Below, in pieces: positions 1 to 64,000 of a stretch of 64,000 nucleotides of DNA. The stretch comes from Tridacna crocea (Eukaryota; Mollusca; Bivalvia; Cardiida; Cardiidae), in contig OX031057.1 in NCBI GenBank assembly GCA_943736015.1, positions 56,874,001-56,938,000 on the forward strand. Reading direction: 5' to 3'. The notes below the pieces were generated by a model. It did not search any database. It was not told the DNA's origin and saw nothing but the letters and a program-made list of their open reading frames with translations. Numbering within the stretch: position 1 is the stretch's first letter; every line of letters begins with the position of its first letter. The position numbers were made by a program, and so were the translations under genes.

Positions 1-2600
1 AGTATTTCGAAACGTTTTTTTTTTCCGTCGAGGTCTTCAAAATTTCGTCTATTTATTTATTTATTATTATTTTCAATTCCTTATCATTTTATGTGAATTA
101 TATTTTATCAAGAATAAAAAGAGTGTCAAAACAAACGCCTTTCAATGTTAAAAAACAGAGATTTAAACCTTTAGGTTACAATTCACGTGTTGAGTTTAAA
201 TGATCTAAAAGAATGGGCCTTTCAAAAAAGTAAGGCTTTTTGAAACATGAGAGAATACTGGTTTTGACTTCTTCTTTTGATCGTCACGGTGCTTAAGGTT
301 CGGCAATTATTAATAGATATTGTAAGTATCTGAAAAGCAAGCTTTCGAAAACGCCGTGAAAAGAGGGGAACTCGCTGGAAATCTGCATCTTTAACAACAA
401 TGTTTTCTACCCTATCAAGAATAAATTTCGTCCCTCATTTGGGTCATCCTGAGTTTGTAAATGCATTCAGTTTCAACTTAGTCTGAGATTTTGTCTCCAG
501 GTAAAGAATGAATATTTCTTTAATGAATAGTAACACAATCATTTACCTCGATCATCATTAGAAGTGAAATCTTTATGTTGTATAATCAATTTATTTTCCT
601 CGAAAACAATTCTTTCAAATACTGTTAAAAACTGAATGACACAATGATAAAATTATCTTGACAAAAAGAATCCTAGAATGCTTTGGGCGTGTTCATGTTT
701 TTTCTAAGGACTCAGACCATGGGCCTACATGTATATCTATGCAACTGGAAAAGAGTCTATCAGTTTGCTTTCACCTTTGAACGTACATTCTGGTTACGCA
801 CAATCAATGAAACACAAGCGTTAATGTAAATGGACCACTTAGAACGTCTGTGCCTTTTGCAGACATGAAAGATAAATCTATGGTCTGCACAGAATATTCA
901 ATCATATTTCGGATCTGCAGTGGGAGCTACCTTGTAATAATCCGACCAAGACATCTCTAGGTGAAGTTGCAATAATTTAGCTTTTTTTCGAAATAGAAAA
1001 TGTCATTTTCATCAATCCAGCGCTTTAAGGGTTGACAGGGTCATAAAATACAAGAATCGTATTAACAAAGAACATCTCCGGACGTCCCTTATGATTTCAA
1101 CAGTCAAATGATGAAGGTTATCTTTAATAGGATGGTAAACATTGTTTGAACTGAGAAAATGTTCGCTGCCAGTATTTTCTCATGTTCCTGCAATGTTTTA
1201 AAAAACCTTCCATTTTCCCTGATTCTTTCAGGTCATTTAAACTGAGTACATGTATTATAATCTAAAAGTAAAAATTTATGTTTTTGAACATTGAAAGGTG
1301 TTTGTTCTGAAACTCTTTTCATTTTTCTAGGTTAGATAAAATAGTAAACAATTTAAAAAAAAAAAAAACACTTTTAACCAAACTACAAAAATTTGACAAC
1401 CGCATGGGAAAAAAACTTTTCGAGAGACTTTTGGAAAAAGAGAAAATAATATTAACCAGAATGTTCTCCCTTTACCGCTATGTTTGTTACTTTTCCCAGC
1501 CAAAAGGCACATTTTCAGCTGCTCTTAAATTGTCATCTGCTAGTGTTTTAATGTAGAATGCTCCAAATTTTTGTTATTTTTAAAAAGGGGTTTTAAAGAT
1601 TCCTAAGATGGAAAACTCTGTGGGAAAGTCGAAAAATGTAGATTACAAGTATTTGCTATATTCTTACAATGCTTTCAAAAAGATTATTCTACAGGATTCT
1701 TAAAAATTAGTATTCTGATCAAAAATGCTAAATCTCAGATTCTATACTCTAAAATCACCTTTCTAGAAACTCTTTGCTCTCTCAATAAGATTCTCCTTGG
1801 AATAAAATTGAAAGGCTTCCAAGAAATACTGAGTAAATCATCTCATAACAAAAACACAGTTTTAGACCTATTAAAATTGAATGCATTTTAAAGCAAAAAA
1901 CTATTCTTTATCCTTTTACCATACCCTATCAAGCACTGTTTTAACAACCTTGAGAAGGGAGCCATTTAAAAACTCTTTTTTTGAAAGGAAGATATTTTCA
2001 TAACTCTTTACATTAATAATATATTCAGACTTGCTAAAATTGAACGCATTTTCAGAAAACAACTTAGATCTGGCTCCATTTATGGAACCTGTTTGAAATA
2101 GGATAAAAGACATTTTAGAAAAAGGAGAAAATGTCAGTTAGTGCCAAATTCTCCTTTTCATATCAAAAGTGTTCAACCCTTCTTCTACAGGTATCTTAAA
2201 CTTATTATTATGTTTTAAAGTGGTAAATCTAACTTTCTATACAATGAAAAACCATATACCGGTCACAGAATATTAAAATTTTTTGATATCATATTGAAAT
2301 TGTCTTTCAAACAAAATGGCAACGAGTTTTAAAATGTTCATCGTTTAAACCTTTTTCAACATTTCTCGCAAGTCTTCTTTTCCAAGTTTGTTATAACTTT
2401 GGACAGTTAACAGGTCTTCATTGCACATGAACATTGCACAACCATATACACTTAGCTGTATCGGGAGAGGCGATTAAAGCACAAGAAAATGTAAAGCAAT
2501 ATGTTTTGCTTATTCTAAACTCGCCTTCCACTTGTTCTTTTAGTACTTTGATGGATCTATTTAAATGATACTACCTAATTGTTACTAAGCGTTGAAAGGC
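1..2600. other. 5' intron of gene 1, no gene recognised
   Basis: AT-rich non-coding DNA. The open frames here are short and have no recognisable protein features. By comparison with gene 2, the missing first Sema exon of gene 1 should lie upstream. I searched for its signal peptide and cysteine pattern and did not find it, so this stretch is probably part of intron 1. Confidence 0.6.
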
Positions 2601-2601
2601 A

Positions 2602-3088
2602 ATATTTGCGGATGACACGTCCCTTGCTTGTACAAACTCCAACATTTGGACCTTTGGAGTATTCTTCACCATGATCTTGCCGTTATTACAAAGTGGTCAA
2701 AACAATGGGTTGTTTCCTTATATGCGGCTACCACTGAAGTCCTTGATTTCACAAATCAGCAAGTTCCCCTTGACTTTTAAAGGTACGCCTTTGGATGTTT
2801 GTGACACCCATAAACACGTAGGACTGACTTTCAGGCACGATTGCAAAAGGCATAAACACATGGATAATATTATTCCATCAGCATCGAAACTCTTAGAAAT
2901 TATGCGAAACCTAATTTACTGTCAGATGTAAGACAATGAATCAGATATATCTTTCTTTCTTTAGACCGGTTCTCGAATATCTTCTTATGTTTTTGGCAAA
3001 GTTCTTTACTATCTATGAAAAGGACAAATTCGAAAGAAGTCCAGATCGAAACTGGAGGATTTGTCACAGGGCTAAAGCGATTGATCAG
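2602..3088 (+). pseudogene. Non-LTR retrotransposon reverse transcriptase fragment
   Basis: Broken piece of a LINE reverse transcriptase, probably jockey/CR1-like. It opens with an FADD catalytic box (IFADDTSLAC) at about 2602-2631. An HKHVGLTF segment lies in the frame open from 2671 to 2931. Then, in shifted frames, come NQIYLSFFRPVLEY at about 2938-2979 and KVQIETGGFVTGLKR at about 3030-3080. These blocks follow the order of the palm and thumb of such enzymes. At least two frameshifts and stops show it is dead. No endonuclease part or 3' tail is visible, so the exact clade is uncertain. Confidence 0.75.
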
Positions 3089-3353
3089 TTTTTATAGACT
3101 ATCTTATATCTTTCATTAATTCATACAAGAATATAAAATAAATGTAGTGACTTGAAAAACAATCTCTTTGTGAGACACATTTCTTATTATTACCCTAGTC
3201 CGGTTTGGAATAAAATAACATTTTCGGAACTCAACAGAGTCCAATATGGATTCAGGTTTTTTTTTTTTTTAACTCACGCGGTAATATGAAACCAGTTTCA
3301 TTATTCGTTATTAAGAACATTCTTGACGTGAAACAATTTTATTTTTCGCACAG

Positions 3354-3509
3354 AAAATGATACGCTCAACATCGGTGCTGAGATTCGAAATGGCGCCATG
3401 GCGATTTCCAAATAATTCGATTGACTTCATGATAGTTTCTTCCCGGCATGGGTCTGCTGTGGCGTACTACACATTCAAGGAAGCGGGCAATTGGCGGACA
3501 TTTACGAAG
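3354..3509 (+). CDS. Gene 1 exon 2 (Sema, C-terminal part)
   Basis: 52 codons, phase 0 at both ends, acceptor CAG before 3354 and donor GTTAGT after 3509. Encodes a Sema blade segment with [11 protein letters not shown] and SIDFM. It aligns codon by codon with the gene 2 exon at 53117-53278 apart from two extra codons in gene 2 (VP after APWLFE). The start is set by the acceptor; no initiation codon is expected here. Confidence 0.93.
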
Positions 3510-6500
3510 GTTAGTATGATTTAGCAATTCAAAAATTGTATTACTTTTTATTTTTAGTATTAGACTAAGAATGCCATTAGAATGGTTGGTCAATTCAGGT
3601 GAGGTAACTTTTGTCACCGGCTTTATTATTCTCGTATCGGCCGACAACAAACGAATTAAACTTCGATTTTAAAAGGCTTTCAAAGACATTTAAATGCAAT
3701 AGCCTAGCTATTTTTTTTAAAAAATAATTCAACTTCAACGTATAAATAAGTGACATTACTGACTTTGTCCAATAAATGAGCATGGAAAAAGATCACTGCA
3801 AAATACGTCTGTTTTTATCCACATTCAAAAATTCTCACAATGCAAAGCCAGAGAACTGGCTCGAAATTATTAAGCCAACTTGGGACTCAAACATAAGTCT
3901 GCGGATATTATCAAAATTAACAATTTACAATCAGGCCGTCTTTCGCATTTTTTTTTTTTTTTGTTTTTTACTTCCTCTGCCACAAAAGTAATGCATACTT
4001 CTGTAAACTCACAGTTTCCCATTTTTGGTCCTAAATTAGGAAACAAAGCAGGAAAAGGTCTTGTCCTCAAAACCTAAAGACAGAACATGCGTTTTTTTTC
4101 AATATTACACCGTTAAACGAACGTTGTTTTTTTTACAATCTTACACTGTAAAAGAATGATAATCATCACCACAATTAAGATCAACATTGTATCAAAAACC
4201 TAACATACCCCATCATTTCTAATTTACATTTCTGGCCAATTTGATACAAAGGCCAGCTGCACTATGTGCGCATCCCTGAACACAACCCCAGGGTCAGTAT
4301 CTATTAAATGTTCTTAATTGTATTTCGATTCTAATCATGGGGATAAATAGCGAATTTTTACTTTTCTCCTTTGCAAGACAAGAACTGTGGGTAACCTTTC
4401 TGCTACTGGCGATGGTGCTACAATCATGAATGTGTGGTGGTATTTTTTATGACTAAATATTATATGTAAACCTCGACCTCTTTGAAAAGTTAAAAATAAA
4501 ACTACCTGAAAGTTAGAAAAGTTTTCCATGTGTTTCGTTTTCCGAAACAGGCGATTGGACCCAAGATCACACTACACATTCTTTGTTTTTTTTTTTTCTT
4601 AGGTTAAACTTGGGTCAAACTCGAATCATCTTAAATGGTATGAAATCCACTCGATGGGTGACCAGGACGTGCTCAATATGTGGACCAATGGGAGCACGCT
4701 TATTGTTGTATCAAGGCTTAAGGTAAATATTTATACATTTTTAGCTCCTTGAGCACAATGTGCTCAATGTTAGCTATTGTGATGGCCCTATTTCCGTCGT
4801 CCGTCAACAATTTCTTTGAACATCTCCTAAACCACGTTGCCAATCTTGATGAAACTTAGCAAGTATGTTCCTTGGATAAAGCTCTACCAAAATTGTTCAA
4901 AGAATTTAATTCCACCTGTAATTCTGGTTGCCATGGCAACAAAAAGAAAGAAAATGTGAACTATTTGATTTTTTTCTCTGAAATTAAAAGGCGCAGAGCT
5001 TTGGTATTTGGTATGTAGCATCTTCTTGCAGACCTCTACCAAGTTTGTTCATATGATACCCCAGGGATCAAAACAAGCCCGGCCCCGGGATCACAAATTC
5101 GAACATAGGAACAAAGAAGGAAAATTTTAATATTCTTATTCTCTGAAACTGAAAGGTATATAGCTTTGATATTTGGTATGTAGCATCTCCTAGTAGACTT
5201 CTACCAGTTTTGTTCATATGAAACCCCTTAGGTGCATAATCGCCCCGCCCTTCCTTCTTTTTCTGTCTCAAACGAGGGGATTTTCTCTGTGTAAGTGCTG
5301 GAGCCATTTTCTTTTTCACTCATAATGTATCGAAATGCCTTTTTCCTCGGGGTCTTTTAATCCGAGAAAGAGTGGTTATAGGCCTTCACATTTGAAACAA
5401 GTAGAATGCTGCCAGTATGGGTAACATTTTTGTCCCCTCTATATTCAATCAACAACTACAATTTTATCAAAACTTCTTTCAGATTTTTAGCTTGGATACA
5501 GCAGCATGTAAGTATGAGAACATCCCAGACTGCAATCATGACATGGACTGTGTATGGTGTGGAGATCCACCGAGCAACTGTACCAGAAAAGATACTTGTT
5601 CAAAGTCACTGGATGCGGATGAATTGGTGAGTCTCTGAAAAACTGCACATATCATTCTTTCCAAAGGTCAAATGCATTTTATGTAGTTCAAGTCCATAGC
5701 AGTATTAGTGATAGTTGTAGTAGTAGCTGAAATACAGGTTGCAATGATTGTTATCCTCTTCGTAGAGAAATGACCCATGGGTCATTTTGTAAAGGGGGTC
5801 ATTTCTCTGCAACACCTGCAACACGCAAAAAGGGGCATTCGGACATTTGCGTTAAGTGTCGTCTCTGATCAGGCTGCGCAATCCGCGCAGGCTGATCCGA
5901 GACGACACTTTCAGTTTTTTATGTAATTTTCTGTTTTGCGCAAGGCAACTGTAGGACAAAATCTAATGTAGTCGTAAAGTACCGTCTCGGATCAGCCTAC
6001 ACGGACTGCGCAGGCTGATCCGTGACGACACTTTACGCAAATTTCTGAATGCCCCTTTTCCTGTGCTGTAAGCCAATTATGTTAACATGAGCAGTGGTCT
6101 GGCGAATGGGGGTTAAATGCATCTTCGTAAAACCTTTAACCTAATAAGTAATGAATCCACAAAATTCCATTGCCCTGCTCTTAAGCTTTTACCTGATATG
6201 CCAATTTGAGGCTCTCCCATTTTAGCAGCAAATAAAGATATGATGTCAAAAATATTGACAAATGAAGACACATATATCTGATTGAGAGGAAAGGAAAACA
6301 TTGTGGAAAAAGGAGAAATTGCTCGTCACGAGCAATTTCTCCTTTTCCCACAATGTTTTCAAAAGCTGTCTGTTGTTGATACGTCAAAATGAGTATCTAT
6401 GGAGTAAAGGGTTAATTGAATCAAATCTGGCAGACAATACCATCTCGAAAAACTGTCCATAATGCATCATACCATACAAGTTGTCGTGCCCGCCTGGGTG

Positions 6501-9500
6501 GCTCAGTCGTGAGCGTGTAGGACTCATGACCAGGGCCCGTATTCACCAACCATTCTTAAGAACGTTCTTTGTCTTTTTCTTCAGAATTTTCTACATTTGT
6601 TAGTAACACAACTTCTGATTGGCTAAACCATTCGGTTTAGCCAATTGGAAGTTGTGTTACTTACAAATTTAGAAAACCTTGGAGAATAAGACTAAGAATA
6701 TTTTCAAGAATGGTTGGTGAATACGGGCCCTGGTGGCTGTGAGTTCGATACTGTTGAGGCGAACTTTTCTTCCGGCGTATTTTCGCCACTCACCTCTGCT
6801 GAAGCATGTGAGAAAAGTAGTCGGTGGCTTTGGAAAGAAGGTTGTGTTAGTACTGGTGTGAGAAAACCAGGAAACGCCATGATATGCCATAGCTGTTAAA
6901 GTGGAGTTAAACCCCAATACAACAACAACAACAACAAGTTGAGGCAGTAATGAACAATTTCATAGATAATGACTTGCTATTGTTTCATTTCAGGTTCGAT
7001 TCAAAGTTATTGAAATAAATCCGAATAATGGCTTTGCATGCGGGAACAGTGTGGTTCATATTACAGGCAAGAATCTTGACCTAGCCCAAAACATCACAGT
7101 TACGATAAAAGAGGAAGAGAGCATTATCCTTCGGTATAGAGTACTTCATTATAATGGCCTGCAGCACTCGAAAAAAGGCATTATGAAATTTGCGTGAAGT
7201 GCCATTCCTGATCAGCCTGCGCATTTCCCGCAGGTCGAATGTAGTTGTAAAATGTGTTCTCGGATCAGTCTCCACGCACTACGCAGGCTGATCATAGACG
7301 ACATTTTACGCAAGTGTCCGAATGCCTTTTTTCGTGTATTGGAGGCCAATTATTATCTGAATCCCCAGTTTTCATTGTTGACAATGTTATCCATGCGCCA
7401 CTCGTGAAAATACTACCGATGGTGTCCACTCGATGAAGTAAATTTCGATCTTTCACCGAAAAAAAAAACAACAAATATCCTCTATATATTTGCCTCAAAA
7501 GGGAAAGGTCCGAGAAAATAAGAGTGCCTAAGGGATAGGTCCGATGAAATACGGTACTCGTTATTTTCTCGGACTTTTCCCCTTTGAAGCATTTACACTT
7601 CCGCTGTTTATTTTGTCAACGAATTTTAAAACTAAAGATCTCAAGTTTTTAAGTAAAAGTAGTTCCAGATTTTCAGCAGGAGGAAAATATTCACTGTGAC
7701 GGGGAAATAATTCCCCCCAGCTTAAATTACAACATTTGTTTACCCATAACATTTCTAAAAATAGACACATGAAGTATAATATAACCCATTTTCTAGGAGA
7801 TGGCACATATTTTCTTGAACAGGACTGGGAAAAGTCGTCACTTTTTTCATATTCCGCAATAATTTTCGTGTCATTTGATGTGTAGAGTAGACCAAGTTGA
7901 TTACCATTAAAAGAGTTTAACGCGATGAAATTCAGAAGATGGATTAGTTTTCCTCATTCCTCTGTGTGACCTTATAATATCATAGTGAATATATTTAACG
8001 AATCTGATTGATCATTTTAAATTACTTCGAACATCAAAAAGTAGTATTGACCGATCACGTTTGCACATCTTTTGTTTGCCAGGGATATGAGTACGGCAAC
8101 TCGTATAGAAGTATTGGTACCAGCAATTGAAGAAGCCACGCTGTCAACGTCACTGGTTGTTTATTTGCCAAACGGAACTACGGAATTCAATTTTAGTTAC
8201 ATAGATTGTCCAAGCATTCCAAACGATCGAACTTTGCTCAATACGTCAAGCAGGTAATTTTAATCTTTCTGCAGAAGAAATTTTTCCTGGACAATTTTAA
8301 ACTGGACAGTTCGAACCAGGCCAGTAACTATCAAGGACAAATCGTATGACCTAGGATAACTTGTACTTGAAACATCTCACACCGAGCACAGTTCGTACCA
8401 GGACAAACGATAATAGATAGTCAGACCATTCACAGCTAGAATAACCCGAACTTTTGGCAATCATACCAATGCTAATTTACTAATTAAAATAATCCTAGGT
8501 CATTAATGATAGTGGAGAGTATACCTTTGGATACCTGTTATGTTATACACAAATTGTTATAGAAACAATTTTTCTCGGGTTCAAGTTGTCCTGTTTACCG
8601 TTTGTCCAAGGTACAATGTTAGTTGTACGGTCAGGTGGCAGGGGACTTGGAAACTTGTTCACGGCTGTGGTGAATCATATCGCCCCGAGCCGAAGGCGAG
8701 GCGGCGACATGATTCACCACAGCCGTGAACAAGTTTCCAAGTCCCCTGCCACCTGACCGTACAACGAATTTATTATACTGCAAAGTTTTACCCTTTCAAA
8801 GCGCGTTAAGCGAGATTTTCCTGTTTTATGATTTCACGAATCGAGTATGCTGATGAAATAGAAATTTCCTTTCTGTGTGCCCCATTTCAATGAAAACTGA
8901 CGTCACTGGAACGTGCAGTTTGGCGCATAAATGTGCAGTCTGGTGGTCGATCGACGCCGCCATTTTGGATGGTGTATTGCACGTGTAGTGATGTTTACGG
9001 GGCACTCAAAAGGGAATCTGGTTTTACGTGGTTTTTGCCAGGGAACATGATATTATGTTCCCGGCATGTGAACCAGTCAGATCACGAGAAATTTCTTTGC
9101 AGTATAATAAGTCGTCCTTGGTACTAATGGTTTCCTAACAGTGTCCTAGCATGGATTGTTCAGCTAGGGATTGTCCTGTTATATTAGAAGCGTGAAAAGT
9201 GTCTGTTCTGTTCCATGAAGTTTAACCTTCTTTATATTTTGGAAAGGGCCGGAGTAATGCAGAGAAATGACCATCCCCTACAAAATGACCTGGGTCATTA
9301 TTCTACGTGGAGAAATGACCCATGGATCATTTTGTAGCGGAGGGTCATTTCTCTGCATTACACACGGCTAATATCTGACTTTTCAAGTACCACTGTCCGA
9401 CATATTTGCTTCTTGATTCCTATAATAATTTGTTGGCTAACATTCCAGCCAGGTAATTTTAGGTACCGTTTTTTTTAATCCCTTTACCAAATTACAAAAT

Positions 9501-12500
9501 TCTAGAACTTTCGAACTGAAAACATTTGCAGACGACAAACTAATGCGCCTAAATTAATAGGATTTGTCTTTGAAATGGTATAGGAAAGGTTGCGGTGAAA
9601 GGAGTATGTCAAATGGTTAGCTAGCTGGCGGCTTACTAACTGGCTTCCTTAGAGCGACTCTACCCCCCCCCCGCAGGGCACCAAATATTCTATACCCCAA
9701 TTTATAACTCTTCCATGGTGACGGTTGTAACGGTTAACTAGCAGCCTATTATCTACGTCTCTTAATAATGACAATAATAATAATAACAACGATAATAATA
9801 TCTTCATTTAGTAAAGGTTAAAACATTTAGACATATTTTAAAGTCTTTCTTACAATATTACCTTCAGGATGAGGGAATCAAGGATAATGTTCAACGATAA
9901 TAATTAGGAGAATAATAATAATAATAATAATAATGATGATGATTGGTTATACTGATGATTGTGGTGTTTGCAAATAAAGAAGATAAATTAATGGCAAAAT
10001 AATGTTGGAATCTGAGTTACGGACGGAAACACATTTTTCTGTATAGATGTATAATTACATAATCATAATGAGGATTGTACGTATTAGTTAAGGTCCAGCA
10101 GAGGTCCGAAAAAAGAACATGTCCGAAAACTACACAAATCAGAAAGAAATACTGTTTATTTATGCGGGAATTATACCAAGGATTCGGTCAACATCCACTT
10201 TAAAAGGCTAAAAAACGAATAAATATGCAAAACTTTTGGTGTGTGTAGACCCCTACACAGCAGAGCCGTGATAGCTCAGACGGTAGCGTACAGGACTTGA
10301 GAAAAGGTGGTAAAGGGTTCGATCCACGACTCGACTATTTTATTTCCGAGATCTGATATTAGTCATTGCGACAAGATCCATTCCTCTCTCTACACTGATC
10401 ATCGTTGATATGGTGGTTATGAGGGAGGCATGAAAAAATGCATTGGCCGCCGCAATATAACTGACATAACTTTGAAAACGACGTTAGATACCATAAAATT
10501 GACTTTTCAATAGACTCAAACACCATTCAAACACAATCTTTTCCTTTCTACAGCGGCGGTTTCGAATTCACCCTCCCTGTACGTAATATAGGAGGTATAG
10601 ACGAAAGCGGCTTCCATGTGATTGGAATAGATGTAGCTTTTGTTGACAGAGGTAACGTTGTGGCTACTGTAAGTGCTTTCTGCTTTTTGTTTGTATATGC
10701 TTAATAGGATTTTTTGACTTATCCATTTTGGAAGCATTTGCAAAAGACATTTGAAATGTGACTCAAATTATTAGCTTTTTCTTTGACAACAAAACTTATT
10801 GTTAAAAGTGTCTTTGAATTGGTAGTAAACATTGAGTTAAAAGAAGAAAATGCTAGTTATCAGCAACCCTCCTTTCCACGGTGTTTTCAACAGCACTTTT
10901 CCTAGGTATCATTAAAACGAAGGGTTGTAGGGCAAGGGATTAACAACATTCTGTCCCACACAAAGAAAATGAAAAATACCTGCAGAGTTTTGTAACATTT
11001 TCTCTTTGTTACATTATAGTGTGATTGTTTGTAAATTTTCGCTATGAAACGGTGTATTGTAACATTTCATTTTAGTAACGTTTTGCTGTAACAATTCCTT
11101 ATCATTACGCTGTATTAAAACAGTTCCTCTTAAATTTGTCACCGGTACATATTGGAGTATTTCCTTTTTCGATAGGGTCTATTGCGATATTTCCCTATGT
11201 TGCTGGAGCTTTTTTCACTCTGTTACTGTTTATTGAATCTTTTTCTCTCTGTTACCGTGCATAGAAACATTTCCTCTTTGTTACGGTGTAACTCTTCCTA
11301 ATTTGATGTTGTGTACCATAAAAATTCCTCTTTGCTTTGATGTATGGTAACATTTCTCTCTGTTAGGCTGTATTTCAACATTTCTTATTTTTATCTTGTT
11401 GATAAGTTTAAGTATCTTTTCTAAGCACGTCAAACAATTTTCTCTTTGCTGCATCACATCTTATTTTTGTTTCATTTTTATTGTAGCTTTTTTATTCTTT
11501 ATCTTTTTCGAGTACTACGCTTCATCAACATGTGTGTTTATTCCATTTGTTTGCTCTGAGAAACTGTCTAAGTAGTAACATCGCCACTTTGCAGGCATAC
11601 AAACGGGCGATATATTGGATGACCTAATTACTATGAAAAGTAACTCATTTGCATATGAAGATGTTACTATAGTTAGAACGTCAACCATCTTGACCTACTT
11701 TTTTCTATTTTTTTTTTTTCATTTTTGCTTTTATTTCGACAGCCATTTTGAAAGATATACATTTTCAACAAAGCAGCATTAGTCTACTTTACTTTTCATT
11801 TTTGCATCATAATTAGTGATGTACATATAATTGGATACTGGATGCTTGAGGGGATGGGGAAGACTTTGTCCAATCTTGTTAGAGTAATTTTATCTCTGGC
11901 TTTGAAGGAGGACGACTTGATTTTTCCACCTTTATATTATAATCAATATATAAATAGGTACTGGACCTTAAAGGTGTTAGGGTCGGGTCCAATTTTGTTA
12001 GACACAGTAAACTTTTGTATTAAATGGGGGACAACTTGATTTTTCACTTTGATGGATAGCATTAATTTCTTTTCGGCGTTTTTTCGATTACTACATTAAT
12101 AAATGTGATTGTTGAAGATAAAGGATGCAATGGCTTTCTTATATTTCTCGGTATTGGACTAACATTTTTATTCAAGTGAGTGTTTTGTTAGACCATATCA
12201 TTGAAGATGACATCTTGGTAAAAGAGCATGTTCAAGCTGATGAACAAGTTCATTTCTGGAACATGAGGTTTGAAGAGAAAATATGGACAAAAAGGTACAC
12301 TTGATTTTTTTTCACCATTTTTATTTTGACTTTTGTGCTTTATCTTTTCCTGATTTAATATCGTTAGAAAGTTATCTGTACTTTTATTATGCTATACTTT
12401 TATTTCTTATAGACTTTCCAACTTCCTTCTTTTTCACCAAAGAGTGTTTTTTTTTGCTTATTTTAATTTTATTTCTCTGTAACCCGTACACTATTTTCAT

Positions 12501-15500
12501 TTCATTTCTGTTCGTCTTTATGTCATTGAAAATACAGTGTAGTAACCCTTTTCTTTCCATCCTGGACTGAGGACATGATCCTCAATGTCCGCGTCTATGT
12601 CTTTGATGGGAGTATTCCTTATCACCTGATCCTTTGTTAGGGGATAAATTTTGACTGTTGAATAAGCCATTGTCCGTATTTATGACCCTAAATAAACAAA
12701 ACGAGCCAGTATGGCAACTTTAATAAAAGACTATTGATCACCAATCTGTACATGTCTGAACATGACCATCTCAAAATCGACGCATGCAAACTGATGGTGG
12801 TAATCTTGGTGATTTGTGTGCAGGACGACCAAGGGGAAACATCGATTAAAAGTCAGACTTATGTAAATTTAACATCTGTATATTATGAGAAACATAAAAG
12901 AGCATGGATTTCTGAATGGGGGATTAACTTTAACAGTTAAATAGGCCATTGTCCGTACTTCCGTTACAAAATGAACAAAAACAGTCAGCGTGACGACTGT
13001 AAAAAAAGACCATTGTTCAGCTAACTGGTGCTTTGTTAGGGGATTAACCTTGAAAGATGCCTAGGCTATTGTCCTTACTTACGTCCCAATGTAGACAAAA
13101 CCAGACAGTGTGGCGACTTTAACCAAGGATTTACTATTGTTCGTTCTTCCGTCACAAAATAAACAAAACCAGCCAGCGTGACAACTGTAACAAAAGATCA
13201 TTGTTCAGCTAACTGGTGCTTTGTCAGGGGATTAACCTTGAAAAATGCTTAGGTCATTGTCCTTACGTCCGTCCAAATGTAAACAAAACCGGACAGTGTG
13301 GCGACTTAAACTAAGGATTTACTATTGTTCGCCCCCAACCTGATCCTTTGTTTGGAGATTCAGCGTGTGAATGTCTGAATGTCTGAAAATGGATTGACGT
13401 ATGCGCAAAAGTGGTAGCACACTTTTATGAGCTTTTTCATTTGACGTTGGAGGGGAAATATCAACAAAAAAGTACCATATCATTTCTTTATTTACAAATA
13501 TTTCTTGCAATACAAAATCTGCTTCTTCAGTTCTATTATTCCCTTCATGATGTTTCATCATCGCACTCTTATTCATCTAGGACCGAGGACCGACCCCCAC
13601 GACTACGTAATAGATCGAGGTAAGCAAGTCAGCTCTGAAAACATTTCCGAAAAAGTAGATCATTCAAAATGGCCAGAGAAACGACCATTAAATTAACCAG
13701 CAAAAAGGTAGGTCAATGTTGCTTTGTTGAAAGAAACGGCTGTCGAAATAAAAGCAAAAATACAAAAAAATGTAGGTCATCCAAGATGGCTGACGTTCTA
13801 ACTGTAGTATTATTTTATATGCAAATGAGTTACTTTTTACAGTAATTAAGGTCATTCAATATGGCAACTGTTTGTTTGCCTGCTTGTCTTCTTTAGTTAA
13901 CTAAGATCTTAAAAACCTCAAACTAAGAATAATGAAAAATTACCGATAGAGAAAGTTTCGCAGATAAGTAGAAAACAATATCTTATATGGGTTAAAACAC
14001 TGTTTTATTGGTGTTCGACCGACGGCCACTATCAAGGAAATTGTTACCTGTGATTTGCTTTCTTAAGAAAATGCAGTTGGCTGAAAAAATTGATAAAAAG
14101 CGTGTTCAATATTGTATGTAAGCGTTATAATTTTCGCTTACTCTCGTGGCCCTCACACTTTCAGTGCTTTTATTTATTTTTTCCAGTCACAAGTCACTAG
14201 TGTGAACAAGGTTCCTAATTTTTTCACGTTTGTTGCTCCGCCCTTGTTAGACTACGTTGGAAAACGACTACAGTTAGCTCTTGCTGCACCAACCCATTAC
14301 CTAATAGACAGACCGAATGTAAAAACCTACCTTTATGGAAATGTATCAAACGCCTTTGTACAAGTGTTCGAAGATCCAGTGATCGAGGGAATTTATGTAG
14401 AACAGAACAAAGATACAACAAACATTGTTCAGTTTGAATTCGCAGATCAAGCTGGAAAGCTACATCTCAAAGTAAGTAAGGAAAAAAGTTTTTCATTTCC
14501 TACATGTAAATGCTCGGTTGAGTTCATCGCCTGAGTTAGTTGTTTGATTCGTATTCACGCTACATTCCTTAGAAACTTCGCTGCCAGAGTCTCGTTTTTA
14601 TCAATTTAAATAACCAAAAGATTTCATGTTCAAACAACCAAATACTCGTTCTGCATTTGAAATGAATGTTGATATTTTGTTGCTAAAAATGTTGATTTCG
14701 TTACCAGGATTAGACTTTGTAGTCAATCAAAAGTTCGAAATAATGTCATTTATTAGTAGTAACATGGTTCAGTTAATATTTGTTAGTAAATATCCGCCCG
14801 TTTGTTGCTGTCTATCATTGGTATCGACTGTAAGATTTGAGTATAACGGACAGATTAATAGAAAATGTATTCCATCCTCATTGATTCCATTACAATAAAT
14901 ACAAAACCTGAATTCTCGGGGTATATCATAATATCTTACCAGTTTCAGTTATTAAGGGATGAGTTCCGCTCCTAAAATTTGCTGAACAAGACCTAGATTT
15001 ATCTATATTGATTAATTCTTTGTATGGTTCACATCCAAAAAATCTTTGTAGCAACAATAATTTGATAGTGTAACATTATCAAAACAGCCTGCCAATTTTT
15101 GTACGTAATGGTCCTTAAGGCGCTGTATATAGTAATACAGAAAAAGTTTTTTGTTGGCAACATTTTGATTTTCACAAACATAATTATATCCATTATTACA
15201 TAAATTTAAGGTGGTAGACCCATAACACTTCTAGTGCAGCATGGGATAAATTTTTTGGGTAGTTGATAAATACTGCTTTATACAGATATGATACTTTTGC
15301 ACATTTCTAATCGACTAGAAATTCCTTTGATGTCTATCTTGAAATTACCGGTTGATATTTCCGATGGTTTTCAGAAAAGGGAAATAATTATTATCTCAAT
15401 TTGTAAACAAAATATAGTGGTTTTAGTTTTATAAATGGCAATTCTAAGAAGGGAAAAAAAGGAAAAAGTGGCTCGGTTAAAGTAGTACAACAGTACTCAT

Positions 15501-18500
15501 TTTTAATAATAGCAAATTTTGTATGATAATATCATAATGGAAATAGCTGTTTTCTTTTACGAGTCCACTACTTTAGTCTAACTGCGGTGACCGAATTTGA
15601 GTAACCTAAATTGTCTAAATGCAACTGCATTTCATAACAAAATTTTACATATCGCGACCTTGGCATTTTGAAAATATCTAAATGCAAAATTGGATGTTTT
15701 TTTTAAAAAATGTAATACAGAAAAGTATGACCATGCTCTATGAAAAGAAAGTTCACTGCATCTTCCAAAGTACTGTCCCATTGTTAGCTTGCACAGACAT
15801 AGATCGATTCCTGTTTTGCTATTTGGCTTGCAAAACGCGAAAACGGGCTTTCGGATATCAGCATAAAGTATCGTGTCGGATCAGCATCCTCAGTCCGCAA
15901 AGGCTGATCCGAAACGGCATTTTATGACTACTCAAGAATTTATGCTACAGTAGACTTGTGCAAAACAGAAAATTACATAAAAAAAGGAAAGTATCCTTTT
16001 TGATTAGCCTGCATAGACTGATCGTGCTGATCCGAGAGGACATTTTATGTAAATGTCCAAATACCCTTTTTGCATGTTGCAGAGCATTTGTGTGATTCCT
16101 GAACTTTAACTCATTACCAAACGACAATATTTTAGGTTCGTCCAAATCGAAAGCATTTGCAGACGACAAAATAAAAGTGACTGAAAATTTGAAATTTGTT
16201 TTGTGAAGAGTAGAAAACATGGTGGGAAAAGGAGAAAATGCTGGTTACCAGCATTTTCTCATTTCCCCACAATGTTTTCTAAAGGCTTCTTCCTCAGGGT
16301 CGTCAAAAGTAGGGATTGTGTGGTAATGGGTTGAAGGAACTAATACATCAGTCGGCTGTTAGACGTGATGGATGTTATAGATCCCACATTATTTGATGAT
16401 ATGCATAGTATTATTGACAGATCGCTGCAAATTTTTATCAGACAACATCGTATCGAGGTTGAAAATGTAGAAACCACGTTAAGGTAAGACCTGTGTAATG
16501 GAAAACAGCTATTTCCACTAAAATATCATCCTGCAAAATTAGCTATAGTTAAAAATGAGCATTATTGAACTACTTTCACCTTTTCGTTTTTTCCATCTTT
16601 TTTCCTTCTTTGAATTATCATTTATAAATCTAAAACCACTATATTCTCAATTCAAAAAGATATAACAATTACCTCCCTTTTCAGAAAACAAAAAAAGTAT
16701 CAAAAAATAATTTCAAGATAGATATAAACGGAATTTCTGATCCGTTAAAAATGTGCAAAATTATTATTTCTGCATAAATCCTTACTTATCCTTATTCATC
16801 AACCAATTAGAAGTTTCACCGGAAGTGCATTACACAGGTCTTACCTTAAATCTATTTACCTTTCTTTTCAGTGTTTGATCCAAAATACGTATAAAAACAA
16901 TAGGAAATACATCTTTGTCGATAGGGAATCAAACTTTGATGAAATACATGTATTTATAGCCCGTTACCTACGATTAGCTATCTGCTGTCCGTTCTTGTCA
17001 CTTTAAAAGATGGAAGGACACAGTTTCTGTCAGCGATGACTAAACCTTGGACCTTAAAACTGAACCATTATGGATATAATTTGGAAGAATTAAGAAAGTC
17101 AAAGTAACGCAATTTCTGAGTAGTTGAACCAAATCGTAAAACAAATCAGAGATTATTTACTTTATCTTAATTTTAAAACGTAAATAAAAGAACGCAATTT
17201 CGAGTTGTTGGCGAAAAATACCTAGCAAATCCATAAACGTTAACCCTTCTTCTGCTAAATAAATAAATAGAATTTTCATTTCGGTAGTACAGATACAAAT
17301 ATTGCTTTTTCAAAGGCATGTTTTGGGACATAATGTCTCCTTAGCAGACAGTGTAGATCCAAAATGAGACTGCACAGAAAGATCGTGGTCTACATTGTTT
17401 GCAAAAGATCAGTGAGTCAAGCTTAGCAGCCTAAAGATTAACTCTTTAATACACGAGAAAATTTTAGACTGGTCCAAATTGAAAGCATTTGCAGACGACA
17501 AAATAAAGGTGACTGAAAAATTGAAATTTGTTCTGGGAAGGGTAGAAAACACTGTGGGAAAAAGAAAATATGCTGGTTACCAGCTTTTTCTCCTTTTCCC
17601 ACAGTGTTTTCAAAAGGCTTCTTTCTCAGGGGCATCAAAAGTAGGGATTGTGTGGTAATGAGTTAAGGTAATCCATCCATCGCTAGATAAAGTGGTTATT
17701 TAAGAAATAATCTTCTTTTTATCGTGGTATATCGTTCAATAAACCACAGTTGTGAGTTGTGAGGCACAATAAATAATCCACGAGGGCGATAGCCCGAGTG
17801 GGTTATTCATTGCGCCTCATAAATCACAACGGGGTTTATTGAACGATATACCACGATAGAAAGAAGATTATTTCGATTCTAACATGGTCAATTCCTAATG
17901 AAAGGAAAACAAGTGTCACGGAGAGGGGTTAGATATATAACCACTTGAAACCTGCCTTGCTGTTGAGCTAGCTTTTACAGCAATGCGGTTTGGTGTATTT
18001 CTCTCCGTGATAGTTAAGCAACGTGCATCAGGTTAGTGTCTGGATAGGTGACCAGGTCGTTGCACGTTACATTTGGTGGCAGAGGTGGGATAATGACAAC
18101 TGCCGTACTGGAGTTGCCTTACCCATGTATATTCCCCTGGTGCTTCTGTATATACATGCTTGTATATCTGTCTCGGGGGTCGAGACTTGTCAAAGGGGGG
18201 AGTAATGTCACGGAGAGGGGTTAGATATATAACCACTTGAAACCTGCCTTGCTGTCGAGCTAGCGATGCGGTTTGGTGTATTTCTCTCCGTGATAGTTAA
18301 GCAACGTGCATCAGGTTAGTGCCTGGATGGATGACCAGGTCGTTGCACGTTACACAAGTTCAAACTAAGAGTAAAAAGGCGCTGAAGATTATGTTCCATT
18401 GAATAACTCACTCATTGAATGACGTCACTCTACATGGATTGTCGCAGATTTTACCACGTTTTCCTTGCACTGTGTTTATAGAGCCAAAGTCGCGTGTCAT

Positions 18501-21500
18501 GTTAGAATATACTTTAGGCGATTATCAATATCTATTTGCAAATGAAAGCAGTCAATAAACTGGATGTATCCACGTCGTTATTGAATGCTTGTATAGATCT
18601 ACATTTAAATCCAATGACAATCTGAAGGATCATAAATGTTAGTTCTAACATCTTTATTGTCAGGGAAGAAATATTGCGTGGGTTAGACAGACAGATATTG
18701 AAGTGGTCCTTGAAACTGAGGGAGTTTGCACAGATGTCAAGATAAACAGAACCAGCAGCCTTATTTCCTGTGATCTACCATGGCCTAGTTCAGTCTTTGG
18801 TGGTTCTAATACCTATGATATATGGGTGAGTTATTTGCATCTTTACGCTTTGCCAGTAGAGAAAAGTGTGCAGTAATGTATGCTTTTCGGTTTTTACCGG
18901 AATATAATGGTTGATTATAAAGTTTGATAACTCATGGTTACTACCAGTAAAACTTACTTTTTTCGCGCTTCACGTACTATTTTAATGCTCTTTTATGTGG
19001 ATGGGTAAGCAACAGGAATAGACGATTTGCCAATTTTATTTGATACAAAGGAAAATTCCTTGTTATCGTAATCTGCACACCGGAAGTATTACGTGACACA
19101 GGACAAACATAAGGACGATTTTAAAGAAAAATGTCGTATTTCGCGTTCGCAAATTCTTTGAATTTGGACAAATTCACAACGAAATAAACATGACATGGCT
19201 TTCGCAAATTTTTGAATTTGGACAAATTCACAACGAAATAAAAATGACATGGCAAGAAGTAAATAGGAAATGAATTCCAGCATACTGAAAACGTATTTCA
19301 TGTGATTGTTTTTGGAATAAAAAATCATGAACAAATAAATATGCATCATATGAAATACATGTAGAATAATCTATTCAAATATAACGGATTCACTAGTGAC
19401 AAGGAATGAACTTACCCTTGTGTAGAATTCAAAACTCAAATCACAAACTTCTAGAGGAAATCCACCCTACAGTGCGATACCCAGATGAAAAAAAACACTG
19501 CATTAACCATTCACCCACTTTTCTAAAAACTAGTAAGACATATTTCTTAAATATTCAAAATGGACCTTGAATATGTGTTTTTGAAAGGAAGTAAACAATA
19601 CACAGCCCGGAAATATCCGTGAAAACAACATTTAAACCAAAATGTGACTAATGTTTCATTTTAGATTCCTTTTTTCGTTATAGTCTTATGTGTATCATCT
19701 ATAAGATAATGTATAAGATTCATATAAGTGTTTAACCTCAGTCACACTTTGATATGAATACAGTTTTCATAGATATTTGCCCACCCGGGTGGCTCAGTGG
19801 TGAGCATGTCGGACTCATGACCTGGTGGTTGTGAGTTCGATACCCGGTTGAGACAAACTTTCTTTCCGGCGTATTTTCGCCTCTCACCTCTGCTTAAGCA
19901 TGTGAGAAAAGTAGTCGGTGCCTTTGGAAAGAAAGTTGTGTTAGTACCGGTGTGAGAATGCCAGGATAGACATATGCGTCATCGACCGCCCTGATATGAC
20001 CTTAGCTGTTAAAGTGGCGTTAAACCCCAATACAACTAACCAAATCATAGATATTTTTAGGGTTTTGTGTGACGAATAACCGAGAGTAGGACAAATAAGC
20101 GCGTCTGTTACCTGTGAGAAGGAAGGCGTCATAAAAATTCTATTTGGGAATAGCAAGAGCTTGTAACTAGCATTTGCTCCCTTTTCCGAAATATTTTCTA
20201 CTTTTCTATGGAAAATTTCAACAATTTGATCCACCTGTTATTCTCTCGTCTTCACATGCTATGTATCTCGACGAGTCCATAGTGTTGCCGTTGGATGAAA
20301 GCTATAAATCGAATAATCATTCATTCTATTTAAAATCATATTCAACACAAGGTTCCAAGTTTTTTACGACCCTGAGAGAGATAGCTTTCAGAAATATTGT
20401 TTGAAAGGGAGAACATTCTTGTAACCAGTTTTTCTCCTTTTCCCACTATATTTGCTATCCTAAACATTTTTTTGTCTACTTATTTTGTCGTCTGCAAACG
20501 CTTTTGATTTGAGCAAGTCTGAAACTTCGTCATTTGGTTAAGAGTTGATTAAGATTCAAAGCTGTAAAAAAGGGGTGGGGGAGGGGAAACAGAGAGAAAC
20601 AGTTGAAGTGCAGTAGGTATTTGAAATTTTAATAAAATAGCTGTTTTTTTTTAATGTGTCTTAATGTGTCGCAGATGATAAATGATACAACTTCCGGCAT
20701 GTCCGAGAGTTTTTGTTTTTGTTTCTATGCGTTTAGAGTGAATTAAATTTCAAAAATAAAACCCTACTACAACTATTAGGGTATATTCAAGATTGGTTTA
20801 GCTTGTCCGGTGGAGAGTATCCAGAAGGGAAGTAACCCTTGGTGACGCGTCGGTATCGGTTATTGGCAAATGGTCTATTACCGCAAATAACTATTCTTCA
20901 ATTTAAAGCATCAACAAAACAGGGGTTAAAAGCATAAAATAAATACAGTATTTTTTCAGTGAAAGATCGAAATTTATTTCATGCTTTCCGGTGGGTTATG
21001 GAACAATATCGGTGAAATTTTTTTTTTTCGATATTTCATGGTTACGGCCAGTTCCAATACAGATTTTTATATTCTAGTTACATAGGTAAAAATGTTCGTG
21101 CCTCACAACCAGATAGAAATATGACGTGATTTACCTTACATTTTGCTTGCAAAATGTAATAGTGTAATTCGTTGCTATGCGGAGGAGAATGACTGAAAAG
21201 AACTCTCCAGGATTTCGAATACGTTTCCCCTAGAAAAGGCTAAAAGTATGAAATAAATAGAATATTTGTTTTTTACGGTGCAAATTCGAAAGTATTTCTT
21301 CCAGTGTATATCATTGACCACTCGTGAAAATGCTACCGATGCTGCTTACTTAATTAAAAAGTTTGGATCTTTTACCGAAAAATTAAATATCTGGTTCAAA
21401 TCGAAAATATTTGCCAGCGAAAACATCAAAGTGTCTCTAAATAAAGGGTATGCCTTCGAATGGATAGAAAATATTGTTGGAAAAGGAGAGAAATTAAAGA

Positions 21501-24500
21501 GGGAGCTTATCAGCATTTTCTTCTTTTCTACATTGTTTTCTTTCATAGGATGCTGAAAACAAAGTTTTTGCCAGGTAAAGAGTCAGAGTGATGGTTTTGC
21601 TCTTAAAGATTTTCTTTGTCAAACACCCATATATATGTGTGTGTTTGTGGGGTGGAGGGTGTTGGGGTTGCAAACATAAAAATGTAGATGGTTACATGCT
21701 GCAAAATGGTGCAAATTCGACGCTTTTGGTTAGCTTCAAATCTGTAAACAGCATTTTATTTTTTCTTTTTCCTGCCATGTTTTCTACTCGTTAACTCATT
21801 ACCAAACGACGATATTTTAGGCTTATCCAAATCGAAAATTTGCAGACGACTATATAAAAGTGACTGAAAATTTGAAATTGGTTTTGTGAAGAGTAGAAAA
21901 CATTGTGGAAAAAGGAGAAAATGCTGGTTACCAGCAATTTCTTCTTTTCCGACAATGTTTTCTAAAGGCTTCTTTCTCAGGGTCGTCAAAAGTAGGGATT
22001 GTGTGGTAATGGGTCACGAGACAAATCTCGCCGTATGAATCATAATTATCTAACTGACCGTCTGCAAAAGCTTTCGTTTTGAATGAGTCTTACTTCAATT
22101 ATGTCATATGACAAAGGGTAAAACAGTGTGAGCATAGAAACATAAAAGAGGAAATATTTCTTTTTCTGACTTTTTGTTCCAGTTAGCAATACGATCTACA
22201 TTTGATTTGTAAAATATGTATGTATCTTAAAAAGTATGGACCCAGAGGAGCCTGTGTGTACAGTCCTCACAAGCTGACATCAGCTGACACATTTTGTTTT
22301 GGGGAAAAATGAATGTCCAAAGATCTCAGCCGGTTTGTTGAACAAAATGGATTAAGGATCCAAGATTATATGGCCTGTAACATGCAAAAAGGGGTATTCG
22401 GACATTTGCGTAAAGTGTCGTCTCGGATTAGCCTGCGCAGTCCGCGCAGGCGAATCGGAGACAGCACTTTACGTAAATAATAGATTTTGTCCAACAATAG
22501 GCTTGCGTGAAACAGAAAATTACACACGATCGGGAAATGTCGTCTCGAGAAAGAAATATTTAGAATTGATTGAGGGAAAGCCAGCATTTTCATCTTTTCA
22601 TCTAGAATTGTCCATCCTTTTGAAGATAAACTCAACCATTTTAGATACATTTAAATTGTCTTCTGCAAATGTTCTCAATGTATACAAATCGAGAATTTTG
22701 ACGTTTGGAAAGAATTAAGGTTGATACTTCTTAACTGTTATCTTGTCCTCTCAGGTGAACATTGGCCGTAACTTGATATATCACCCTGGAAAAGTGACCT
22801 TTAAAAAAACTAAAACAACCACGACTATTTCCACCACTACAAATGGCGTCAACGACTCCAAAACGATCGAACCGGAAACCTCAACAAAGGACGCTATTGA
22901 AAACACTCGCCCAGAGGTCCTGATACCGAGTATTGTCGTGCCTTTGGTTATTATCGTTTGCTGTATAGTGATGGTTTATCGTAGATGCCATAAACGTACA
23001 AAAAGAAGGTATATAAACGATCTCTGATTTAAAGGCCATTATTGAAAACAATGTGGGAAATGAAAGAAACGCTGGGTTTTCTCCTTTTCCTACAAAGTTT
23101 TCAAGATCTCTTATCATCAGATGATATAAAGAAATGGCTTGTTTTAGTAATAGATTGACAATACGTATATTTTCTGACGATGCGAATGAGATTTGTGTGG
23201 AAAAGTATAGAATACATAGACTTGGAAATCGATACATGTGGCATAAAAACTAAATAGCCTGCTATTTAGGTCATAAACAAATAATTCAATTGATAGATAT
23301 GGAGCCCTCAGATTATGTGGTTTGTAAAGGGTAGAAAAATTCTGGAAGGAAAACGAAAAACGAAAAGAAATACTGATGTCTTATTTGCCAACAATGTTTT
23401 TATAAGCCCTATTACACAAGACTCATAAAACATAGGATCTATCTGTGTTAACTCTTTACCACACGACAAAATTTTAGACTGGTTCAAATTGAAAGCATTT
23501 GCAGACGACAAAATAAAGGTGACTGAAAAATTGAAATTTGTTCTGGGAAGGGTAGAAAACACTATGGGAAAAGGAGAAAATGCTGGTTACCAGCATTTTC
23601 TCCTTTTCCAACAGTGTTTTCAAAAGGCTTCAGTCTCAGGGGCGTCAAAAGTAGGTATTGTGTGGTAATCGGTTAAAGGGCAAGAAAGAATGATCAAAAT
23701 TTCTCCCATTTTAACTTTGACATGAAATTCAAGGGTCAAATATAGAGCATGTTTGGACAACCCATAAGTTATTGAATACTCATTACATGTATCTTTAACA
23801 GTTCTGTTAAATAGCCTCACAGTCTGGGTTTGAATCTAGAACCTTCAGGTCCAAACTCCGTAGGCAAATGCTCTACTTCACTGCTAAAAAAGCTAACTCT
23901 ATGGCAAGACAGGTAAGTGTACCCTTATACAAACACAAGCTAAGCATTTATTTAGATCAGTGGGATAGACCAGCATACAGCATAATTATGGATACATGTC
24001 AGGTCTCCTTGGCATCTGACATCTGGATCCGGAGAAAATTTTGATCGGGGTTTACATCAACACTGTAGTGAACGCTCGTGTTAACCCCAGGCTGCTAAGC
24101 ACGACTCAATGATTTTTTTTTGGACAGTGTAGATCAAGAACAGATTGCACAGAATAGGCATTCTGATCTTTGATCTACACTGTCCGTTAAAGAGATATTT
24201 ATTATCCTCAAAATTACCTTGAAATAGCAACCTTTGGGATTTTACTATCCACTTGAAAGTATCATTTGAGTTATTCAGCAGGGCAAGGGTTAATAACCCC
24301 GAAGGAAATAGGCAATCGAAAACATTATGGAACAAGGACACAATTCTGGTAGACGGTAATATTCCTGTTCGAATAATGTTTTCAGTCATATGAGTGAACT
24401 TCAGCTCATTTGTATCAGTTTGTAAATTGTGGTCTGCAGATATATTTAAAAAGCCTGAACCTTGTTAAATGGAAAAAGATTGAATGACGAAATAGCATCC

Positions 24501-27500
24501 ATTGAATGACCATTTTTGATTAAAAAATTAAAAGTAACTTATGCACGGTGGACCTAAATTTTTCAATCTGAAAAATCTTACAAAAAGTAACTCCCCTCTA
24601 AATGTGGATCTGGGGTCCTGAATGGCTTACTAGTAAAGTGTAGGACTTGTACACTGATGGCCACTATATTTTCTGTGGAGATGCCCTTACGCAAGACACT
24701 AAAAAGTCCAGCCTAGTATTGCTGAAACGCAGACATATATAAAAAGCTAGTGTAGCAAAGAAAGGAATTAGTATCGTCGCTCATCACCTTAACCCTTTAC
24801 CCCATAAGGCATTTCTATGGTGTCTCTAATTGACCCTAAATATCAGCAAGGATGAAGCCGTTTCTTATGCGTATAGAACACCTTTTGATAGCTTGGAAAA
24901 CATTGTGACAAAAGGTGAAATTGCTCGTCACGAGCATTTTCACCTTTTGCCACAATGTTTTCCTAAGGCTCCTACAAGCAATGCGTAGAAATGAGTATCT
25001 ATGGAGTAAAAGGTTAAAGAACATATTTCAGATATAATTTGCTATTTGATATCTGCAAATCCCTGCTCTTGGTACAGCTGAAGCAGCCAGAATTGACCAA
25101 GATCACACTCAATGTGACAAGTTGCCATGCAAAGTATTTATAGGAATAACAGGAGACCATATCGCTCGATCCATATGATCAAAATACAAATTTTACGTAA
25201 ATTTTATTAAACTAAATAAGTGATTTATAAAATTCACTTATTTAGTTTAATAAAATTAACTATTTGGTCCGAATGACCATTCTTCAATGAGTTTTACTTG
25301 ATGGCCGAGCCGTAATGGCTCATTCGGTAGCCTACAGGACTTGAGAACGGGGGGGGGGGGGGTGGTCGTAGGTTCGATCCCCGGCCCAGGCGATTTCTTT
25401 CCGAGGATTGATGATAATCATTGCGACAGGATTCATTCCTCTTCCACCATTGGTTGTTGCTTTGATGATGGTTATGTAGGAAAGCAGCTAACAAAAAAGT
25501 GGGCTATTCTGGTACCGGACCGTTTTGGAACTGGGCCGTTTCGATCCCAATCTGTTTGTCCCTACGCCAGCCAGACAAAACTGAAAGTGAAGGCACATGA
25601 TGTATTTGTGTACAACCGAAATGATCACAGTATAGCAATTCCGCTAAAATGGGGGAACTTAAGACTTTCTGTATTAACTTGAATCTTACTTTAATTTTCA
25701 AAAACAAATTGTAATGTTCCAGGGACATGATCGACCGTGACCTTCCTTCCGTGGTCAGTTACCGCAGTAACCACGTGACATTCATGGACGGTCGACCCTC
25801 CTGGCACGGTACATCGCTAGATAATTCTTCAACAGAGGCATTTATTGCAGGTACAGTTCCTCCAATATGAATTATGGGGGGGTTAAGATTTTTTTTTTTA
25901 TAATCCATTCGATAGATAAAGCTAGCAGTGGCTAGCAAGCAGTAAGGAAATGCTATATTTAACCCTTTACCAAACAATCCCTGGTTTTTACGACCCTGAG
26001 ATAGAAGCCTTTTGAAAACATTGTGGGGAAAGGAGAAAATGCTGGTAACCAGCATTTTCTCCTTTTCCAACAATGTTTTCTACCCTGCTGGAAACAAATT
26101 GCAATTTTTGAGTCATGTTTATTTTGTAGTCTGCAGGTGCTTTCAATTTGGACCAGTCTAAAATTCCGTTGTTTGGTAAAGGGTTAAGGTAGTAGATCCA
26201 TAACACTTCTAGTGCAGCATGGAATGAAATTTCTTGATAGTTGATAAATACGGATTTAGAAAGATATAATGCTTTTGCACATTTTTAAACGACCAGAAAT
26301 TTCTTTGATGTCTATCTTGAAATTATCTGTGGATACTTTTTTTGATTTTCAGAAAAGAGGCGTAACTATTGTCTTCCTTTGTAATGAGAATATAGTGGTT
26401 TTAGATTTATAAATGATAATTCATAGAAGGAAAAAAAAGAGGAAAAAGTGGCTCTGTTAAAGTAGTACAACAATACTCACTTTTGATAATAGCTTATTTT
26501 GTAGGACAATATTGTAGTGGAAATATATGTAGCTGTTTTCTATTACGGATCCACTAGGTCAAGATCAACTGCAATCAGTCATAGGTTATTTACTGTCATT
26601 GTTATTATTAAAGTTGTCATCAAAACGATGATTATAAGTATGATTATTATTGATAGAATTATTGTCATGATTTTTTCGTTACTATTTTCAGAAAATTTTG
26701 AAGATTCAACACAACTGATAATAAAAAGTATGGAAGAAAAAGGACTTATACTCAAAAAACGTGACTTAAACATCGACGCACTTATTGGTAGAGGTAAAAT
26801 AGCCTCTTTTATAGCTAGGGGAAAGCCTCACAATTTTATTTCCAATCAATGCAGGTCAAGATCAGAAAGAACATATCAGTCTCCTTCACAATCTTTAACC
26901 TTCTTCTATATTAATTTTTATTTTTATTTTTTTCAATAACTCTCAATGCTTTAAGCGGTGCTCTGGCAAAAGGGGGGCCTTTTGCACCATGTGTATCAAG
27001 CAAGTGAACATATACATGTAATCAATGACCGATAAACTTCATTTTGTCTCACAACCCACTGAACCCGAAATTTAAAGGTCAATTTACATGATGTTTAGAT
27101 TTTGCAAATTCCGATTGTTTAAGTTGAATGCGTTCCACGACAATCTACTAACGAATCTGATGGTTTATTTATCAGTGACGACAAAAGCTTCATTTGCCTT
27201 TTTGCAACAATTACTCAGAGAGAGAAAAAAATCGAGCATACAAAAGCACTTTTCCTTTCTTGTGTTAAGACTTTGCATATATTATCAAAATTACCATAAA
27301 TATGATTGGCAGACCAGTAGTTTTTCAAATAAGATACTATTACTTATAACAGCTTTTGTTCACTCTTAACAAAACAACATTTTAGACGTGTCAAAATTGA
27401 AAGCATTTGTTGAAGACAAATTCAGATTGGCTCGATTATATCATTTGTATTTTTCATAACTGAAAGAGAACATTTGAAAAAGAAAAATCTGGAAAAAGTG

Positions 27501-27853
27501 ATCACAGGGATTTTCCTTTTTATTCTTAATTTTTTTAAATGCCTTTAATTCTTCTAAATTTTTAAATTTCGAGATGGTGTAGTAAAGGGTTAAAGAGAAT
27601 GCAGTTTTTTGTTGTTGCTGTTGCTGTGTACTTGTTTACTGCAGCTAACTGCTTATTGCAATGCAGTAATATCATATTCTGATTTGCTGAGGCTATGCTG
27701 ATAAAGAGATATGTTTCATTCTTTTTAGGAAACTTTGGTGCAGTGTACAAAGGCACGCTGTTTTCAGACGAAGAACAAACAGAAATCGCAGTCAAAACTC
27801 TAAAAAGTGTGTATTGCTCTACATTTGCCCGTCTATCTATAAATCTGTATTAT

Positions 27854-27884
<31 letters not shown>

Positions 27885-30800
27885 ATTAATTCTATATAAA
27901 ATTCAGTTTTAAGCATTTACTCCATAGATACTCATTTCTACGCATTGCTTGTAGGAGCCTTTGGAAAACATTTAGGCAAAAGGTGAAATTGCTCGTCACG
28001 AGCAATTTCACCTTTTGCCACAATGTTTTCTACACTATCAAAAGGTGTCATATACACATAAGAAACTGCTTCATCTTGCTGTTATTCAGGGTCAATTAAA
28101 GATACGATAGAAATGTCTTATGGGGTAAAGGGTAAATGCTGTCAGAAAGTAGACAGGTATATAAATAAAAATATGAAAAACAGTTGGTAAATAAATAAAT
28201 AAGTGCACAAACCACAAAAGATACTGTCCAAGATGAGTATAAAACGTAAAGAACTTTTTTTCACTCAATAAACGAAATATATCAAATTGCTTTAAATCGG
28301 TTACATTTTGATTTCAGGATTATTATTAACTACATTATAATTAAATATAAAAAAAATCCAATCCAGAATTAAATTGCGTTATATAGATAAAAGATATCTG
28401 GAAATATCCTGTTCTGATGCCTGTCTCACATGTCACTTTTCACGGTACAGTGCCATCATTCATCTTTAATTTTATTGCGAATAAAAGCGCATAGATACTA
28501 TATATAAAATAACGCCTAAATCTTTTAAAGAAAAAATATTATCTTAACAACTTATATAACAATGATTTATATTTCGTCTATAGCTGAAATATAGATACAG
28601 TAGATAATTTTTTCAAAGAAAATGTTAAGACAATAAAGTTGATTTTTATTCTGATGCCTGAGTGTGGGTAGAAGTATTTGAGGTAAATGATTATCATCTT
28701 CAATCTTATCAACCCTAGCCTGGCATTCAGGGCCTGCATTTAAGTCATTCTAATAAACATGGTACACAACTACAGCAAAGTCACAGAAATATGTCTTGTT
28801 ACTTGCCCTTCTTCTGAAATACAATTTTTAGAAAAACCTTGTGCACGCTCTAGAGGTCACATTTTCAGTCCGATATTCATGAAAGTTGGTCAGAATGTTT
28901 GCCTGGATGATATCCCGGACGAAAATTTGGAAAATGGGTCATGTCAGGTCAGAAACTAGGTCACTAGGTCAAATCTTAGAAAAAACCTTGTGTACGCTCT
29001 AGAGGCCACATTTTCAGTCCAAAATTAAATCTTGACAGTTGGTCAGAATATTTGCCTTGATGATATCTCAAATGACTTTGAAAATGGGTCATGTGATCTC
29101 AAAAACTAGGTCACTAGGTCAAATGTTAAGAAAAATTTGTACGCTCTAGAGGCCACGTTTTCAGTCCAAAATTCTTCTAAGTTTGTCAAAATGTTTACCT
29201 CGATGATATATCAGACGAGTTTGGGTCATGTCGAGTCAAAAACTAGGTCACCAGGTCAAATCATGTATTTGCTCTAGATGCCACATTTTCCGTCCAACAA
29301 TCTTGAAAATAGGTTAGAATGTTTGCATTGATAATAGCTTGGACGATTTGAAAATGGGTCATGTTGGATCAAAAACTGGGTTGATAGGTCAAATGTTATA
29401 AAAACCTTGTGTATGCTCTGAAGGACACATTTTCAGTCTGATACTCCTAAAACGTTTTCATAATATTGGTCCTGGTGATACTTTGAATGAGTTTGAAAAT
29501 GGGTCATGTGGAGTCAAAAACTAAGTCAATGGGTCAAATATTAGAAAAACCTTGTTAACACTCTAGAGGCACATTTTATGCCTGATACTCTTCAAACTTG
29601 GTCAGAATGTTTGTTTTGGTGATGTCTCAAGAGAGTTTGATAATGGATAATTGTCAGGTCCAAAACTTGTTCAAATCGTAGAAAAACCTTATGTACGCTG
29701 TTGAGGCCACATTTTCAGTCCAATACTCATAAAACTTGGTCAGAATGTTTGTCTTATTGATATCTCAAAAGTGTTTGATGATGGGTAATGTCTGATAAAT
29801 ACTAGGTCACTGGGAAACTGGATGATTCATGTTTGGTCAACAGACTTAGGTGAGTGATTTTATGGCCATCATGGCCCTCTTTTTTTAAAAAAATAGTTTA
29901 GTTTTGCCTTTTCTCTTAACATTTTCGAAAGCCTTAATATTGAGAAAAAATATAACAAATAGGTTTGTTTGATAAAATGTTAGCGGATACCATAGCAGTA
30001 GGAGTAACGTCTTCTTTCTCAAACAGGGGATAAGCCAGAGAACATGGATATCAACCAGTTTTTGAAAGAAGCGTTCGTAATGAAGGACTTTCAGCACCCA
30101 AATGTGATGACGTTGCTTGGGGTGTGCCTTGACGCAGGTGACATGCCCCTCGTTGTTTTACCGTACATGAAACACGGCGACCTACTTTCATACCTGCAGG
30201 AAGAAAAACACGTGAGTTATATTTTCGAAGTCTTAACAGCCGTTTTAATCATTCCTTCAATTGCATAGCGTCAGCCAGTGCAACTATTGAAAACCAGTAC
30301 TTTCCACGTCATTTTTTAAGCAGTGTATTGCTTCTCTACATGATAATCGTCAAAAATATATTAAGCAGTAGAAAAGTGATGAATCATGTGGCAATGAGAT
30401 AGAACCAGCGACTGCTAAATTTCAAGCACGCTATTATAGAAAGCAACCGGGCTTTGCATTCTTCATTATGGTTGTTAACACATTACCAAACGACAAAAAT
30501 CGAGTTGTTATAAATGAAAGTATTTGCCGACGGCAGTTTAAATGTGACTGGAATCATGAGATTTCCGAATGTAGGCGTTGATAATATTGTTGTAAAAAGG
30601 AGAAGATCCCGGTTATATTACAGACCAGAGTGCACGTTATGTGCAGTCTCCGTTCACAACATCAATAACAGTGGGAGCCTGGAAGGAATAACAAAAGGTA
30701 AAAAAAGCTTTCCTATCTTTTCAACTCTAATTTTCAGATACCAACAGTAAGAGATCTCGTGAGGTTTGGACTTGATATTGCCCTAGGTATGGAATATCTG

Positions 30801-33800
30801 GCGTCTTTAAAGTTCGTCCATCGCGATTTGGCGGCCAGAAACTGTATGTAAGTATCGGGGTATCTTGTTCACTTGGTTTAATTTGATACACAGTTTTCCT
30901 GCAAACTTAAAGAATCTGGCCAGTTACAAGAAATAAAAAAGTACAAATCAGGCGTCACAGTCAACATATGGCTATGTCGTCTTGCAATCTGTTTTTTCTG
31001 TCTATTTTCATTAAGGTATAATAATCCTGTAATACGTCCAGCGCAGCATGGAAAAAAATGATAATTGATAAATACGGATTTTCACAGATATACCACTTTT
31101 GCACATTTTGATCGAACAGAAATATCTTAGATGTCTATCTTGATATGATTTGTTGATACTTTTGTTAGTTTCCAGAAAAGGGGGGGGAATTATTACCTCT
31201 CTTTGTAATGAGAATATAGTGGTTTTAGGTTTATAAATTATAATCTAAGAAGGAAATAAAAAGGAAAAAGTGGCTCCGTTAATGCAGTACAGTAATACTC
31301 ATTTTAATTATAGCAAATTATGTGGGATATCTTATAGCGGAAATAGCTGTTTTCTATTGCAGGTCTAATACCTTAAATTTATATGATGAAATTGTCCTTA
31401 TTTGAATGCGGCCGTCTGATATCAAAGCGTGCTCTATATCATGTAACATTTTAACAAACCTTTCTAAATCTGGACAATCCTTTCGAAATTCTGGTGTGAT
31501 ATCTTTAGTCATAACCTTATGTAGCCCATTACAGGGAGGCCCATCGTGTTAAGCCCATTGATGTCTTGCCTGGGTAGAATCTACAACCCTTGGTCCTTGT
31601 TCACTGCCTACTTTAACCCTTTCCCAAACAATCCCTGGTTTTTATGTGTCAGGAATAGAAGCCTTCTGAAAACATTGTGGGAAAAGGAGAAAATGCTGGT
31701 AACCAGCATTTTCTCCTTTTCCCACAATGTTTTCTACCCTATCATATAGAAAAATCATGTTTTTGGCAACTATTAATTTGTCATCTGCAAAATGCTTTCA
31801 ATTTGGTCTGGTCCAAAATTTGGCGTTTGGGAAAGGGTTAAAGAACATTCTTATTTTAATTTCTGCATTTGAGAGTAACACATTTCTAATTAAATAATCA
31901 AATTGTTACTTCTGAACCTAATATAAGACTGCAAATGCAAGTAAAAAATAGGGAAAGTAAGAAAACGCTATCTTCCACTTTGAGATAATTATATTGACCT
32001 AATATGTATGACTCACAAAATATTTGTAGTCTGCAACTGCCTTCAAATGGACAAGCCTGAAGATGTAGTGGCTGAAAATGCCCTAAAATGGGTAAGTCTA
32101 AAAATGTAGTGTCTACAACTACCCTTAAATGGATAAAGCTGAAAATGTTGTATCTGCAACTGCCCTCAGATGGATAAGCCTGAAAATGTGCCTACAACTG
32201 CTCTCAAATGGAATAGCTTAACTCTTTACCAAACGAAGAAATTTTAGACTGGTCCCGGACCAAATTGAAAGGATCTGCAGACGAAAAAATGAACGTAACT
32301 AAAAAATTAAATGAGTTTCCAGCAGGGTAGAGAACATTGTTGGAAAAGGAGAAAAATCTGGTTACCAGCATTTTCTCTTTTTTCCCACATTGTTTTAAAA
32401 GACTTGTGTCTCAGGGTCACTAAAACTAGGGATTGTTTAGTAAAGGGTTAAGAAAAATGCTCTCATTATCATTAATTCAATTTGCCTAAAAGACCTACCT
32501 AGATATTACAGATCAACATGTACATGATTAAATCTTCCTCTAGGCTTGACGCGAATCACAGGGTGAAGGTCGCCGATTTTGGCTTAACACGTGACATCTA
32601 CGAGTCCAGTTACTACAGCATAAGAAGTAAAGATGCAAAACTTCCGGTAAAATGGATGGCGGTTGAAAGTTTATCTGGTGGAGAATTTAGTGAAAAAACT
32701 GATGTGGTTAGTAAATTATCTATCACAACTTTGTTTTTATATATATAGAACAGCTAGGCACCAAAAGAAGGATATAAAATTTAGACCTTGGACTGCGTAT
32801 TTTCATGAAGTAACACCTTACCTTAAGAACCAGCTTTAAAGTAATAGACGATCAAACCTAACTATTCCCTGAACAGGTCAAGTTCAGACTAAACGGTTAA
32901 TGCAGTCTGATCTTAGATCTATATCGTCTACTTCCAAAATATGGCCAAAGATTATCTTAGTATACCCAGAGGCGGATAAAGAAGAATTAATTCCTAAATT
33001 ATGCCTCAGATGTGAGTTGACTCAGGTCTGTATTATTTCAGGTTTAGAAACCCACACAATCTTTTGATTAGCTAAACTATCTTGTTAAGCCAACCTGAAG
33101 TTTTTTACGTGAGAAAATAGAAAATTCTTCCGAATGGTGGGCTGATATTGGTCAAGGTGCTTTCTTGATCCTACTGTTGATAACTTTGCAGAAAATACTG
33201 TTGTTTTTTTTTTAATCTAGTGGTCCTTTGGTGTTACACTGTGGGAACTTATGACTAGGGGTATACGACCATACGCTGCCGTTGACAACTGGGACATGGA
33301 GGCTTATCTAAGGTCTGGGAGGCGGCTCCAACAGCCAATTTATTGCCCAGCTAACTTGTAAGTACATGTACATATAAATGGGCCGAGCCAGGCCGGTAAG
33401 ACACGTGGCTTCAGACAGGGTGAGGAGTTAGTTGCCTATTCGACGTTTCGGCTTATTTTGTTCGCGGATTGACGAAAGCAATGCTTTTGGTCTCACTGAT
33501 GATCATTGTTTCGAAGGTGGTCTTTCGGAAAAGCAGCCAGAGGTTTAAAAAAGCAGAATTAGCAGAAAAGAAGCTCCTGGAAGGCATTGATAGGTCAATT
33601 TGTTTTGTCTCAGCTATGAAGACTCAAAAGAGCCTAAATCTAAAGTGATGTTAGATTTGTGGTTATTAAACAGACACCTACCTATACCTTTTATTTCCTT
33701 AAAATTTCTTGACTGTATTGCAACTGAACCTTTTGTCATAAAGTTAGGTCTTTAATTCGATTGTTTGGGTATACAGTATGTACACGGTAATTGATCGAAC

Positions 33801-34876
33801 CGACCATACTTGAAATGTATCGGAAATAGTGAATGAACACTACCAATAAGTAGTAAAAGATATCTAATTATCTTTTAAAACGTCGTGTGCGGTATTGAAG
33901 GAAACAAAAGCGGTATTGAAGGAAAAAAAAAAACAACAAATATTTCTACTTAAAAAAAGCCCACTTTTGGACGGAAAAATTCAGATTTATAAAAGAAGTA
34001 CCAACTACATGTATATCATCCCTTCTTTGGACATTGGTTTGAACTTGGTGTTTCCAGATCATATTTGTCATCACTTGACAGTTATTTTAAAAAGATTGTT
34101 GATTATCGTTTAAACGATTACATAATATGCGTATTGTTAGATTAAAAGCATAACCATTCAACTTTTGTCCCACATGCAAGAGCCACCATTGACGGATTAT
34201 GCTTCCCGGACAGGTCTCTTTTTAGGAAAGTGATGGTTGTCAGTAGATGATCGGTCATGGGAGAGAAGAGTTGGGATGAAACAGGCCACTTGCGTTTGGT
34301 CCTATCTGCCATACAGCATTTGCATATATTCAAAGAATTAAATAAAGAAGGGGCATAACTCTTGGAACAGGGGGTAATGCTGGTATTTGCATTCTATCGT
34401 CAGCAAATGCTTAAAACTTGTATAAGGCTAAAAGAAATTCATCAGGTAAAGAGTACAGAGTGTGTCGCACAGGACATCACAGTTGGACTGCTTTTGCCTT
34501 GTCCTTCATATGTAGATACAAACTACAGAGGAAATTTTGGTCCTCAAATTTGTCTTCTGCAAAGGTTTTTAATTGGACAAGCCTAAATTTTTATCGTTTG
34601 GTATAGCATTATTGAAAGTGTGTCACACTGGATATCGCTCTATAACTGTACTTTATGTTGTTCTTCCTATACAGGTACAAACTTATGAGGAAATGTTGGT
34701 CCTTGAATCCTGAAGACCGACCCGCGTTTGCAGACGTCAAGAATTGGATTTCTGAACTGCTTATGCGTGTTCATCATCACCTCGGCGACATGGACAGCAC
34801 AAGCAACATAGAAAATACATATGTTAATTTGTCCAAGGGTTCTCCGTGTAAATATGAGAATCTTAGAAATTTCTGA
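3354..34876 (+). CDS. MET: MET/RON-like receptor tyrosine kinase, gene 1 (5' partial)
   Basis: Seventeen exons, listed separately, join in frame into 883 codons plus stop. Domain order is the last part of Sema, PSI (six cysteines), an IPT/Ig-like region, a threonine-rich stalk, one transmembrane helix, a juxtamembrane segment, a tyrosine kinase and a short tail. The kinase has a GRGNFG glycine loop, AVK lysine, HRDLAARN catalytic loop, DFG, paired activation-loop tyrosines (SSYYS) and LPVKWMA. The hinge [11 protein letters not shown] and LWELMTRG match vertebrate MET very closely. In the family, ligand binding to Sema drives dimerisation at the plasma membrane, trans-phosphorylation of the loop tyrosines and adaptor docking on the tail. 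The first Sema exon (about 324 residues in gene 2) is missing, so the whole receptor should be about 1200 residues, shorter than human MET. All introns are GT-AG with consistent phases. Orthology to MET rather than RON cannot be settled, since invertebrates commonly have one ancestral gene. Confidence 0.95.
3510..4602. other. Gene 1 intron 2
   Basis: Non-coding, with several homopolymeric T runs (for example 3949-3962) and no recognisable gene. The short open frames on both strands have no domain features. Confidence 0.7.
4603..4722 (+). CDS. Gene 1 exon 3 (end of Sema)
   Basis: 40 codons, phase 0-0, preceded by a T-rich tract and AG, followed by GTAAAT. Contains [10 protein letters not shown] and [11 protein letters not shown]. 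It matches gene 2 exon 62218-62337 at 27 of 40 residues by eye. Confidence 0.92.
4741..5300. repeat. Dispersed repeat with internal tandem unit
   Basis: Begins with the TTTTAGCTC...GAGCAC and 'tgctcaatgttagctattgtgatggccc'-like head that I associate with dispersed bivalve repeats. A unit of about 170 bp then repeats imperfectly: 'tttggtatttggtatgtagc' occurs near 5000 and 'tttgatatttggtatgtagc' near 5164, each followed by 'taccaa/gtttgttcatatga'. Non-coding; sits in intron 3. Confidence 0.55.
5483..5626 (+). CDS. Gene 1 exon 4 (PSI domain)
   Basis: 48 codons, phase 0-0, acceptor TTTCAG and donor GTGAGT. The cysteines follow C-x7-C-x5-C-x2-C-x6-C-x5-C with the VWCGDPP core, typical of the PSI domain that links Sema to the IPT region in plexins and MET. 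39 of 48 residues are identical to gene 2 exon 62788-62931, the best conserved of the paired exons. Confidence 0.95.
5737..5819. repeat. Truncated GTGTAATGCAGAGAAATGACC-family element
   Basis: Contains TAGAGAAATGACCCATGGGTCATTTTGTAAAGGGGGTCATTTCTCTGC in shorter palindromic blocks. Same family as 9251-9365, 43259-43622, 50973-51061 and 58307-58506. The left end is degraded. Confidence 0.6.
5820..6074. mobile_element. MITE-like repeat, 'GTGTCGTCTC' family
   Basis: Inverted termini: CAAAAAGGGGCATTCGGAC on the left and a complementary GAATGCCCCTTTT end on the right. Two internal hairpins are built on AGGCTGATCCGAGACGACAC and its complement, with a CTGCGCA...TGCGCAG core. Related copies: 7157-7352, 15826-16090, 22372-22545. 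No coding capacity. Confidence 0.7.
6136..6415 (+). mobile_element. TTAA MITE, subfamily B copy 1
   Basis: Bounded by TTAA at 6136 and 6412. The right end matches the GAGTATCTATGGAGTAAA end of copy 2. Central palindrome around 6300-6360 uses the subfamily B loop-proximal stem TTGCTCGT-C-ACGAGCAA. Longer than the usual 229 bp because of extra sequence left of the hairpin. Confidence 0.7.
6488..6938 (+). mobile_element. tRNA-derived SINE, interrupted copy
   Basis: Same SINE as the intact copy at 19779-20045. The tRNA-like head has the A-box TGGCTCAGTCGTGAGC. The B-box-like GAGTTCGATAC follows, after a 198-bp insertion at 6533-6730. The body has TTCCGGCGTATTTTCGCC, then the 3' end GTTAAACCCCAATACAAC runs into (AAC)n. 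In intron 4. Not a functional tRNA gene. Confidence 0.85.
6533..6730. mobile_element. Palindromic MITE nested in the SINE
   Basis: 198-bp element with inverted ends GGGCCCGTATTCACCAACCA / complement, and an internal symmetrical pair of ACACAACTTCTGATTGGCTAAACC. It splits the SINE between its A and B boxes. A half copy lies at about 46120-46190 and a worn copy at about 33050-33160. Target duplication is not clear. Confidence 0.8.
6994..7133 (+). CDS. Gene 1 exon 5 (IPT domain, first half)
   Basis: Phase 0 start, phase 2 end (the last codon CG|G is completed in exon 6). Encodes [24 protein letters not shown], the typical start of an IPT/TIG Ig-like fold (P-x-x-G...G-x-x-V-x-I-x-G). Donor GTATAG. 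The open frame runs past the donor, but that part belongs to a repeat. Confidence 0.9.
7157..7352. mobile_element. MITE-like repeat, 'GTGTCGTCTC' family
   Basis: Begins 23 bp after the exon 5 donor. Inverted ends AAAAAAGGCATT.../...GAATGCCTTTTTT, internal CAGCCTGCGCA and CACTACGCAGGCTGATC hairpins. A worn copy. Confidence 0.65.
7488..7594. repeat. Fold-back sequence
   Basis: Imperfect inverted repeat. The left arm 'cctcaaaagggaaaggtccgagaaaata' pairs with the right arm 'ttttctcggacttttcccctttgaag'. The loop holds a second short copy of 'ggtccgatgaaata'. Intronic. Confidence 0.55.
8083..8253 (+). CDS. Gene 1 exon 6 (IPT domain, second half)
   Basis: Starts with the third base of the split Arg codon and ends in phase 2 (AG|C Ser). 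Acceptor TTTGCCAG, donor GTAATT. Encodes [19 protein letters not shown] and [18 protein letters not shown], beta-strand-rich, with N-glycosylation sequons NGT and NFS. Confidence 0.9.
8622..9113. mobile_element. Fold-back element with perfect 57-bp arms
   Basis: Arms 8622-8678 and 8709-8765 are exact reverse complements by eye, with a 30-bp GC-rich spacer. The adjoining segment ends in an inverted TTATTATACTGCAAAG (8771) / CTTTGCAGTATAATAA (to 9113). A diverged copy of the whole lies at 49470-49883, so the two parts travel together. Confidence 0.75.
9251..9365. mobile_element. GTGTAATGCAGAGAAATGACC-family element
   Basis: Short complete copy. Ends are GGAGTAATGCAGAGAAATGACC and the complementary GGTCATTTCTCTGCATTACAC, with one CTACGTGGAG block and one ACCCATGGATCAT block inside. 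Confidence 0.7.
9366..10262. other. Gene 1 intron 6, no gene seen
   Basis: AT-rich, with AATAAT/ATAATA microsatellite tracts at 9768-9800 and 9899-9945 and a C run at 9662-9673. No coding signal. Confidence 0.65.
10263..10445 (+). mobile_element. tRNA-derived SINE, second family, copy 1
   Basis: tRNA-like head with A-box TAGCTCAGACGGTAGC and B-box GGGTTCGATCC. The tail TTTCCGAG...CATTGCGACAAGATCCATTCCTC is shared with the copy at 25301-25502. The head lacks a proper anticodon arm and 3' acceptor pairing, so it is a SINE and not a tRNA gene. Confidence 0.7.
10554..10668 (+). CDS. Gene 1 exon 7 (extracellular Ig-like)
   Basis: Completes the split Ser codon, then 38 codons to phase 0. Acceptor CTACAG, donor GTAAGT. 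Encodes [14 protein letters not shown] and [17 protein letters not shown]; beta-strand-rich, with no cysteine. Confidence 0.9.
10800..10943 (+). repeat. Degenerate TTAA MITE (family A) half
   Basis: Retains GAAGAAAATGCTAGTTATCAGCA, then CTCCTTTCCACGGTGTTTTC and a right end AGGGTTGTAGGGCAAGGGATTAA. The left half is too worn to delimit. Confidence 0.5.
10985..11410. repeat. Degenerate minisatellite
   Basis: Loose tandem repetition of about 50 bp built on 'gtaacatttcctctttgttacggtgtat'-like words, roughly eight diverged copies. Intron 7. Confidence 0.55.
11591..13883. mobile_element. 2.3-kb element with ~200-bp terminal inverted repeats
   Basis: The left end 11591-11795 (GCAGGCATACAAAC...) pairs with 13690-13883 (...GTTTGCCTGC). 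Both carry GTAACTCATTTGCATAT, TAGAACGTCA, CCATCTTG and GCTTTTATTTCGACAGCC. The interior holds tandem units of about 188 bp (13024-13210 and 13211-13330, with looser copies from 12600). Boxes include 'ggggattaaccttgaaa' and 'caaaaccagacagtgtggcgac'. I see no transposase. Occupies most of intron 7. Confidence 0.7.
14187..14471 (+). CDS. Gene 1 exon 8 (extracellular Ig-like region)
   Basis: The largest exon seen in gene 1: 95 codons, phase 0-0, acceptor TTTTCCAG, donor GTAAGT. Contains [19 protein letters not shown], a sequon NVSN and [11 protein letters not shown]; the last strand leads into the next exon (LKGRN). Cysteine-free. Likely covers one worn IPT fold and the start of the next. Confidence 0.9.
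14472..15205. other. Gene 1 intron 8, first part
   Basis: AT-rich non-coding sequence. Open frames here have no domain signal, and I see no clear repeat. Confidence 0.55.
15206..15576 (-). mobile_element. TTAA element, family D copy 1
   Basis: About 370 bp. Left end TTAAGGTGGTAGACCCATAACACTTC, right end ACGAGTCCACTACTTTAG (TTAA mutated). The interior has GATGTCTATCTTGAAATTA and ATAGTGGTTTTAG blocks shared by all family D copies. Reverse orientation relative to 36347-36715. Confidence 0.8.
15826..16090. mobile_element. MITE-like repeat, 'GTGTCGTCTC' family
   Basis: Carries GTATCGTGTCGGATCAGCATCC, AGGCTGATCCGAAACGGCAT and the complementary half AGGACATTTTATGTAAATGTCC, ending in a TTTTTGCATGTTGC tail. 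Worn copy. Confidence 0.6.
16106..16334 (+). mobile_element. TTAA MITE, family A copy 1
   Basis: 229 bp from TTAA to TTGA. Left CTCATTACCAAACGACAATA, centre GAAAATGCTGGT-T-ACCAGCATTTTC, right AGGGATTGTGTGGTAATGGG. Confidence 0.85.
16479..16849 (+). mobile_element. TTAA element, family D copy 2
   Basis: TTAA at both ends (16479-16482, 16846-16849). Left TTAAGGTAAGACCTGTGTAATG, right CATTACACAGGTCTTACCTTAA: the two ends are exact complements over about 22 bp. Confidence 0.85.
16862..17437. other. Gene 1 intron 8, middle
   Basis: Non-coding. 17330-17430 looks like a worn piece of TTAA family C (AGACAGTGTAGATCCAAAATG, GACTGCACAGAAAGATCGTGG). Confidence 0.45.
17438..17666 (+). mobile_element. 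TTAA MITE, family A copy 2
   Basis: 229 bp, TTAA at both ends. Left ACTGGTCCAAATTGAAAGCA and TTTGCAGACGACAAAATAAA blocks; a hairpin with a few mismatches; right GTAGGGATTGTGTGGTAATG. Confidence 0.87.
17706..17872. repeat. Fold-back element beside the TRIM
   Basis: Left arm GAAATAATCTTCTTTTTATC plus GTGGTATATCGTTCAATAAAC pairs with its complement at about 17832-17872. Inner arms pair TTGTGAGTTGTGAGGC with GCCTCATAAATCACAA. A short GAGGGCGATAGCCCGAGTGG loop lies between. Confidence 0.75.
18012..18053 (+). promoter_or_regulatory. 5S-rRNA-like segment in LTR1
   Basis: AGTTAAGCAACGT (18012-18024) equals the box A region of invertebrate 5S rRNA as I remember it. GGTTAGT...TGGATAGGTGACC (18031-18053) matches the box C region. 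The spacing is one base shorter than in 5S rRNA. These are the internal RNA polymerase III control boxes bound by TFIIIA; activity is an inference. Confidence 0.75.
18295..18336 (+). promoter_or_regulatory. 5S-rRNA-like segment in LTR2
   Basis: Same arrangement as in LTR1: AGTTAAGCAACGT at 18295-18307 and GGTTAGTGCCTGGATGGATGACC in 18314-18336, about 20 of 23 matches to remembered 5S box C. The flanking AACGTGCA and TGCACGTT could close a hairpin around it. Confidence 0.75.
18664..18825 (+). CDS. Gene 1 exon 9 (IPT-like, membrane-proximal)
   Basis: 54 codons, phase 0-0, acceptor TTGTCAG, donor [45 protein letters not shown] has the two cysteines and the sequon NRT typical of the later strands of an IPT fold. 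Confidence 0.92.
18840..19778. other. Gene 1 intron 9, no gene seen
   Basis: Mostly AT-rich. 19135-19250 contains a direct duplication of about 60 bp ('cgcaaattctttgaatttggacaaattcacaacgaaataaa' twice in shorter identical blocks). 18990-19090 resembles 61505-61610 in reverse (GGAAGTATTACGTGACAC, AGACGATTTGCCAATT). Confidence 0.5.
19779..20045 (+). mobile_element. tRNA-derived SINE, intact copy with target duplication
   Basis: 267 bp. Head: A-box TGGCTCAGTGGTGAGC and B-box GAGTTCGATACCC. Body: TTCCGGCGTATTTTCGCC. 3' end: GTTAAACCCCAATACAACT. An exact 11-bp duplication CATAGATATTT flanks it (19768-19778 and 20046-20056), as expected for LINE-assisted insertion. Confidence 0.9.
20290..20550 (-). 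repeat. Degenerate TTAA MITE (family A)
   Basis: Recognisable pieces: GAAAGGGAGAACATTCTTGT, AACCAGTTTTTCTCCTTTTC, TTTTGTCGTCTGCAAACGCT and a CATTTGGTTAAGAGTTGATTAA end. The borders are approximate. Confidence 0.5.
20765..20885. repeat. Dispersed repeat shared with 58860-58975
   Basis: GGTATATTCAAGATTGG, TGTCCGGTGGAGAGTA, GGGAAGTAACCCTTGGTGACGCGTC and ATGGTCTATT also occur, in opposite orientation, at 58860-58975. Function unknown. Confidence 0.6.
21330..21560. repeat. Degenerate hairpin MITE
   Basis: Blocks GTTCAAATCGAAAATATTTG, GAAAATATTGTTGGAAAAGG and a right arm TCAGCATTTTCTTCTTTTC resemble family A, but without TTAA ends. Worn. Confidence 0.45.
21791..22015 (+). mobile_element. TTAA MITE, family A copy 3
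   Basis: Left TTAACTCATTACCAAACGAC, centre AAATGCTGGT-T-ACCAGCAATT, right GTAGGGATTGTGTGGTAATG ending GGTCA, so the right TTAA has decayed. Confidence 0.8.
22372..22545. mobile_element. MITE-like repeat, 'GTGTCGTCTC' family, truncated
   Basis: Starts TGCAAAAAGGGGTATTCGGAC. Carries GTGTCGTCTCGGATTAGCCT and GCGCAGTCCGCGCAGGCGAATC. It breaks off after a second GTCGTCTCGAGAAAG. Confidence 0.65.
22755..23008 (+). CDS. Gene 1 exon 10 (stalk and transmembrane helix)
   Basis: Phase 0 start, phase 2 end. Acceptor TCTCAG, donor GTATAT. Finishes the last Ig-like strand ([11 protein letters not shown]). Then comes a Thr-rich, probably O-glycosylated stalk ([14 protein letters not shown]), then one membrane helix [20 protein letters not shown] followed by the stop-transfer run [10 protein letters not shown]. 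The frame would stop soon after the donor, supporting the splice. Confidence 0.95.
23030..23115. repeat. Degenerate hairpin relic
   Basis: GAAAACAATGTGGGAAATG and GGTTTTCTCCTTTTCCTACA retain the family A hairpin arms with a shortened loop, 22 bp after exon 10. Confidence 0.45.
23448..23676 (+). mobile_element. TTAA MITE, family A copy 4
   Basis: 229 bp, TTAA at both ends. Nearly identical to copies 2 and 8, including ACTGGTTCAAATTGAAAGCA and a near-perfect central palindrome. Confidence 0.9.
24081..24293 (+). mobile_element. TTAA MITE, family C copy 1
   Basis: 213 bp, TTAA at both ends. Left TTAACCCCAGGCTGCTAAGC, centre an imperfect palindrome on GATCAAGAACAGATTGCAC and TTTGATCTACACTGTCC, right AGCAGGGCAAGGGTTAA. 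Sister copies: 52857-53068 and 59195-59406. Confidence 0.82.
24480..24770 (+). repeat. Dispersed SINE-like repeat (copy 1)
   Basis: Shares AATGTGGATCTGGGGTCCTG, AGTAAAGTGTAGGACTTGT and AAAAAGCTAG with 37500-37830. The GGGGTCCTG...TAAAGTGTAGGACTTGT stretch could be a worn tRNA-like head. Confidence 0.55.
24789..25017 (+). mobile_element. TTAA MITE, subfamily B copy 2
   Basis: 229 bp, TTAA at both ends. Left CCCTTTACCCCATAAGGCAT, centre AATTGCTCGT-C-ACGAGCATTT, right GAGTATCTATGGAGTAAAAG. Confidence 0.87.
25200..25257. repeat. Perfect 24-bp inverted repeat
   Basis: Arms 25200-25223 and 25234-25257 (core TTATTAAACTAAATAAGTGA and complement) are exact, with a 10-bp AT loop. AT-rich; no other known copy in the window. 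Confidence 0.75.
25301..25502 (+). mobile_element. tRNA-derived SINE, second family, copy 2
   Basis: A-box ATGGCTCATTCGGTAGC, a G run (25350-25362), B-box AGGTTCGATCCCC, then TTTCCGAGGATTGATGAT and CATTGCGACAGGATTCATTC. Cleaner than the copy at 10263. Confidence 0.78.
25723..25850 (+). CDS. Gene 1 exon 11 (juxtamembrane)
   Basis: Completes the split Arg codon, phase 1 at the end (G|AA). Acceptor TTCCAG, donor GTACAG. Encodes [16 protein letters not shown] followed by [15 protein letters not shown]. The SYR tripeptide sits where vertebrate MET has its Cbl-binding DYR; the preceding Asp is replaced by Ser. Confidence 0.88.
25959..26187 (-). mobile_element. TTAA MITE, family A copy 5
   Basis: 229 bp, TTAA at both ends, reverse orientation (left CCCTTTACCAAACAATCCCT). 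Near-perfect central palindrome AATGCTGGT-A-ACCAGCATT. Its right TTAA (26184-26187) is also the left end of the next element. Confidence 0.9.
26184..26562 (-). mobile_element. TTAA element, family D copy 3, abutting copy A5
   Basis: Starts TTAAGGTAGTAGATCCATAA in the shared TTAA and ends GATCCACTAGGTCAA (TTAA mutated). Shares GATGTCTATCTTGAAATTA and ATATAGTGGTTTTAG with other D copies. Confidence 0.82.
26692..26793 (+). CDS. Gene 1 exon 12 (start of kinase)
   Basis: Phase 1 to phase 1. Acceptor TTTTCAG, donor GTAAAA. Encodes [19 protein letters not shown] and NIDALIGR, leading into the glycine loop whose second Gly codon is split to exon 13. Confidence 0.93.
26794..27365. other. Gene 1 intron 12, first part
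   Basis: Open frames continue past the donor but have no kinase character. No repeat recognised. Confidence 0.5.
27366..27593 (+). repeat. Degenerate TTAA MITE (family A)
   Basis: 228 bp, TTAA at both ends, with ACGTGTCAAAATTGAAAGCA and TTTGTTGAAGACAAATTCAG. The hairpin has decayed (GAAAAAGTGATCACAGGGAT), so this is an old copy of unchanged length. Confidence 0.65.
27729..27806 (+). CDS. Gene 1 exon 13 (glycine loop and catalytic lysine)
   Basis: 26 codons including split ones, phase 1-1. Acceptor TTTTTAG, donor GTGTGT. Encodes [19 protein letters not shown] and IAVKTLK; the Lys of AVK is the ATP-binding lysine. Confidence 0.93.
27853..27881. repeat. (CT)n microsatellite
   Basis: Uninterrupted CT dinucleotides, about 14 units, 47 bp into intron 13. 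Confidence 0.95.
27909..28135 (-). mobile_element. TTAA MITE, subfamily B copy 3
   Basis: 227 bp, reverse orientation. Left TTTACTCCATAGATACTCAT, centre AAATTGCTCGT-C-ACGAGCAATTT, right ATGTCTTATGGGGTAAAGGG. The right TTAA has become GTAA. Confidence 0.85.
28740..29830. repeat. Degenerate tandem array, ~118-bp unit
   Basis: About nine diverged units. Each carries 'tctagaggccacattttcagtcc', 'ttggtcagaatgtttg', 'gatatctcaaa' and 'aaaactaggtcactaggtcaaat' blocks. Fills much of intron 13; no lasting open frame. Confidence 0.8.
30027..30211 (+). CDS. Gene 1 exon 14 (alpha-C helix to hinge)
   Basis: Phase 1 start, phase 0 end. Acceptor AAACAG, donor [26 protein letters not shown] contains the alpha-C Glu, followed by [20 protein letters not shown] is the hinge, with Leu at the gatekeeper position as in MET. 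Confidence 0.95.
30478..30610 (+). repeat. Truncated TTAA MITE (family A), left half
   Basis: TTAACACATTACCAAACGAC, ATTTGCCGACGGCAGTTTAA and TAATATTGTTGTAAAAAGGAG, then the homology ends before the second hairpin arm. Lies in the short intron 14. Confidence 0.6.
30738..30847 (+). CDS. Gene 1 exon 15 (catalytic loop)
   Basis: Phase 0 start, phase 2 end. Acceptor TTTTCAG, donor [26 protein letters not shown] continues into the [10 protein letters not shown] catalytic loop, with catalytic Asp and the AARN signature of receptor tyrosine kinases. Confidence 0.97.
31011..31376 (-). mobile_element. TTAA element, family D copy 4
   Basis: 366 bp, TTAA at both ends. Left TTAAGGTATAATAATCCTGT, right TCTAATACCTTAA; internal ATGTCTATCTTGATATGATT and ATATAGTGGTTTTAGG blocks. 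Confidence 0.82.
31613..31841 (-). mobile_element. TTAA MITE, family A copy 6
   Basis: 229 bp, TTAA at both ends. Left CCCTTTCCCAAACAATCCCT; near-perfect palindrome AATGCTGGT-A-ACCAGCATT at its centre. Closest relative is 45435-45663 (shared TACGTGTCAGGAATAGA-like and ATCATATAGAAAAATCAT blocks). Confidence 0.9.
31990..32215. repeat. Short tandem repeat, ~52-bp unit
   Basis: Four worn units of 'tctgcaactgccctcaaatgg' + 'ataagcctgaaaatgt' between 32028 and 32210. Intronic, non-coding. Confidence 0.6.
32218..32451 (+). mobile_element. TTAA MITE, family A copy 7
   Basis: 234 bp, TTAA at both ends. The few extra bases lie in the ACTGGTCCCGGACCAAATTG and hairpin parts. Confidence 0.85.
32544..32706 (+). 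CDS. Gene 1 exon 16 (DFG, activation loop)
   Basis: Completes Met of NCM, then 54 codons to phase 0. Acceptor CTCTAG, donor [26 protein letters not shown] has the DFG, the single Tyr and the adjacent Tyr pair at the positions of MET Y1230, Y1234 and Y1235. It is followed by [12 protein letters not shown] in place of the usual APE. Confidence 0.96.
33050..33160. repeat. Worn MITE copy (6533-6730 family)
   Basis: GATTAGCTAAACTATC, TAAGCCAACCTGAAGTT and GAAAATTCTTCCGAATGGT follow the order of the palindromic MITE nested in the SINE. Degraded. Confidence 0.4.
33221..33357 (+). CDS. Gene 1 exon 17 (kinase C-lobe)
   Basis: Phase 0 start, phase 2 end. Acceptor AATCTAG, donor [24 protein letters not shown] follows DV of exon 16 to give the DVWSFG signature; then [14 protein letters not shown]. 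Confidence 0.96.
33380..33540 (+). repeat. Degenerate tRNA-derived SINE (second family)
   Basis: GGCCGAGCCAGGCCGGTAAGAC with TTTCGGCTTATTTTGTTCGC and GATGATCATTGTTTCGAAGG resembles the copies at 10263 and 25301, but the B-box is lost. Confidence 0.4.
33560..34670. other. Gene 1 intron 17, no gene seen
   Basis: AT-rich. 34340-34600 has worn SINE/MITE-like words (AAGGGGCATAACTCTTGGAA). Open frames at 34362-34606 overlap in several phases and show no family resemblance. Confidence 0.5.
34675..34876 (+). CDS. Gene 1 exon 18 (end of kinase, docking tail, stop)
   Basis: Completes the Leu codon, then 66 codons and TGA (34874-34876). Acceptor [20 protein letters not shown] ends the kinase. The tail of about 45 residues has TYVNL and KYENL, two tyrosines eleven residues apart, each with Asn at +2, the Grb2 SH2 consensus. 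In vertebrate MET the tail has the paired sites Y1349 and Y1356. Confidence 0.96.
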
Positions 34877-35081
34877 CAGAAAATACATCAGTCAGAGTTC
34901 AATGAAATTTTTCAACACAATAGACAGCAGAACAAAGTTATATAACATCACAAGAAATATCTCATTACACTGAACTTACAATATGTTGCAGCGTAGGTCC
35001 ATACCAAACAGGAGAGCTGTAGCTCCATGTATACAGTATCGACTATATTGTTCCACAAAATTAAATGACGAGTATAGTTGC

Positions 35082-35120
35082 AATAAACATAATAAATTGA
35101 ATTTCTCAAAACGAAATAAA
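35082..35120 (+). terminator. Poly(A) signals of gene 1
   Basis: Three AATAAA hexamers at 35082, 35091 and 35115, about 205-240 bp after the stop. This implies a short 3' UTR. The cleavage site cannot be fixed. Confidence 0.6.
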
Positions 35121-35220
35121 ACTGAACAGCCGTAGGTACTCTATGAACAAAACTAAAAACGATTACCTTTATCGAAAAATGAAACGTTTTCCTAAAAAGA
35201 ATGCTAACGAGTATTACTTG

Positions 35221-35449
35221 TTAACTCTTTACCAAACGACAAAATTTTAGACTGGTCCAAATTGAAAGCATTTGCAGACGACAAAATAAAGGTGACTGAA
35301 AAATAGAAATTTGTTCTGGAAAGGGTAGAAAACACTGTGGGAAAAGGAGAAAATGCTGGTTACCAGCATTTTCTCCTTTTCCCACAGTGTTTTCAAAAGG
35401 CTTCTTTCTCAGGGGCGTCAAAAGTAGGGATTGAGTGGTAATGGGTTAA
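35221..35449 (+). mobile_element. TTAA MITE, family A copy 8
   Basis: 229 bp, TTAA at both ends. Perfect palindrome by eye around 35330-35392 (arms about 31 bp, one-base centre). Best reference copy for the forward orientation. Confidence 0.92.
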
Positions 35450-35477
35450 GAGTTTTCACGATAATTTTCGAAATATT

Positions 35478-35706
35478 TTAATCCATTACCACACAGTCCC
35501 TACTTTTGGCGACCCTTAGAAAGAAGCCTTTAGAAAATATTGTGGGAAAAGGAGAAAATGCTGGTAACTAGCATTTTCTCCTTTTCCCACAATGTTTTCT
35601 ACTCTGCACAAAACATATTTCAAATTTTTAGTCACTTTTATTTTGTCGTCTGCAAATGCTTTTGATTTAGACAATCCTAAAATTTTGCCGTTTGGTAATG
35701 AGTTAA
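35478..35706 (-). mobile_element. TTAA MITE, family A copy 9
   Basis: 229 bp, TTAA at both ends, opposite orientation, only 28 bp after copy 8. Left TCCATTACCACACAGTCCCT, palindrome AATGCTGGT-A-ACTAGCATT (one mismatch). Confidence 0.92.
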
Positions 35707-36346
35707 AAGGACATATCTAAACTAAAACATTGCAAATGTTTCAACTGGGTAATCTACCTTCGGTAATGCAGAATCTATCATATAGAATTGTATTGATCCA
35801 GTACTAACAAGTTTATACTGTAGACGACAATGAATTTCTTAAAACACTATACAATATCAGAGAGAAGAGAGAAAGAAACTTAAAAAAGAAAAAAAAAAAA
35901 AATAAGTACAACGGGAAAAAGAGCATAAGAACAACGGAAAAGTAGAGCTAAAGAAAGAAGAACATAAGTCAATTGAAAAAAGAAATAAATTCAAGAACTC
36001 AATTACACATATCGGTCTTATTTCTTCTGGACATAGAACCCAGCACTGTTCACCAGTCACCACCGAAACAAAAACAATTGGCCTGACCAAATAGAACTTG
36101 TTGATATAGTTCTTCCTGATGTTTGTGTATACTGGAAAAATAAATAAAACGTGGCATTCATCTTCCGCATCCTGAAAGTTACATAATTGACATTTTCAAA
36201 GAGATCTTTCAATAATTTGTTGCCTATATTGACCAGTCTCAATTCTTAGCATAAGCAAGGAAAGTCATAATGAACACGTTGCTATACTACTACATATGGT
36301 TTTACTGTATTTGTATTTTTCAAAAGCTACTATACACTAGTGCTAT

Positions 36347-36715
36347 TTAAGGTAGTGGTCCCGTAATAGAAAACAGATATTTCCACTATAATATTATCCT
36401 ACAAAATTTGCTTTGATTAAAAATGAGTATTATTGTAATACTTTAACAATGCCACTTTTTTCTTTTTTTATTTCTTAGAATTATCAGTTATAAATCTAAA
36501 ACCGCTATATTCTCATTCCAAAAGGAAATAATAATTGCACCCCTTTTCTGGAAACTAACAGAAGAATCAACAAATAATTTCACAATAGACATCAAAGGAA
36601 TTTATGCTTAGTTGAAAATGTGCAAAGTATTATATCTGTATAAATGTGTATTTATCACCTGTCACGAAATTTTATTCCATGCTGCACTAGAAGTATTACG
36701 GGTCTACTACCTTAA
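36347..36715 (+). mobile_element. TTAA element, family D copy 5
   Basis: 369 bp, TTAA at both ends. Terminal inverted repeats TTAAGGTAGTGGTCCCGTAA and TTACGGGTCTACTACCTTAA differ at two positions. Best preserved D copy. No coding capacity. Confidence 0.88.
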
Positions 36716-37499
36716 CCAGTTTTGGCTAAATACATCCACGACTCTCAATTTGATAGATATCAGCCTTGATGTCTTTTAAACTCAATAGAAGATAGATTTG
36801 CACAAACTTGAACAAAAACCATAAGTATCCAATGAGTAATTACCACTACCACACCAATTTAAATTTTGGTAATATTGAAAATAGTTTCTCAAAATTATCT
36901 ACATCTTCCAAAACATTCACATTCGTGTTTTACCACTTTTTCTAAGAAATTACCTAAGTCCTATTGGTATTTACTCATAGCTTTGGTGTCGTCCGTGGTT
37001 GTGAGGAAGAACGTAGACCTCGTAATCATTCGGTCGCAAGTTTGATACCCGGGAAGGGGTGTCACCTTTGAGATTTAGTACTTGGCCCACACATATTCTC
37101 AATTGATATAGAATAAATATTAAAACCATCTAAGCTAACCGTTCTTATCCGAAAGTATCATTCATATCAAGTGGAAAAAGTATGGGCATACACATTTAAA
37201 AGTAACCGAGAGGAAAGGTTTTCTTTCAGGAAAATACTATGTCTTAGGTACCGACAGGAAACATCAGGGGTAAAAATTCATCCTGTGTTTTAGCCAGCGG
37301 AGGTACATGTACCTACATTGAAACAAGGACAATGGAAGGCGAAGTTGCTCTACCAAGTGTGCTGTACAGCAACTGTTATTTTACCACTGTTCTAGAGTAG
37401 AAATTTGATCCGAAGTATAGTGTTTAAAAAAAGTGAAATTGTGGTGTACTAGCTAAAACTCGAAGTAGGATGCTTAGTGTGCAAAAATGCATACATAAC
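36716..37499. other. Intergenic, no gene seen
   Basis: A tRNA-like stretch at 36985-37055 (TGGTTGTGAGGAAGAACG, TCGCAAGTTTGATACCCGGG) could be a worn SINE head. Otherwise plain AT-rich sequence. Confidence 0.45.
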
Positions 37500-37830
37500 A
37501 GTATGTCACAGGGAAAGGAATGAACAATGAAATGGCATCAATTTGATAGGCATATTTGATTAAAAGAACAAGAAGTAACTTATGCATAGATGATCGACGT
37601 AGACTAACCTGAACAATCTTAAAAAAATTAACTCCCATCTAAATGTGGATCTGGGGTCCTGCATGTCTCACCAGTAAAGTGTAGGACTTGTTACCTGGTG
37701 GCCCAGCCTCATTGGAAGCACAATGGTTTTCTGCAAGAGTGTCCTTAGGCAAGACAATGCAGAGCCCTTACCTAGTGCTACTAAAACCCAGACATACAGA
37801 AATAAGCTAGCTGTAGCAGCCATATGACTG
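37500..37830 (+). repeat. Dispersed SINE-like repeat (copy 2)
   Basis: Longer copy of the repeat at 24480-24770, with AATGTGGATCTGGGGTCCTG, CAGTAAAGTGTAGGACTTGT and AGGCAAGACAATGCAGAG. Confidence 0.55.
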
Positions 37831-37870
37831 AAAAATGTTGAAAGTGAAGTAAATATCATTCAGTTGGGAA

Positions 37871-38772
37871 CAAGACAGTTCCCCGACAAGACAGTTCCCC
37901 GACACACGTTTTGGAGACAGTTCCCCGACAGATTTGAAGACAGTTTCCCGACACTTTTGTTTCATGGAAAATGACATTTTATACTGTAGAATTAACACAA
38001 TTATAATTGATAATCATGAAAAATTGAAATATTCGTAGATAATTGATATTGTGATCGAATTATCTGTACCCTGTGAAGAAGATTGCTATATATGAATTGA
38101 TGGGTAGTTATTGTCTCATGGATGAATTCACAATGAATCACGACTGTATTGAACATAACAGAATTTTAAGGGCACTTTTAGCCAGCATCAAATTGAGTAT
38201 TTTGTGTTGATTCTATAAAGTCTTTAATAATTTGTAGTTTAGTTACATGCAGGTCTACATGCTTTCCCCTGTTTTATAGAAATAGGCCTACAGAAGAGAG
38301 GGCGAGGTGGGGGGGGGGGGGAGGTGTTACCGAGTGAAATACCTTTTCTGTTTATCTTGTACACTCGAACAATTTTACATGCATGTATATTGTAGTTCTC
38401 TTTTTGTATGCAAAGCATTTCGGGGAATGTACATGTAATTTCGATAATGTCTTGATATTTTGTGACGATAGGCTGTCAAATTGTTCCGTCAAACTAAGTT
38501 ATAGCCGTTACCACGATGATCAAATGTACGTACTTGCCAATCACATACATGAACAAAGACTTCAATTAGTCACAAAAGATGATTTATCCATATAATCCCT
38601 TATCAAAAATTTCTTTTTATATACGATAATATCTATTTAATTTTATTGTTTGACATCGAACAAAAGTGTCGGGGAACTGTATTCAAAAGTGTCGGGGAAC
38701 TGTCTCCAAATCTGTCGGGGAACTGTCTCAAAAACTTGTGTCGGGGAACTGTCTTGTCGGGGAACTGTCTTG
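37871..38772. mobile_element. 902-bp element with arrayed terminal motifs
   Basis: The left end holds four copies of ACAGTTCCCCGACA (37875-37955), the right end five complementary TGTCGGGGAACTGT copies (38667-38769). Together they make terminal inverted repeats of about 90 bp starting CAAGACAGTTCCCCGACAAG. The interior is AT-rich. A 70-codon frame (38383-38595, + strand) has no recognised domain. Superfamily unknown. Confidence 0.8.
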
Positions 38773-38915
38773 AAACCATTCAATTAATTAAATGTGGTTC
38801 TAACATTGGCCTGCAAGACTAATCTTCATCTAACATTTCTGCCAGCCTCACAAAATGTAGCTGTTAAGTTTTAAAAACATTGGTAGACCAACAGATTTTC
38901 AGTTCTCATTCTTAC

Positions 38916-39126
38916 TTAACTCTTTACCACACAATCCCGAGTTTTAACAACCGTGTGAAAGAAGCCCTTTGAAAACATTGTAGGAAATGGCATTTTCTAC
39001 TTTTGCCACTTTTGTTTTCTACCCTGTGGAAGACATATTCCATCATTTGAGCGCCATTACAATTGTCGTCTACAAATGCTTTCAGTTTGGACAAGTCCGA
39101 AATTTCATTGTGTGGTAAAGAGTCAA
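38916..39126 (-). mobile_element. TTAA MITE, family A copy 10
   Basis: TTAACTCTTTACCACACAAT at left, a shortened hairpin (GAAAACATTGTAGGAAATGG / CTTTTGCCACTTTTGTTTTC), right AATTTCATTGTGTGGTAAAG. 211 bp; one hairpin arm is internally deleted. Confidence 0.78.
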
Positions 39127-42100
39127 GTCATTTTCCCCCATCCCACAACACCATTAAGGATACAAGGTAAGTATGACTATATTGTCCCATTTTGAAGGAT
39201 GTTCCGGAAAAATAAATGAAACAACTTATCCAATTAGCTTAGGTGTTTTTTGTCTGAGACTTTGCTTTAAATCAGATTGAAAATATTAACAGTTCAGCAT
39301 AGGGGTTGTAAACATGTGAGCTTACATAGATACACTAGACATGACGACTATATCTCTTTTCTATAGCATTTTAAGCATTTCTAAATTCACCATTATTCAT
39401 TATCAGGCAAGACTCTTTTAAAAGATGAAACTTCTGTACTCAGACATCAAGGTTTTGATTTTTTACAGAAGCACTTGACAATTCTAGCCTAATCACAACA
39501 ATTTCTTCTAAACCTTTATAATTATGGTTGGTATAATAATATAAACTGTGAACAATTCAAATCTAAAATAGTGTGCCTTTAAGAATGGAATTTCATTATG
39601 TTAGGCAGTCTGATCTTACTCTACCGGTATACCATGCAGATTGTCCTCATTCTGAGGTATAAAATATGTATTGTTTTGAAACTAGAACGGTTTAGTTAAT
39701 ACAAAAACAATACAGGAGTCCTCTCAAGGGAAAGAAACAGTGGTATTGTGTATGTAAGTTCTCACTGAAAGCACATTGTACTTGCCATGACTTAAGACGT
39801 AGGAATCTTTTCCAGGGTTCCGTCTAATTACTACACAACTTCAAACTATTAATTTCAAAGTGAAATACAATATCAAACTAGAAACAATTATTTGATTGTT
39901 CAGGTACAATGATTTCTTCTCACCTAAGAATGTTCTTGATTTCATTCCTGAACTCAAAAATGTTTTGTAACAGTCTGAAAAGTGAAAACTAAGTGATGTG
40001 TTCAGTAATTTCTAGGATTTAGACGACTTATAATTCGTGAATATTGAATGTACTTTTCTTTTATAAGATAAATGAAAATTTACCTTGTATTTTTTATAAA
40101 GAAACAAGTCAAGAAAATAATGAGTTTACAAAAGAAAGTAAGGTCAAATCATACAGTGCCACAAAATCTGAAATTTGTTGTAACTACATGTACCTTCAAG
40201 AATAGTTTGATAGCTGACTGAATTCTGGCATTTACATTAGTGTGAAAACTGTTTCAATCTTACAGTGATAACAATTCATCTATTTGTGTACCTTTTGGGT
40301 TTTACTAGGGCTAGGCTGGTTCTCTGCAGTGTCTTGTCTATGAGCATTCTGCAAATTCAGGACCTGTGATAATTCATAAGAGGTCAATACAGGTCAGTAG
40401 TAGTTGACTTGGACAGGTCATTTGGAAATTCAGATGAGTTTATAAACGGTAATTATGCTAATTTGTGGATGATTTGTTGTGTAGATTTTTTTGTGCTCAG
40501 ATAAGTCGATTTCATCAATGTGAAAGAGAGTAGTGTAAAAATTGTTTAATCCCTGCCAAGGGTACGCACAGGCTGGCCTTTGCCACTTTTCCAAACTATG
40601 TTCAAAAGGCTGCTTACTCAGGGTCAGTAAAAGTCGGGATTGTGTGGTAAACCGTTAAACCACACCCAATGGATGTAGAAAGGGACAACTTTTAAAGCTT
40701 TAACTGTTTTTACAGCAATTTAAAGGTATAGGCAGACACTTTTATGTACTTCAACGACATTGATGTATCCTTAACTATTGTGTATTTAATCATTTAGTGC
40801 CTTCTTAAGGTGTACCTCAATATTCCTACAGATTAATGACAAACCTGTATATCTCACATGTTCGCCTATGAATAACTGTTTTTTTCTGCAATTTAACATG
40901 AAAATCATATGTTCGGTGCTTTTTTTTTTTATAAATTTTTATGACCAACGACTATGTTAAATTATCTACATTTTTAACACCTAAGTGTGTTTGTGGTGAG
41001 AGAGAGAAAGAGAATTAGGTTGAGAGAGGGAGAAAGAGAGTGTGTCTTGATCTATAAACATAATCTGACCTGTAAGGATAGATGATAGACAAAATTCTTT
41101 TGCTTGAAAAGAACCGACCTCTATGCAGGTTCAATAAGGAAAGTCATTCTGACAACCTCTTCAGTTCACCAGCAATACTGTCTTTTGAATTATGATCACA
41201 TAAAAAAGAACCTTATTAATAAAAATTATGAAACTGATGATAACATATAATTAACCTTCCTGTACAGGATGTAAGAGGATAGCTTTTTAATATTAATTTA
41301 GAATCCAGACAGGTATGTAAGCCAGTCATTTATTCAATGAAATCAACCACTCCAATCGACCACTAATCGACCACTTGTGACCAGTATTGACAGTTTATAA
41401 CCGCTTAGAATTGCCAGCCTGGTCAATATTTATACTGACCTGCTCTTTGCCAACCTTGCATACTATATATATATGCCAAGCTTTTCTTACCATTGATAAC
41501 AAGAGAGAAATCTTGATTTCAAGCTGTTCTTACCATTGATAACAAGAGAGAAATCTTGGTTCCAAGCTTTTCCATTGTAGTCTTGCATAAATCAAACATT
41601 ATTATTTTTTTTTTTTTGATAGACTTCACGATCTCCATTCTATCAGACGTTCTGCAAAAACGTTTAAAAAAAAAATGGAAATTCATCAATAGCGTTATAC
41701 GAGCGATGGTAACTGGGTCGACATATCACAGGGTTCTGTATATTTGTTATCGACATGGCTTTAAATTATTTATGGCCAAATTCTAGTTGGCTTTCTGAAC
41801 AGTTAAAGATATCTGATATGCAACACAGTTGAAAATAAAATTCTATCAAGGAAAAACTGCCTATTCTTCTCGTTTATTTCGCAGTGGACGATACAATTTG
41901 TCAATGAAAGTTCTTGAATGAAAACGAGGGCAGAGTAAACAATGTCCATACGCTATATTTTGAAAAAAAAAAAAGCTTTGTTTCAGTATTTAAAGTATTT
42001 CAAATTGACAAATCTTTTAGTTTTGGCGAAATTTCGATAAAAAAAAATCAGTCTTAATTTGTATGGTTTGTTTAGAGTCAGAGTTGATCTGATTTGTAGA

Positions 42101-42698
42101 TCTGCTTTTTTCGTCCGAATAGCTAGCCATGCAAAACTTTATAGTAAGCGCGCATGCGTCGTTACGGATGATGCATTTGGTTACAGTCAAAACGATCAAA
42201 GTAAGCGGATTTGCTATAGCAAATCCGCTAAAAAGAATTACATACCTGAACTTTACATCTGGGTCACTCAACGCTCTTATTATTTATGACTAGCTTATGA
42301 GGGTTATGTGGGACTCGTAACCAGGAGACCCAAGGCTCGAGCCGCTATCCATCATCTATCCGAAACGTAACTAACATTAAATGGAATTAAAAGGAATTAC
42401 TAAATGTGAAGACGGAATAGTGCACGTTTCAAAAACATACATGTAACACTTGGTTGCCTGCATATACTTTATTGCGTTTTAATAAACAACGAATGACAGA
42501 TTTACCTTCTGTTCTTTTCTTAGTATAACATTTATATGTGGACTTAAAATCGATAAAAATTTAATCTTTAGTCATCTTCTTTGTAGAAATGAGAAGCTTT
42601 CAGTGCGCTAAGAAAACAATTAGATAAAGATTTGTATTATGTGGGTCGGAGGCGCAAGCTTGTTTTATTTTTCATTAGGTCTTCCGCTGCTTGTAAAA

Positions 42699-42700
<2 letters not shown>
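39127..42700. other. Intergenic, no gene recognised
   Basis: AT-rich with a GA-rich tract (40997-41040). A worn family A tail lies at about 40580-40660 (AAAAGGCTGCTTACTCAGGG, GGGATTGTGTGGTAAACCG). A duplicated 'cttaccattgataacaagagagaaatcttg' lies in shorter identical blocks at 41487 and 41530. No coding signal. Confidence 0.5.

Positions 42701-42701
<1 letters not shown>

Positions 42702-42761
<60 letters not shown>
42702..42761. repeat. (CT)n microsatellite, ~60 bp
   Basis: Uninterrupted CT run of about 30 units. Confidence 0.97.
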
Positions 42762-42764
<3 letters not shown>

Positions 42765-43258
42765 GTACACACACATAATGTAAAAGAACACGTCCGTGAC
42801 TTTATTTAAAGTACGTTTTCTGTCATACTGGTACTTTCTATTATTATGATGTTATTAATTTTCGTTTTTGTTGTACATTTTGTATTAATAAATATGCTTA
42901 TTCTTTATACATCTTCTGTTTTGGACTATTTAAGATCACCATCACAACCACCATCGTCATCATCACCACCATCTTTATCTTAATCATAATCAAAATCACC
43001 ATCTTCATTATCGTTAGCGTCATCTAAAAGGACCTCTGATTCAAACAGCAATGTAGCATTACCGAGAGGTTGGAAACTTCGCGTGAGGGATTTCCATAAG
43101 GCGACATTTTTTCATTTTAAGCACATTTTCCCCGCAAACCGTTTTAACAAGGGATAATGGCGAAAAGACAAACTTCTAATGAAGAGCAAAATTACTTATT
43201 CATGAGAAGCTGAATCATGTTCCTCACATGACCAGTTTTCATGACCCCCAAGTAAGCA

Positions 43259-43622
43259 GGTGTAATGCAGAGATATGGCCCTTCTCTACAAAATGACCCA
43301 TGAAGTCATTTCTCTACGTAGAGGAATGACCCTGTTCATTATTCTACGAAGAAAAATGAGCCCAGAGGGTCATTTCTCCACGTATAATAATGACCGGGTC
43401 ATTCCTCTACGTATTTTACGTAGAGAAATGAGCCTCTGGAGTCATTTCTCTACGTATAATAATGACCTAGGTCATTCCTCTACGTAGTGAAATGACTTCT
43501 GTGGTCATTTCTCTACGTAGAATAATGGCTCGGGCCATTCATCTACGTAGTGGGTCATTTCTCTACGTAGAATAATGACCCGGGTCATTTTGTAGGGGAG
43601 GGTCATTTCCCTGCATAACACA
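43259..43622. mobile_element. Alternating-palindrome array of the GTGTAATGCAG family
   Basis: Outer ends GGTGTAATGCAGAGATATGG and its worn complement ending CTGCATAACAC. Inside, two self-complementary words alternate at least four times: CTCTACGTAGAG-like and ATGACCCGGGTCAT-like blocks, with A/G variants. Smaller copies: 5737, 9251, 50973 and 58307. No coding capacity. Confidence 0.8.
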
Positions 43623-43882
43623 TGTATATGAATATATTGTAATGTGAAAAAAGCTGGTAAACAACATTTGATAATTTTCCACAATCTTTGGTAGACTAAT
43701 CCCATTCCACCTTTAGATTGTCGTATGCATATTTCTTCATTGTATACGGGTCTAAAATTTTGATGTCCAGTCAAGATTTAAATTTCTGTGGATTATTTCG
43801 CAGTGTGAGTGCGATGTAAACGCGTTCAAAAATGCATTGTCGTTATTTATCCCATACAACAAAATCCATACATGTATCAGCC

Positions 43883-44284
43883 CATCTTCGCGAGCCAAGT
43901 TTACGATCACTACGTGGATCTTACCTTGGCTGATTGAGCCCGATTTCGAGATTCCTGTGATGCGCCCTCTATTGGATGCTGGTTATTACTCCCCTTTACA
44001 CCATGTTTCTAAAAGCAAATGAAATATCGTTTTACAAACCGCTTACGAATACACATGAAGCGATAAGCAGACATGCGCGTGGGTTTTCATGTTTTACCTA
44101 TTATTGGAAAGGTAGAGACTGTGTTATATTTTTATCAAAGATGAAATGCTACGAGCTATTTTATTTGATGCAGCTAGAGCTGGCTGCATTCAATGAAAAG
44201 ACGTATCGGGGGGTTGTAAAAATCAAGCTCAATCCGCCAAGGTAAGATCCACGTAGTGATCGTAAACTTGGCTGGCGAAGATGG
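43883..44284. mobile_element. ~400-bp TIR element
   Basis: Left CATCTTCGCGAGCCAAGTTT plus ACGATCACTACGTGGATC (43883-43929) pairs with the complement at 44237-44284. Interior of about 310 bp without recognised gene. The mariner relic begins 22 bp to the right. Confidence 0.75.
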
Positions 44285-44305
44285 TATCAGCCATGCTCTA
44301 TGAAA

Positions 44306-44823
44306 TACGAGGGGCGTTCAATATGTAATGCCCCTGACCCACTTCCAGTCGTCTGATCTAGCTGAAATTTTGCATGTGTAATGATTTATATCTCTATGGT
44401 TTATATGGCAAATTACAGCTCTGAACTAATTGTGGTTTCTGATTTACATGTATTAGTATTGAGTCAGCTGTGAAATGGGGGCCTGTTGAGTGCCGCGCAC
44501 CACAGGAGACATTTTTGATGACATTAAAGTGATAATGTCCCCAACATATTACCATGTAAAACGCTGGCATCGTGAATTCAAATATGGCCGGAAGTCTGTG
44601 TTAGAATTTAAATGACCATTGGGTTACAAGAAGTATTTTTGACTAATTTTCCTATCAGCACCTGACTCAGTTTAATCACCTGTAAATCAGAAACCGCACT
44701 TATTTCAGAGCTGTAATTTACCACATAACCCATAGAGATATAAATCATTGCACATGCAAAATTTCGGCTAGATCAAACAACTGGAAGTGTGTCAGAAGCA
44801 TTACTTATTGAACGCCCCTCGCA
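44306..44823 (+). mobile_element. Mariner-type relic with ~145-bp TIRs
   Basis: Left TIR 44306-44451 starts TACGAGGGGCGTTCAATATG. The right TIR (about 44680-44823) is its complement at roughly 85% identity and ends GAACGCCCCTCGCA. A short middle piece reads YYHVKRWHREFKYGRKSV, the helix-turn-helix part of a mariner transposase; the catalytic domain is deleted. Confidence 0.82.
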
Positions 44824-44989
44824 CATCTACAAAAAATATCGACCAATGGCTGTTTTGCTCTTTTTAAAGTTTTCGCATTTCATAAACTATTTCCTTAATT
44901 CTTGTTTACCGTTTGAACTACAGTGAAATTGTCAAATCGATATTTACTTACACGCATTCCTTTATAAACTGGCCTAATTAGGAACACAT

Positions 44990-45165
44990 TTAACCCATTA
45001 CCACACAATCCCTAGTTTTGACGTCCCTGAGAAAGAAACCTATAGAAAACATTGTGGGAAAAGGAGAAAATGCTGGTTACCAGCATTTTCTCTTTTTCCT
45101 ACAATGTTTTCTACCCATCACAAGACAAATTTCAATTTTTCAGTTACCTTTATTTTGTCGTCGTT
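44990..45165 (-). mobile_element. TTAA MITE, family A copy 11 (3' truncated)
   Basis: TTAACCCATTACCACACAAT at left and a near-perfect hairpin AATGCTGGT-T-ACCAGCATT, then TTTCAGTTACCTTTATTTTG, breaking off at TCGTCGTTAAG. Confidence 0.82.
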
Positions 45166-45434
45166 AAGACACCCCAGAGTGTCCATTATATCTGTGACAT
45201 TATTCAAATAACCCAAGCCACATTAGAAAATATAGTTGAGCTATATAATATACTGAGAGAAAGTAGCCAACTTCATCTGCAAAAAGTCTCAACCCATGTC
45301 AGTCCAAGCAGGATAACCCTGGTCGAAACTTTTTGATATTGGTCAATTTTTTTGCATGTCCAGAACTATTTCATCCCCTGATTTTGTTAATAAACAAAAT
45401 TGATTTTATCAATTATATGATGACTTGCTTGCTA

Positions 45435-45663
45435 TTAACCCTTTCCCAAACAATCCCTGGTTTTTACGGGTCAGGAATAGAATCCTTTTGAAAACATTGT
45501 GGGAAAAGAAGAAAATGCTGGTAACCAGCATTTTCTCCTTTTCCCACTATGTTTTCTACCCTATCATATAGAAAAATCATCTTTTTAGCAACTGTTAATT
45601 TGTCATCTGCGAAATGCTTTCAATTTGGTCTGGTCCAAAATTTGCCGTTTGAGAAAGGGTTAT
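45435..45663 (-). mobile_element. TTAA MITE, family A copy 12
   Basis: 229 bp, left TTAA, right TTAT. Left CCCTTTCCCAAACAATCCCT as in copy 6. Hairpin with one arm mismatch (GGGAAAAGAAG). Confidence 0.88.
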
Positions 45664-45708
45664 ACTTCAAGGGGATACAGTGAAGACCCTTTTCCGAGGG
45701 CAAGATTC

Positions 45709-45806
45709 ATTTACACTATTTCATTCACTAAATGCATGAAAAAAGTTAGAAATGAAAGTTCATTTCTAACTTTTTTCATGCATTCAGTGAATGAAATAGT
45801 GTAAAT
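45709..45806. repeat. 98-bp near-perfect palindrome
   Basis: 48-bp arms 45709-45756 and 45759-45806 with one A/G mismatch and a two-base centre (outer word ATTTACACTATTTCATTCAC). Confidence 0.82.
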
Positions 45807-46119
45807 AAACCGTGCTTTTGGAAAAGCGACAAAACATAGGCCTACCTGAAATGGTACATATTTATTTATCACTCAAAAACAGGAATTAAACTCTCTTTTT
45901 TTCCCCTCATTGATTTCAGAAGCCTTTTCCTGGTCGTTTAAACTCGGGATTTTTTGATGAAGGACCAAAAGAATAAATACAAACTCATCCCCCTTTTTTC
46001 TTCCTGGTGTTCAAGGATGCTTTGTGTTTTTTTTTTTATCTATGAAAGTTATACATATATCTATATATATGGACGGAAAGAAATGAAACAACCCGGGCAT
46101 GTACTGGCCAAGCAGTCTT

Positions 46120-46195
46120 GAGAATATTCTTAGTCTTATTTTCTAAGATTTTCTAAGGTTGTAAGTAACACAACTTCTGATTGGCTAAATAGCTA
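46120..46195 (+). repeat. Half copy of the 6533-6730 MITE
   Basis: AATATTCTTAGTCTTATTTT, TTTTCTAAGGTTGTAAGTAA and ACACAACTTCTGATTGGCTAAA match one half of the nested MITE. Confidence 0.65.
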
Positions 46196-46426
46196 TACTC
46201 TACCATTTATCCAAAACTGGAAACAAATTTATACGCACCATGAATAATATTAGACATTGAAACTGTGGGGGTTTTTTATGGCCTACCCTGTATCACACAA
46301 TAGCAGGTAGTGTAGATCCAAAACCTGAAGGCACTTCTTGGCCGTCTGATCTTGATCTGAACTAAATGTAGAAACGACTAAAAGACGTCAAACGTTTTCC
46401 TTAAATGCCATAACAATTCACTCTTT

Positions 46427-46640
46427 ACCGAACGACAAAAAGATATTCAATTGATATTGACTTGAGAGCATTTGCAGCCGACAATTTGAAGATGGCTAAA
46501 AAATAAAATTTTATCCCTGACAGGCTACGATAATTGTGGAAAAAGGAGAAAAAGCCTGTTACTAACATTCTCTTTTTTTCCATTTTTTTTTTTTTTCATC
46601 AGGATTGTTAAACCTTAGGGTTGTGTGGTGAAGGGGTAAA
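46427..46640 (+). repeat. Degenerate TTAA MITE (family A)
   Basis: CACTCTTTACCGAACGACAA, GAGAGCATTTGCAGCCGACA, TGTGGAAAAAGGAGAAAAAG and GGGTTGTGTGGTGAAGGGGTAA; TTAA ends lost. Confidence 0.55.
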
Positions 46641-46801
46641 ATCACTCAAAATTAAGATTTCGAACCAAAAGCAAACTATCAAATATTGCAATTCGAGAGT
46701 TCGCACTGCCTGAAAATATCTCCCCGTACTGAAAAGTACGTACCCGAGATAAGACTGCACGTTCAGAATTATTTTGATCTGCACTGAACGCAGAGGTGCT
46801 T

Positions 46802-47350
46802 AAAAGGTGGGTATTTAGAATTTTCACATCTCACCAAATTAAAAATTATATATATCACTGAAATTTATATGAAAAAACAATACAAATAATCAATAATTAA
46901 GAATCATGAAATTATAAAAAAAAAATGATGAATTCCCTTAAAAGACTACGTAGCCTCTTAAGGTATCTTTAGATCTCGCGCCAAAAATTAAAAAAAAAAA
47001 AAGCATTGTAGGAATGTAAAGTGACTAACACATGACTAATGACGCTTAAATTCCATAACATAACAAATATGTAATTATTTTCCATAATTTCTTCTTCGGA
47101 CGTTATGTTTTTGACGCGTCATTTGTGTATTTCTGGTATGTAAATGAGCAAGTCGCTCATCTAAAAATAGACCGCGGTTCCTGTCGGTGTCGACCTAGGC
47201 CGTAGTTAATCTCTAATTTCTCTTGTTGTCGGATGGTTTTCGACTACTGGGGTTTTATGAATGAAAATTAAAAGGCCTTGGGAGTATAAGGATGTTTTTT
47301 TGTAGTTTTGTAAAAAAAATCGTCCCAAAATCTGAAGGGCCACCTTTAAG
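46802..47350 (-). repeat. ~550-bp repeat, left copy of an inverted pair
   Basis: Reverse complement of 50049-50599 along its length, about 80% identity by eye. Shared words include GGTGAGATG, AATACCCAC, ACTACGTAGCC, GGCGCGA, GAGCGA/CTCATCTA and GGCCCTTCAGATTTTGGGAC. It lies upstream of gene 2 exon 1. Confidence 0.78.
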
Positions 47351-47601
47351 TCAAACTTTGCAGCTTAAAAACTAAATCAAACATCTCCTTATGGAGAAAT
47401 TGTGAGATGTTGAAAGGGTTACAAAAGAAACAAACTATGACTAACCAAGAACTCAAGTTCGAACGATTAAACTTCCTGATACTTCAGACACTTCCTTATA
47501 CATCTTAAGCAAGCCTGCAACAATCTATGTACAGAACATAGAGCTTCTTGAATGCGATCACTAAAGAATAAATACGTGAAGTCTGATCGCTAGTTTATCA
47601 A

Positions 47602-47829
47602 TTAACTCATTACCAAACGACAATATTTAAGACTTATTCAAATCGAAAACACTTGCAGACGACAGAATAAAAGTGACTGAAAATTTGAAATTTGTTTTGT
47701 GAAGAGTAGGAAACATTGTGGGAAAAGGAGAAAATGCTGGTTCCCAGCATTTTCTCCTTTTTCCACAATGTTTTCTTCAAGCTTCTTTCTCAGGGTCGTC
47801 AAAAGGAGGGATTGAGTGGTATTGGGTAA
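47602..47829 (+). mobile_element. TTAA MITE, family A copy 13
   Basis: 228 bp. Left TTAACTCATTACCAAACGAC, centre AATGCTGGT-T-CCCAGCATT, right GAGGGATTGAGTGGTATTGG ending GTAA. It ends 84 bp before the predicted exon boundary at 47914, so it sits in the proximal upstream region of gene 2. Confidence 0.87.
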
Positions 47830-47913
47830 AGCAGACTAAAACAGTGATGGAATTGTATTTTTGAAGGGTTAGGCTGGAAGTGACTTGACTGAAAAAAAAA
47901 AAATCATTTTCAG

Positions 47914-47953
47914 GGGAAAACAAAATTAGACAGCTTGATCAGAACGGCGGAGA
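47914..47953 (+). promoter_or_regulatory. Probable 5' UTR start / splice acceptor of gene 2
   Basis: AAATCATTTTCAG (to 47913) after an A-rich tract looks like a 3' splice site. This would place an untranslated first exon further upstream. AGA before ATG gives A at -3, a good initiation context. No TATA box is clear. Confidence 0.45.
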
Positions 47954-48925
47954 ATGCCTTCTCAAAGCATGACCATCTTGTACTCTTTACTTGTATGGTC
48001 GGTGATTGTCGTCGGCTACTGCGCTGATATTCGAGGAAATCAAAGTTTTTCTGTGATCAGAGTGGAAAAGTTAAGCGGTCTTTTCTACGTTGCGGAGGGT
48101 AACAAAATACGAGTGTTCGATTCCAGTCCTGCGGAAGTTAATAGACCGTATGAAGTTGGCCAAGATAATGTGAACAAATATGGCGAAAACTGCCATGATA
48201 AATTTCTAGACACATGCAAAGAACAGATGGATAATTTTATCACGTTGATGGAACTGGTTTACATAGACTTTGAATTACACATCTTTGTTTGTATGAGCCA
48301 GGACAACGGTACTTGTTACTTGATTGAGACAGCCCCGTGGTCGAAACGGAAGCTTTCGTTTAAAGAAACTGACATCAAGTTTCTAGTTTCGCACCATATT
48401 ACAACAACAAGCTTAAAATATGACCATGAGTACTCGAAAAATGATTCTTTTTATCTGTGTTTGGGAAGGGATATTGAGAGAAAAACGAATCACCGTCTAC
48501 GTCTGAGCATAGCCGTTCTCAAAATATCTTTGCTGAATGACACAATATCTTTAATATCCCAGGATACGTTCTTTGCTCGGTCTACATACAACACTAGGAT
48601 TGTGTACAGCTTTGTGAACAACTTTATGGCGTATTACGTATTAAATTACTTCACTAGCAATTTTGACAGATATGTTTTATTACAATTACAAATTTCAAAT
48701 GACGAAAAAGTCCGATACATTGAAACATCATTTAACTGTACAACTGATACAAACAGTGTAAAGAACGTCCATTTATATGACGACAAGCTTATTCTCCTAG
48801 CAGGGCAAAACCTATGTTTTACGACAATGATAGAAGTTGAAAAACATTTTGATACTACTGAAAAAGAATGTGCTGCAATATCGTGGATCAGACTTGCAAA
48901 ATACGATTTCTGCAAGGGAGAAAAG
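47954..48925 (+). CDS. Gene 2 exon 1 (signal peptide and most of Sema)
   Basis: 324 codons, ending in phase 0 at donor GTACGT. MTILYSLLVWSVIVVGYCAD is a signal peptide, with likely cleavage after YCA. The rest is a beta-rich Sema part with seven to nine cysteines and sequons NQS, NGT, NDS, NDT and NCT. There are two close Met codons (47954 and 47969); the first is chosen for its A at -3. No clear furin-type RxKR site is visible, unlike vertebrate MET. The frame reads on 10 codons into the intron before a stop. Confidence 0.93.
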
Positions 48926-51900
48926 GTACGTAGTTTGATTAATTCTACGATTTAAAGTCGCCACCGGTCACCCATATTCGCGATATTCCCAGATGGCGGT
49001 TGTTTATGTCTCATGGATGGTACAAGATAAAAGACGAAACTCATCCTAAGCTAGGCTTAGTTCTTTAATGAGCTATGTGTAAGCAGGGTCACAGGGGAAA
49101 TCTTATCCTAAAGATAATTGGTATTTTCAGTTGACCGGTCCTGGGTATCGAGTCACCATCATTAAGTGAGATAATAAATTTCGTGTTCTGCGACTTTGCT
49201 ACCTGGGCTGACTATGTTAGACGGTTATCATGCAGACTTCATGTCTTTGACAACACTGTTCTGTAATAAGCTACATATTGTTGGTTTACCTCGATAAGCT
49301 GTAGTTATGAGGTTTTCGAAGTAAACCGACGATATATAGGTAATGTTACTAGAACTTTATAAATATATATATATATGTATGTGTGTGTGTGGGGGGGGGG
49401 GGGGGGGGTGAAAGACACAGGGTAACGGCAACTGAGTGTACATGTAATGCCTTACCAAGGTATATATTATTAGTTGTACGGTCAGGTGGCAGGGGACTTG
49501 AAAACTTGTTCATGTCGCCCCGAGCCGAAGGAACAAGCCGTGTGCAGTCTGGTGGCAGGGGTCTTGGAAACTTGGATGTGGTGAATCATGCCCCCCGAGC
49601 CGACGGTGAGGTGGCGACAGCCGTGAACAAGTTTCCAAGTCCCCTGCCACCTGACTGTACAACGAATTTATTATACTGCAAAGTTTTACCCTTTCAAAGC
49701 GCGTTAAGAAAAATTTTCCTGTATTATAATCTCACAAATTGAGTATGCTTACGAAATAGAAATTCTCTTCTGAGTGCCCCAATTCAACGAAAACTGACGT
49801 CACTGGAAATTGACGTCACTAAAACGTGCGGTTTGGTGCATAATATATATCAGGTCACGAAAAATTTCTCTGCCGTATAATAAAACATGTTGCGCAGTCA
49901 TATACATGTAAGTGCATGTAATGGGCAGACGGGCAAGAAAACTTGATCTCTTTTTAATATACGATGGGTAAAAAACGTAACTATGGCCAAATTGGAATTG
50001 CCGATCTACAAAACAGGGAAGGTGGCAGATAGGACGAGGAAAAGAGGGTTTAAAGGTGGCCCTTCAGATTTTGGGACGAAAATTTCACAAAAATGCAAAA
50101 AAGTCACCCTTATACTAGCAAAGCATTTTAATTTTCATTCACAAAACCCCAGTAGTCGAAAACCACCCGACAACACGAGAAATTAGAGATTTACTACGAC
50201 ACAGGTTGACACCAACGGGAGACACATTCTATTTTTAGATGATCAATTCGCTCATCTACATACAGGAATACACAGACCAAGTTTCAAACATAGCGTTCGA
50301 AGAAGACATTATGGAAAATAATTATTACATTGTTTGTTATGTAATGGAATTTAAGCGTTATGAGTCACGTGCCAGTCACTTGACATTCCCACAATGCTTT
50401 ATTGATTTTTGGCGCGAAATCTAAAAATACATTAAGAGACTACGTAGCCTTTTAAGGGAACACCATCAAAAAAATTATTTTCGTAATTTTATGAATCTTA
50501 ATTATTGATTATTTGTATCATTTTTTCATGTGAATTTCAGTGATATATATATATATTTTCATTTGGTGAGATGTAACAATTCTAAATACCCACTTTTAAA
50601 CTCCCTTAAAAATAAAGCCGGTAGTTTATCGAAGACAGAGACAAGAGCTGAGGCACTTATATTTAGTCTCATTCGTGGATTTATCAGATTCTCGTTTAAT
50701 ACTGGAGACAGAAAAAATCATGTAGAATCTTTTATATCAAGTACACTTGGCTAATGAAATAAAGTTGATATAAAGTTGATAACGAGCAGGAGTATTATAA
50801 TTTTTCCCTTTTGTCAGACAGACAGACAGAAAGACAGACAGGTATGGATAAACGAACGCTTTTTAGCCCACTCAATGTGCATATAGCCTAAACTAATCAC
50901 AAACACTTTTTCACATGTTGTATAATGTTCTAAGTAAATTTTTAAAATATACTTTACATAAAAACTTAAGGAGGCGGTGTAATGCAGAAGTCATTCCTCT
51001 ACGTCGAGAAATGACCCATAGGTCACTTTGTAATGGGGTTCATTTCTGTGCATTACACCGGCATGAAAAATCAAAGTTGTTCACACAGTTGTGCAAATAC
51101 TGTTGCCCAATCTTCAGATGATCAAACCAGAAAAGAGTGCTAAAGAGAGCAGTAACTTTAGTTGGCATTAAGCCTCCGCTCCTCAATAGACGAAGTGATC
51201 CAAGTTCATAAAACTGACTGCTTTCCATCGAAAATTTCAACTCTTTGATACTCTTAATCTTGTAAATTCTGAGAAACATTGTTGGTAAACCAACAAATGC
51301 TTGCAACAAGCTTAAGTTCATTCCCCAACAATGTTCACAAAATTCTCAGAGTAACATGTGTTACCACAAATTGGACTAACTGTACGATTAATGGTGTCCA
51401 CCATCCTATAAGGACTAAATTCAAGATGCATTGTTTGAAAAGAAACAGATGCTCTCAATAAGCATCCATTTCCTTCTTCATAGTGCTCCTCTAACTTTTG
51501 AAATTGAATTTACTACTTTGATTATAGAGTAATATTTTGTAATGTATTTAGTGGGTCCCAGAATATATTGTACCCATTATTATGAATGTCTTTCACTAAT
51601 ATTACACCGTCGAAGGTCCATGCTGCGTTTACTTGTTTGTTTTTCATTAGAAGTCGGCACTGGCGAAATATGTCACTTCGTGTCCGTGTTAGGTCCTCGT
51701 TGATATAACAAGATCTTTAATTGTTCTGACAAAGCTTGGATTTCCTTTTGTAGATTTTGTCTTGGATCTGTAAGACGTGAACTTCACGATGATATCTCGA
51801 GGCTTTGAATTGCTATATGCAGATCCTCGCAGTGGTCCTACACGATGACTACGGTCAATCTCAGCCAACTGAATGTCGGCATCAATCGCTCTGGAAGCTT

Positions 51901-54900
51901 CCAGGACACTGTCATCTGTATTTTCATGTTCGGTTTCAGCAAACCCTGACAATCTTAAGCAGTTTGGTACTGGTTGGCTTTATCCTGTAATTCTTCAACT
52001 ACTTCCAATCGCTTCTCGAGGCTCTTTACCCTTTGTCTTAGTGACTCATTTTCCACCTGAAGTGCGTGGATCTTTGATGTAACACCTGCAGGTACTCCAT
52101 CAGTTATAGAAGAGATCATATTTGAAATTTGGCTTTCAAAGGTTTTGATCAGAAAGGAACTGATATTCCAAAGTTCCTCGTCGCAAAAACGGATATGGGT
52201 AGAAACCTCCATTTCTGGACCCTCCGGTAAAGCACGAGCCTTTTCAGTTTCCTTTAGATCTAGTGGAGAGGACAGTTCACGTTTACTTTGCTCCTTGGGG
52301 GTCGATCGGACAGGGGTAACAGGAGGTTCACTCATGGTGGTTATTAATTTTCTACAGTATACTATTACACCTACTCAAGTGTGACCACTGTAGATGAATG
52401 ACCACAACACGAATGGCAGGTTTTTGCTCCGATATTAATAATCACAGGCAGTCAAGCGTAATTTCTCATGATAGTGGATGAAAAGTCCAACATTTGAGTC
52501 TTTCCCAAAATACCTGACCACCGGAACACCGCAGATAAATTCTTGATCCTCAACTTTAACTCAAAATCCGAATCCCTAGCACTATAAGTTAGTCGTTTCT
52601 GTAAAAATATTGAAAAGAGTCCGTTCTTAGTTTTTTTTAACAAACCGCCATTAGACTGACCGGAAGCAGAAAATAGAATCAAGTGACAAACCACTTTAAA
52701 AGACACTAGTGCCAATTACAATCCCAAATTGTGTACACTTCCTGTTCCACACTGTGTATATTCGGGACCCTGGTCCTATTCGGAAAAAAAAATCATACTC
52801 CGGACTTGTATGGAGTCTAAAATAGATCCATATATATTTTCATCCGGGTGGTAGTATTAACCTTAAGGCTGCTATGTGCGACTCGCTGACCTTTTGAGGA
52901 CAGCGAAGGTCAAGATCAGACTGCACGGAAAAAACAGTCTGATCTTGGATCTACACTTTTCAATCAGGAGATATTTTCTCTCTAAAAGATCCTCCCAAAT
53001 GACAATATTCAAGTTTGTACTTTCGGTCGGAAAACTTTTGTTCTTTTATTTAGCAGGATAAAGATTAAAGCAATTTCATCGATTGTTGATGTGAAATGAA
53101 TTCATTTTTTACACAGGAAATACTACGCTCAACATCGGTGCTAAGGTTCAAAACAGCGCCATGGCTTTTTGAAGTTCCAAGGAATCCGATTGATTTCATG
53201 GTGGTTGCTTCCCGGCTCGGGTCTGTTGTGGCCTACTATACGTACATGGATGCGAGCAATAAAAGGGCGTTTGCGAAGGTAAGTATGTATGATGTATCAA
53301 TTCCGAAATTGTTTTCTCTTTTTAGAATCGGCATGAGAAGGGTTGGTCAATTTCGGTCAACTGTACTCGTATTCTCAGCCGATAACACACGAAAGGGAAC
53401 TTGTTTAAAAAAATAATAATAATAAATTCATTTAAATATAGCAACAATCAAAATGTATTTATCTGTAAATCAAATGCCTTACTCAGGATTTATTCAGATG
53501 TAACACCAGAACAGATTACTTCTGTATCGCAGTAGTAAAAAGCAGTGCCCTTTGAAAATCCGAAATAAAGCACCTCCGCTACCCCGTTTGAAAAACAAAG
53601 AAAACGATAAAGGGACAAGTCTAATATGCGTTTGTGACGTTAAGCCGATAATTTCTAATGCAAAAGGGCGTACCTTAGTTTTTTCTTGGTAGACTGATTA
53701 TCGCCCGTGACATCATCTCCACAAAGGATGTACAACTGGTTCGTGCCTCTTTTTACACCGAATGTTTGAGGATAGTTGTACTCGTGGAGGAACACAAAAG
53801 AAGTGCACGAGTTAGGTCCCATTTTCTGTACTTTTCTCTGACGGTTATTTGCCGTACTTTTCAATGAAATAAAAGGCAAAATTTGCCAGCAAAAAAGACA
53901 GCAGAGGGTCTTTTGAATCTTTTCATTCAGTACTTATCATCGTCCCCTATTCGAAAGATTTTTTGACGTGGGGTGCGAATCAGTTTAAATGGCATGGATT
54001 TATTATAAAGGAAATTGAAGTGGGACAAATTTATCAAACCAGTCAAAACCTGTCAAAATTCATTCAGTATCGATGAAAACACTCATCAAGCTAAGCAATA
54101 ATGTGAACTTTAAAAGACCTTGACAAAAGGCATGCACAATGGGTGGTGTAAACAAATACACCATATAAACCGTATATCACGAACGGTGTATAGCAATGAG
54201 ACAAAAGAGTGTAAGTGACTTCCTATTTGAGCGAAATGACCAATTTTTGAACTTGTAAGAAAAGTCGTCAGGAAAAGATTCTGATAGTATCAGTATCACA
54301 CTGAAATTGTGGCCTCTAACCAGCACACAAGGTTTTTCTAAGATTTGTCCAGTGACCTATTTCTTAACCCAAGATAACCCAATTCAGAAGTCACCTGATA
54401 TATCACAAAAACGAACATTCATGAGTACCGGCTGAAAATGAGGCATCTAGAGTGCAACTATGTTTTTTCTAAGATTTGTACCAATGACTTACTTTTTGCT
54501 CTTACATTACCAAATCTTAAACGTGTAATTATTTTCATCAAGACAAAGACTCCAACCAATTTTTTAATAGGTTTAGGACTGAACATTTATCACACAACCT
54601 TCTATGTTTTCAGTGTAAAATACCCATTACGAATTTTCTTGTCTTATACACGTTTGATATCATGTTTGTGTGACGTCATTTTTGACGTCATTTTGTACGT
54701 ATTTCATACAAGTGAATTGGTCTTATGTATAATACCGCAGTGCATCTAAGAACGTTTTTGTTTAATAAAATCTTATCTCAATAGCACACTCATGTCAGAT
54801 CCTATATGTCCTCTCTAATGTGCAAACAAGTTTTTCTTTTGATTCGGTCCTCTGGCCTACTTCTTGATCCTATGTGACCCGATTTGGAGTCTGAGATATC

Positions 54901-57900
54901 GTCAAGACAAATAGTCTGACCAAATTTCCAGAGTCATTGACTCAAAATGTGGACTTAGTCGCAGACAAGGCATTTCTAAGATTTGGGTAGGTGACCTACT
55001 TTTTAACTGGAACTTACAGATTGTCCTAGATTTTATCAAGGAAAACATCGTTACCAAGTTTCAGTAGTATCTAGATGTGGAAATTTGGCATCTAAAGTGC
55101 ATACAAGGTTTTTCCTAAGATTAGACCCAGCCACCTACTATTTGACCCCATGACCCCCAATTTCATACCTGTTCGAGATATCATATAGAAAGAGATACTA
55201 AGCGAGTTTCTTTAGTTTAAGGCCGAAAAAAAAATTGTAAAAGATTTGGCCTAGCCACCTATTTCTTGACCTTACCGCCGCGATATAGATCTAAATGAAA
55301 TAATTTTTAAAATGTCGTACAAACGAATATACAAATAAAATAATATTCCTGGTCAAGCAGCGACAGTTTGAAAACCTTTGTAAGAAAAGCTAAAAGAAAA
55401 TTCAGTAAAAGACACTAATACAATGGTCCCACTATGGAGTGACATTTGACCACTGGAGCTTACGTGTGGTAACAACTGCCTTTGCAATATGGTACTATTA
55501 AAACAAACAGTTTTCCTGCAGACAAATTAAAACAAACAGTTTTCCTGCAGCCTTTGGCTCTTTCACTTTTCCTGTATCTTTTTTGACGTTGATAATAACC
55601 ATCTGGGTTTTGTAATCTCACCAGACTTCAAAGATGATATATCACTGTGCCAAGTAAATAATAACAGGCTTATCACCAGTTCGGTAGAGAGGCAAAACAA
55701 AGAAAACTATTTTTCAGTGGTATCTGTATTGCTCAATGAGGTCTGTACCCTCTTTTGTAAATGTTCAGAGTTCTCTCCAGAAGTTGAGACTTCTGGAGAT
55801 GGTACGTGAACGACAGCACCTATCAATTACGAGGATTTGTATTCAAATCACCACGATGACATCGTATCTAATAAATGTTGCGTAGTCGAATCAAATCTAG
55901 TTGCTGGTGAAAAAGAGATGCCTATTAAATGTCTTGTAGTGTTCGTTGTCTTACGCCTATATACATGTACATGTAGCTTTCCACTTTAAAGTTAAAGAAA
56001 CATCACGAAAGAGATTACAAGTAGCCAAGACTTCAAAGAATTACATAGTGTAGCACATTCATGTACAATATTTATAAATGATAGGTCTGCATATGTCAGT
56101 AAATATAACTTTTATATGCACATCTTTGATTTGTAGTGAATTTTCTTACGAGTATAGATTGAATCTAACCAAGAGTAATTGAGAAATGGCGGTTGTTTGT
56201 CCTCGAGTCATCACAAAAAACAAACACTATTACTTACAAACTATTTTTGAGGCGTTTAAAAGGTAGTAAGTAATTGTTTTCACTGTTACTGTAAAAAATG
56301 TCACAATTTTTTTGTATTGCTTTGCCGTGGGAGGCAAATTTTTTTTTAATTAATAGCTATTTTGAGTACTCCATATTTTACTCAAATCAACTATATATGT
56401 GATAAAGTAGAAATAGACGGAGTAGTCCAATATATAAGAACCATCCAGTTATTTAAACGCCTTTGGAAAATTGAATCGTAGAGTATCTAAATGACTGCAA
56501 AGAACTGTACATCTAGTTGTATTTATAAGTGTTTTACATGAGATTTTTTTGGTATATACATGTGAACTAAAAAAGCCCCCTTTAAGCTGAATCAGATGTT
56601 TCACAGAACAGATAAAAAGCACAACTGGGCAAGCAAACAGACAAATATTGTCAAAATCCTCTGATTTACAAATAACGATACAAAATTTCTGTCCATTTTT
56701 GTCTATTTATCTATTCATTTATCTGTTTATTTTTTGGAACACAACACAATACCTCGTGCTTATTATTTAGCATAATAATCTAATTTTAATTCTTTACCAA
56801 ACAACAAAATTTAGACTGGTCCAAATTGAAAGTACTCACAGACGACAGAATAATCGTAACTCAAAATTTGAAATTTGTTTCCACTAGGGTAGAAAACATT
56901 GTGGGAAAAGGAAAAAAATGCTGGTACCAGAATTTTCTCCTTTTTTCCACAATGTTTTCAAAAGGCTTCTATCTCAGGGTCGTAAAAACCAGGGATTATT
57001 TGGTAAAGGGTTACTTTCAACTTGGATGAAATGCATCATACCTCAGTAGTGCTTTCAGTGCTTTGATTTATATACACTGTTATATTTTAGCAGCATTGTC
57101 ACATGTACATGTACTTTGATTCTTTGCCAAACTTATGGTCTGATCTCGGATCTACACTGTCCCATAGGAAGGACATTCCTCTCAATAACATAACTTTGAA
57201 AGTTTTATTTGAGTAATTTGGCAGAATAGAGGTTAAGAATGTATATTTTGTCATAATGCTTCCAAAAGGGTAGAGACAAACATAGTTTTGATAGTTCTTT
57301 TCTTTTATCTTTTCAATGAATAACACACTTCTGTCACAATATTTTCAAAATTGTCAACTATCTGAAACCTTAAGATAACTAGCAAACTTGTGAGAAGACA
57401 TCGAGAATTTATTTTTTAAATGTTAACGTTTAGTTGTATTAGGATCTTCTGTCACAGTTTTTTTCTTTAAGGTCTTCAGCTATCAGTTTTTTTTTTTTTT
57501 GCTCACATGTTAATTGGTTTAAGAACATTGTCAGTAGGTATCATATTTTCTCTTTCTTTTTTTTCATTTATAAGCTGAAGATGTATTACAAAAGTATATT
57601 ATAATTTTCTCAAGAGTTGTTAACTGCAGGAGCTTATAAATTGTTGTAAATATGTCACTCATTGTACAAAATTGTTGTATATTATGTAAGTGTATATGGG
57701 CCAGAGGCCTAAATACTTGAATAAAGGTATATTGATTGATTGATATATTGATTTATTGTTTTTCAATTGCAAAAAATAAATCAATTTCTGTTTGTCTAGA
57801 CAAAATTGTATAGCTGGTCTTTACTTGTTTGACTCACTTTATTTGGAAGAAAAACTATCTGAGAAGAATTGGAATGGACTTAAGATAGTGGACCCGTAAT

Positions 57901-60900
57901 AGAAAACAGCTATTTCCACCATAATATTATCCTACATAATTTGCTCTGATTCAAAATGAGTATTATTGTACTACTTTCACCTAGCCACTTTTTCCTTTTT
58001 ATCCTTATTAGAATTATCATTTATAAATCTAAAACCATTATATTCTCAATACAAAGGAAGACGTTAATTACCATCCTTTTCTGGAAACTAACAAAAGTAT
58101 CAACAGATAAATTAAAGATAGGCATCAAAGGAATTTCTGGTCTATTAAAATGTGCAAAAGTATTATATCTGTATAAATCCGTATTTATCAACTATCAAAA
58201 ATAATTGCCATGATGCTCTAAAAGTAGTACGGGCCCACTGCCTTAAATACAATTAACTCCTTACCAAACAACAAAATTTTAGATTGGTCCATATTGAAAG
58301 CAGCTGCCGGTGTAATGCAGAGAAATAACCCTCCCATATAAAATGACCCATGGGTCATTTCACTACGTAGAGAAATGACTCATGGGTCATTTTACTACGT
58401 AGAGAAATGACCCGGGTCATTATTCCGCGTAGATAAATAACCCTCTGGGCCATATTTCTACGTAGTGAAATGACCCATGGATCAGTTTTTCTCTGCATAA
58501 CACCGGCAACAGAATAAACATTGCTCAAAATATGAAATTTGTTTCCAGCAGGGAGGAAAACACTGTTGGAAAAGGAGAAAATGCTGGTTACCAGCATTTT
58601 CTCCTTTTCCCACAATGTTTTCAAAAGTTTTCTATCTCTTGGTCGTAAAAACTAGGGATTGTTTGGTAACGACTTAAAGATATCCATTTACTCATTTTAG
58701 CCGAATGTAGAAATGTATAAACAAATAAACTAGAAGTAACTATGGTCCCAAAGAATGAAAAGAAGCTTCAGATTTATGATTTGAAGTGAATAGTTTTGAA
58801 ACCATTATGAGAGAATTACTCGTACGGCAGGCCAAAGTTGTAAACAACGTGGAAGTGTATCTCTGGACTCAATAGACCATCTGCCAAATTCCATTAGTGA
58901 CGCGTCACCACGAGTTACTTCCCTTGCGAGTACTCTCCATCGGACAATCTTTCCTAATCTTGAATATACCGAATAGTGAAAAGGTCATATTTTTCAAATA
59001 GAATTCACACTAATCGTGATAAATAAGACAAAAAAACCTAAATCGGCCATGTCAGTAGTTTTATCAATTATCTTTTTCGAGGACACACACAAATAAAGAA
59101 CTCGTTTTGTCAATCTTTCGGTAAACTTCAGAGATCATAAGCAGCGCTGTCTCCTGCCGAGCGTGTTGATAGAACTTTTTGTATGCAAACTGCATTAACC
59201 CTTATGCTGCGAAGTGCGACTCAACGACTTTTTGCAGATAATTTAGATCAAGATCAGACTACGAAAAACGTGCAGTCTGGTCCTAGATTTACACTGTCCG
59301 AAACGGAGATATTTTACCTGGAGATATTCCTTTCAAATAATATTTGGGATTTTACTATCGACTTTAAAATTTGTCTCATATGATTATTTAGTAGGATAAG
59401 GTTTAATAACTTGAAAATCAAGTCCCCCTCCCATTCCGAAAGAAATGAGAGCAAATATACATTTAAACTGAGACCAGTTAAATCAGGTTACATAATAATG
59501 CATTTGAAAACGAAAAATTGAAGGGGCCAATGATTAGAACAGACTTACCCCCTGTAACAGATTTAAACAATTCCAAACCTTTATATTTGATCAGCGTCAG
59601 ACTGAACGTAATAAACAATTATGACACGTGTGTGTTAGTCGGTGCCTAAGAAGAGCATAACAGCTTTTCAAATAGATGCACCCACTTTGACGGTGAAATA
59701 CCGAGATCAAAAGAACACCCAGCTAACCCTTTACTAGCTTTTCAATGAAAACAAGTATAGCACGTATTTGCCCACTGAAAGTGAATCCCGTAAATTCAAA
59801 CTGTATAATGTCCCAGTTTTTGGTAAATAGACTGTGTCTGCCTATTTGCAGATACTGGAGCGATTTAAAAAAAAAAAAAATTACTATCACTTCAATAGTT
59901 TAAATAATTCAAACCACCAACCCCTGGATTTCGAGCTTGTACGTTACAAACTTAGTTACGGAATTCGGCAAACATATTAGTTGACCAATCAGACATAAAA
60001 ATAGGGAAGGTCTATTGCAGTTATAGAAATGTTATTTTCCACCTTTTTTCGCTATTTTGGATAGCAAAAAAAGGAGAAAATGTTGGATACAAGAACTTTA
60101 TCCCTACTTAACAACATTTTCAAAAGCAATATTTCTCAGGGTCGTAAAAAGCTTGGGTTATGTGGTATAGGGTTTAACCTTTTACCAAACACTTCCTGGA
60201 TTTTATGATCGTGAGATAGAAGCCTTTTGAAAACATTGTGGGATAAGGAGAAAATGCTGGTAACAAGCATTTTTCTCCTTTTCCCACAATGTTTCATACC
60301 CTGCTGGAATCGAATGTCAATTTCTGAGTAACGTATTTTGTCATAATTATGCAAGTGCTTTCAATTTTGTCCAGTCTAAAATTTTGTCGTCTGGTAAAAG
60401 GTTAAATAGTTACCGTGAATGTTTTCACCCGACGTCAACACCTTGGACTCGTCCAGATACTTAGCATATGTAGACGATCGAATAAAAAAAGGCCAAATGG
60501 TTGTAATTGTCCTTGAAAAAGTAAAAGAATACTGTTGGGACAGGATAAAGTGCTTGTTGCAATCCCTTCCTTTTTTTCCCACAATATTTTCTCTCACACT
60601 TTGAAAATTCATTTTTCACAGATGTCTCTGAATTGTATATTGATTACTTTTTTTTTTGAAGGGGGGGGGGTATGTGTTAAGGTTGAGAAAGTGAGACAAA
60701 TAACATAAAATGAGCAAAATCTGCACGTCTGCCCCCTTTTTTTTCCGGATCCCCATAACTCGGAATACATTGGTAAAAGGTTAAATAGCTGTCCAGTGTC
60801 TTCAGAAAGACAGGGACAGTCCATTTACTGATATTATAGCACTATTATCAAACGTCTTTGTTGCACTTTCAGGCATGTTCCTTTTGACGAGTAACTTTAT

Positions 60901-62931
60901 ATTATAGATCATGAACGAAAGAAATGTGGCTTCAAATTTCAAACCTTCCATACCTTCTTCACAGAATAATTATTCAAGCTTCATTTTCAGTATATGTATT
61001 TAAAAATATGCGTCTAATGAAGTTTTATACAAAAAAAAGAATAATAATGGGTGAAGGGTTAACTCGGTGTTCCTTTGATCTCAGTATCGCACTGTGCTGG
61101 ACAGGGCGGAAGACCTTTAGAACAGCTGTAATGTACTTACTTCTTACAGATTAACACACACGTGTCACATTAAATTGACTCTTCCTATCTTTTGTTTCAT
61201 ATTTATTTACCCGTTTGGTGATCATTAGTGGACGGGATTGTGAATTTTATACAGGTTACAGAAGGCAAGTTCATTCTTACTTTCTACATGCTCTTTATTT
61301 CAATACGAGCTCATAAAATGCGCACTTTGTCTATTCCTAATTATCTTTTTCAAAAGCAATGTCATGAAATATGAATAAATTGTCTTAGAATTGATTTCAT
61401 ATAGATTTCTTACTATGTCATTTTTTTCAGTGATGAATCTGTCCAAATCTAAAGGATTTGTGATCGGGACATATGGCATTTGTTATTAAAATAATGCTTT
61501 GACTGTCCGGTGTCACGTGATACTTCCGGTGCGCCGCTTACGATAAAACGGAAATATCGCTTATATCAAATTTAATTGGCAAATCGTCTATTACATACCC
61601 CGATCTAAAGACAGAAAGGTAGACTACTTCTTGTTTCAACACAGGAAACGGCGCGGTATCATATCTTTTTCCACCTTTTTCAGCAATAAGATGCCACTGA
61701 ATATTAATGTATTCATACTACATATACAATTTTATTCGAGTAAATTGTTGTGGGTTTCCTCTGACATTGTTTGTTGCGACAGTAGGTCAACCTGTGCTGT
61801 ATATCTTGGTTCCACTTTCTTGTCAGCTACATGAATAGGCAAGACGAAGATCGAAAATAGTCACGTAACAAGCATCATGTGGTATCCTAGACTGATCGAG
61901 TGGATAGGAGACAAATCCAAAATTACGTTTCTATCCATTGCAGTCCATGCAATCTCGCAACTGCTAGGTGTAATATTTGTCATGAACCCATAGTATGGAT
62001 GACTTCAGTTAGATAAGATGTCGACGAAATTGATTATATTTGGCTTAAAATGAGTAAATGAGTATCTTAAAGTCTAAAAGTCAATACAGATTAAAGCGTG
62101 AATTTCTGTATAACTATGTTTTGATCTGTGTAAATATTGACTTCCCCCTGCTCCCCTCTCTGAAAAAAGCATACCTCATTCCATGCTTACCCACTTTACG
62201 TCTTTGTATTTTTATAGGCTAAACTCGGGTCAAACTCTGATCATCTTAAATGGAAAGAAACCCGTCCAGTGGATGACCAGGACGTGCTTAATATGTGGAC
62301 CAATGAAAGCACGCTGATAGTTGTATTAAAGCATGAGGTAATACATTTGTATTGCGTTTCTTTCTCAGCTCAGATGATGGGACTTATCTGTGAAAGGATA
62401 GAAAACATGGAGAAAGCGGAAAATGTTGATAACCGTTATTTTCCACTTTTTCATTTTAAAGCATCTGTACGAGTCTTTTTTTCTTTTAACTCCAAATAAT
62501 GGAATGTATTGGTGACATGGAGTTAATACTGGTTTCTGACATAATTTTTTCCTTATCCCACATCATTTTTTATGTCAATAGAATCTGCTTATGTCTTTAG
62601 CGTATGGTGAAATTTTAAACAATTCTTTTTTTTTCACATTTTTCAATCTACAACAAAGGTACTTAACTAAGGCATTTTCTCCATTTCTCATATCGTTTTA
62701 AAAACCCTCTTCCAACGTTTGTGAACCCTTTGGACAGCTTAGCTCAGGATAAGACCATAACAACAATCTTCTTCCTTTTTCCTTCAGATTCTCAGTTTGG
62801 ATACAGCAGGGTGTAAGTATGAGAAAATCGCTAACTGTAATCACGACATCGACTGTGTATGGTGTGGAGATCCACCGAGCAACTGTACCAGAAAAGATAC
62901 TTGTTCAAAGCCACAGGATGTGGATGAATTG
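47954..62931 (+). CDS. MET/RON-like receptor, gene 2 (3' partial)
   Basis: Four exons in the window join in phase 0 to 466 codons: signal peptide and Sema (47954-48925), Sema (53117-53278), Sema end (62218-62337) and PSI (62788-62931). Exons 2-4 match gene 1 exon for exon, with PSI 39 of 48 identical, so gene 2 is a tandem paralogue on the same strand, about 13 kb after gene 1. IPT, membrane and kinase exons would lie beyond 64000. Whether gene 2 keeps a kinase cannot be seen. Expected role is a cell-surface receptor for an HGF-like or other Sema-binding ligand, by family only. Introns of 4.2, 8.9 and 0.45 kb carry repeats. I see no frameshift or stop in the four exons. Confidence 0.92.
48926..49469. 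other. Gene 2 intron 1, first part
   Basis: No gene. Contains a (TA)n/(TG)n tract and a G run at 49362-49409. Confidence 0.6.
49470..49883. mobile_element. Diverged copy of the 8622-9113 fold-back element
   Basis: TTGTACGGTCAGGTGGCAGG, GCCCCGAGCCGAAGG, CAAGTTTCCAAGTCCCCTGC, then TTTATTATACTGCAAAG and a CTGCCGTATAATAA end. The hairpin arms are partly duplicated and no longer symmetrical. Confidence 0.75.
50049..50599 (+). repeat. ~550-bp repeat, right copy of an inverted pair
   Basis: Partner of 46802-47350 in opposite orientation. Starts TTAAAGGTGGCCCTTCAGAT, ends AAATACCCACTTTTA. The two copies enclose exon 1 of gene 2. Confidence 0.78.
50973..51061. mobile_element. Short GTGTAATGCAG-family copy
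   Basis: GGCGGTGTAATGCAGAAGTC at left, TTCATTTCTGTGCATTACACCGG at right, one CTACGTCGAG block and one ACCCATAGGTCA block between. Confidence 0.7.
51522..52335 (-). pseudogene. Non-LTR retrotransposon ORF1 pseudogene
   Basis: Starts ATG at 52335 (MSEPPVTPVRS...), with a coiled coil about residues 90-118 (HALQVENESLRQRVKSLEKR). A break follows at DKANQY, where a short deletion shifts the frame. The RNA-binding-like part follows (AEIDRSHRVGP, RDIIVKFTSYR; 51952-51700). A second frameshift near 51708 leads to NEDLTRTRSDIF and AAWTFDGVILVKDIH, ending at 51522. This is the layout of L1-type ORF1 RNA-chaperone proteins. No ORF2 is seen. Antisense in intron 1 of gene 2. Confidence 0.82.
52336..52740 (-). 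repeat. Possible 5' UTR of the ORF1 element
   Basis: Lies directly upstream of the ORF1 start on the minus strand and reads GTCAGTCTAATGGCGG-like sequence. Assigned by position only; its far edge is not defined. Confidence 0.35.
52857..53068 (+). mobile_element. TTAA MITE, family C copy 2
   Basis: 212 bp, TTAA at both ends. Left CCTTAAGGCTGCTATGTGCG, hairpin AAGATCAGACTGCAC / ACAGTCTGATCTTGGATC, right AGCAGGATAAAGATTAA. Ends 48 bp before exon 2 of gene 2. Confidence 0.83.
53117..53278 (+). CDS. Gene 2 exon 2 (Sema)
   Basis: 54 codons, phase 0-0, acceptor ACACAG, donor [43 protein letters not shown]; pairs with gene 1 exon 3354-3509. Confidence 0.94.
53279..54285. other. Gene 2 intron 2, first part
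   Basis: No coding signal and no clear repeat. The open frame at 53655-53879 on the minus strand has no recognisable features. Confidence 0.5.
54290..55290. repeat. Degenerate tandem array, ~155-190-bp unit
   Basis: About six units with 'caaggtttttctaagatttg', 'cctacttcttgacc' and 'gaaattgtggcatcta'-like blocks. Words such as 'aaggtttttctaag' recall the array at 28740-29830, possibly a related family. The 103-codon frame inside is by chance. Confidence 0.65.
55300..56785. other. Gene 2 intron 2, no gene seen
   Basis: AT-rich. A 24-bp word TTAAAACAAACAGTTTTCCTG is directly repeated at 55497 and 55526. Otherwise nothing recognised. Confidence 0.5.
56786..57014 (+). mobile_element. TTAA MITE, family A copy 14
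   Basis: 229 bp, TTAA to TTAC. ACTGGTCCAAATTGAAAGTA block; hairpin with small indels (GGAAAAAAATGCTGGT-ACCAG). Confidence 0.83.
57095..57235 (+). repeat. Truncated TTAA family C copy
   Basis: TGGTCTGATCTCGGATCTAC, ACTGTCCCATAGGAAGGACA and GAATAGAGGTTAA match the right half of family C. Confidence 0.5.
57890..58246 (+). mobile_element. TTAA element, family D copy 6
   Basis: 357 bp, TTAA at both ends. Left TTAAGATAGTGGACCCGTAA, right GTACGGGCCCACTGCCTTAA. It ends 6 bp before family A copy 15. Confidence 0.85.
58253..58677 (+). mobile_element. TTAA MITE, family A copy 15, carrying a nested element
   Basis: TTAA at both ends. Family A sequence is interrupted between ATTGAAAGCAGCTG and AACAGAATAAACATTG by the element at 58307-58506. 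Without it the length is about 225 bp. Near-perfect palindrome AATGCTGGT-T-ACCAGCATT at its centre. Confidence 0.87.
58307..58506. mobile_element. Nested GTGTAATGCAG-family element
   Basis: 200 bp. Ends CCGGTGTAATGCAGAGAAAT and TTCTCTGCATAACACCGG. Three CTACGTAGAGAAATGACCC blocks alternate with ATGACCCATGGGTCAT blocks. Inserted in TTAA MITE copy 15. Confidence 0.83.
58860..58975. repeat. Dispersed repeat shared with 20765-20885
   Basis: ATAGACCATCTGCCAAATTC, GTGACGCGTCACCACGAGTT, GAGTACTCTCCATCGGACAA and CTTGAATATACC; reverse orientation of the first copy. Confidence 0.6.
59195..59406 (+). mobile_element. TTAA MITE, family C copy 3
   Basis: 212 bp, TTAA at both ends. Left CCCTTATGCTGCGAAGTGCG, hairpin AGATCAGACTACGAAAAACG / GTGCAGTCTGGTCCTAGATT, right GTAGGATAAGGTTTAA. 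Confidence 0.83.
59990..60177 (+). repeat. Degenerate TTAA MITE (family A), right part
   Basis: AAAAAAGGAGAAAATGTTGG, TTTTCAAAAGCAATATTTCT, CAGGGTCGTAAAAAGCTTGG and GTTATGTGGTATAGGGTTTAA. Its final TTAA is shared with the next copy. Confidence 0.6.
60174..60405 (-). mobile_element. TTAA MITE, family A copy 16
   Basis: 232 bp, TTAA at both ends, reverse orientation. Left CCTTTTACCAAACACTTCCT; hairpin AATGCTGGT-A-ACAAGCATT with one mismatch and an extra T. Confidence 0.86.
60406..62217. other. Gene 2 intron 2, last part
   Basis: 60540-60600 may be another worn hairpin MITE. A T run and G run lie at 60648-60670. 61505-61610 shares GTGTCACGTGATACTTCCGG and AATTGGCAAATCGTCTATT with 19010-19090 in reverse. 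No coding signal. Confidence 0.45.
62218..62337 (+). CDS. Gene 2 exon 3 (end of Sema)
   Basis: 40 codons, phase 0-0, acceptor TTTATAG, donor GTAATA. AKLGSNSDHLKW and [18 protein letters not shown]; pairs with gene 1 exon 4603-4722. Confidence 0.93.
62788..62931 (+). CDS. Gene 2 exon 4 (PSI domain)
   Basis: 48 codons, phase 0-0, acceptor CCTTCAG, donor GTGAGT. Six cysteines in the same spacing as gene 1 exon 4, with the [18 protein letters not shown] block identical. Confidence 0.95.
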
Positions 62932-64000
62932 GTGAGTCCTTAACCGAGGGTTGTACTTACATGTATCTATCAGATATAAGGTGTCACGCCACTGGTGTTT
63001 GGTAATTTGACCATCTTTGAAGCTCCACAGACCGCTCAATGGTAAACCTTTTGCTTTTCCGTCTCCTGCTGTCTAAAGTACGTGCTTATTCCTTCCAAAA
63101 AATGCATTGAAAATAACATGTCAGCCAGTTGCTAGATCGCTAAATCCCAAAAGACACGGACACCTTAGAATTTTCCCTCTAAAAATCACCTCTTCATCCC
63201 CATGATCCATATTTCTTTTTTTTTTTTTTTTGTTCTTCCAGTGACAAAAATAAGTCCACTCAATATAGATCTATAATAAAAACACATCTAAGTGGTCCCC
63301 ATGTGTCAAAATTTAAAGCAGGTCTAAATTATATACCACTAAGACCTCTTAGCCCCATTAAACAGTGCAAAAAAGTTGCTTCTGCAAAATTTCACATGAG
63401 ACTACTGTTGACTAAATACGACCCGGAAGCAGGCTCGCAGTGGTGCGAAACCATAACATCCGAAAGTATTTGGACTATTGACTTCTACGAACCAGAGGCA
63501 ATCTCGAAGTAGTACGACAGTTATATAAAATAGAATTTGACTTTCAAGTCAGGTTTTTTTTAGCCTTAAGTAACATGAAAGACGTGTAGTATATTCCAAT
63601 TAAAATACCAGAACTGCATAAAGTATGTACACAATGTCATGGCTCCTTTCATTACAATGTTTTCATCTATGACAAATGAAGAGTAATTTCTACAGACCAG
63701 ACTTACCAGTTCAATATGGCTGCCTCCATAGGCACTTTACAAAAGCGAATAAAAATATAATGCTGCCGCTCATGCGGCGCCGCACTAACTGTGCATAACA
63801 CTCATGAATACATAACACTATTGTAGTTTTTTAATTGCGGCGTGATGATTTTCTTTGTACAGTTTTAATTCTCTTTATTTCAATCGTTAACAACCATTTT
63901 CTGCTAAGATGCTTTTCTGCTATTCTTATGAAAACTGATTTGAGAAGTTTTACAACTCATGTGGTAAAATCTGGTTAATAATGCTATCTTTCAAAACAAA
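62932..64000. other. Gene 2 intron 4, window end
   Basis: No counterpart of gene 1 exon 5 is found before the end. In gene 1 that intron is 1.37 kb, so exon 5 of gene 2 may lie just outside. The open frame at 63303-63512 has no recognised features. Confidence 0.6.

What the first reader, a model, noticed from the sequence alone, without database searches (positions are those of the whole stretch)
17914..18354. A Cassandra-like TRIM: 5S-rRNA sequence inside the LTRs of an animal miniature retrotransposon
Seen: two 149/158-bp direct repeats (TG...CA), CAAG target duplication, an initiator-Met-like PBS, a polypurine tract, a non-coding 134-bp interior, and in each LTR a segment matching both box A and box C of 5S rRNA at almost native spacing. 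Known: plant Cassandra TRIMs carry 5S sequences in their LTRs; animal SINE3 elements carry 5S heads but have no LTRs. I know of no described animal counterpart but cannot search. Inference: the LTRs could be transcribed by RNA polymerase III or bind TFIIIA, and the element is moved in trans by an LTR retrotransposon with the same PBS.
Basis: partly seen in the sequence, partly recalled or inferred. Interest (0 to 1): 0.85.

Follow-up and report, generated by a model that had tools for sequence, protein, structure and literature searches.

The report
Mini-retrotransposon with borrowed 5S promoter
A tiny, gene-less jumping element in an invertebrate genome, probably a bivalve's, carries a copy of the switch of the 5S ribosomal RNA gene in both of its ends; a similar animal element was published in 2024 from ribbon worms, so this is a real new member of a young, rare class rather than a first.

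Summary
Window 17914-18354 is a TRIM: LTRs of 158 and 149 bp, a 134-bp non-coding interior, primer-binding site, polypurine tract and CAAG duplication. Each LTR holds a 42-bp segment matching the host's 5S gene (34 of 43 columns for the 5' LTR; 0 of 2000 shuffles score as high). The genome has 433 places with the segment, reversed control 0; exact duplications, mostly 4 bp, flank 18 of 25 two-LTR copies scored. Corrections: the primer is tRNA-Leu(AAG), 18 of 18 bases, not initiator Met, and an animal counterpart is already published: Ajax, from two nemerteans (PMC10886601), also with a tRNA-Leu primer. New here: another host, probably a bivalve; 4-bp instead of 5-bp duplications; a candidate Gypsy partner sharing primer site, duplication length and 14 of 17 bases of the LTR 3' end; and an LTR layout (TATA, predicted start, sole T4 run) that would give a Pol III RNA with terminal repeats, as reported for Cassandra. 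Transcription is inferred, not shown. A new member of a known kind.

The parts
17910..17913 (.). target-site duplication, left copy (CAAG)
17914..18071 (+). 5' LTR, 158 bp, TGTCAC...GTTACA
17934..17940 (+). TATATAA, LTR positions 21-27; found in 35 of 41 LTRs of the first set and 39 of 42 of the second (the second set was chosen by a pattern that includes this motif)
   Evidence: function inferred
17963..17963 (+). predicted start of a Pol III RNA (LTR position 50), placed by the register of the 5S gene
   Evidence: inference
17973..17976 (+). TTTT, the only T4 run in LTR plus interior of this copy; possible Pol III terminator when read in a 3' LTR; this copy's own 3' LTR has lost it in the 9-bp deletion
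   Evidence: function inferred
18012..18053 (+). 5S-derived segment of the 5' LTR: box A 18012-18023, IE 18031-18037, box C 18041-18053
   Evidence: alignment to host 5S positions 50-92
18072..18205 (+). interior, 134 bp, non-coding
   Evidence: no ORF of 150 aa here
18074..18091 (+). primer-binding site, 18 of 18 bases complementary to the 3' end of host tRNA-Leu(AAG)
18192..18202 (+). polypurine tract AAAGGGGGGAG, followed by TAA and the 3' LTR
   Evidence: read directly
18206..18354 (+). 3' LTR, 149 bp
18295..18336 (+). 5S-derived segment of the 3' LTR
18355..18358 (.). target-site duplication, right copy (CAAG)

Best explanation
It is one copy of a multi-copy, non-autonomous TRIM of the Ajax / TRIMp3 kind. 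Shown: two LTRs, PBS, PPT and TSDs; a 5S promoter segment (box A, IE, box C) in each LTR; many full, solo and tandem copies. Inferred: the host's 5S transcription machinery (TFIIIA, TFIIIC, TFIIIB, Pol III) starts RNA about 50 bases upstream of box A (LTR position ~50), reads through the interior and stops at the T4 run of a 3' LTR (positions 60-63). That RNA would be about 306 nt with about 14 nt repeated at both ends, which could serve for strand transfer. tRNA-Leu primes reverse transcription, and enzymes of a Gypsy-type element with the same PBS and a similar LTR 3' end copy and insert it with 4-bp duplications. This copy itself has lost the T4 run of its 3' LTR. My estimates: TRIM with a 5S-derived LTR segment 0.97; Gypsy-type mobilisation 0.8; this particular Gypsy family or a close relative as partner 0.5; Pol III as the main polymerase 0.6.
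For: Structure and TSD: 11 of 16 complete two-LTR copies of the first set and 7 of 9 scored as full in a second, disjoint set have exact TSDs; solo LTRs 5 of 6 and 7 of 17 (7 of 11 after dropping six that abut a PPT or an interior). 27 of these 30 TSDs are 4 bp. Copies: 433 places with at most 3 mismatches to the 32-nt core, reversed control 0; 289 for the LTR start, control 0. 5S origin. With box limits taken from the Cassandra literature, the majority residues equal the host 5S in 12 of 12 of box A and 13 of 13 of box C, against 10 of 18 columns between them, where IE is 7 of 7 (82 LTRs; Fisher p 0.0003). The same holds in the 42 LTRs not chosen by the 5S segment (12 of 12, 13 of 13, 10 of 17 aligned). 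PBS. Layout: the only TATA-type site in LTR plus interior lies 23-29 bases upstream of the predicted start and the only T4 run 10-13 bases downstream; both together in 0.0001 of 20,000 shuffles (windows chosen after seeing them). The T4 run, which neither search pattern covers, is in 40 of 42 and 37 of 41 LTRs. No AATAAA or ATTAAA in this copy's LTR or interior; AATAAA in 0 of 83 sampled LTRs. Partner: two Gypsy-type copies (L061, L062) with 4-bp TSDs, PBS region identical over 20 of 20 bases in L062 and 19 of 20 in L061, protease, RT, RNase H and integrase matches (L061 pieces only), LTR 3' end 14 of 17; of 3992 ACA-ending 17-mers in the window and three loci only the Gypsy's own four LTR ends reach 13 or more.
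Against: No RNA data. Across copies chosen without regard to the 5S segment, that segment is no more conserved than the rest of the LTR (divergence from the majority 0.074 against 0.057 in positions 32-97), and 13 of 42 keep all three boxes by a strict motif test: most look decayed. The TATA box could mean Pol II. One base is missing between box A and IE relative to the host gene. A T4 run so close after the start could stop Pol III too early in the 5' LTR. A single T4 run in a sequence of this kind is common (878 of 2000 shuffles). The exact PPT followed by a non-TRIM LTR start has 0 matches in the genome, so the Gypsy candidate does not share the PPT. Another locus with the same PBS exists (L063), so PBS identity alone does not name the partner.
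Confidence: 0.7

Rival explanations
1. The TRIM is transcribed by Pol II from its TATA box; the 5S segment is a passenger, for example the remnant of a SINE3 insertion that spread with the element.
For: TATATAA is kept in 35 of 41 LTRs of the first set (39 of 42 in the second, but that set was chosen by a pattern containing it). The 5S segment is not better conserved than the rest among copies. Plant Cassandra-like TRIMs without 5S have TATA boxes (PMC10853983, passages seen).
Against: Box A, IE and box C of the family majority equal the host 5S while the linkers have drifted. No AATAAA or ATTAAA in LTR or interior of this copy.
Confidence: 0.25
2. Both polymerases can use the LTR: TATA and 5S boxes point at the same start, so the element may switch promoters by tissue or stage, or be caught in transition between a TATA TRIM and a 5S TRIM.
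For: TATA lies 23-29 bases upstream of the start predicted from the 5S register.
Against: No AATAAA in 83 sampled LTRs. TATA-like sites upstream of 5S genes also help Pol III in some organisms (recalled), so one polymerase may suffice.
Confidence: 0.15
3. It is a SINE3 (5S-headed, LINE-mobilised), and the LTR reading is an accident of tandem copies.
For: 5S segment; tandem arrays with ~291-bp period exist.
Against: TG...CA ends, PBS, PPT, 4-bp TSDs and solo LTRs with TSDs.
Confidence: 0.01
4. The 5S resemblance is chance.
For: Only 42 bp are involved and the 5S covariance model gives no match.
Against: 0 of 2000 shuffles, z 11.1 and 13.3 for the two LTRs; a divergent relative (L056) matches the host 5S better (score 48).
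Confidence: 0.01

Closest known systems
Ajax (nemertean 5S TRIM; Kojima 2024, PMC10886601; parts 1-4 of 6 and passages read)
   Same: Animal TRIM; LTR holds only the promoter part of 5S with box A, IE and box C; tRNA-Leu primer; 421 and 434 bp, against 441-451 bp in 14 of 16 complete copies here (the other two 421 and 454 bp).
   Different: Host; TSD mostly 4 bp here against 5 bp in Ajax. Sequence homology could not be tested: the Ajax consensus is in supplements and Repbase, which were not available.
Cassandra (plants; PMC7215508 and PMC10853983, passages seen; facts also from PMC10886601)
   Same: TRIM with 5S promoter in LTRs; tandem LTR-interior arrays; reported Pol III RNA with an 18-bp terminal repeat.
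   Different: Plant hosts; Cassandra has PBS TGGTATCAGAGC and is 565-860 bp; box A to box C gap 18 nt against 17 here. Kojima judges Ajax and Cassandra independent in origin.
Helenus (tRNA-promoter TRIMs, including bivalves; PMC10886601)
   Same: TRIMp3 design; animal families have 4-bp TSDs and Gypsy-like PBSs; found in Pteriomorphia bivalves.
   Different: tRNA-derived, not 5S-derived, LTR segment.
biv-TRIM (bivalves; PMC6934838, parts 1-2 of 5 read)
   Same: Bivalve TRIM, tandem arrays and solo repeats.
   Different: TDR 202-218 bp, interior 77-80 bp, PPT GGGGAGA in most, no unambiguous PBS; its conserved 14-nt inner segment is absent, as an exact string, from the whole window.
SINE3 (from PMC10886601 and recall)
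   Same: 5S-derived Pol III promoter.
   Different: No LTR, PBS or PPT; mobilised by non-LTR retrotransposons.

Membership tests
TRIM (terminal-repeat retrotransposon in miniature) | two LTRs TG...CA, total under 1000 bp, non-coding | tested here: met
TRIM (terminal-repeat retrotransposon in miniature) | PBS complementary to a tRNA 3' end next to the 5' LTR | tested here: met
   tRNA-Leu(AAG), 18 of 18 bases
TRIM (terminal-repeat retrotransposon in miniature) | polypurine tract next to the 3' LTR | tested here: met
   read directly; the same kind of flank precedes LTRs in L039 and in several loci
TRIM (terminal-repeat retrotransposon in miniature) | target-site duplication, multi-copy | tested here: met
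TRIMp3 (Pol III promoter TRIM) | small-RNA-gene promoter inside the LTR | tested here: met
TRIMp3 (Pol III promoter TRIM) | actual transcription by Pol III | not testable with these tools
   no RNA data
Ajax | box A, IE and box C of 5S in the LTR, rest of 5S absent | tested here: met
Ajax | tRNA-Leu primer | tested here: met
   against PMC10886601
Ajax | 5-bp TSD | tested here: not met
   4 bp in 14 of 16 exact duplications and 13 of 14; one of 5 bp, two of 6 bp
Ajax | sequence homology to Ajax-1_NGe or Ajax-1_LiLo | not testable with these tools
   supplement and Repbase not available
Cassandra | plant lineage with conserved PBS TGGTATCAGAGC | tested here: not met
   PBS here TGGTGGCAGAGGTGGGAT
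SINE3 | no LTRs, LINE-type mobilisation | tested here: not met
   LTRs present
biv-TRIM | TDR 202-218 bp, interior 77-80 bp, conserved inner segment | tested here: not met

The most novel reading that the evidence does not exclude
A third, separate capture of the 5S promoter by an LTR element (after Cassandra and Ajax), in a mollusc, with an LTR in which a TATA box and the 5S boxes point at the same start site and a single T4 run just after it sets the RNA's terminal repeat, moved by a resident Gypsy family whose LTR 3' end it shares. As far as the papers I read go, it would be the first 5S TRIM with a visible helper.
Probability: 0.35. Interest if true: 0.62.

Novelty: new member of a known kind. 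Interest (0 to 1): 0.42.

Why it matters
In the papers found, 5S-promoter TRIMs of animals rest on one paper and two related worms. A family in another, probably molluscan, genome suggests that the design recurs or is older than thought. Kojima writes that there is no indication of the autonomous element that moves Cassandra; here a candidate with matching PBS, TSD length and LTR end sits in the same genome, so how a Pol III RNA of this kind is replicated becomes testable. The layout also offers a simple rule for how such an RNA could get its terminal repeats.

Tried and rejected
Initiator-Met primer: rejected, tRNA-Leu fits 18 of 18. SINE3 and chance resemblance: rejected. A conserved LTR RNA structure: the window LTR folds better than all 200 shuffles (z -3.7). 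On 82 LTRs, 5 pairs have double changes (shuffles 4.3 on average, 200 of 500 as high; slid versions 6 to 12), while 11 cells have double changes (shuffles 5.6, 13 of 500 as high; slid versions 7 to 15) and the covariation score is 0.060 (shuffles 0.059, 59 of 500 as high; slid versions 0.016 to 0.034). The evidence is mixed and weak, so structure is not claimed. Stronger conservation of the 5S segment among copies: not found. An element with the identical PPT and a different LTR start: 0 exact matches. The TRIM core in viral contigs: 0 exact matches. The 333-aa window ORF: no Pfam family. L063 as partner: same PBS, but no LTR pair in the 10 kb taken. Literature: the listings show no title or abstract start about a molluscan 5S TRIM; one search listed 15 of 157 papers, the library is open-access only, and most listed papers were not opened.

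Full report
Observation. The 441-bp element at 17914-18354 has LTRs of 158 and 149 bp (5 mismatches in 149 aligned bases plus a 9-bp deletion in the 3' LTR), a 134-bp interior and a CAAG duplication on both sides. The 18 bases from 18074 are complementary to the 3' end, CCA included, of a host tRNA-Leu(AAG) gene on C1 (locus L048), 18 of 18; the other four tRNA-Leu genes compared fit 17 of 18.

5S match. Host 5S genes stand in arrays on C1 and C3 (47 of 19100 candidates were scored). Against one of them (L009), the 42-base segment of LTR5 has 13 identical bases through box A, 7 of 7 in IE and 12 of 13 in box C. Scores 39 (LTR5) and 44 (LTR3) compare with 15.8 on average and at most 28 in 2000 dinucleotide shuffles each, and with 26 for the best tile elsewhere in the window. 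A divergent relative, L056, scores 48. In 82 LTR copies the majority residues equal the host in all 12 box A and 13 box C positions but in 10 of 18 columns between them; about half of these copies came from a search by the 5S core, but the 42 that did not give the same picture. No 5S covariance-model match at E up to 10 (the one match listed, a bacterial sRNA model far below its gathering score, lies outside the element): the promoter part was kept, not the RNA.

Family. The 32-nt core occurs at 433 places with up to 3 mismatches, reversed control 0; a second core pattern, overlapping the first, at 229, control 0; the LTR start at 289, control 0. The DNA search scored 40 of 797 candidates and shows tandem units about 291 bp apart. 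First set (loci L001-L008 and L017-L046, duplicates dropped, 32 rows): of 16 complete two-LTR copies 11 have an exact TSD, four match in 3 of 4 bases and one lies in an array; of 6 complete single LTRs 5 have one and the sixth runs into an interior; 10 rows are partial. Second set (40 of the 289 LTR-start places, picked from the listed ones with at most 2 mismatches): 9 scored full (7 with TSD; of the two without, L070 is part of an array cut by the stretch), 17 scored solo (7 with TSD, 2 with 3 of 4 bases, 8 without; five of those eight follow a PPT-like flank and one precedes an interior), 14 partial or array without exact TSD. Copies of the second set differ from their majority at 5.8% of LTR positions.

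Mechanism. In the 5S register the start falls at LTR position 50. TATATAA lies at 21-27 and the only T4 run at 60-63; the run is present in 40 of 42 and 37 of 41 sampled LTRs, TATATAA in 39 of 42 (a set chosen by a pattern that includes it) and 35 of 41. An RNA from LTR 50 to LTR 63 of the 3' LTR would be about 306 nt with about 14 nt repeated, which resembles the 18-bp repeat that PMC10886601 reports for Cassandra. Of 19 interiors with both ends read, 1 has a T4 run. Shuffles place such a TATA site in 0.3%, a lone T4 run in that stretch in 3.9%, and both in 0.01% of 20,000 cases; the windows were chosen after the fact. This is a model, not a demonstration. Against it: the 5S segment is not more conserved among copies than its surroundings, and strict boxes survive together in 13 of 42 copies of the second set, against 31 of 41 in the first, which was largely chosen by the core.

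Partner. Two Gypsy-type copies (L061, L062) share the PBS region (19 and 20 of 20 bases), have 857-bp LTRs that are 100% and 99.9% identical within each copy, are flanked by 4-bp TSDs and end their LTRs with 14 of 17 bases in common with the TRIM; no unrelated 17-mer among 3992 reaches 13. Pieces of the L061 frame match aspartyl protease, RT, RNase H and integrase. Outside PBS and LTR end no similarity stood out, and the PPT differs. The TRIM's LTR is otherwise unlike the Gypsy's, which is what PMC10886601 expects for Pol III TRIMs. Another locus (L063) has the same PBS and long open frames (its domains were not searched), so the partner is a candidate only.

Host. The genome is 1.05 Gb in 31 contigs. 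Its 29-kb mitochondrial contig carries cox1, nad3, nad5, cox2, cox3, cob and nad1 on one strand; nad4L, nad6, nad2, nad4 and atp6 were named by eye (two of those frames match a proton-translocating NADH dehydrogenase family, two others that were searched match none). From recall, a large one-strand mitochondrial genome with this gene order suggests a bivalve; it is not proof, and no named relative could be compared.

Comparison. Ajax (PMC10886601) has the same idea, similar length and the same primer tRNA, but 5-bp TSDs and nemertean hosts. In the parts I read, its Ajax search covers two nemertean genomes. I therefore file this as an Ajax-like TRIMp3, a new member of a known kind, and not as Ajax itself, because the TSD differs and homology was not testable.

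Noticed in passing
17704-17874: A 42-bp inverted repeat (98% complementary, 87 bp apart) ends about 40 bp upstream of the TRIM; it may be a small palindromic DNA element.
   Followed up: no
window about 17548-17604: A palindrome, CACTGTGGGAAAA... / ...TTTTCCCACAGTG, read by eye.
   Followed up: no
L039; G000:C11:31479588-31480594; G000:C2:70234141-70234751: Tandem TRIM arrays with about 276-296-bp spacing, and in L039 an inverted TRIM fragment beside a full copy.
   Followed up: partly
L063 (G000:C1:64217000-64226999): A second locus with the same tRNA-Leu PBS and several long open frames; no LTR pair within the 10 kb.
   Followed up: no
L056 (G000:C4:55375610-55378633): A divergent relative of the TRIM whose 5S segment is closer to the host 5S gene (score 48 against 39 and 44), a possible older subfamily.
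   Followed up: partly
window 17914-18071: The LTR as RNA folds better than 200 shuffles (z -3.7) because its first 13 bases pair with bases just before the 5S part; covariation evidence on 82 LTRs is weak and mixed.
   Followed up: yes
window 47954-48955: The only ORF of 150 aa or more in the window (333 aa) matches no Pfam family.
   Followed up: partly
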